Origin: a virus
Direction: 5' to 3' (one strand)
Virus record (IMG/VR): IMGVR_UViG_3300006802_000469
Location: 1-26,424 of that record
DNA length: 26,424 bases
The position numbers and the translations under genes were made by a program. The notes beneath the pieces are model-generated. The model was not told the DNA's origin. It saw only the letters and a list, made by a program, of their open reading frames with translations, and did no database searches. Below are positions 1-26,424 of this stretch, piece by piece. Each line of letters starts with the position of its first letter. Position 1 is the first letter of the stretch.

Positions 1-455
1 AATCCTGTTTGTAAAGCTCCAACAGATGCACCGCCTCTTAGGAAAGCCCTACCCAAGCCAATGCCAGCACCACCAAAGGGTAATGCAACAAGGTTAATAG
101 GATCAGCAAAGCCAGCAAAAAAGTGCTGACCAAAAGTTGCCTTGCTAAGTATGTCACGCCGTTGAATGTTTTCATCAATCGCACGTTTAAGTTCGACCAT
201 ATGTTCTGCATTTTTGGCATCCATTAAATCATCACGATATGCTTCATAGCCGCCAATATCTTCTAATGCTAAATAGCTTTCATCTTCTTCACCGCGAAAC
301 TTAATAGCATTGCTTATAGACTCAATAATCGGATCATATGTGTAGCCAACAGATGCACCAACAACCTCAAAGTAACTAGGATCGTCCCTTTCAAGTTGTG
401 TCTGTGCGCCTCTGTATAACAAAGAGTTATGTGAAAACGGATCTAGTACAGGCAT
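1..455 (-). CDS. gp16-like internal virion / DNA-ejection protein, N-terminal part (runs off left edge)
   Basis: Open frame of about 151 codons starting with ATG at 455 (MPVLDPFSHNSLL...) and leaving the window at base 1. The start overlaps the stop of the upstream gene as TAATG, so the two are probably translationally coupled. The visible part is acidic and helical, then has a Gly/Ala-rich stretch containing FADPINLVALPFGGAG. It is the last gene seen in a tail tube A, tail tube B, gp14-like, gp15-like series, which is the T7 order, so a gp16-like core protein ejected with the DNA is the best guess. The part where a transglycosylase or membrane-active domain would be expected may lie outside. 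Function is inferred from position. Confidence 0.6.
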   Translation of the reverse strand, partial: MPVLDPFSHNSLLYRGAQTQLERDDPSYFEVVGASVGYTYDPIIESISNAIKFRGEEDESYLALEDIGGYEAYRDDLMDAKNAEHMVELKRAIDENIQRRDILSKATFGQHFFAGFADPINLVALPFGGAGIGLGRAFLRGGASVGALQTG

Positions 456-3046
456 TATCTAGCAACACCTCTCTTAATGTCATCAAGATACACATAAAGA
501 AAATCTGTAACGGTCCTTCCTTTGTCATCTACATAGGTATATGTAAACGGCTCAAGTCCACCATCTTTATCTAAAACCACAGCCATGTATTGAACATTTT
601 CTGCTACTGTTCCCGAGTACCGCATAGGCTGTAATTGTAATCTTGTTTTACCTTTTACAGTTTGTATATCTTCTGTACCAATTTCTTCTTCAATTACATT
701 TTGATAAGTATCCCTTGGCATAAGTTGTTCTCTAGCTAAAGCTTTATATGACAATCCAAATCGTGCATCTTTGATCCCAAGATCTGCAACTACTTTGTTT
801 AAGTAATTTACTGCTGGCAAAACATTATCACCAAAAACACCTGACAATGCTTGCCTAGATTTACCTACTGGACCAAATGCAGGATCGATAACTACGCCCT
901 GTGTATCGTGATAATGTTGCTCATAATAGCGAGTCATATCACTAATAATTGTATCTTTATCTTTATTGCCAGAAGCAATTTTGTATTTTAGATAAGAGTT
1001 CATTTCTAAAAAAACATTTGCATTGTTGGTTCCAACAATACCTTGAAGAAGCCCCTCTAAAGTTTCACCCTCATCAAGCACTTTTTTTACTTTTTCTTGA
1101 TATTCACTTTCGTTGTTTACTGCATCTGATAATGTAGCCGCAATCTTTGGAAAGTCATTGATGCCATTTTCTGACATGCTTGCCGCATAAAGAGTTTCTT
1201 CAAATGCACTAAATTCCTCTGCTGACAAAACATTTTGCCAAAGGTTTTTTTCTTGCGTTGAGCCTTTAACTCTAACACTAGAAAACATTCCAAAGTAACT
1301 AACAGCTAAATTAATTCTAGCTGGATCATCAACCATTCCAGAAATAGCACTTTTAACAATACCAACAGGAGTGCTTGGAATTACACCACCACTTGCTAAA
1401 ACTTTAGGTTTCCATTGTTCTTGTGTGTTTATTGCATCTGCTGTCAGAAAGAAAGAAGATGGTCGTCCATTTAAAATAATTTCTTCCATTTCATTTTGAT
1501 GACTTTTTGTTGTTGGGCTTCCTATACTATTTATGAAACTTTCTCGTATATTTTGTTTAGATGCAGACAAAGAATTTTGATTTATAACAGCCCTTTTAGC
1601 TGTTACAATAGCCTGTGTATCAGCACCAATAGAATCTCTATCAACATCAAACTCAGCGTTTTTAATTATAAAGTCAGCTATGGCTTGTACATCATCAGGA
1701 AGATCAACTTTTAAATCTCCTTCGTTATCAATGTAATCACGAAAATCTGTAGCTTCTTCTAAGTCAGTTACACCATTAACATCTTTAATTAGACGATCAA
1801 ATAAAAGCTGTCTTGTTCTTTTCTTTGCTGTTGTTGTATCAATGTCAGATTCTAGCTTCTGAGCTATGCTATCTAACTTACCAAACCAAGCATTTAATGT
1901 GTCCTGTGCCGCAAAAAGATCACCGCTTTTTATATGCTTATCTAGAGTATCATTAACTTTTTGCGCCTCAGGTTTAATGCCAAGCTTTAACTGTACTTTT
2001 TCATCATCCTCTTTTTGCTTTTCTTCCTGATCAATATCGGTTTGACGCATCCTTTCATCTGCTTCTGATTGCCCTAAATTAGCTTGGATTCCTCGCAAAT
2101 CAGTATTAATTGCGTCAAAATGAGTATTAAAATCTTCATTGCTCATCAATTCAGACGCAACATCTTGTAAAGATTCGGGCAAAGTAGAAATATTTTCTAC
2201 ATTTCCTGTTTGCAAAACTATTTGTAAATCATTTATATCGCCAGATTCTAGATCTTCATTATCTAAAATAATTTGATTTATGCGTCTTGTTGCGCCTCTA
2301 GCCTTTGCAAGACTAACAGTTCGCCTTAATTTTTTTGCTTCTGCATTACTAATAAACTGAACATCACCATCAACATTTTTTTCTATTAATTCTTCAGCTA
2401 AAAAAGAAGCGTTACGAGCATCTTCTAAAGATTTAGAATCGCCTAAACCAATTAAAGATTCTATTTTATTGGCAAGATCGTTTACATCTAGTTCAATTTG
2501 CTGTCTATTTTCTTCATGCTGTTTTTGACTCTGTTTGCTCATTAAGTTAAGAGAATTGGAAGCCAGCATTGCGCTTCCAATATTTTCAATAATGTTTGCA
2601 AACTTAGGCACTGCCGTACCCTTTGCGTTTTCAATATAAGTTCCGAAGTCTGTCTTAAACTTAGCCACCCCATTGGAATCATTTTGATAAAGAATTGCTA
2701 ATCGTTGCGCTTCTGCACTAAAATCTTGTTCAGTTTGCGATACGTAACGGCGTTCAATAATATCTTGATACGCTGTTCTTGCCTCAACTCCAAAGCCAGA
2801 CGGAATGTTAAACGCTTCTGGCTCACCAGTAATAGGATCAATAGTTCTAATGTTGGCGGCAGATGCGGCCTGTGCTGTTTCTATACCTTTTTCTCTTGCT
2901 TCACGCTTTAACTCATTAAAAGATGACTCAATCATAGTATCAGCTAGGCGACCGACACTTGCCCACTGCTCAGACAATCCTGTATCAGAGCGAATAACAC
3001 CGATTGGCTTTGTTATGTTTTGTCTTTGTTGCCTAATAACCGCCAT
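455..3046 (-). CDS. gp15-like internal virion protein
   Basis: An 863-residue protein, rich in Asp, Glu, Gln, Asn and Lys, without visible membrane segments or signal peptide. It begins MAVIRQQRQNITKPIGVIRS and is largely predicted helical, with long polar helices around residues 170-200 and 330-400. It sits between a gp14-like gene (7-nt gap) and a gp16-like gene (TAATG overlap). Size and position match the T7 gp15 internal core protein, which helps move DNA into the cell. I see no catalytic motif. The assignment is by synteny and size rather than sequence identity. It has a slightly lower GC look than the capsid genes, but nothing suggests transfer. Confidence 0.6.
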   Translation of the reverse strand: MAVIRQQRQNITKPIGVIRSDTGLSEQWASVGRLADTMIESSFNELKREAREKGIETAQAASAANIRTIDPITGEPEAFNIPSGFGVEARTAYQDIIERRYVSQTEQDFSAEAQRLAILYQNDSNGVAKFKTDFGTYIENAKGTAVPKFANIIENIGSAMLASNSLNLMSKQSQKQHEENRQQIELDVNDLANKIESLIGLGDSKSLEDARNASFLAEELIEKNVDGDVQFISNAEAKKLRRTVSLAKARGATRRINQIILDNEDLESGDINDLQIVLQTGNVENISTLPESLQDVASELMSNEDFNTHFDAINTDLRGIQANLGQSEADERMRQTDIDQEEKQKEDDEKVQLKLGIKPEAQKVNDTLDKHIKSGDLFAAQDTLNAWFGKLDSIAQKLESDIDTTTAKKRTRQLLFDRLIKDVNGVTDLEEATDFRDYIDNEGDLKVDLPDDVQAIADFIIKNAEFDVDRDSIGADTQAIVTAKRAVINQNSLSASKQNIRESFINSIGSPTTKSHQNEMEEIILNGRPSSFFLTADAINTQEQWKPKVLASGGVIPSTPVGIVKSAISGMVDDPARINLAVSYFGMFSSVRVKGSTQEKNLWQNVLSAEEFSAFEETLYAASMSENGINDFPKIAATLSDAVNNESEYQEKVKKVLDEGETLEGLLQGIVGTNNANVFLEMNSYLKYKIASGNKDKDTIISDMTRYYEQHYHDTQGVVIDPAFGPVGKSRQALSGVFGDNVLPAVNYLNKVVADLGIKDARFGLSYKALAREQLMPRDTYQNVIEEEIGTEDIQTVKGKTRLQLQPMRYSGTVAENVQYMAVVLDKDGGLEPFTYTYVDDKGRTVTDFLYVYLDDIKRGVAR

Positions 3047-3053
3047 GATTCAC

Positions 3054-3500
3054 CTATTTATAAATATGATAACGATAAATGCCAGATGCTAATGAACTAG
3101 CCGCGTTAAGATAAGATGTTCTTATTGCAGTCTGACCTTTGAATGATTCCATTTGCCCAAGGGTTCTGCTTTGTGATGCTTCTTGTAATGCACCAGACTC
3201 GATAGCAGAGATGTCGGAAAAAGCTATTTCTTTTTGCCTGTTCATAAATGATCTCAAAGACATGTCTGACGTATCTCTATTAAGAAACGCTTGGAAAGAT
3301 TGGTTAGCAGACTCAGCAGTTCTATATTGTTGCGTCCTAATATTAGCCCTTTCAAGACCAGCAATTTCTTGTTGCATAGCCTGTTGCTTGTATTGCTCTC
3401 TATTAAATGCCGCTTCACGTTTAATAGCCTTGCCTTGTTGCAAACTTGAAAGCATTGAAAGGCCAGTAGCGGCAATCTGAATACCTAGTGGAATAGCCAT
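3054..3500 (-). CDS. gp14-like internal virion protein
   Basis: A 148-residue protein beginning MAIPLGIQIAATGLSMLSSL, a hydrophobic helix with small residues, followed by long Gln/Arg/Glu-rich helices likely to form a coiled coil (residues 22-70). A short N-terminal hydrophobic helix followed by polar helices, directly after tail tubular protein B, is typical of T7 gp14-type ejection proteins. In T7 these insert in the outer membrane. The ATG overlaps the stop of the tail tube gene (TAATG). The alternative is a generic virion protein of unknown role. Confidence 0.6.
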   Translation of the reverse strand: MAIPLGIQIAATGLSMLSSLQQGKAIKREAAFNREQYKQQAMQQEIAGLERANIRTQQYRTAESANQSFQAFLNRDTSDMSLRSFMNRQKEIAFSDISAIESGALQEASQSRTLGQMESFKGQTAIRTSYLNAASSLASGIYRYHIYK

Positions 3501-6106
3501 TAGAACGATACCTCTGCTATAATACCATTAACTTGCAATGATAATGGTGCTGTTTGTTTAATTGTAACTACTGGATCTTTGCTATAACCCAATAATCTAA
3601 ATTCTTCTTTGCCAGTAACAGGCGTTCTTGAAAGACTAAAATCATCTGTTACCTGACGAATAACTAGATTCTTATCATTAATCGACACAGACAAGGTATC
3701 TAATAGATCTACCACTACCCTGTTAACAGAGCGAGGTTCGCCTGTGAGTGGCCCTCCCGCTATCTGAGCATCAATCGGTAGTGTTTGTGCCTCAACATTA
3801 AAGTCATAGCCAATTTCAGCATTTGTTATTTCTTGTATAGCAGACACATCTACATTGCCACTAGCAACAGTAAACTCGCCAAGGTAATCAGTATCATTAA
3901 CAACCTTTACCTTTGCTCCATTAGCAAAGTGACTAGACACATCAAATACACCAGCAGTGCCAACAAACTTATCAGAGAAGTCCATATTCATAGCAGAGTT
4001 AAACTCCATAAGAATAAACTTCTCAGTGCCAGCACCTAGATCAAATCTGCCTACACAGAACACTCTATCATCTACTGTGCAAACAGAATCAAATCTTCCA
4101 TTAGTAGTCCACTGCGACCACCCTGCACGTTGTTCTGCTCTGTTAGATGTAAAGACAGCTATTGTGCCATCAAGGTTTAATACAAAAGCATATGACTCAG
4201 GACGGTTAATAGCTCCTCTAAGGATGCACATTTGTACAGGCGAGTTAATTAAATGCGGTGATAAAACAGATATACCAGTGGCTACATAAGCCGCTTCTGA
4301 ATCTGAAAATATGTACTCGCGTACAACAGATCCATTTTTTTGCACATATATTGTTGCACCATCAAATGACTCTGGACGTACAAAGTTACTGCCATATGGC
4401 GTCTGTCTGCGTATCTGTGCGTTTGTTGGCGTGATAGCCTTCTCAGTAAATGAAGGTATGTACATTTCTGATGTCGTTGTAAATATCTGTAGATCACGAT
4501 TAGAGGTTAAATGGCGTATAGTATTAATCTCACCAATAGCCGCAGTCAGATCAATAGCATCGCCATCTTCACCATCACCTACATCGAAGTCAAAGTATGA
4601 TGCTGGTTTGCTAGCCCATATACCATCAGGTTGTGCAACAGAACCAGCTAGCCACAATCTGTTTTCGTGTAGCGTTACAGCCGCAGGAAAGCCGCGTAGT
4701 GTGCTATATGATTGCTCACCCCATTCTGTAGTGGTGGCATGTGTTTTAATTTTAGGTGAACCGCCACCAATAGTAGAAGCATTAGCATTAGCACCAGCAG
4801 TTACAACAATTACATTCTCATCAATAACCTCTTGTACAGCTTCAGTGCCATTGATTTGATTTGCCGATATACCTCCTACACCACCAGCCTCACTAATGAC
4901 TATGCTATCATTTACAGCCAAGCCATGAAGCGGGAATGTAATGCGTATATTTGCACTCCCATCAGTTGTTTCTATAGCGTCTGTAGCAAGTTTGACTTCT
5001 AACTTGTCAGTTACGTTACCAGTTGCTTGTGTTGCTGACTGGACAGAAGTGATTATAATTTCATTTTCATGGTAACGAAGTGTTACCCCAATGTGTTTTG
5101 AATCAGCATAGTTACCGCCAGATTGACTTCCTGTTATATCAAAGTAAGCCGCACTTGTAGTTAAAGTTATGCCATTACCATTATCAGCAGAAGGATCAAG
5201 GGTCATGCCTACTGGTTGAAATGAATAGAATGGTTGATGTACCTTGAACCCATCTGGACTTTCATCAAATGTAAGTGTTTCTAATTGGAATGTTGTAAGG
5301 CTAGTTCTTACAAGTTTGCGTGTCATAAAGGTTTGATGCGCTATGAACATAACATCGCCAGCTTGTGCGTATGTTAGTTCAGAAACAATCAGATCGCTAA
5401 ATGGTATAGCCGCAGATGATGTATCGGCTGTTAATGTTTGAACCAAAGATATTGCGCCTGTTGTTGGGCTTATCTGAAATACTCTTATCTTAGCGTTTTC
5501 AAGACTTACTATGTATCTTTCATCATCAGAAAAGATAAACGGCACAACTCGTACTTGTTGTTTTGTACCGCCAGTAAAATCAGTAACAGCTAATCTGGTC
5601 GTATCAGAAGATGTTACAGTTAAGTTTTCAGTGGGATTTACAGGAGTATCTCTAGTTACAGTCACTACTGCCGCAGATGGATTAGCTACAGTAAATCCAG
5701 TTACTGCATTAAGAGCAGTAAAAATGTTATCAGCAGTTGTATTATTACTTTCATTTGCCCTAACAAAATGAGTGTTGCCAGAAGGAGATGAAGGGCTTTC
5801 TCCACTAGAAGCCTCGAACTCTAGTGTAATTTTATCACTGCCAGTAAACAAAACTAAAGTAGAGCCAGTAGCAATATTAGCATAATCACTAACTGTTATT
5901 GTGCATGTTGTCGCTTCTACAGCAGTGTCATACTCATAGATTTTTTCCGTACCAAATCTTTTAAGTAATCCACCTTCATTGCGTAAGAAGAAGTTTTCTA
6001 CCTTCTTAGCAGAGTTATTGTAGATAGGCGTATCCGTCCTTGAAACCAAAGACGGACTGACTTCTCCAAACTGAAAGTTGCTAATAGGTACGCGAATACG
6101 AGCCAT
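3500..6106 (-). CDS. tail tubular protein B (gp12-like)
   Basis: An 868-residue protein with the characteristic opening of podovirus tail nozzle proteins: VPISNFQFGEVSPSLVSRTD at residues 6-25, then a segment of the type NSAKKVENFFLRNEGGLLKR. The rest is beta-rich with many Thr, Val and Ser residues, including LHENRLWLAGSVAQPDGIWAS in the middle, a stretch typical of the propeller part of this family. It forms the nozzle at the tail tip in T7-like virions. The ATG overlaps the stop of tail tubular protein A (TAATG), and the pair is conserved as neighbours. Length is near that of T7 gp12 (about 794 residues). Confidence 0.88.
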   Translation of the reverse strand: MARIRVPISNFQFGEVSPSLVSRTDTPIYNNSAKKVENFFLRNEGGLLKRFGTEKIYEYDTAVEATTCTITVSDYANIATGSTLVLFTGSDKITLEFEASSGESPSSPSGNTHFVRANESNNTTADNIFTALNAVTGFTVANPSAAVVTVTRDTPVNPTENLTVTSSDTTRLAVTDFTGGTKQQVRVVPFIFSDDERYIVSLENAKIRVFQISPTTGAISLVQTLTADTSSAAIPFSDLIVSELTYAQAGDVMFIAHQTFMTRKLVRTSLTTFQLETLTFDESPDGFKVHQPFYSFQPVGMTLDPSADNGNGITLTTSAAYFDITGSQSGGNYADSKHIGVTLRYHENEIIITSVQSATQATGNVTDKLEVKLATDAIETTDGSANIRITFPLHGLAVNDSIVISEAGGVGGISANQINGTEAVQEVIDENVIVVTAGANANASTIGGGSPKIKTHATTTEWGEQSYSTLRGFPAAVTLHENRLWLAGSVAQPDGIWASKPASYFDFDVGDGEDGDAIDLTAAIGEINTIRHLTSNRDLQIFTTTSEMYIPSFTEKAITPTNAQIRRQTPYGSNFVRPESFDGATIYVQKNGSVVREYIFSDSEAAYVATGISVLSPHLINSPVQMCILRGAINRPESYAFVLNLDGTIAVFTSNRAEQRAGWSQWTTNGRFDSVCTVDDRVFCVGRFDLGAGTEKFILMEFNSAMNMDFSDKFVGTAGVFDVSSHFANGAKVKVVNDTDYLGEFTVASGNVDVSAIQEITNAEIGYDFNVEAQTLPIDAQIAGGPLTGEPRSVNRVVVDLLDTLSVSINDKNLVIRQVTDDFSLSRTPVTGKEEFRLLGYSKDPVVTIKQTAPLSLQVNGIIAEVSF

Positions 6107-6699
6107 TAACTTCGCCTTTCAGTAATAAACCTCGATGTTGGGATACTGCGTGTTGTCTGTTGTTGCGAATCAAGGCTTCTAGCCTTTGCCATAGTTTGTG
6201 TGCCAGCAGATTGCATAAGTTGTGCAAGGCTAGCATCTCTTGCAATAGATGTGGCAAAGATATTGGCAAGCGCATATTCAACAGCAATGACAAAGTATGA
6301 AGGCCAGTTTTCTTCATTTGCCCTAAATGTGTAATCAATTATTAAACTATCGCTTGTTGTTGTATCGCTAAATACTTTGTCACCATAAATCTGGTAATCA
6401 ATTAAGTTGTCATTAATTGTAACTGAGTGAACCATTAAGGTGTCATTAGGTAGCTGATGTGCACGATCATAACGACCAGTAGGTATATCTGTTAGTAAAT
6501 TCATTACTGCCTGATTGGTGGCAAATCTCCACCTTGTATTTACTAATGATGCTCTAGCTACATCTTCATACATATTAACAGCCACAAGTGCTTCTGTACT
6601 ACCTTCATCAAATGAAGTAATTGGGTTTGCTCCAATAAGAATCAAAGCCCTAGAACAAATATCAATAGCTGAATCGGCGGTTGTACTGGTAACTGTCAT
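6106..6699 (-). CDS. tail tubular protein A (gp11-like)
   Basis: A 197-residue protein of the tail tubular A family: an N-terminal helix (IDICSRALILIGANPITSFD), then EDVARASLVNTRWRFATNQA, which matches the usual pattern of a short helical segment followed by R-W-x-F-A. It forms the gatekeeper ring between portal and nozzle. It lies directly before tail tubular protein B, with TAATG coupling. The only good ribosome binding site (AAAGGAG, 6728-6734) is separated from the ATG by a GC-rich hairpin (6709-6726). See that feature. Confidence 0.85.
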   Translation of the reverse strand: MTVTSTTADSAIDICSRALILIGANPITSFDEGSTEALVAVNMYEDVARASLVNTRWRFATNQAVMNLLTDIPTGRYDRAHQLPNDTLMVHSVTINDNLIDYQIYGDKVFSDTTTSDSLIIDYTFRANEENWPSYFVIAVEYALANIFATSIARDASLAQLMQSAGTQTMAKARSLDSQQQTTRSIPTSRFITERRS

Positions 6700-6708
6700 G
6701 TATAGCGA

Positions 6709-6726
6709 GGGGGGCCGAAGCCCCCC
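6709..6726 (-). terminator. Perfect GC hairpin with UUCG-type loop between capsid-side and tail genes
   Basis: On the minus strand GGGGGGC, TTCG, GCCCCCC form a perfect 7-bp stem with a stable tetraloop. No T-run follows, so it may be a partial terminator, an RNA processing or stability element, or a spacer that brings the upstream AAAGGAG close to the ATG at 6699. Confidence 0.7.
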
Positions 6727-6732
6727 ACTCCT

Positions 6733-6996
6733 TTAGTCTGAGTCTGTTTCAGCGATAGCTGTGCCATCAGACACATCTACTACTGTGCCAGTATTTGACA
6801 AAACACTTACAAAACTTGTTGTAGGAGTGTTTGTGTCAGCCACAATTATAACATCTCTAATAGCTAGCATATTTGCCGCATCGTTAAAATAACCAGCAGA
6901 GTTAACAGCCGCAATAGCGTCTGTAGTTGTGTAAGCCCACAAGTTAATGTTTGATGCACCAGCTAACCGAGATAATCCTGTAGCACTAAAAGCCAT
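6733..6996 (-). CDS. small virion (head decoration-like) protein
   Basis: An 87-residue protein: MAFSATGLSRLAGASNINLW, then YTTTDAIAAVNSAGYFNDAANML and a beta-rich, Thr-rich C-terminus ending in TDSD. Proteins of this kind (LW-Y-T-x-D-x-x-A-x-V-x-x-x-GYF) commonly follow the major capsid gene in phages and are usually annotated as structural or head decoration proteins. It lies 14 nt after the capsid gene, and its stop overlaps the AAAGGAG that probably serves the next gene. A role in capsid decoration is inference from position. Confidence 0.6.
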   Translation of the reverse strand: MAFSATGLSRLAGASNINLWAYTTTDAIAAVNSAGYFNDAANMLAIRDVIIVADTNTPTTSFVSVLSNTGTVVDVSDGTAIAETDSD

Positions 6997-7010
6997 TTCA
7001 ATATCTCCTA

Positions 7011-7823
7011 TTAGTTGTTGTCTAAGACTTCATAGATACCGTTGTCATCAATAACAACAGCACCCATTGACATCATGGAAGTTCCAAGGTGTGAGACACG
7101 CTCTGGAACGTAATTCAACTCAGTGGTAACGTCAGCACCAACACCCAGACCCACAGAAGATGTGTGGTATGCCATGTTTTTACCAGCAGTTACGGCTGAT
7201 GTTGAAAAGATTTTGAAGCCCAAGAACTCTTTCATGCTCATGCCACCAGCGTAAGGTAGATTCTGCTCACCTACAAAGTCGCTAGAAGCAAACTCTGTAA
7301 TAGCAAACAGGTCAGCATAACCTTTCGGGTGCATAGCAAGATAGCGTCCACCGTCCTCTGGAATATTAGCAGAGCCGAATGTCTCAAACAAAGACAGCAG
7401 ATCAGCTTTTTCCAAAGCAGAACTTGTGTCGTGGATCTGAGTTGAGTTTGCACCAGCATCCATAGCTGTAATCAAAATCTCATCAGTTTTACGACCAAGT
7501 GCGGCGGCGGCAGATTTAGCTACAGCCTGACGCTCATCAATGTTTGTCTTGAGTTCATCTAGCTTGTCGATGTACTCGGCGGCGTAGAAGTCAGCCATTG
7601 TTGCTTCTACTGTGGTATGGGCTAGTTCCATAGGAGTTACCAAACCGTTGCGTGATTTAGTTGAAGCAGAGCCAGTGCCGATCTTTTGGAATCGAACTAC
7701 TGAACCACTCACATTACTTACTGTACGCACTGTGTTCCGCAATTTAGAACCCATGCGCTGATAAGCCATGTGAACCTCTGATTCAAACTGTTTAATAAAG
7801 GCGGTATCTATTGAGTTCGCCAT
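7011..7823 (-). CDS. major capsid protein
   Basis: A 270-residue protein beginning MANSIDTAFIKQFESEVHMA. A helical N-terminus is followed by GSVVRFQKIGTGSASTKSRNG, a helix-rich centre (AVAKSAAAALGRKTDEILITA) and a C-terminal part including LGFKIFSTSAVTAG and MAYHTSSVGLGVGADV. This pattern is typical of HK97-fold coat proteins of podoviruses, at the short end in length. It is followed by the decoration-like gene and preceded, across 87 nt without a gene, by the gp13-like gene. The ribosome site GAAGGA lies 8 nt before the ATG. The 5' spacer has a small possible hairpin (GTTGAG with CTCAAC). The higher-GC, codon-regular look fits a highly expressed gene. Confidence 0.85.
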   Translation of the reverse strand: MANSIDTAFIKQFESEVHMAYQRMGSKLRNTVRTVSNVSGSVVRFQKIGTGSASTKSRNGLVTPMELAHTTVEATMADFYAAEYIDKLDELKTNIDERQAVAKSAAAALGRKTDEILITAMDAGANSTQIHDTSSALEKADLLSLFETFGSANIPEDGGRYLAMHPKGYADLFAITEFASSDFVGEQNLPYAGGMSMKEFLGFKIFSTSAVTAGKNMAYHTSSVGLGVGADVTTELNYVPERVSHLGTSMMSMGAVVIDDNGIYEVLDNN

Positions 7824-7910
7824 TTTACAGTCCTTCTCTTTAAGGTTGTTGAGTTACAGTTTTGCGGTTATCTGTGTGGCATCCTCAACGCGAGTATCCT
7901 TGCGGGTCGC

Positions 7911-8432
7911 TCAGTGCATTACAGGCCGTGTTAATTCAGCAATAACACCTTTATGTTTCTCTCTGCAACGCACAAAACGCATCATAGTATGACCGCATAT
8001 ATCATACGTCACATCATCAAAGGTGAATCCGCACCAGCTTAACCACATAATTGTTTCATGATGATCGGCTGGAACGTAGTTTTCTATGTACTCATAATCA
8101 CTGTGCAGTAGCTCTATTGCATCAGCGCACCCTCTAAGAAATGGCCTAAAGTTATTAGTGATGCTGTTTGTGCCAAGCATCCATATCCTTGCGCTGGATT
8201 GATCTAGTGGTACAGAGCCACACATAGCGATAGGAGCGTCATCAAATTTTATTGTGTATGTTTTTGCGCCGTGTATAGCCAAAGGCTCTGTAAGAGCTTC
8301 TAGCGGCCTTAAGCCGTATATCAAGCACTCTCTTAGATCATGCAGTCGTAAGTCGTCTGCTATTGCTTCTGCGTGATAGGGTAGGCTTTTGCTTAACGAG
8401 AGCCTACCAACTCGGATTAGATCCTTAGCCAT
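7911..8432 (-). CDS. gp13-like internal virion protein (GNAT-like fold)
   Basis: A 173-residue protein. The stretch with FRPFLRGCADAIELLHSDYE, then an HHETIMWLSWCGFTFDD element, resembles the T7 gp13-type family, whose members look like acyl-CoA N-acetyltransferase folds and act in virion assembly. Here it sits between scaffold and capsid rather than after the tail tubes, an order seen in other podoviruses. The start overlaps the end of the scaffold gene by 8 nt. Whether it has transferase activity cannot be told from sequence. Confidence 0.65.
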   Translation of the reverse strand: MAKDLIRVGRLSLSKSLPYHAEAIADDLRLHDLRECLIYGLRPLEALTEPLAIHGAKTYTIKFDDAPIAMCGSVPLDQSSARIWMLGTNSITNNFRPFLRGCADAIELLHSDYEYIENYVPADHHETIMWLSWCGFTFDDVTYDICGHTMMRFVRCREKHKGVIAELTRPVMH

Positions 8433-9156
8433 AGATTTTCTTGAAACCTGATTCTACTTGGCTAACAAAATGTGCGTCACGCCTAGCAGGATCATGATAC
8501 CGTGGATCTAACATCATCGCTTTTAATTCAGCTTCGCTTGTTTGTGCGACTGTTTCTGCACTACCAGCAGGACCAGACTGCTTAACTTGCTCCATAATAT
8601 GCTCAAGAGCCATAATGCCATCAGCAGTTTCACACATACGCTCTATCGCTGTTATGTGTTCTTCTGGAAAAAACTGGTTAGCAAACAAACTAGCCGCTTC
8701 TGTTCTTGCAGAAGCATTGTCACCAAGCCTTGCAGTCTCGGCTTCAAAGTCAGGAACATCAGCGTTCAAAGCATCCATATACATCTGTATGCCTTCTTGG
8801 AACTCCTCTTGGCTGTAGCCGTTTTCATATGATTGATTAGCCCACCAGTTAAGCAACTCATTGCCTTCTGTTTGAGTTTCATCAAAACCTTCTGGCAACT
8901 GATAATCACCTACCTCTGCTGGACGATTAGCAAATGCTTCTTCTTGGATTTCTTTCATCCAAGCATCTCTAGCTTCCTCGTCCTTTTGACCTAGCTTGCC
9001 TTCAAGTGATGAGTATGCTGTAGCCAGATCTTCTGCGGTCTTAAACTTTTCTGGCAACCACTCAGGACGCTCTGATTCCGTTTGCAATAACGGATCGCCG
9101 CCCTCAGTAACAACATCACTTTCCTGTGGTGCTTCTACTTGCGCTTCTTCATTCAT
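8425..9156 (-). CDS. capsid assembly scaffold protein
   Basis: A 243-residue, strongly acidic protein starting MNEEAQVEAPQESDVVTEGG. An early ERPEWLPEKFKTAEDLATAY motif (W-L-P-x-K-F/Y-x-T-x-E-D-L) is a hallmark of podovirus scaffold proteins, which line the procapsid interior and leave before DNA fills it. The C-terminal part ends with a basic RRDAHFVSQVESGFKKIYG, the expected coat-binding end. I chose ATG 9156 over the longer frame from 9261 because the acidic start fits the family and an AGGG lies upstream. The extra N-terminal part would duplicate the neighbouring gene in another frame. Confidence 0.8.
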   Translation of the reverse strand: MNEEAQVEAPQESDVVTEGGDPLLQTESERPEWLPEKFKTAEDLATAYSSLEGKLGQKDEEARDAWMKEIQEEAFANRPAEVGDYQLPEGFDETQTEGNELLNWWANQSYENGYSQEEFQEGIQMYMDALNADVPDFEAETARLGDNASARTEAASLFANQFFPEEHITAIERMCETADGIMALEHIMEQVKQSGPAGSAETVAQTSEAELKAMMLDPRYHDPARRDAHFVSQVESGFKKIYG

Positions 9157-9418
9157 CGTTTTTTGCCCTATGTGCGTGACGGATGCGTGATTCAATGAGG
9201 CCAACGATATATCGCTGACCTTCCATATGGCGCAGTTCCGCATCGGAAACCCCTGCACCATGAACTTGTTCTATTGTGATTGATCTTAGATAGCGTAAGA
9301 CTTCTGCGCCAGTATCAGTGCTAAACAGACTAGCTAGATTCAAGCTAATCTTAACATCTTCTTCTTTCTTACGCTGATAACCATCAAGTCCTAGATATGC
9401 GTTATTGTTGCGTACCAA
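9149..9418 (-). CDS. small portal-associated conserved protein (Bbp19-like)
   Basis: An 89-residue protein: LASLFSTDTGAEVLRYLRSI, then AELRHMEGQRYIVGLIESRI. The pattern F-x-T-x-x-G-x-x-V-L followed by EGQR matches small proteins found between portal and scaffold in Bordetella BPP-1-type and many marine podoviruses (Bbp19 family, as I recall it). The start appears to be TTG at 9418, with AGAGGA 8 nt upstream inside the portal gene end. It overlaps the portal by 17 nt and the scaffold by 8 nt. Function is unknown. Confidence 0.65.
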   Translation of the reverse strand: MVRNNNAYLGLDGYQRKKEEDVKISLNLASLFSTDTGAEVLRYLRSITIEQVHGAGVSDAELRHMEGQRYIVGLIESRIRHAHRAKNDE

Positions 9419-10997
9419 TTATCTGTTCCTCTTGAGGTTGAGACATTTGTTGCTGTTGCATCGCTTGTGCCATAGCCACCATTTGTCTGCGTTCCTCAAG
9501 GTCGCGGATCAGTGTATCAGGGACGCCAAACTTCTTTGCTAAGTAAGCGGCGGTATCTTCTGAATTAATAAGTAGGTTCATTACCTCTGGACCAAAACTG
9601 CCCTGCACAAGCTCAAGCCAACGAGCAACGGAGGATATATCTTGATTGGCCTGTGCCTGTGCAAGAGGTGATACTGAACGTACTTTTACTTCACGACCAT
9701 TAATAGTCGGAAGATCAATTCGCCCCTGCTTCTTTAGAATGTACACCACCCTTTGAAGAACAGGCTGAACAAGTTCTGCTTGTAGTCTGCCAAAGGCAGA
9801 ACCAATACGCCGAGATAAATCTGACATACGTTCTGCAACCTCTGTAGCAGAAGCAGGAGTACGATCAGGATTACCAAGCATATCATTGTATAGCGCACGT
9901 TTAATATTCAAGCGCATGTCTGAAAGAACAAGGTTAGCTACATCAAACGAACCAGCCGCACGAATAGGCTCAAGACCGCGTGATCCAGTAGCTTTTGGTA
10001 TAACCGTTCCCGGAACCAAGTTAATTGTATCTGGGTTAACTACTCCGTCATCTTCCATTTGGTATATACCTGAGATAGCCATTTGCGCGTTCTCAAGTAT
10101 AAGTTCAATCGTAAGATTTGTAGTTTTAATAGCACTAAGCGCATTGATGAGAGGACCCCGCCCATAGACTTCGCCGCTACATTTTGACCAACGGAAGCAA
10201 ACAAAAGGATTTGACCCAACACCTCGGTACTTTTCCTCTTTAACAATTTCTTTGGTATCACATTCGATAGCATAGAAAAGGTAGGCATCTTCGTTTTTAA
10301 CTGTGTAATCCTTACAAACGATTTCAAGTATCTTAATGCGTTCATCAGGATAGTTGTTAATCTTGCTAGTAAGTTTGTCACTAATCTTCGCCTTTGGATA
10401 CATAATTTCAATGTCAGATGCGCGAACTTGTCTTTCTCTATATACATGATCGATCTTGTCATCAGGACCAGAATCAAGCACAACATGCGGTAACGGTATA
10501 GCAGAGAACACTACAGGATTGATTGCATCACCTTCTGCAACGCTCAATACGCCAGTACCAACAGCCAGATCCATGAATGACTCATGCACTTCCTGACCAA
10601 AGTTTGAGTTCTGTATTACTTCAAACACATACTCTGTGACTTCATCTAAGTCGTTATCAACGCTTTCGCGTGAGTCAGGTGGCACTTCACTGCCAGATGT
10701 AAAGTCTGCCCAACGTGCAAAGTTAGGCACAAGACCCTGTTGTAAGCGGGATGCAAACTCTTGCACACCAACAACGGCAGTCTCATCAAAGATCTTATCA
10801 TCCCTGCGCTGACCAATCGTTTCATAATAGAACGACTCGCGCTGTGGAAGCGCATACTCATAACACTCCTCAAAGAGTGGTACAAAGTTTTCACGCATAG
10901 ATTTAGCTTTTTCGTATTTTTTCAAATACATAGCGGCAACTTTATCATTGCCGCCACCAGATCCACCAAAGGATGATGTGTCTGTATATGTTATCAT
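9402..10997 (-). CDS. portal (head-to-tail connector) protein
   Basis: A 531-residue protein of the podovirus head-to-tail connecting family. The N-terminal motif YEYALPQRESFY is followed by FDETAVVGVQEFASRLQQGL, matching the conserved opening of T7 gp8-like portals. The middle region contains RYRGVGSNPFVCFRWS-like sequence with GEVYGRGPLINALS, also typical. The C-terminus is Gln/Met-rich, as in most portals. Twelve copies would form the vertex through which DNA is packaged. It starts with an ATGA overlap to the upstream small gene. Strong assignment. Confidence 0.92.
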   Translation of the reverse strand: MITYTDTSSFGGSGGGNDKVAAMYLKKYEKAKSMRENFVPLFEECYEYALPQRESFYYETIGQRRDDKIFDETAVVGVQEFASRLQQGLVPNFARWADFTSGSEVPPDSRESVDNDLDEVTEYVFEVIQNSNFGQEVHESFMDLAVGTGVLSVAEGDAINPVVFSAIPLPHVVLDSGPDDKIDHVYRERQVRASDIEIMYPKAKISDKLTSKINNYPDERIKILEIVCKDYTVKNEDAYLFYAIECDTKEIVKEEKYRGVGSNPFVCFRWSKCSGEVYGRGPLINALSAIKTTNLTIELILENAQMAISGIYQMEDDGVVNPDTINLVPGTVIPKATGSRGLEPIRAAGSFDVANLVLSDMRLNIKRALYNDMLGNPDRTPASATEVAERMSDLSRRIGSAFGRLQAELVQPVLQRVVYILKKQGRIDLPTINGREVKVRSVSPLAQAQANQDISSVARWLELVQGSFGPEVMNLLINSEDTAAYLAKKFGVPDTLIRDLEERRQMVAMAQAMQQQQMSQPQEEQIIGTQQ

Positions 10998-11209
10998 TGA
11001 TTAAACCTGTTATAAAATCCAACACCACCACCAGATCCACTTATTAAAGATCTGCGTCCTGACCCCTTACGCATACTTTTTACAGTTTCTTCAAGAGCCT
11101 CTTGCTTTGCACCCTTCTTTTCTTCAAGTGCTTTAGCTCTATCAGCCTCTTGCTGTGCCTTAATAGCAGGATCTACTGAGGGCGTTTTAGGTCCACGACC
11201 TACACACAT
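10994..11209 (-). CDS. small conserved protein upstream of the portal
   Basis: A 71-residue protein: MCVGRGPKTPSVDP, a charged helix rich in Ala, Glu and Lys, then GRRSLISGSGGGVGFYNRF at the C-terminus. A short N-terminal Cys/Gly/Pro segment and a C-terminal R-R-S-L-I-x-G-S-x-G-G-x-G-F are features of small proteins located between terminase and portal in many podoviruses. Function is unknown, possibly virion assembly. It has a strong ribosome site (AAAGGAG, 7 nt spacing), overlaps the portal by ATGA, and lies downstream of a TTGCAG palindrome at 11251-11263. Confidence 0.65.
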   Translation of the reverse strand: MCVGRGPKTPSVDPAIKAQQEADRAKALEEKKGAKQEALEETVKSMRKGSGRRSLISGSGGGVGFYNRFNQ

Positions 11210-11250
11210 GGCTATCTCCTTTATAACTATCTATTCCTAACCACAATTTA

Positions 11251-11263
11251 TTGCAGTCTGCAA
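11251..11263. promoter_or_regulatory. Palindrome TTGCAGTCTGCAA, copy 1
   Basis: A perfect 6+1+6 palindrome in the 62-nt gap between terL and the next late gene. The identical 13-mer occurs at 17306-17318 at an early promoter, suggesting one regulator binds both. Too little loop for a hairpin. Confidence 0.5.
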
Positions 11264-11271
11264 CTCACAAA

Positions 11272-12813
11272 TTACATTCTAGCCCACAAACCATGCCGTT
11301 TGGTTTGCTTTGGCTTCCTAGCAAAGACATCATACTCTGCTTTGGCATTAAAAGCCTTGGCTTGTCTTTGACCAGATATTAACTGTCTGCCCTCACCAGC
11401 ACCCAGCATTAAGTATTGTAGAGCATCGTGGATGTGTGAATACATATTCTTGTCAGGCTTATCATCAAACCTTTCACCAGATACTTGCATACGCTTGTAT
11501 CCATAGCCACCTTCAAAGCCTTTGATTAGTGTTGGGCAACGCCGATCAATCATAAATGCTGGCTTGCCCTCGACCATTTTGTTTAGGTTGCTTGAGACAG
11601 CTTCAAGTCTAAGATCAACAGAATTGCTATGAGTTGGGTTTGCTCTTAGGCCAGCACCCCTAAGTATTTGAAAAGGTGTGCTTTCATCAGTCTGTGCGCG
11701 GAAGTCACCAGCAGGATCACCATAGATATGAACATCATTTAGAACAGCAAACCTAGTTGCTATTTCTTGGCGCAGTAATTCAGCAAACCTAACAATGCCC
11801 ATATCAATAGCCACAATCTCTGACTGTATAAGCCATCTGCCTCTAACCTTCTGACCAAAGACAGCCGCAGGAGTAAGGCCAAAGTCAATGCCCACATACA
11901 AAGGCACACCATCTGCAACTGGTATTTCTTCTTTAGCTATGTGCGTATCTGCAACAAACATAGGATATACAGGCTTTCCTTCTTGGATTGTACCAAGTCT
12001 ATTCATTACATACACATCAATCCAGCTTTTTGTCTTACCGCGTATAAGATTAGAATAATATGTCTTAAGCATGTTCTGTTTATTTTCAGCACTTTTATTT
12101 GGCAGATATTCTAACACGCCACCATTATCATCTGTCTTTTCTATCATGGCCTCTGGTTGCACATAGAAAGACCAGTTATCAGGCTTGACCAACATCTTGG
12201 CTTGCTCTTGAGGAATGTGGTCAGGGATAGGAACTTCACCAGACATAATAGGCCACCAGTGATCTTCTTCGGGTGCATTGGTGTCAGCTATAACACCAGA
12301 CCAAGTAGGACCACCATCACGCATAGAAGGGAAACGCCCAACACGCATAGTACACGCATCAATAATTGATTTAGGTATCTCCCTAGCCTCGTTGATCCAG
12401 ATGCCAGTAAGCTCAAGGGACAATAGCTTCTTGACATCTTCTGGTCGATCAAGGGCTAGGAAGATTACTTCAAGCTCTAAGTCAGCTTGTTTTATCCAAT
12501 GAGTGTAAGGCACAGACCATAAGAACTTGCCCCAATCTTCTTCGGGAAACCAATCAAGCCATGTCTTGATCGTAGTTGTTCTTAGCTGTGGATTAGTATT
12601 ACGAATGATTGCCCACCTACTACGGCGTACACCATCTTTGTTTCGCTCTTGTTGTAAGGCTCTGCGGAATACTTCAACGCAACAGCTTACAGATTTACCC
12701 GACCCAACAGGACCGCGTATGCCACGAAAGAACGATTCGTTCTTCATAAAGGCTTTCAAGACTTCGCCATCAGGCTTGTACTTAAAGCTGGTCAACCTTG
12801 TGATCCTTACCAA
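11272..12813 (-). CDS. terL: terminase large subunit
   Basis: A protein of about 510 residues with a clear Walker A motif GPVGSGKS (residues 34-41), Walker B-like LTGIWINEAREI (about 135-146, Asn-Glu in the usual Asp-Glu place) and a C-terminal RNase H-type nuclease segment PLYVGIDFGLTPAAVFGQ, with a later HIYGDPAGD. It is the ATP-driven motor and nuclease that fills the head. The frame opens at TTG 12813, but TTG 12795, with AAGGA 8 nt upstream, is an equally good start. It overlaps the end of the preceding small gene. Unusually, the small subunit lies about 3 kb away, with a cluster of small basic proteins between. Confidence 0.92.
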   Translation of the reverse strand: MVRITRLTSFKYKPDGEVLKAFMKNESFFRGIRGPVGSGKSVSCCVEVFRRALQQERNKDGVRRSRWAIIRNTNPQLRTTTIKTWLDWFPEEDWGKFLWSVPYTHWIKQADLELEVIFLALDRPEDVKKLLSLELTGIWINEAREIPKSIIDACTMRVGRFPSMRDGGPTWSGVIADTNAPEEDHWWPIMSGEVPIPDHIPQEQAKMLVKPDNWSFYVQPEAMIEKTDDNGGVLEYLPNKSAENKQNMLKTYYSNLIRGKTKSWIDVYVMNRLGTIQEGKPVYPMFVADTHIAKEEIPVADGVPLYVGIDFGLTPAAVFGQKVRGRWLIQSEIVAIDMGIVRFAELLRQEIATRFAVLNDVHIYGDPAGDFRAQTDESTPFQILRGAGLRANPTHSNSVDLRLEAVSSNLNKMVEGKPAFMIDRRCPTLIKGFEGGYGYKRMQVSGERFDDKPDKNMYSHIHDALQYLMLGAGEGRQLISGQRQAKAFNAKAEYDVFARKPKQTKRHGLWARM

Positions 12814-12976
12814 ACTTAATCATGCGTTCTACAATCTCAGGACCAATGGTTGCTATAACCTTGTCAGCCTCTAAGTCGGTGCAGAACTCTTTAGGATGGT
12901 ATGCTAGATGTACTTTTTTAACAACACGCCTTAGAACTTCACGTTCCTCTGGCTTGATAGTGTGCATGAAACTCAT
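12782..12976 (-). CDS. small hypothetical protein before terL
   Basis: A 64-residue protein, MSFMHTIKPEEREVLRRVVK at its start, helical, mixed charge, no membrane segment. It begins as an ATGA overlap with the preceding gene and ends inside the start region of terL, so it is probably coupled to both. A second in-frame Met (12967) is possible. I do not recognise the family. Its position next to terL suggests a packaging accessory role. Confidence 0.55.
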   Translation of the reverse strand: MSFMHTIKPEEREVLRRVVKKVHLAYHPKEFCTDLEADKVIATIGPEIVERMIKFGKDHKVDQL

Positions 12977-13218
12977 CTGTATCGTGCCGCCTTCTTTGCG
13001 ACATCCTTTGGTTGCTTGGCGAATTGCTTACCTTTTCGTATCGCCGCCCGCTTCGCTCTTGTGGTGCGTTGATACTCTGAGTCACTCATTGCTTCGATGG
13101 CTTTGCTTGGAAGGTAACGCTCACCAGTAGCCTTACTGCCCTGTGTGCTAGGCTTGCCAGACTTAGTGCGCCATTTTTGTTTAGTCCAAGCGCGTAATGA
13201 TTTCTGCGGTGCTTTCAT
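12973..13218 (-). CDS. small basic conserved protein (DUF5872-like)
   Basis: An 81-residue, very basic protein: KSLRAWTKQKWRTKSGKPST, then ATGERYLPSKAIEAM and a C-terminal TTRAKRAAIRKGKQFAKQPK. This W-x-x-Q-x-W-R-T-x-S-G-K-P-S and GERYLP pattern belongs to a small family widespread in marine phages and large viruses, which I believe is annotated DUF5872. That name is recalled, not searched. No known activity. The charge suggests nucleic acid binding. It overlaps the next gene by ATGA. Confidence 0.65.
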   Translation of the reverse strand: MKAPQKSLRAWTKQKWRTKSGKPSTQGSKATGERYLPSKAIEAMSDSEYQRTTRAKRAAIRKGKQFAKQPKDVAKKAARYR

Positions 13219-13224
13219 TTTATA

Positions 13225-13461
13225 TCAATCAAAGTTAGGGCTACCATCTTTATTAAAAACTCGATTGCTGTTTTGTTGTGACAATCTATCTTGATAAAAC
13301 TTAAAAATTTTAATTTTTTGTCTTTTACTTAAACCAGCCCAACTGCCAGTTTTCATTGCGTCTGCATCAGAAAAAATCATAACATCATCATCAAGCTTGC
13401 CAACTTTTTTAAGCAAAGACTTAAATTGACCTTCTGTTGGTACTTTAGGTGTTTTTTTCAT
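13225..13461 (-). CDS. small hypothetical protein, AT-rich
   Basis: A 78-residue Lys-rich protein with a conserved-looking centre KTGSWAGLSKRQKIKIFKFY and a helical amphipathic C-terminus. The DNA here is clearly more AT-rich than the genes on both sides, and a TATAAT sits just before the ATG (minus strand), preceded by AGAGG. I do not recognise the family. It lies in the series of small basic genes between the terminase genes. Confidence 0.5.
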   Translation of the reverse strand: MKKTPKVPTEGQFKSLLKKVGKLDDDVMIFSDADAMKTGSWAGLSKRQKIKIFKFYQDRLSQQNSNRVFNKDGSPNFD

Positions 13462-13531
13462 TATACAATTATACCTCTGCTTAGGGTTACGTATATTGGT
13501 ATATTAGCTAGTGTATCCACCACCAGCTTTC

Positions 13532-13798
13532 TTATACAGCAGGGCTAGCCTTTGCGCTTTTCTTGCTGACCACTGACCCGCTTTTCCGCCCTTTGCCTCG
13601 CGCTTTACGCGGTTGAACAGGCTTTTCCTCAGTTTGGGCTTCGTGTAGTTCCCCGCTTCGTTGACCGCCATCTTCTTTCTCCATAGGTATTAGTCGGCGT
13701 GAGTCTGGCATATAGGTTGCGCCAGAAAGAATACGTCCATCAGGCATCTTAATAGTTGGCCCTTCATAGGGAGTGCCATCTGTAAATGTGTACTTCAT
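13532..13798 (-). CDS. small hypothetical protein with basic tail
   Basis: An 88-residue protein in two parts: a beta-rich N-terminus (FTDGTPYEGPTIKMPDGRIL, then SGATYMPDSRRLIPM) and a basic low-complexity tail (PRKARGKGRKSG...KKSAKAS). The first part looks like a small folded domain, the second like a nucleic-acid-binding or disordered tail. The start overlaps the stop of the preceding 50-residue gene (ATGA). Role unknown. Confidence 0.55.
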   Translation of the reverse strand: MKYTFTDGTPYEGPTIKMPDGRILSGATYMPDSRRLIPMEKEDGGQRSGELHEAQTEEKPVQPRKARGKGRKSGSVVSKKSAKASPAV

Positions 13799-13947
13799 GA
13801 TTGCTTCATCTTCGATTTAATAATTTTTTGTTGAAGTGCCTTTGGCAAAGAAGCTTGTTGCTTAGTCAGCAATGACTTTGCCGCCTTCTTAGCTTTCTTT
13901 TTGCCTTCTGGTGTGTAGGCATATTTCTTTCCTGCTACGTTTGGCAT
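13795..13947 (-). CDS. 50-residue basic protein
   Basis: A short gene, found by reading the minus strand: MPNVAGKKYAYTPEGKKKAK and a Lys/Ala-rich helix, ending in KMKQS. The ribosome site GAGGAAAA is well placed before the ATG, and the stop overlaps the next start (ATGA). The opening MPxVxGKKFxYTPxGKKxAK is a pattern I associate with small basic phage proteins. It may bind DNA. Function unknown. Confidence 0.6.
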   Translation of the reverse strand: MPNVAGKKYAYTPEGKKKAKKAAKSLLTKQQASLPKALQQKIIKSKMKQS

Positions 13948-13958
13948 TTTATTTTCCT

Positions 13959-14303
13959 CTATTTTGGCAATACTCTTAATTTTCGCATAGACCGTTCCTT
14001 ACTTATCCCAGCCTTGGTAAGCTCTCTTTGAAAGCTATCACCATCTTCGTTAGGCTCTTGCAGTAATTGAATTGCTATAGACTGCCTTGATTCCTCAGAA
14101 GTGTTTGTGTCGAGCAACATCGCAATGTCATCAACCGCTTGTTTCTGTACTTTTTTAGCCGCAGATTTTGCAGACATGCCGTCTTTGACTAGGCTGTTAA
14201 ATTGACTCAAGTAACGCTTACGATCAATTTTGGGGCTATCAGCACGACTAGATGTTTTGACTAATAGCGATTTTTTCTTCTTCGGGGTTGTTACCTTCTT
14301 CAT
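13959..14303 (-). CDS. basic hypothetical protein
   Basis: A 114-residue protein with a Lys-rich N-terminus (MKKVTTPKKKKSLLVKTSSR) followed by helices (KDGMSAKSAAKKVQKQAVDD) and a C-terminal SKERSMRKLRVLPK. No motif of known function. It begins with a TAATG overlap to the preceding gene. The charge and context suggest a DNA-associated or packaging-related protein. This is inference only. Confidence 0.55.
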   Translation of the reverse strand: MKKVTTPKKKKSLLVKTSSRADSPKIDRKRYLSQFNSLVKDGMSAKSAAKKVQKQAVDDIAMLLDTNTSEESRQSIAIQLLQEPNEDGDSFQRELTKAGISKERSMRKLRVLPK

Positions 14304-14605
14304 TATGCTTTTCCTTTTTTAGCTTTGTTTCTGCGTGATATAGCCGCGCCGATACGCTTGGCCTCTGCTTTACTACCAGCACCCCAAGCCCTTAAGCTAA
14401 GAAGAAGTCTGGTTGGTCTGCCCTTCTCGTCCCTCTCAGGACCCCTCATGCCACCCATGCGTTGCAGAAAAGATGCCCTGCGTGGATTGTCACCTGACTT
14501 AACAGGGGCTTTTAAAGTGCCGCCCTTGTAAGAGTCACGCCCCGCTTGATTTAATCCACCTTTAGGATTCTTACCCGCCTTGCGTGTCCATGCTGGGGTT
14601 TTCAT
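14303..14605 (-). CDS. small basic conserved protein (DUF6321-like)
   Basis: A 100-residue, Lys/Arg/Gly-rich protein. The segment NPKGGLNQAGRDSYKGGTLK, followed by KAPVKSGDNPRRASFLQRMG and GM, matches a small family of marine phages with the G-L-N-x-A-G-R and R-R-x-S-F-x-x-R-M-x-G-M motifs, which I recall as DUF6321. No activity is known. It is coupled on both sides by TAATG overlaps. Together with the neighbouring genes it forms an unusual run of basic small proteins. Confidence 0.6.
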   Translation of the reverse strand: MKTPAWTRKAGKNPKGGLNQAGRDSYKGGTLKAPVKSGDNPRRASFLQRMGGMRGPERDEKGRPTRLLLSLRAWGAGSKAEAKRIGAAISRRNKAKKGKA

Positions 14606-15315
14606 TAACCAAGCCCTCGTTTGCCAAGACTTCTAAGATTAACCAGTGAACGGCGTGTGCCAAAAGCTACACCGCGTCTGCCTTTACCACGCCCAGCCTT
14701 AGTGCTTCTGCCACTGCCAGCAATAACAGGCTCAACCTCGTCAGGCTCATCCTCTATCTTAGGCTCGGAAGGCATAGGGTCATCTCTGGTTTCCTGCTCA
14801 GTGGTGGGTACATTCTTGTAAGGACTAGCACTAGCCATGCCAGTGTATGTGCCATCCTCATCAACACCAACAATGTTGCCATCCTTAAACACAGGCTTGC
14901 CACCAGCAATAACCTTCTGAAGCATAGCCTCATTCATCTTTCTCTTGGCAATAGCCGCGCCAGCAGTTGTAACGCTAGGAATAACAACCCTTGTGTCACC
15001 CCTTGCCTCAGTCACCATCTTGCCAAGTGCATTAAAGTTAGAAGCACTCCCAAACTCAGAACGCCCAGCTAACGCCGCCGAATCCCTTGCACCTTGTCCA
15101 GTGCTACCTAACATTGCTTGGAAAGCCGCAGGGCTTCTGCCCATCTGCGGTGCGGGTGCTTTAGCACCAAAGTTCGGATCTCTTGAAGAACCACTTGTAT
15201 CAGTCGGAATACTGCGGGAACGCTCTCTAGCCCTCTCCTGCTGTCGTCTTGTTATTGCCGCATCAGCGTTAGGACTATTATCCTGACCGCCACCGCCGCC
15301 ACCACCAGAACCCAT
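14605..15315 (-). CDS. Gly/Arg/Pro-rich low-complexity protein, likely structural
   Basis: A 236-residue protein: a poly-Gly start (MGSGGGGGGGQDNSP), an Arg/Glu-rich helix, a segment resembling virion proteins (AAFQAMLGSTGQGARDSAAL), an acidic stretch (PSEPKIEDEPDEVEPV), and a basic end (GKGRRGVAFGTRRSLVNLRS). Much of it is probably disordered. The C-terminal GTRRSL echoes the RRSLI motif of the small gene at 10994-11209. It has a strong ribosome site, AAAGGAGA. Function unknown. Confidence 0.55.
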   Translation of the reverse strand: MGSGGGGGGGQDNSPNADAAITRRQQERARERSRSIPTDTSGSSRDPNFGAKAPAPQMGRSPAAFQAMLGSTGQGARDSAALAGRSEFGSASNFNALGKMVTEARGDTRVVIPSVTTAGAAIAKRKMNEAMLQKVIAGGKPVFKDGNIVGVDEDGTYTGMASASPYKNVPTTEQETRDDPMPSEPKIEDEPDEVEPVIAGSGRSTKAGRGKGRRGVAFGTRRSLVNLRSLGKRGLG

Positions 15316-15316
15316 A

Positions 15317-15706
15317 TCAAGTCTCCTTTAACTTAAACCAGCCTAGCTTGCCTGTCTCTGTACGAAGCCAGTAAGCATCACGATAACCCAAGCCACTAAA
15401 CAAACCAATAAGCCCCTTAAATGATCTGGCAATCTCAACCTTACCACCTAAACAAATAAAATCCACTAACCAAACAGTATCACCACCACCAGCAAACCAA
15501 TCAGAATCAAACCTTCTAGTGGCTAAATATTTTTCCACCTGATCCCCATTAGGAAAACCCCAAGTAGCCAATACACCATCCTCTATCAAACACTGCCCTA
15601 AACTAATAGGACGAGCAACGTACAATTCTAACTCTCTATCACCCCACCAACTGTGATAAGGACTACTCTGTACTAATTGCTGTATCGTGCTTTTTTTAAC
15701 TATCAT
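15317..15706 (-). CDS. toxin-activating lysine-acyltransferase (HlyC)-like protein
   Basis: A 129-residue protein that lines up by eye with HlyC-type acyltransferases: SSPYHSWW at residues 14-21 matches SSPLHRNW of HlyC around its catalytic His. VLATWGFPNGDQVEKYL matches the VAYCSW...YL block. DSDWFAGGGDTVWLVDFICL matches DW-x-SGD-x-x-W-x-I-D-x-I-A. The two catalytic residues would be His18 and Asp82. HlyC transfers fatty acyl groups from acyl-ACP to lysines of RTX toxins. No RTX toxin is in view, so the phage target is unknown. The gene lacks a clear ribosome site and may be coupled to a short frame ending at 15696. About 40 residues shorter than HlyC. Confidence 0.55.
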   Translation of the reverse strand: MIVKKSTIQQLVQSSPYHSWWGDRELELYVARPISLGQCLIEDGVLATWGFPNGDQVEKYLATRRFDSDWFAGGGDTVWLVDFICLGGKVEIARSFKGLIGLFSGLGYRDAYWLRTETGKLGWFKLKET

Positions 15707-15857
15707 GTGAGTGAGGGACTACGTGACAGTGACAACCGCCAACTTTTGGGCCACCCCCCTCTGTTAACACTTGTCCTCCACAGCAAAAGCCATGCGAGGC
15801 GACAGGCGGGCTACCATTTAGCCTGTCTCGCCAATAAAGCATCGCGTAGCGATTCAT
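15696..15857 (-). CDS. possible small Cys/His-containing protein
   Basis: A 53-residue frame, MNRYAMLYWRDRLNGSPPVA then CCGGQ and KVGGCHCHVVPHSHDS. Its stop overlaps the start of the HlyC-like gene, which has no ribosome site of its own, so translational coupling is plausible. It lies in the 161-nt gap after terS and contains an imperfect stem (GGCGAGACAGGC with GCCTGTCGCC, 2-nt bulge, about 15796-15834). The gap could instead be only a structured spacer. Low confidence. Confidence 0.3.
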   Translation of the reverse strand: MNRYAMLYWRDRLNGSPPVASHGFCCGGQVLTEGGGPKVGGCHCHVVPHSHDS

Positions 15858-15867
15858 CCTGCCACCA

Positions 15868-16239
15868 CTAGCCAAGATCAATGCTCACCTTTATCTCGCC
15901 AGCATGTAGGTGCATATGCTTATCCGGTGCCTTGAAGCCAGCTCTGTCAAAGATATCCTTGCTAGCTTCTAGCTGAACGTACTCACTCTTGGCACCTTTA
16001 GCTAGGTTCAGCATCTTGCTGGCGGCTAGAGTAGCACTCAATCCCATTTGCTCACCTATCGCTTGCATCATGTACGACTGCACATGCGGGAGCTTAAGAG
16101 TCTTCTGTGCTGTCACTCTACCTGCATCACCCTTTGCGTAGCCAGCAATCTCAGCGGCATCTTTTACGGTACATCCTTTTGCTACTAGTGTATCCACCAA
16201 AGCAGTCTGTTTATCGGTTAGCTTAACTACACTTGTCAT
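15868..16239 (-). CDS. terS: terminase small subunit
   Basis: A 123-residue protein: KLTDKQTALVDTLVAKGCTV, then KDAAEIAGYAK, a helix-turn-helix of the type seen in small terminases (K-x-A-A-x-x-A-G-Y), and a helical centre with MMQAIGEQMGLSATLAASKM, where subunits would join. It recognises phage DNA and loads the large subunit. I chose ATG 16239 because AGGGGGG lies just upstream and the residues before it (Cys-rich) do not look like protein. It is the first gene of the minus-strand late operon, 28 nt from a TTGACA-type promoter candidate. Confidence 0.8.
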   Translation of the reverse strand: MTSVVKLTDKQTALVDTLVAKGCTVKDAAEIAGYAKGDAGRVTAQKTLKLPHVQSYMMQAIGEQMGLSATLAASKMLNLAKGAKSEYVQLEASKDIFDRAGFKAPDKHMHLHAGEIKVSIDLG

Positions 16240-16266
16240 TTGCCCCCCCTTTGGTTCCCCCCCACT

Positions 16267-16293
16267 TTCATACCTTTCTGAACATCTTGTCAA
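16267..16293 (-). promoter_or_regulatory. Candidate sigma-70 promoter for the late (minus) operon
   Basis: Reading the minus strand, TTGACA (16293-16288) is followed after 15 nt by TATGAA (16272-16267). The spacer is 2 nt short of ideal. Its position 28-50 nt before the terS start, at the head of the operon, supports it. Confidence 0.45.
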
Positions 16294-16350
16294 CGCACAA
16301 AACGACACCATATCACAGCTGTTTGCGTGGCATACGCACATCACGATTGG

Positions 16351-16391
16351 CCGTTGCGATGCGAATAGGTCTGATAACCTATTCACAACGG
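16351..16391. other. Stem-loop in the divergent intergenic region
   Basis: CCGTTG (16351-16356) pairs with CAACGG (16386-16391), and GAATAGGT (16363-16370) with ACCTATTC (16377-16384), around loop CTGATA. A 14-bp stem with an internal loop. It could insulate the divergent operons, act in the terS leader, or be an operator. The rest of 16240-16500 shows a smaller repeat (TGCGT/ACGCA at 16324-16338) and a TATATATAA at 16430-16438 but no gene. Confidence 0.6.
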
Positions 16392-16506
16392 ACGTTCCAA
16401 GTGATGCGCAACACGCAAGGAGAGGGGGGTATATATAACAACAACTACACGACAACAACTATCAGAAAGGTGAAAAGCATTTTGCGAGGCCTTTTCCTCT
16501 CGTGTC

Positions 16507-16810
16507 AGCAACAACTTGCTTTGTCATTAGAAGCTGACCCCACTTGCCCCTGCCAAGCAACTGTCCTCGCCAAGCCCCATTATCCGAAGCACAACCTGTC
16601 ATCCAAGTATAGTCGCAGGCCGCACCCTGCCAATGGTTGTTTCTACTGGGTAGTTTTCGGTCTCGCCGTGGCTGGACTATACTTGGACGCTTTACCAGCC
16701 CAGCAGGGCTGTCTTGCGCCGTGGGTAACAGGCCGTGCTTTCGGATGGGGCATAAGGCGAGGGCAGTTCCTCGTCAGTTTCAAATGGAGTCAGCTATGAC
16801 AAAGCAAGTT
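16507..16810 (+). ncRNA. Large nested RNA structure covering the start codon of the first early gene
   Basis: Paired segments, outside to inside: 16513-16527 with 16796-16810 (15 bp, exact, over the ATG). 16532-16538 with 16789-16795 (AGCTGAC/GTCAGCT). 16559-16571 with 16756-16768 (13 bp, one G-U). 16574-16580 with 16745-16751. 16584-16592 with 16735-16744 (one bulge). 16595-16599 with 16728-16732. 16602-16614 with 16675-16687 (13 bp, exact). Two inner hairpins: GCAGG/CCTGC (16615-16630) and CAGCCC/GGGCTG (16696-16711). Competing pairings: 16507-16520 (AGCAA/TTGCT) and 16530-16538 with 16773-16781. G-U pairs fit only the plus-strand transcript. No known family recognised. Part of the 5' leader of the gene at 16796. 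Confidence 0.75.
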
Positions 16811-17209
16811 CTTACTAACACTTTCGCAAAAGACATCACAAAACTCTTTTCACTTTCGGATAGAACTACAAACTCAACATTACAATACTTCACTAATAAG
16901 ATCATCAAAGACATCAAGTGGAATACTGATAACAAGATGACTAAGATACAGAACATGGAAGAAGAATGTCTGAATCTCTACATCGAACACAAGGAACACG
17001 GTGTCATCCTTGATAATGACAGAATCTTACAGCTACAAAATGACATCGAATGGAATCAGCATCAGATCAAAGTCAATGACGATCTGGAGCGTTACTTCCA
17101 GACAGCTTCCGAGCAACTGTTTCCAAAGGTACACGCAGATAGCAAGGCTATCGCTGGATCTGTTGACAAACTAGAAGCTAAATACCAAGCTATGCAGGGT
17201 GCTAAGTAG
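16796..17209 (+). CDS. first early gene, hypothetical helical protein
   Basis: A 137-residue protein starting MTKQVLTNTFAKDITKLFSL, almost entirely helical and charged (MEEECLNLYIEHKEHG, then coiled-coil-like QLQNDIEWNQHQIKVNDD). No family recognised. GGAG (16786-16789) sits 6 nt before the ATG. An in-frame upstream extension to 16637 was rejected because it runs through the structured leader. The start codon and ribosome site can be locked in a long helix with 16513-16538. The gene ends 18 nt before a strong terminator, so it is a single-gene transcript: possibly a first-expressed takeover protein. That role is inference. Confidence 0.7.
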   Translation: MTKQVLTNTFAKDITKLFSLSDRTTNSTLQYFTNKIIKDIKWNTDNKMTKIQNMEEECLNLYIEHKEHGVILDNDRILQLQNDIEWNQHQIKVNDDLERYFQTASEQLFPKVHADSKAIAGSVDKLEAKYQAMQGAK

Positions 17210-17227
17210 CACCTTTCTCTCCCTACT

Positions 17228-17258
17228 GCCTCGGTGCTTCGGCATCGGGGCTTTTTTT
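17228..17258 (+). terminator. Intrinsic terminator after the first early gene
   Basis: GCCTCGGTGC and GCATCGGGGC form a 10-bp stem (two G-U pairs) around a TTCG loop, followed by seven T (17252-17258). A textbook rho-independent terminator on the plus strand. Confidence 0.92.
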
Positions 17259-17305
17259 ATGGCTATATTTCACGCCGCCGCAGGGCAAACACCCAACATT
17301 ATTAG

Positions 17306-17318
17306 TTGCAGTCTGCAA
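17306..17318. promoter_or_regulatory. Palindrome TTGCAGTCTGCAA, copy 2
   Basis: Identical to 11251-11263. TTGCAG could also serve as a -35 element, 15 nt before TATACA (17327-17332), a candidate promoter for the gene at 17363 and the operon after it. Confidence 0.55.
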
Positions 17319-17330
17319 TCAACTGTTATA

Positions 17331-17348
17331 CACTGCAAGTACGCAGTG
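17331..17348. promoter_or_regulatory. Operator-like repeat CACTGC-N6-GCAGTG
   Basis: A perfect 6-bp inverted repeat with a 6-nt spacer, directly downstream of the candidate -10 TATACA. The same CACTGC-N6-GCAG arrangement occurs at 19756-19771 before the regulator genes, which suggests one repressor binds both. Confidence 0.55.
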
Positions 17349-17362
17349 AAATTGAGGAAAAA

Positions 17363-17515
17363 ATGTCAAACTTTCTTATCGGACTAGGTATTTTTGCAAT
17401 GGTATTCGGCACATCAATGGCTGAACCAATGTCAACCAACGTATTCCTGATGCAATTAGGATTAATATTTGGCGGCATTTCGCTTGCCATCTATGGCGGT
17501 ATCATCCGCAAATAA
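17363..17515 (+). CDS. small two-TM membrane protein
   Basis: A 50-residue protein with two hydrophobic helices: residues 4-20 (FLIGLGIFAMVFGTSMA) and about 28-46 (LMQLGLIFGGISLAIYGG), ending IIRK. GAGGA lies 6 nt before ATG 17363. The longer frame from 17306 runs over the promoter and was rejected. It lies between the first terminator and the DUF932 gene. Role unknown. An early inner-membrane protein could affect the host or superinfection, but nothing in the sequence shows this. Confidence 0.6.
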   Translation: MSNFLIGLGIFAMVFGTSMAEPMSTNVFLMQLGLIFGGISLAIYGGIIRK

Positions 17516-17526
17516 ATCATTCAAAA

Positions 17527-17538
17527 AAGGAGAACCAC
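17527..17538 (+). promoter_or_regulatory. Shared leader AAGGAGAACCAC, copy 1
   Basis: Ribosome site and spacer before the DUF932 gene. GGAGAACCAC is the exact complement of the loop at 23805-23814. Confidence 0.75.
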
Positions 17539-17539
17539 T

Positions 17540-18403
17540 ATGAATGATATGACAACAGTACAGATCATCGAAAACGAATGGTCATTCCCTGTAGAAACAG
17601 TGAACCTAACAGCAAGCAAGGTCGATGACTGTAACTTGTACGATGTGCCTACATCTATGGCACAAGCAATCATGCGTACAGATACCAATCAAATTCTTGG
17701 CGTTCATGGCTCTAAATACAAAGCAATCAAGCATGATGATGTAGTTAACTCTGTGCTTGATGCCGTAAAGCAATCGTCTGTATCTAATGATTACGAAACA
17801 AAAATCGAAATCTTTGACAACGGTGCTAAGTTACGCGGCACGATAGACTTCAATGATCTGACTGTTGAACCAGCAGTAGGTGACTACGTAAAGTTCCGCG
17901 TTCAGTTCTTCAACTCATATGATAGTAGCTGGGCGTTTCAACAATCAGCTTTTGGCCTACGCTTATGGTGTCTGAATGGATGTACACATTCTGATACTGT
18001 AGCTAATACATGGGCAAAGCATACAACCAACGTCAATGTAGAAGGCAGTTCAAGCAAGATCAAAGCTGGCTTGGAATCATTTTTGCAAACACCAGACATT
18101 TACAAGTCGTGGATGTCAACGCATGTCGATGATGAAATGGCTGAAATGTTCTTCAAGCATAGCATGTGCCGTGTACCTAACAAAACAAGCACATTCAAAT
18201 GGAATGAACGCATGTTAGATGCACTCATGTCATGCTGGTACAGCGACAAGTCTAAGCTAGGCTCAAACAAATGGGCTTTATACAATGCTTGTACCTATTG
18301 GGCTAGTCATACCAGTGAGTCACGTTCACCAGCTAATACACAACGGTTGCGTGACAATCAGCTAGCCAAGGTATTCAAGAAAGCTAACTGGCATAGTGTT
18401 TAA
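17540..18403 (+). CDS. DUF932 family protein
   Basis: A 287-residue protein with the DUF932 layout: an N-terminal part ending LGVHGSKYKAIKHDDV (the typical G-x-x-x-x-Y-x-x-x-x-x-x-D/E), a central YVKFRVQFFNSYDSSWAFQQ, then LRLWCLNGCTHSD, matching the conserved R-x-x-C-x-N-G. Members are common on plasmids and phages next to replication or recombination genes, but their activity is not established. It is well expressed by appearance (strong ribosome site, regular codons) and is followed by a stable hairpin at 18410-18453, which may set it apart from the downstream genes. Confidence 0.85.
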   Translation: MNDMTTVQIIENEWSFPVETVNLTASKVDDCNLYDVPTSMAQAIMRTDTNQILGVHGSKYKAIKHDDVVNSVLDAVKQSSVSNDYETKIEIFDNGAKLRGTIDFNDLTVEPAVGDYVKFRVQFFNSYDSSWAFQQSAFGLRLWCLNGCTHSDTVANTWAKHTTNVNVEGSSSKIKAGLESFLQTPDIYKSWMSTHVDDEMAEMFFKHSMCRVPNKTSTFKWNERMLDALMSCWYSDKSKLGSNKWALYNACTYWASHTSESRSPANTQRLRDNQLAKVFKKANWHSV

Positions 18404-18409
18404 TCGCTC

Positions 18410-18453
18410 GGCGTAACCGCCCCGCCCCACATAAGGCAGGGGGCGGTTGCGCC
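18410..18453 (+). terminator. 14-bp GC-rich hairpin after the DUF932 gene
   Basis: 18410-18423 pairs with 18440-18453 (one G-U, valid only in the plus-strand transcript) around a 16-nt loop. It is followed by TTGCTTC rather than a T-run, so it is more likely a leaky terminator or an mRNA-stabilising element than a full stop. The next gene has no other obvious promoter. Confidence 0.7.
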
Positions 18454-18466
18454 TTGCTTCAACAAT

Positions 18467-18476
18467 GGGAGAACCA
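18467..18476 (+). promoter_or_regulatory. Shared leader GGGAGAACCA, copy 2
   Basis: Ribosome site before the gene at 18479. It matches nine bases of the GGAGAACCAC leader. ATG 18479 has better spacing (7 nt) than ATG 18476 (4 nt). Confidence 0.7.
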
Positions 18477-18478
18477 TG

Positions 18479-18688
18479 ATGGAAATATCATTTATCAATC
18501 AAGTTAGAGAAGTGCAACGATCATTGGCTTTGCTCAACGAACGTGCGTCAGAGGATCAATCGCAATTCAATTATCAAATACAGCAAGCGATGTGGTCTAT
18601 AGATAGAGTCGCGGCAACATATGATGAAGTTTTATATAGAGATGCGAATGAAGATGATAATTATCGCCCACCTTTGAAGGAGGTTTAG
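18479..18688 (+). CDS. small hypothetical helical protein
   Basis: A 69-residue protein, MEISFINQVREVQRSLALLN at the start, helical with a Gln-rich middle and an acidic end (YRDANEDDNYRPPLKEV). No family recognised. The preceding leader belongs to the GGAGAACCA set. It ends 2 nt before the next gene, whose AAGGAGG lies inside this gene's end, so the two are read together. Confidence 0.6.
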   Translation: MEISFINQVREVQRSLALLNERASEDQSQFNYQIQQAMWSIDRVAATYDEVLYRDANEDDNYRPPLKEV

Positions 18689-18690
18689 AC

Positions 18691-18897
18691 ATGGCACTTA
18701 TGCAACAACGTCATTACGAATATCTTGCAGACCATGTAGCACCATTGATGTCTTGGCCTAGTGCTATTGTAGATATGGCAGAGGCATTGGTAGCTACTAA
18801 TCCAAAGTTCAACAAAGAAAAATTTCTTAAACGCGCTATTGCCGCATGGGAATTACACAATCCAATACAGGAGATTGATGATGATATACCGTACTAA
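18691..18897 (+). CDS. small protein with SSB-like C-terminal tip
   Basis: A 68-residue protein: MALMQQRHYEYLADHVAPLM, then a helical part (NKEKFLKRAIAAWELHNPIQ) and a final EIDDDIPY. The last residues copy the acidic tip of bacterial SSB (DDDIPF), the docking peptide for many repair and replication proteins. The phage SSB in this operon (23392-23790) ends IDDDIPF. The small protein has no room for an OB fold, so it might compete for or recruit SSB partners. This is inference from the tip. Strong ribosome site GAAGGAGG. It overlaps the next gene by 17 nt. Confidence 0.65.
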   Translation: MALMQQRHYEYLADHVAPLMSWPSAIVDMAEALVATNPKFNKEKFLKRAIAAWELHNPIQEIDDDIPY

Positions 18898-19156
18898 AAT
18901 TACAGGTACAATTTCATGTCAGGAATATGTTCAATGTGATGGATGTGGATACCAAACTTATTTTGCAAATGTTTCAGATGAATGTCCAAATTGTAAGTCA
19001 GATGCTTTCACCAGCTATCAAAGCTACACAGTTTATCAAACCGTCAATGCAAAAAATCCACAGGATGCAATCGATACCGCATTTGATATAGGTGAATGGA
19101 AAACTATGGAAGGCTCAATAGTTATTGAAACAAAGGAAGGAACCACAACGATATGA
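18881..19156 (+). CDS. zinc-ribbon protein
   Basis: A 91-residue protein with a four-cysteine zinc ribbon: Cys19-x2-Cys22 (CDGCGYQTYF) and Cys35-x2-Cys38 (CPNCKS), followed by a beta-rich part (SYQSYTVYQTVNAKNPQDAI) and a Thr-rich end. AGGAG (18869-18873) is 7 nt from ATG 18881, better than ATG 18878. The start overlaps the SSB-tip gene. It may bind nucleic acid or a protein. No specific family recognised. The stop overlaps the next start (ATGA). Confidence 0.65.
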   Translation: MIYRTKITGTISCQEYVQCDGCGYQTYFANVSDECPNCKSDAFTSYQSYTVYQTVNAKNPQDAIDTAFDIGEWKTMEGSIVIETKEGTTTI

Positions 19157-19509
19157 ATGATCTATTCGACAAGCTGGGATTAGACCAGCCAAAATTTCCA
19201 GAGACACCAGCGTTCAAGTTGGTACGCAATGATGACCCAAGTACAAGTCATGAAGCGGCAGAAAAACTAAATGTTGGCAAGATGGAACGTATAGTTCTTG
19301 CCGCCATAACATCTTTTGCAGATAAAGGATGTATATCTGATGACGTTTTAGATATTATTCCTAACCACAGATACAGCACAGTCACAGCTAGATACAAACA
19401 ACTTAAAGAAAAAGGTTTAATCTTTGTAGATCATCGCAAACGCAAAGGTACATCAGGCAGACAACAGCTAGTCATGTGGTCAAAAGAATTTTACAAGCCA
19501 GAGGAGTGA
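19153..19509 (+). CDS. winged-helix DNA-binding protein
   Basis: A 118-residue protein: an N-terminal DDPSTSHEAAEKL motif seen in many phage proteins, then a winged helix-turn-helix (VLAAITSFADKGCISDDVLD, NHRYSTVTARYKQLKEKGLI, wing DHRKRKGTSGRQQLV). Likely a DNA-binding regulator or accessory replication protein. Its leader GGAAGGAACCACAACG is a divergent relative of the shared GGAGAACCAC set, with the SD about 12 nt from the ATG. Family role is not known to me. Confidence 0.65.
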   Translation: MNDLFDKLGLDQPKFPETPAFKLVRNDDPSTSHEAAEKLNVGKMERIVLAAITSFADKGCISDDVLDIIPNHRYSTVTARYKQLKEKGLIFVDHRKRKGTSGRQQLVMWSKEFYKPEE

Positions 19510-19512
19510 GCT

Positions 19513-19746
19513 ATGGGCAAGTATGTACTACATAAAGATGTAAGAAATTATTGCAAAACAACTGCTGGTTTATCGCATACAAAAAGCGATGCGCTAAGAC
19601 AGAAACAAGACAGGGAAGGCTGGGAAAAAGTAGCCGCGTCTTTACCTGATGATGCTTTTGCAGATGATGTTGTTGTTGACGATCGTCATGGAACTGTAAG
19701 CCGTAAGGTAACAATCGTTGAATCTAGTTTGTGGCATTACGATTAA
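19513..19746 (+). CDS. small hypothetical protein
   Basis: A 77-residue protein: MGKYVLHKDVRNYCKTTAGL, a charged helix (DALRQKQDREGWEKVAASLP), then acidic and beta-strand segments (DDVVVDDRHGTVSRKVTIVE). It has a very strong ribosome site (GAGGAG, 8 nt before ATG) and starts just after the winged-helix gene. No family recognised. It is the last gene before a TTGACA-type promoter candidate. Confidence 0.6.
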   Translation: MGKYVLHKDVRNYCKTTAGLSHTKSDALRQKQDREGWEKVAASLPDDAFADDVVVDDRHGTVSRKVTIVESSLWHYD

Positions 19747-19747
19747 C

Positions 19748-19776
19748 TTGACAATCACTGCGTTGATGCAGATGAT
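19748..19776 (+). promoter_or_regulatory. Candidate promoter with CACTGC-N6-GCAG operator in its spacer
   Basis: TTGACA (19748-19753), then 17 nt to a weak GATGAT (19771-19776). The spacer holds CACTGC-N6-GCAG (19756-19771), matching the operator at 17331-17348. It stands directly before two helix-turn-helix genes, an arrangement typical of autoregulation. Confidence 0.45.
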
Positions 19777-19782
19777 GTGTCC

Positions 19783-19989
19783 ATGCTTAGTTATATGGAT
19801 ACACTCAAAGAAATGTCTGCAAGTGCAAACGTCAGTCTAAAGAAGGCGTTTGTACATGCTGGGGTACGCGACTCTACTTACTATAGAGCAAAGCAGGGTC
19901 GTGACCTTAGACATAGCACTGCATTATTAGTGGAAGCATCGATTGGAAAACTTTCAGCACTTCAAGAGCGACATACAAGTTCCAGATAG
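19783..19989 (+). CDS. small helix-turn-helix protein (Cro-like candidate)
   Basis: A 68-residue protein: MLSYMDTLKEMSASANVSLK, then KKAFVHAGVRDSTYYRAKQGRDLRHSTA broken as a helix-turn-helix (AGVRDSTYYRAKQG), typical of small phage regulators. The start is unsure: GTG 19777 or ATG 19783, neither with a strong ribosome site. It lies just after the candidate promoter and operator and overlaps the next regulator gene by 47 nt in another frame. It probably binds DNA. The CTGC-N6-GCAG sites are its natural candidate targets (inference). Confidence 0.55.
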   Translation: MLSYMDTLKEMSASANVSLKKAFVHAGVRDSTYYRAKQGRDLRHSTALLVEASIGKLSALQERHTSSR

Positions 19990-20197
19990 CTACCAAGATT
20001 TAATATCTACAATGGTAGCTAGACGTAACGAATTAAATATGTCGCAAGAAGAACTAGCTCACAGGATAGGATGCGCTAAGTCTTTGATTCACAAGTGGGA
20101 AAGATACAAACGAGTGCCTTCTGGTTTTTTATTTAGCTGTTGGTTGGATGCGCTTGGCCTCAAGATCACGATCCATAAGAAAGAAACTGTACGATAA
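19943..20197 (+). CDS. XRE-type helix-turn-helix regulator
   Basis: An 84-residue protein with a clear XRE fold: ARRNELNMSQEELAHRIGCA then KSLIHKWERYKRVPSGFLFS (residues 25-65). The start appears to be TTG 19943 with GGAAG 6 nt upstream. ATG 20012 is too close to the domain. It overlaps the previous regulator by 47 nt. Two adjacent HTH proteins suggest a small genetic switch or early-late timing control. No integrase or lysogeny gene is in view, so a temperate life style is not shown. Confidence 0.65.
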   Translation: MENFQHFKSDIQVPDSYQDLISTMVARRNELNMSQEELAHRIGCAKSLIHKWERYKRVPSGFLFSCWLDALGLKITIHKKETVR

Positions 20198-20492
20198 AAC
20201 AGGCAAGCCACAGAAATGTGATGCCTGTAGTACAGATACACCTTGGTTCGTTTGTTTATTAGCTACAGAAAGTCCACCAACTTATCATACAATCTGTATT
20301 GATTGTTACGAGGCAGATACATGGCAAGCAAGAGTCGCGCTAAAGGAGACTACCACGAAAGAAGATTCGTTGAATGGCTCAAAGCCCTCGGCTTCAAAGC
20401 GAAAAGGCAACCGCTATCAGGAGCGTTGGGAGGAGAGTATAGCGGAGACATCATCTGGGAAGTCAAAGGCAACCCAATGGTGGTTGAAGTAA
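20148..20492 (+). CDS. zinc-finger ORF overlapping both neighbours
   Basis: A 114-residue frame whose middle is convincing: Cys24-x2-Cys27 (KCDACSTDTPW) and Cys50-x2-Cys53 (ICIDCYEADTW), a four-cysteine zinc finger filling the gap between the XRE gene and the nuclease gene. The N-terminal 16 residues lie over the XRE gene and the last 57 over the nuclease gene, in another frame. The tail looks like out-of-frame sequence. The true start is unclear (ATG 20148 or a later non-ATG codon) and no good ribosome site is seen. A frameshift into the nuclease frame (-1) would fuse finger and nuclease, but I see no slippery site. Moderate to low. Confidence 0.45.
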   Translation: MRLASRSRSIRKKLYDKTGKPQKCDACSTDTPWFVCLLATESPPTYHTICIDCYEADTWQARVALKETTTKEDSLNGSKPSASKRKGNRYQERWEESIAETSSGKSKATQWWLK

Positions 20493-20683
20493 AGTACAGA
20501 GACAAGTCTGGATTCCCGAATCCATTCACTGTAGTTAGAGATGTGCTGTTCTATAAACGCAGGACAGGCACACCAAAAACATTAGTAATCTTTGATGGCG
20601 ATGTGTTCGCAGAAAAGATTGCACCATTATTATTGGAGAACCACAATGTCATTTCTACTGATGGCGAGGGCAATCAAGTCTGA
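20321..20683 (+). CDS. PDDEXK nuclease, Holliday-junction-resolvase-like
   Basis: A 120-residue protein matching the Hjc-type layout: KGDYHERRFVEWL with Glu13, LSGALGGEYSGDII with Asp43, and VVEVKYRDKSG with Glu56-x-Lys58, the three catalytic parts of a PD-(D/E)XK nuclease. This family cuts branched DNA such as recombination intermediates. The start is ATG 20321 with GAGG 7 nt upstream. A TTG 18 nt earlier was rejected. It works naturally with the exonuclease and annealing proteins downstream, to resolve recombination or replication junctions before packaging. The end overlaps the replication gene by 38 nt. Confidence 0.75.
   Translation: MASKSRAKGDYHERRFVEWLKALGFKAKRQPLSGALGGEYSGDIIWEVKGNPMVVEVKYRDKSGFPNPFTVVRDVLFYKRRTGTPKTLVIFDGDVFAEKIAPLLLENHNVISTDGEGNQV
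20635..20644 (+). promoter_or_regulatory. Shared leader GGAGAACCAC, copy 3
   Basis: Lies inside the nuclease gene and fixes the start of the replication gene at ATG 20646. All ten bases complement the loop at 23805-23814. Confidence 0.75.
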
Positions 20684-21314
20684 TATACCTGACTGCTATG
20701 CCAAATGGCTAATGGTCGTACTAGCTGACCATGCCAATGAAGATACTCATGAGTGCTGGCCTAGCCTAGCTAGGTTATCTGATCGCACACAGATGAGCGT
20801 ACCAACTATAACTAGAAAACTTAACTGGCTTGAAGAACAGGGGCTAGTAACTAGAGTGCGTGGATCTAATCAGCGATCAACTTTGTACACCATTTTCCCT
20901 ATTGCAGAAAGCAACACCACTGTTGCACACAGAAACACCACTGTTGCAGAGAGAAACACTAACCTATCAACTAAACTATCAACTAAAAAGAAGAAGGCGG
21001 TGCCAGAAGATTGGTTGCCGAGTGAGGAACTAAAGCAGTCTATCGATCTTAAGCTACAGGAGAACCAAGACCATGAGTATGAAACGAATCAATTCTGTTG
21101 TCACCACGCCAGCAAAGGAAGCACATTCGTCAACATCGACCTCGCTTACAGGGGCTGGTGCTATCGAGCCTTTAACTGGCGAGCAGATAGAGCAGGGTCT
21201 GGCAAGGCTACTGGAACTGGCAAGTCCACACGAGGTAGACAGAAGGCTTCTCATTTCGCTGGAATCGCACACGGGCTATCCAGTAAGAGAAATAAGCAGG
21301 ACGAGGTTCACTGA
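20646..21314 (+). CDS. O-type replication initiation protein
   Basis: A 222-residue protein: MARAIKSDIPDCYAKWLMVV, then ADHANEDTHECWPSLARLSD and a winged helix (QMSVPTITRKLNWLEEQGLV), the N-terminal layout of phage replication proteins that bind the origin. The C-terminal part VPEDWLPSEEL, then NQFCCHHASKGSTFVNIDLA and YRGWCYRAF, resembles the H-x-A-x-G-x-x-F-x-x-x-x-x-A-x-R-x-W segment of O/DnaT-like proteins. The last 40 or so residues look unconserved. The gene overlaps the next by 242 nt in another frame. It would open the origin and bring in host helicase. No phage polymerase is seen. Confidence 0.7.
   Translation: MSFLLMARAIKSDIPDCYAKWLMVVLADHANEDTHECWPSLARLSDRTQMSVPTITRKLNWLEEQGLVTRVRGSNQRSTLYTIFPIAESNTTVAHRNTTVAERNTNLSTKLSTKKKKAVPEDWLPSEELKQSIDLKLQENQDHEYETNQFCCHHASKGSTFVNIDLAYRGWCYRAFNWRADRAGSGKATGTGKSTRGRQKASHFAGIAHGLSSKRNKQDEVH
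21058..21068 (+). promoter_or_regulatory. Shared leader AGGAGAACCAA, copy 4
   Basis: Inside the replication gene. Nine bases match the shared leader, and it sets the start of the next gene at ATG 21073. Confidence 0.7.
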
Positions 21315-21708
21315 TACAGATTATCAGACCATCGTTCAACGCTACGAGATTACATGCACCGACATAGATGGCATAGATAGGGCTATAACCGCCGTTAGAA
21401 AGGCACTGGTGCCGCTTCCAAGGAATCAGATAGAAGATCAGCTAACCATGCTTGCAACGGTTGTGGTGAAGCCTTCTATGGAGAGTTCAGAAGATCAGCT
21501 AGTGCGAATAGAATCATTAGCTAGTTTATTGCATGAGTATCCAGCTGACATTGTACTCTATGCAATAGAGCGAGTGACCAAGACATCCAAGTTTTGGCCT
21601 TCGTTCGCTGAGTTTTATCAGCACATCGATTGGATGTTGGCAAAACGTAACCTGATGTTAAGAGCATTGGAGAGTAAAAGGGTTGCGCTTACTGCACAGT
21701 TGCAGTAG
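21073..21708 (+). CDS. possible helicase-loader-like replication protein
   Basis: A 211-residue protein: a low-complexity Ser/Thr start, then a helical segment (LTGEQIEQGLARLLELASPH) and a C-terminal part with PADIVLYAIERVTKTSKFWP and SFAEFYQHIDWML. The second block resembles phage proteins in which KFWPSxAEL precedes a helix. These often lie next to the initiator. Function is not established. A loader or partner for the initiator is inferred from the neighbours. The first 242 nt are shared with the end of the replication gene in a different frame, and both readings look like real protein. Confidence 0.5.
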   Translation: MSMKRINSVVTTPAKEAHSSTSTSLTGAGAIEPLTGEQIEQGLARLLELASPHEVDRRLLISLESHTGYPVREISRTRFTDTDYQTIVQRYEITCTDIDGIDRAITAVRKALVPLPRNQIEDQLTMLATVVVKPSMESSEDQLVRIESLASLLHEYPADIVLYAIERVTKTSKFWPSFAEFYQHIDWMLAKRNLMLRALESKRVALTAQLQ

Positions 21709-21720
21709 AATGTTTCAGTA

Positions 21721-21732
21721 AAGGAGAACCAC
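21721..21732 (+). promoter_or_regulatory. Shared leader AAGGAGAACCAC, copy 5
   Basis: Ribosome site before the exonuclease gene. The full ten-base complement of the loop at 23805-23814. Confidence 0.75.
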
Positions 21733-21734
21733 AC

Positions 21735-22568
21735 ATGGAACGCAAAGGTTTTATTGGCGGTAGCGATATGCGCCGCATCATGGATGGCGATTGGACATCG
21801 CTATGGGAAGAAAAGACAGGCAAGGTAGAGCCTGTTGATCTGTCAGATAACCTAGCAGTACAGCTAGGCACAGAGACAGAACACTTTAACAAGCGTTGGT
21901 TTGCCAAACAACACACCACATTAAAAGTTGAAACTATTGTTGCTGGTCATCATGGCGTTGGCAACGGCCTAACCAAAGAAATGAATTGGGAAGGCGTACC
22001 ACTCAAAGGTTCAGTAGACGGATTTATACATACTGATCGCAAATATTTTGACGAGATCATTGAGTGCAAACACACCTACGATATGAACAAGATGGAGGCA
22101 TGTCTGCAAATGTACATGCCGCAGATGCAGTTCTATATGTGGGTGCATCAGGCCAAAGGCTGTTACCTATCAGTTATCTTTGGCAATCGCAGATGGGAAT
22201 CTGTCTATGTCACTAAGGATTGGGACTACATCCACAAGATGCAAGTTCACCTAACTGAGTTCTGGAGGCTTGTCAGAGATGACACACGCCCTTTCGCAGA
22301 TGAGCAGATACCGCCTGTATCTATAGACAAAATCAAAGTTGATGGCCTAGTACGCAGAGATGCGTCATCTGATAACGAGTTCATCAGCAGATGCCATGAC
22401 TACATTGAACATGAGCCAAATGCCAAGCTGTTTGATTCAGCCAAGTCTGAACTAAAAGCTATGGTTAGTAACGATGAGCGAGAAGTTTACTGTGACCTTC
22501 TCACCATCAAGCGCGACAAGCGCGGATCACTTCGTGTCACAGTTAACAAGGAGAACCAAGATGTCTAA
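21735..22568 (+). CDS. YqaJ-type recombination exonuclease
   Basis: A 277-residue protein with lambda-exonuclease/YqaJ features: GFIGGSDMRRIM at residues 5-16, QLGTETEHFNKRWF (44-57), GSVDGFI (92-98, Asp95), IIECKHTY (108-115, Glu110 and Lys112) and MPQMQFYMW (128-136). These give the PD-(D/E)XK catalytic set. The enzyme digests one strand of a DNA end to leave single strands for annealing. The next gene, overlapping by 8 nt, is a Rad52-like annealing protein, the usual partner, so the pair is a phage recombination system. Confidence 0.85.
   Translation: MERKGFIGGSDMRRIMDGDWTSLWEEKTGKVEPVDLSDNLAVQLGTETEHFNKRWFAKQHTTLKVETIVAGHHGVGNGLTKEMNWEGVPLKGSVDGFIHTDRKYFDEIIECKHTYDMNKMEACLQMYMPQMQFYMWVHQAKGCYLSVIFGNRRWESVYVTKDWDYIHKMQVHLTEFWRLVRDDTRPFADEQIPPVSIDKIKVDGLVRRDASSDNEFISRCHDYIEHEPNAKLFDSAKSELKAMVSNDEREVYCDLLTIKRDKRGSLRVTVNKENQDV
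22549..22559 (+). promoter_or_regulatory. Shared leader AGGAGAACCAA, copy 6
   Basis: Inside the end of the exonuclease gene. It sets the annealing protein start at ATG 22561. Nine bases complement the loop at 23805-23814. Confidence 0.7.
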
Positions 22569-23037
22569 GGATAATCAGGTTAAGGATACACTAAGCCTAT
22601 GGAATAAAGTTTCCAAGTCAGACCCTAAGTACCTAAAGAAAGTATCATTCGGGTCAAGATCGTTTACAGCTATTGATCCACAGTATCAAGTGCGTAGCGC
22701 AACAGAAGCGTTCGGACCTATAGGACATGGATGGGGCTGGTCAAGCAACACCCGCTTTGTAGATGTAAGCAATGGTGATACAGCCGTTATAGCTGACGTA
22801 ATGATATGGACTGTAAACAGAGATAACTGTTTTGGACCTTTCTCTGGATGCAGAAAGTTCTTTGACTCTGCCAAAGGCAGGATGGCAGAGGACGCACCCA
22901 AGATGGCAATCACCGATGGTCTTACCAAGGCTATGTCACATCTAGGATTCAATGCCGATGTGTTTCTTGGCGAGATGGATGGCAACAAATACGCCGCCGA
23001 TTCAAAGGCTGGTAAGAAATCTGTAGGAGAATGGTAA
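22561..23037 (+). CDS. Rad52-like single-strand annealing protein
   Basis: A 158-residue protein: WNKVSKSDPKYLKKVSFGSR, IDPQYQVRSATEAFGPIGHG with WGW following, and a C-terminal KMAITDGLTKAMSHLGFNAD then VFLGEMDGNKY, the conserved end block of Rad52/Sak-type annealing proteins (K-x-A-x-T-D-G-L-x-K-A-x-x-x-L-G-F-x-A-D-V). It anneals complementary strands exposed by the exonuclease. The start follows the shared leader and overlaps the exonuclease stop. The long frame upstream of 22561 was rejected. The stop forms TAATG with the next gene. Confidence 0.75.
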   Translation: MSKDNQVKDTLSLWNKVSKSDPKYLKKVSFGSRSFTAIDPQYQVRSATEAFGPIGHGWGWSSNTRFVDVSNGDTAVIADVMIWTVNRDNCFGPFSGCRKFFDSAKGRMAEDAPKMAITDGLTKAMSHLGFNADVFLGEMDGNKYAADSKAGKKSVGEW

Positions 23038-23390
23038 TGTTTTACGGAAATCAAATAGCATCTTTAGATGCAAAGCTAATGGACATAGATCGAAAGTTAG
23101 AGAAACTCATATGGTCTATGAAAGAGCCTGTAAAGGAACAGGTTAAACCTAAACAAAAAAGCAAGCCTAAGTATTCCAAGCCATTTATAGATAGAATAGC
23201 TGGCAGATACAAAAGCAAACACGATCTAGTACAAGAAACAGGTTTAACATATCAAACAATTACTACTTATATCAGACACGCAAGAGCCAATGGTCACAAT
23301 ATTGTTAGGCGAAGAATAAAATTAAAGAGACCACATTTACCAAGAGGTTTTTGTATGGTTTCACAATATAAATTAGTAAAGGATAAATAG
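23037..23390 (+). CDS. coiled-coil plus HTH DNA-binding protein
   Basis: A 117-residue protein: MFYGNQIASLDAKLMDIDRK starts a coiled-coil helix (residues 5-30), then a Lys/Pro linker, then a helix-turn-helix (KHDLVQETGLTYQTITTYIR) with a basic C-terminus. ATG 23037 (GGAG at 23026-23029, 7 nt spacing, TAATG overlap) is preferred over ATG 23031. Likely binds DNA. Its place between annealing protein and SSB points to a recombination or regulatory job. No named family. Confidence 0.6.
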   Translation: MFYGNQIASLDAKLMDIDRKLEKLIWSMKEPVKEQVKPKQKSKPKYSKPFIDRIAGRYKSKHDLVQETGLTYQTITTYIRHARANGHNIVRRRIKLKRPHLPRGFCMVSQYKLVKDK

Positions 23391-23391
23391 C

Positions 23392-23790
23392 ATGAACGAT
23401 TACGATAACACTAACAGAGGCGCGGCCTTCAAGCCGTTTCCAGAGCAACAGTTTATCCTGCAAGGTAAGCTAAACATCATGGGTGATGAAGGTCAGGTAG
23501 CACTCATCATGGCTGAGTCTAAGGATGGCAGTAAGCGCATCGAAGTATATCAACGTGCTGGTGTTCTATTTGCAAACAAAGATAAGAACGATGAAAACAA
23601 ACAGCCAGATTATAGCGGACCGCTTGACGGTCTGCATCAAGACTGGCGCATTGCGGCATGGAAAGAAATGAAAGGTGACAATGCTTATATGTCACTCAGA
23701 GTTTCAGAAGTGCAAAAGAAACAAGAGGCAGAGGCAGAGTCGCAAGATGAACCATCTAGCAAACAGATTGATGATGATATACCATTCTAA
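23392..23790 (+). CDS. single-stranded DNA-binding protein
   Basis: A 132-residue protein: an N-terminal beta-rich part (FILQGKLNIMGDEGQVALIM, then RIEVYQRAGVLFANKD) fitting an OB-fold, an acidic linker (KKQEAEAESQDEPSSKQ) and the final IDDDIPF, identical over DDDIPF to the tip of E. coli SSB. SSB coats exposed single strands and its tip docks repair proteins. It is the last gene of the early operon, after the exonuclease/annealing pair. The fold is not a close match to host SSB by eye, so the call rests mostly on the tip and context. Confidence 0.7.
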   Translation: MNDYDNTNRGAAFKPFPEQQFILQGKLNIMGDEGQVALIMAESKDGSKRIEVYQRAGVLFANKDKNDENKQPDYSGPLDGLHQDWRIAAWKEMKGDNAYMSLRVSEVQKKQEAEAESQDEPSSKQIDDDIPF

Positions 23791-23792
23791 TC

Positions 23793-23822
23793 TGCGATAG
23801 TTAGGTGGTTCTCCCTATCGCA
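23793..23822 (+). ncRNA. 3' hairpin whose loop is complementary to the shared early leader
   Basis: TGCGATAG (23793-23800) and CTATCGCA (23815-23822) form an exact 8-bp stem around loop TTAGGTGGTTCTCC. GTGGTTCTCC (23805-23814) is the exact reverse complement of GGAGAACCAC, the ribosome-site leader of the genes at 17540, 20646 and 21735, and nine bases match those at 18479, 21073 and 22561. In the plus-strand transcript this is an anti-Shine-Dalgarno loop, possibly a 3'-end small RNA that damps early translation. An alternative pairing (TTAGGT with ACCTAA, 23860-23865; GCGAT with ATCGC, 23872-23876) would open the stem. Confidence 0.6.
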
Positions 23823-23824
23823 TA

Positions 23825-23858
23825 GCGGGTGAGCAGTCGTACCATTCTGCTCATCCGC
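23825..23858 (+). terminator. Strong hairpin at the convergent operon junction
   Basis: GCGGGTGAGCAG (23825-23836) pairs with CTGCTCATCCGC (23847-23858), 12 bp with one G-U that fits the plus-strand RNA. No T-run follows, so termination may need Rho, or the hairpin may protect the 3' end of the early mRNA. Confidence 0.65.
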
Positions 23859-23861
23859 GAC

Positions 23862-24314
23862 CTAAATAGGGATCGCCAACAACTCAAGTCTAGCAATCAA
23901 ACGATCTGCTCTATTGGTTACTTGCTTATAGTATCTACTATCTTTTAACTCAGCCCCAGCAGTTTCATAATCCTCTGCTTCTACAGCCGCAATAAATTTC
24001 TTAAACTTAGACATGCGCGGCCTACCCATATTAAACATGAGATTGCATAGAATGTGATGTAGTTCATCACTCATGCTATCCCATGTCGGGTAGAGTATCT
24101 TGCAATCTTCTATAGTTACAGCAATGTCCAGCGCAAATAGCTGACGCACACGTTCCTCAGAGACATCTGTACCTACAGGCTGACCATACTCAGGCTCACC
24201 TTCCAAAATTAGATGACCCACACCACAAGTTTCCAGACCTAAATGATCTAAATACACAGAATTAACACAACCCTCATCATCAGATATTTCCTGACGCAAT
24301 ATATCTATGTTCAT
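23862..24314 (-). CDS. endolysin, T4-type lysozyme (GH24)
   Basis: A 150-residue lysozyme. Numbering from ATG 24314, the catalytic set is Glu14, Asp23 and Thr29 in EISDDEGCVNSVYLDHLG and LETCGVGHL, with the same 9- and 15-residue spacing as Glu11, Asp20 and Thr26 of T4 lysozyme. The C-terminal part has CNLMFNMGRPRMSKFKKFIA, matching the second lobe of the family. It cuts peptidoglycan to release phage. No signal peptide is seen, so the holin must open the membrane. GAGGA lies 9 nt before the ATG. The TTG start at 24329 was rejected. Confidence 0.88.
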   Translation of the reverse strand: MNIDILRQEISDDEGCVNSVYLDHLGLETCGVGHLILEGEPEYGQPVGTDVSEERVRQLFALDIAVTIEDCKILYPTWDSMSDELHHILCNLMFNMGRPRMSKFKKFIAAVEAEDYETAGAELKDSRYYKQVTNRADRLIARLELLAIPI

Positions 24315-24343
24315 TTTTTTAATCCTCAACTAATATATACATG

Positions 24344-24385
24344 GATGGGGTGATCAAAGGGGTTTGTCACCTCATCTTATTTTTT
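24344..24385 (+). terminator. Plus-strand terminator beyond the lysozyme gene
   Basis: GATGGGGTGA (24344-24353) pairs with TCACCTCATC (24367-24376), with one G-U valid on the plus strand, and TTATTTTTT follows (24377-24385). It would stop plus-strand transcripts that run past the early operon, antisense to lysozyme. Confidence 0.65.
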
Positions 24386-24754
24386 AAATCCTTTTAGCCC
24401 ACGGATTCCAAATGAGGCACCTATTGAAGCAAAAACCGCATACTGAAACCAGTCTGGTGTAGCAGATAAAGCATCAAACCCACGCTCAACATAAGGCTGG
24501 GTTAATGGAATAAAACACATAGCAATTATAACTATAAACAATATAGTCCACGCTTCATCCTTCCAGCTATTGTCGCTAGACTTAGCCATGATCTTTTCCC
24601 AGCCAGCTTCATGCGTAGCGGCAACCTTCATTACCTCTGCTTCTGCTTTGGCCTTGGCTACCTTGGCTTCACTGGTGGCTTTCTTCTCATCAGCCTTGCC
24701 CTGTAACCAAGAGCCAGCCAAGTTACCCACAATCGGTATCAGTGCCTGTATCAT
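24377..24754 (-). CDS. holin (3-TM, GTA-type)
   Basis: A 125-residue protein: MIQALIPIVGNLAGSWLQGK, then an Ala/Lys/Glu-rich amphipathic helix (residues 20-50), a membrane segment 68-86 (AWTILFIVIIAMCFIPLTQ) and a second hydrophobic stretch 103-119 (FQYAVFASIGASFGIRG) ending basic. This is the layout of the holin family named for gene-transfer-agent release, with conserved SWKDEAWT before the TM. It would open the inner membrane to let lysozyme out. It lies directly upstream of lysozyme in the same operon and overlaps the preceding gene by ATGA. Confidence 0.8.
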   Translation of the reverse strand: MIQALIPIVGNLAGSWLQGKADEKKATSEAKVAKAKAEAEVMKVAATHEAGWEKIMAKSSDNSWKDEAWTILFIVIIAMCFIPLTQPYVERGFDALSATPDWFQYAVFASIGASFGIRGLKGFKK

Positions 24755-25044
24755 TTATTTAACTCCATTGATAATTTCAATTTTGCTAACTCAATCTCAA
24801 GATCATGTACCCTTGCCACAGTATCTTGCACAGATTTAGGTGGCTCAAAATCATCTATCCAATTATCATTTTCTTCAACCTCTTGCATAGTAAGCTCAAG
24901 GTTATGCTCAAGAAAACTAATCCGTTCTGTCAGCCCAAAATAAACCCAAACAGAAACAGCAGTAAACGCAATCATACTAATAAGATTACGCAAAGGAATT
25001 GTTATTTCACTTGCTTCGTTTAGTTTTGTGGCGGTCTGTTTCAT
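24751..25044 (-). CDS. membrane-anchored coiled-coil protein (spanin-like candidate)
   Basis: A 97-residue protein: a short cytoplasmic N-terminus, one TM at 18-38 (LRNLISMIAFTAVSVWVYFG) and a long charged coiled coil (ERISFLEHNLELTMQEVEEN and VHDLEIELAKLKLSMELNK). An inner-membrane anchor with a periplasmic coiled coil is the design of an i-spanin (Rz), but no partner lipoprotein is recognised. Such a protein is common beside holins in marine phages, where its role is not settled. It overlaps both neighbours by ATGA. Confidence 0.55.
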   Translation of the reverse strand: MKQTATKLNEASEITIPLRNLISMIAFTAVSVWVYFGLTERISFLEHNLELTMQEVEENDNWIDDFEPPKSVQDTVARVHDLEIELAKLKLSMELNK

Positions 25045-25235
25045 TTTTCACTGCCTAACCAGACTGCGAAAGCCCCTGTCATTGCACCAGAAACAACGCT
25101 TATCATTGCGCTTTGCTGTGTAGTTAAATCATCTAGGCTAATGCCCCATTCAATAACTCTGATGTACATAACTGTCATCACAAACATCATTAATCGGGGC
25201 AGTATCTTCCATCTTAGAAATGTTTCTACACTCAT
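25041..25235 (-). CDS. small two-TM membrane protein
   Basis: A 64-residue protein with two membrane segments: residues 10-28 (KILPRLMMFVMTVMYIRVI) and 42-61 (SAMISVVSGAMTGAFAVWLG), ending SEK. Such proteins sit beside the holin in many marine phages. It may be a second holin, an antiholin or part of a lysis complex. The sequence does not decide. It overlaps both neighbours (TGA/ATG). Confidence 0.6.
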   Translation of the reverse strand: MSVETFLRWKILPRLMMFVMTVMYIRVIEWGISLDDLTTQQSAMISVVSGAMTGAFAVWLGSEK

Positions 25236-25924
25236 TTTAACGCATCCTTTATGCTATCTAACGTACCCTTTAGAGAGTAGCCAGAAGGTCTAGGGTTATA
25301 TTCACATTGATAAGAACGTGAGCAACCTATGTGCAGTGATGATGTGTGCTGTTCTTGTGTGTTATTTGCGCCTTGATAAAAACAAATGACTTCATCTTTG
25401 CTTATTACTTCGGTATGTGCCAAGCGGCATGTTGTCATTTTAGGATTAGACGCACTAGCTTTAAAAGCAACCAGAACAATTAAACCAACAAACAAAACAC
25501 CCATGATTAGATAAAACAGCATAGTCAAGCCATCAAAAATTTCTTTTCGTTGTGCCGCTTTTTCTAAGGCCGCTTGTCTAGCACGTTCTTTTTGAGCTTG
25601 TATGCGTCTGGCTCGTTCCTCAACAATACTTTTCCAAGTACCATTGCCAAAACGCAAGTCAACCAACATTGATACTTCATACATTTTTTCTTGAGCTAAC
25701 TTAGCGTCGATCATTTCAGATGCTACGCCGCCAATGCCATCCATAGCACCAACACCAGATCGTTTATTACGCTCTCTATTTACTTGTGCTTGACCATCAA
25801 ACAGATTGTCGATATATCCAGCGATTTCACTGATGTCATTTGCAGTCCCAATAGCCGCTTTTATAGCGTCAGTAGCCCCTTTAACCAGAGCAATCCCAGC
25901 AAGTGCAGTAGAAATGGGTTCCAT
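25232..25924 (-). CDS. membrane protein with periplasmic Cys-containing end
   Basis: A 230-residue protein: MEPISTALAGIALVKGATDA at the start, helical to residue 45, an Arg/Glu/Ala-rich coiled coil (100-128), a TM at 133-154 (LTMLFYLIMGVLFVGLIVLV), then a C-terminal part with five Cys (about residues 167-208), probably in the periplasm. This type is common next to lysis or tail genes in marine phages, but its activity is unknown. The next gene product also has Cys and a signal-like start, so the two may be a pair at the envelope. Confidence 0.6.
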   Translation of the reverse strand: MEPISTALAGIALVKGATDAIKAAIGTANDISEIAGYIDNLFDGQAQVNRERNKRSGVGAMDGIGGVASEMIDAKLAQEKMYEVSMLVDLRFGNGTWKSIVEERARRIQAQKERARQAALEKAAQRKEIFDGLTMLFYLIMGVLFVGLIVLVAFKASASNPKMTTCRLAHTEVISKDEVICFYQGANNTQEQHTSSLHIGCSRSYQCEYNPRPSGYSLKGTLDSIKDALK

Positions 25925-26112
25925 CAGTACACCTTTGTATCTTTATCTACAATAGCTGGTAGACAATAAGCTGTTATCTGTGATCCCTGTTTGTGAAGGG
26001 TTTGTGCGTACCATGTGCAATCATCTAGCGATTTAAAATACATATCATTGCTAACTAATTGCTTGTCACCTTGCGATCCAATAAAGACAAACAGCAAGAA
26101 TACATGGATCAT
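25924..26112 (-). CDS. small exported protein with two cysteines
   Basis: A 62-residue protein: a short hydrophobic start (MIHVFLLFVFIGSQ) that looks like a signal peptide or anchor, then DDCTWYAQTLHKQGSQITAY and CLP, a small Cys-Cys domain. Its start overlaps the stop of the preceding gene and its stop overlaps the next start (TGATG). An exported lysis accessory protein is possible but unproven. Confidence 0.55.
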   Translation of the reverse strand: MIHVFLLFVFIGSQGDKQLVSNDMYFKSLDDCTWYAQTLHKQGSQITAYCLPAIVDKDTKVY

Positions 26113-26279
26113 CCATTTACTATTATGCCTATAAGCAGAACAATCGTAGTTCCCGCAGTTCCGATCATAATGTGTTCAATGCGCTTTATACGCAGGATTG
26201 TTTCTTTCCAGCGTTCAGCGCAAACTGCTTCATGTGTATCAATCTGTGCCTGTACAGATGCGGCTGTTGGCTTTGCCAT
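26109..26279 (-). CDS. small protein with C-terminal TM (XhlA-like shape)
   Basis: A 56-residue gene, found by reading the minus strand: MAKPTAASVQAQIDTHEAVC, then AERWKETILRIKRIEHIMIG and a hydrophobic end (TTIVLLIGIIVNG). A polar helix with an E-x-x-C-x-E-R motif followed by a C-terminal TM resembles XhlA-type proteins beside phage holins. The start is a TAATG overlap with the tail protein gene. Function inferred only from shape and place. Confidence 0.6.
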   Translation of the reverse strand: MAKPTAASVQAQIDTHEAVCAERWKETILRIKRIEHIMIGTAGTTIVLLIGIIVNG

Positions 26280-26424
26280 TAACTAGCATTGTCCAGTTCA
26301 GTTTGTGTTGGTCTTGAAAGACTGGCGTGATTCCAACTTTTAATATAGTCACCATTACCGTCTGATAAATTTTCAAGTATGATACCAACAGTAAAGAAAT
26401 CTTTACCCTCAAGAGCAGGATAAA
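26279..26424 (-). CDS. tail protein, C-terminal fragment (enters from right edge)
   Basis: Only the last 47 codons are visible, reading FFTVGIILENLSDGNGDYIK and SWNHASLSRPTQTELDNAS. A beta-rich end followed by W-x-x-x-x-x-x-x-x-P-T-x-x-E-L is common at the ends of phage tail-fibre-associated or XkdW-like proteins. The stop overlaps the start of the next small gene. The rest lies outside the window, so a precise call is not possible. Confidence 0.5.
   Translation of the reverse strand, partial: YPALEGKDFFTVGIILENLSDGNGDYIKSWNHASLSRPTQTELDNAS

Follow-up and report, generated by a model that had tools for sequence, protein, structure and literature searches.

A hairpin at the 3' end of a phage early operon carries a loop complementary to the leaders of six genes of the same operon and may act as an RNA brake on their translation

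RNAs from the 3' ends of operons can repress the operons from which they derive, as described for OppZ and CarZ of Vibrio cholerae (PMC7398697; PMC9438474). In Sinorhizobium, AbcR1 and AbcR2 repress their targets through motifs carried in loops, as was shown by compensating mutations (PMC8844928). In phage T4, the RegA protein shuts off a set of early genes at the level of translation (PMC3014915), and the c4 RNA of P1 and P7 and the sar RNA of P22 prevent translation by base-pairing at, or close to, a ribosome-binding site, the complementary sequences of c4 probably lying in loops (PMC12197685). Here we describe an operon-end hairpin in an uncultured virus and its relatives and compare it with these systems.

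The early gene block of the window, by which we mean the whole 26,424-nucleotide stretch of viral DNA that was analysed, extends along the plus strand between 17540 and 23790 and contains a DUF932 gene, small open reading frames (ORFs), and genes for an O-like replication initiation protein, a YqaJ/RecE-like exonuclease, an annealing protein, and a single-strand DNA-binding protein (SSB). A strong plus-strand intrinsic terminator (GCCTCGGTGC-TTCG-GCATCGGGGC-TTTTTTT) is present just 5' of the block, at 17228 to 17258. Directly past the end of the block, a phage lysozyme gene (minus strand, 23862 to 24329; Pfam Phage_lysozyme, 2.5e-8) runs head-on towards it. The sequence GGAGAACCA has exactly six copies on the plus strand of the window, at 17529, 18468, 20635, 21059, 21723, and 22550, each of them 2 to 8 nt 5' of an early-gene start (17540, 18476 or 18479, 20646, 21073, 21735, and 22561, respectively). 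The copies at 17529, 20635, and 21723 have the ten-base form GGAGAACCAC, and the other three leaders are nine bases long. All six are exact matches. The ten-base form precedes the DUF932 gene (leader 17529 to 17538, gene 17540 to 18403; Pfam DUF932, 1e-15), the O-like replication initiation gene (leader 20635 to 20644, start at 20646; PHROG replication initiation, 6e-21), and the exonuclease gene (leader 21723 to 21732, gene 21735 to 22568; Pfam YqaJ). The nine-base form precedes a small early ORF that starts at 18476 or 18479 and ends at 18688 (leader 18468 to 18476), the early gene at 21073 to 21708 (leader 21059 to 21067), and the single-strand-annealing (ERF/RAD52-like) gene at 22561 to 23037 (phrog_7838, 3e-35, with annealing-protein homologues), the leader of which (22550 to 22558) lies within the 3' end of the exonuclease gene. 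GGAGAAC was absent upstream of the minus-strand ORFs of the window (0 of 27 examined). The SSB gene, the last of the operon (plus strand, 23392 to 23790; phrog_18154, single-strand DNA-binding protein), has the leader AAAGGATAAATAGC (23375 to 23391), which lacks the target site and is not complementary to the hairpin loop.

The 71 nt between the SSB and lysozyme stop codons contain two hairpins on the plus strand, at 23793 to 23822 and 23825 to 23858. The first, 30 nt long, closes the early operon directly 3' of the SSB gene and is predicted to fold into an exact 8-bp stem with arms TGCGATAG (23793 to 23800) and CTATCGCA (23815 to 23822), enclosing the 14-nt loop TTAGGTGGTTCTCC (23801 to 23814). 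Within that loop, as in the loops of relatives, lies an anti-Shine-Dalgarno motif: the anti-leader GTGGTTCTCC (23805 to 23814), identified by complementarity, fold, conservation, and co-variation, is exactly complementary to the six early leaders, over ten bases in three of them and nine in the other three. An earlier note on this DNA had reported this hairpin and its match to the leaders, and both the coordinates and the complementarity proved exact when rechecked. On the minus strand of the window GGAGAACCA has a single match, at 23806 to 23814, which lies in the hairpin loop. When one mismatch was allowed, the search for GGAGAACCA returned 10 matches against 3.9 expected, a number that none of 100 shuffles reached. 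When pairing energies of the loop were scanned along both strands, the best plus-strand targets included all six leaders but other sites as well.

The second hairpin has a 12-bp stem and a 10-nt loop, lies at the position usually taken by a terminator in relatives, and is followed 4 nt further on by the lysozyme stop codon; it has no T-run, so that a classical terminator is not established there. A 70-nt transcript (23791 to 23860) is predicted to form both the anti-leader hairpin and the 12-bp second hairpin, at −35.2 kcal/mol. In an alternative fold the loop can pair with the downstream sequence ATAGGGATCGCC if transcription enters the convergent lysozyme gene, and on such read-through transcripts it could thus be hidden. 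The sequence CTCCCTAT of the hairpin (23801 to 23880 region) can also pair with ATAGGGA inside the lysozyme gene, again only on read-through transcripts. A search of Rfam with the hairpin stretch found no family at gathering score, the best weak matches being unrelated snoRNAs, and Rfam models gave no homology in sequence and structure to the alpha-r15/AbcR family.

The best explanation of this arrangement, to which we assign a probability of about 0.78 in view of the sequence evidence here and in relatives, is that the 3' end of the operon gives rise to a base-pairing RNA and that this RNA keeps selected cistrons of the same operon from being translated. The terminal 70 nt of the early mRNA (23791 to 23860) would fold into an RNA with two hairpins. 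The loop of the first hairpin would be an antisense "key" that fits GGAGAACCA(C), the ribosome-binding leader marking the genes for DUF932, the small ORF, replication initiation, the 21073 product, the exonuclease, and the annealing protein. With transcription of the operon this 3' end would accumulate, either as a released mRNA fragment or still attached to the message, and would pair with the leaders, covering their Shine-Dalgarno sequences and lowering translation of the marked genes. Since the loop spans the Shine-Dalgarno core and the bases that follow it, it would be expected to compete with the 30S subunit, and SSB and the late genes would escape because the mark is missing from them. 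Pairing in the cell, repression, a separate small RNA, and a role in feedback or early shut-off are all predicted features.

Relatives were fetched by their annealing protein, and the sequence past the SSB stop codon was read at each locus, giving 85 distinct junctions from 186 loci and a further 29 from 94 loci (about 280 related viral loci). Of the 54 matches that an exact search of viral contigs for the loop DNA gave, most fell in coding regions of unrelated phages and were set aside. The nearest relatives share every base of the element, although their neighbouring proteins are only 75 to 99% identical. In distant relatives the stem sequence differs each time and still pairs perfectly or nearly so (GGCAAG/CTTGCC, GTGATGAG/CTCATCAT, GCGGCTGG/CCAGCCGC, GGCTTGG/CCAAGCC, GCAAGGG/CCCTTGC, TTCTAGGG/CCCTAGAA, and GTCAGG/CCTGAC), and the loop, NN-GTTCTCC or a close variant, is kept despite the unrelated stems. 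Hairpins found right past the SSB stop codon include GGCAAG and CTTGCC around TTGATTAGTTCTCCG, GGCTTGG and CCAAGCC around a loop ending in AGTTCTCCTTT, and TTCTAGGG and CCCTAGAA around CCGTTCTCCT. The element lies at the 3' end of the regulated operon both in the window and in relatives and shifts outward when a gene is added. Where an extra gene follows SSB, the element follows that gene (CATAAGA and TCTTATG around TTGTAGTTCTCCCTAG in L161; TTCAC and GTGAA around TTGTTCTCCCT in L177) or sits in the loop of an intrinsic terminator (GGCGGCGTCAG and CTGATGCCGCC-TTTTTT around AGTTCTCCATGCTC in L162, in L188, and, nearly so, in L151); in these five lineages, which make up most of those with leaders but seemingly no element, the element is found one gene later, at the real end of the operon, within the terminator hairpin or immediately ahead of it. 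No strong stem surrounds the anti-leader in lineages such as L150, L154, L173, and L074. In L036 to L039 (from 4678 onward in L036), TATCTCC and ACCTCCC lie past SSB, apparently unpaired and without a clear hairpin. Read by eye, the TATCTCC/ACCTCC keys of these lineages (L036 and L037 were also included in the energy contrasts) suit GGAGATA and GGAGGT leaders, and the key CTCCTCC of L207 and L212 suits GAGGAG leaders.

In relatives the anti-leader often lies directly 5' of an intrinsic terminator or within the terminator loop, and a T-run (TTTT) follows the element in about 20 of 28 listed junctions. This arrangement bears on three other explanations. The opposite strand might be the functional one, a late leftward transcript past lysozyme displaying the leader mimic GGAGAACCACC as a decoy; the lysozyme gene does converge on the hairpin, and the reverse complement folds too. 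In L022 to L035, L044 to L052, L019, L040, and L168, however, the gene that comes next has plus-strand orientation and is preceded by a T-run terminator of that strand, and the plus-strand RNA alone is common to all relatives. Given the many relatives with same-strand genes and terminators downstream, we rejected the decoy, which we consider to have a negligible chance of being correct. Pairing might instead take place only in cis, the 3' end of the polycistronic mRNA binding leaders of the same molecule and affecting translation, stability, or Rho access with no separate small RNA. The element invariably closes the transcript that bears its targets and has no evident promoter of its own, and an mRNA with six leaders that could use just one loop at a time would undergo a weak, stochastic damping. 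A single loop cannot, however, serve six leaders simultaneously, and the hairpin of most relatives precedes an intrinsic terminator or sits in its loop, which is the layout of a 3'-derived small RNA. The co-variation tests described below do not discriminate between cis and trans pairing; on the points above we consider an exclusively cis-acting element unlikely, though a serious candidate.

The third explanation is that the hairpin is a plain terminator, or a terminator with a processing hairpin, and that the match reflects a U/C-rich loop and a common type of Shine-Dalgarno sequence, with no pairing. The element is located where a terminator is expected, CTCC complements any strong Shine-Dalgarno sequence, and several neighbouring terminator loops contain CCTCC, but in relatives the hairpin is usually distinct from the terminator. 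As a separate observation, a second anti-Shine-Dalgarno string (CCTCC or GTTCTCC) is often found in the loop of the terminator that follows (L055, L057, L136/L137, L051, L052, L042, L198, and L242), so that some of these RNAs may have two seeds.

What counts further against the plain terminator is that the match exceeds GGAG and follows the leaders of its own lineage. The loop GATTAGTTCTCC is found with leaders GGAGAACTAA/TAC (L014 to L016), TTTTGGTTCTCC with GGAGAACCAAA (L017 and L018), AGTAGTTCTCCTTT with AAAGGAGAACTAC (L044 to L052), TTTGATTAGTTCTCCTT with AAGGAGAACTAA(T) (L059), and GGTGGTTCTTCTTA with TAAGGAGAACCAC (L022 to L035), where the single difference is absorbed by a G-U pair. The predicted duplex energy of the element with its own leaders was better than that of all 100 self-shuffles in 21 of 22 representatives. 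Own duplexes were also better than foreign ones in a permutation over lineages (p<5e-5), and, among leaders with GGAGAAC, the base that follows matched the loop at a frequency of 0.75 for own and 0.35 for foreign pairs over 15 loop types (p=4e-5) and of 0.64 and 0.31 over 21 loop types (p=4e-5); these statistics treat lineages as exchangeable, with no correction for phylogeny, and their significance is overstated as a result. For the six newly fetched loop types alone the co-varying base gave p=0.5, five of them being near-identical neighbours that form one small group with mixed leaders. Position −1 before GGAG was given no weight, as it reached p=0.003 in one set and 0.06 to 0.10 in a stricter one. 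The co-variation evidence least exposed to the phylogeny objection comes from neighbours on the ERF+SSB tree, among which pairs with different loops have different leaders too; the own-pairing contrast was −3.8 kcal/mol for the window and L145, −3.9 for L067 and L141, and −5.5 for L192 and L203; L222 and L198, whose loops differ, preferred their own partners too, and pairs with equivalent loops gave a contrast of about zero. Complementarity of the element to translation initiation regions of its own mRNA is thus joined to co-variation, at the uncorrected significance given above and with p=0.5 for the six new types taken alone. The co-variation between loop and leader that the earlier note had proposed to look for in related junctions is present on these terms, and the pattern that would have contradicted it, a leader kept beside a loop lost or changed without compensation, is mostly absent, although in several lineages (L067, L056, L154, and L325) the match is limited to the GGAGAAC core. 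Since the match is kept in relatives in which loop and leader have both changed, the hairpin is very probably an RNA brake on early protein synthesis.

Element and leaders also occur together. A GGAGAAC leader precedes the exonuclease gene in 47 of 52 cases with the element and 8 of 56 without it, the annealing-protein gene in 37 of 47 and 4 of 56, the replication gene in 16 of 18 and 2 of 10, and the DUF932 gene in 16 of 26 and 0 of 22. AAC follows GGAG in about half of the leaders of phages with a GTTCTCC-type element past SSB and in few leaders of phages without one, a contrast with p=3.5e-11 in the first set and a weakly positive p=0.012 in a second set of newly fetched lineages. GGAGAAC leaders and the element are gained and lost jointly from lineage to lineage, and the phages with plain terminators (L064 to L078) are without stereotyped leaders. 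We rejected the simple terminator reading on this co-occurrence together with the co-variation, and we regard a match arising without pairing, whether or not a processing hairpin is added, as improbable.

SSB, the gene that adjoins the element, is exempt, with a GGAGAAC leader in only 3 of 49 cases with the element and 1 of 61 without it. The SSB leader differs from those of the neighbouring genes, and in many relatives it is very uniform (AAGGAGCCAGAAGC). Certain bacterial small RNAs activate their targets, and pairing could in principle stabilise or activate the marked genes, by unfolding leader structure, for instance, or by shielding the leaders from RNases up to the point at which ribosomes push the RNA aside; that SSB, presumably required in high amount, is unmarked would fit such a role. 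The loop, however, covers GGAG itself and would compete directly with the ribosome, and the loops of AbcR1/2 pair with the same part of the leader and repress (PMC8844928), which makes activation very doubtful and leaves repression as our preferred reading.

Among cultured phages, the closest by terminase (63%), Pelagibacter phage EXVC031P Hodr, shares the convergent layout of early and late blocks with the window phage but has plain AAAGGAGG-type leaders and no anti-leader element, and it offers a useful natural comparison. Reading of the leaders and 3' ends of HTVC035P, Lederberg, C72C1, and MW202484 likewise revealed no element; this reading of cultured phages left out the Sulfitobacter pCB2047-A and Vibrio VA-RY-3 regions. 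Bins assigned to Rhodobacteraceae/Rhodobacterales contain two annealing-protein relatives, and an Opitutae bin contains one; this is a hint of the host and nothing firmer because phage contigs are often mis-binned.

Compared with the described systems, the element is most like OppZ and CarZ in that an RNA from the end of an operon pairs with its own mRNA and inhibits translation, an outcome that is predicted here, and it is like OppZ in that one cistron is spared, OppA there and SSB here (PMC7398697). OppZ acts at one intergenic site, whereas the single phage loop is matched by a leader that recurs ahead of about six cistrons; and RNase E processing, Hfq dependence, and Rho effects are traits of OppZ and CarZ, whereas the phage element is known from sequence alone (PMC7398697). 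With AbcR1/AbcR2 (alpha-r15) and NfeR1 of alphaproteobacteria it shares a loop-exposed anti-Shine-Dalgarno sequence aimed at many ribosome-binding sites, but these RNAs are independent genes that use the general motif CUCCUCCC against scattered host mRNAs (PMC8844928); the phage motif is extended, co-varies with the leaders of its own phage, and is located where the target operon ends. Its probable role resembles that of RegA, a single factor opposing the ribosome at many early initiation regions, except that RegA is a protein and the phage factor would be an RNA from the target transcript itself (PMC3014915). Like c4 and sar it would be a phage RNA that blocks translation by pairing at the ribosome-binding site, but those RNAs have a single target, ant, and serve immunity, whereas here several replication and recombination genes share the target site (PMC12197685). 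We found no phage system of this layout in the open-access literature, which agrees with the earlier note's statement that none was described, except that antisense RNAs against a single ribosome-binding site, c4 and sar, do exist (PMC12197685). The element is therefore an undescribed variant of known principles: the 3'-end-derived autoregulatory RNA, the anti-Shine-Dalgarno loop, and the phage antisense RNA. What appears new is that one key fits many locks within one operon and that key and locks seem to have co-evolved lastingly across many uncultured phages. The note's reading of the locus is supported in its main part, and we infer from the same sequences repression by the RNA, whether free or mRNA-bound, and a role as a timer.

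We give even odds to the broader proposal that these elements form a widespread class of operon-end RNAs in phages that has not been described before. In such a class, a key would co-evolve with locks on recombination, replication, and DUF932 genes but not on SSB, so that each completed early transcript would supply its own repressor and time the early-to-late transition, and the whole would act as an RNA counterpart of T4 RegA. The finding suggests a reason why early leaders are uniform and the SSB leader differs in such phages, and it offers a signature by which any phage genome can be scanned, namely, a leader repeated before several genes and its complement at the end of the operon; the parts are small and easily tested in reporters. 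If the proposal is true, marine phages, whose hosts are probably alphaproteobacterial, bring a whole set of early genes under the control of a single RNA made from the end of their own transcript, in a simple circuit in which the dose of the regulator would follow the dose of the transcript.
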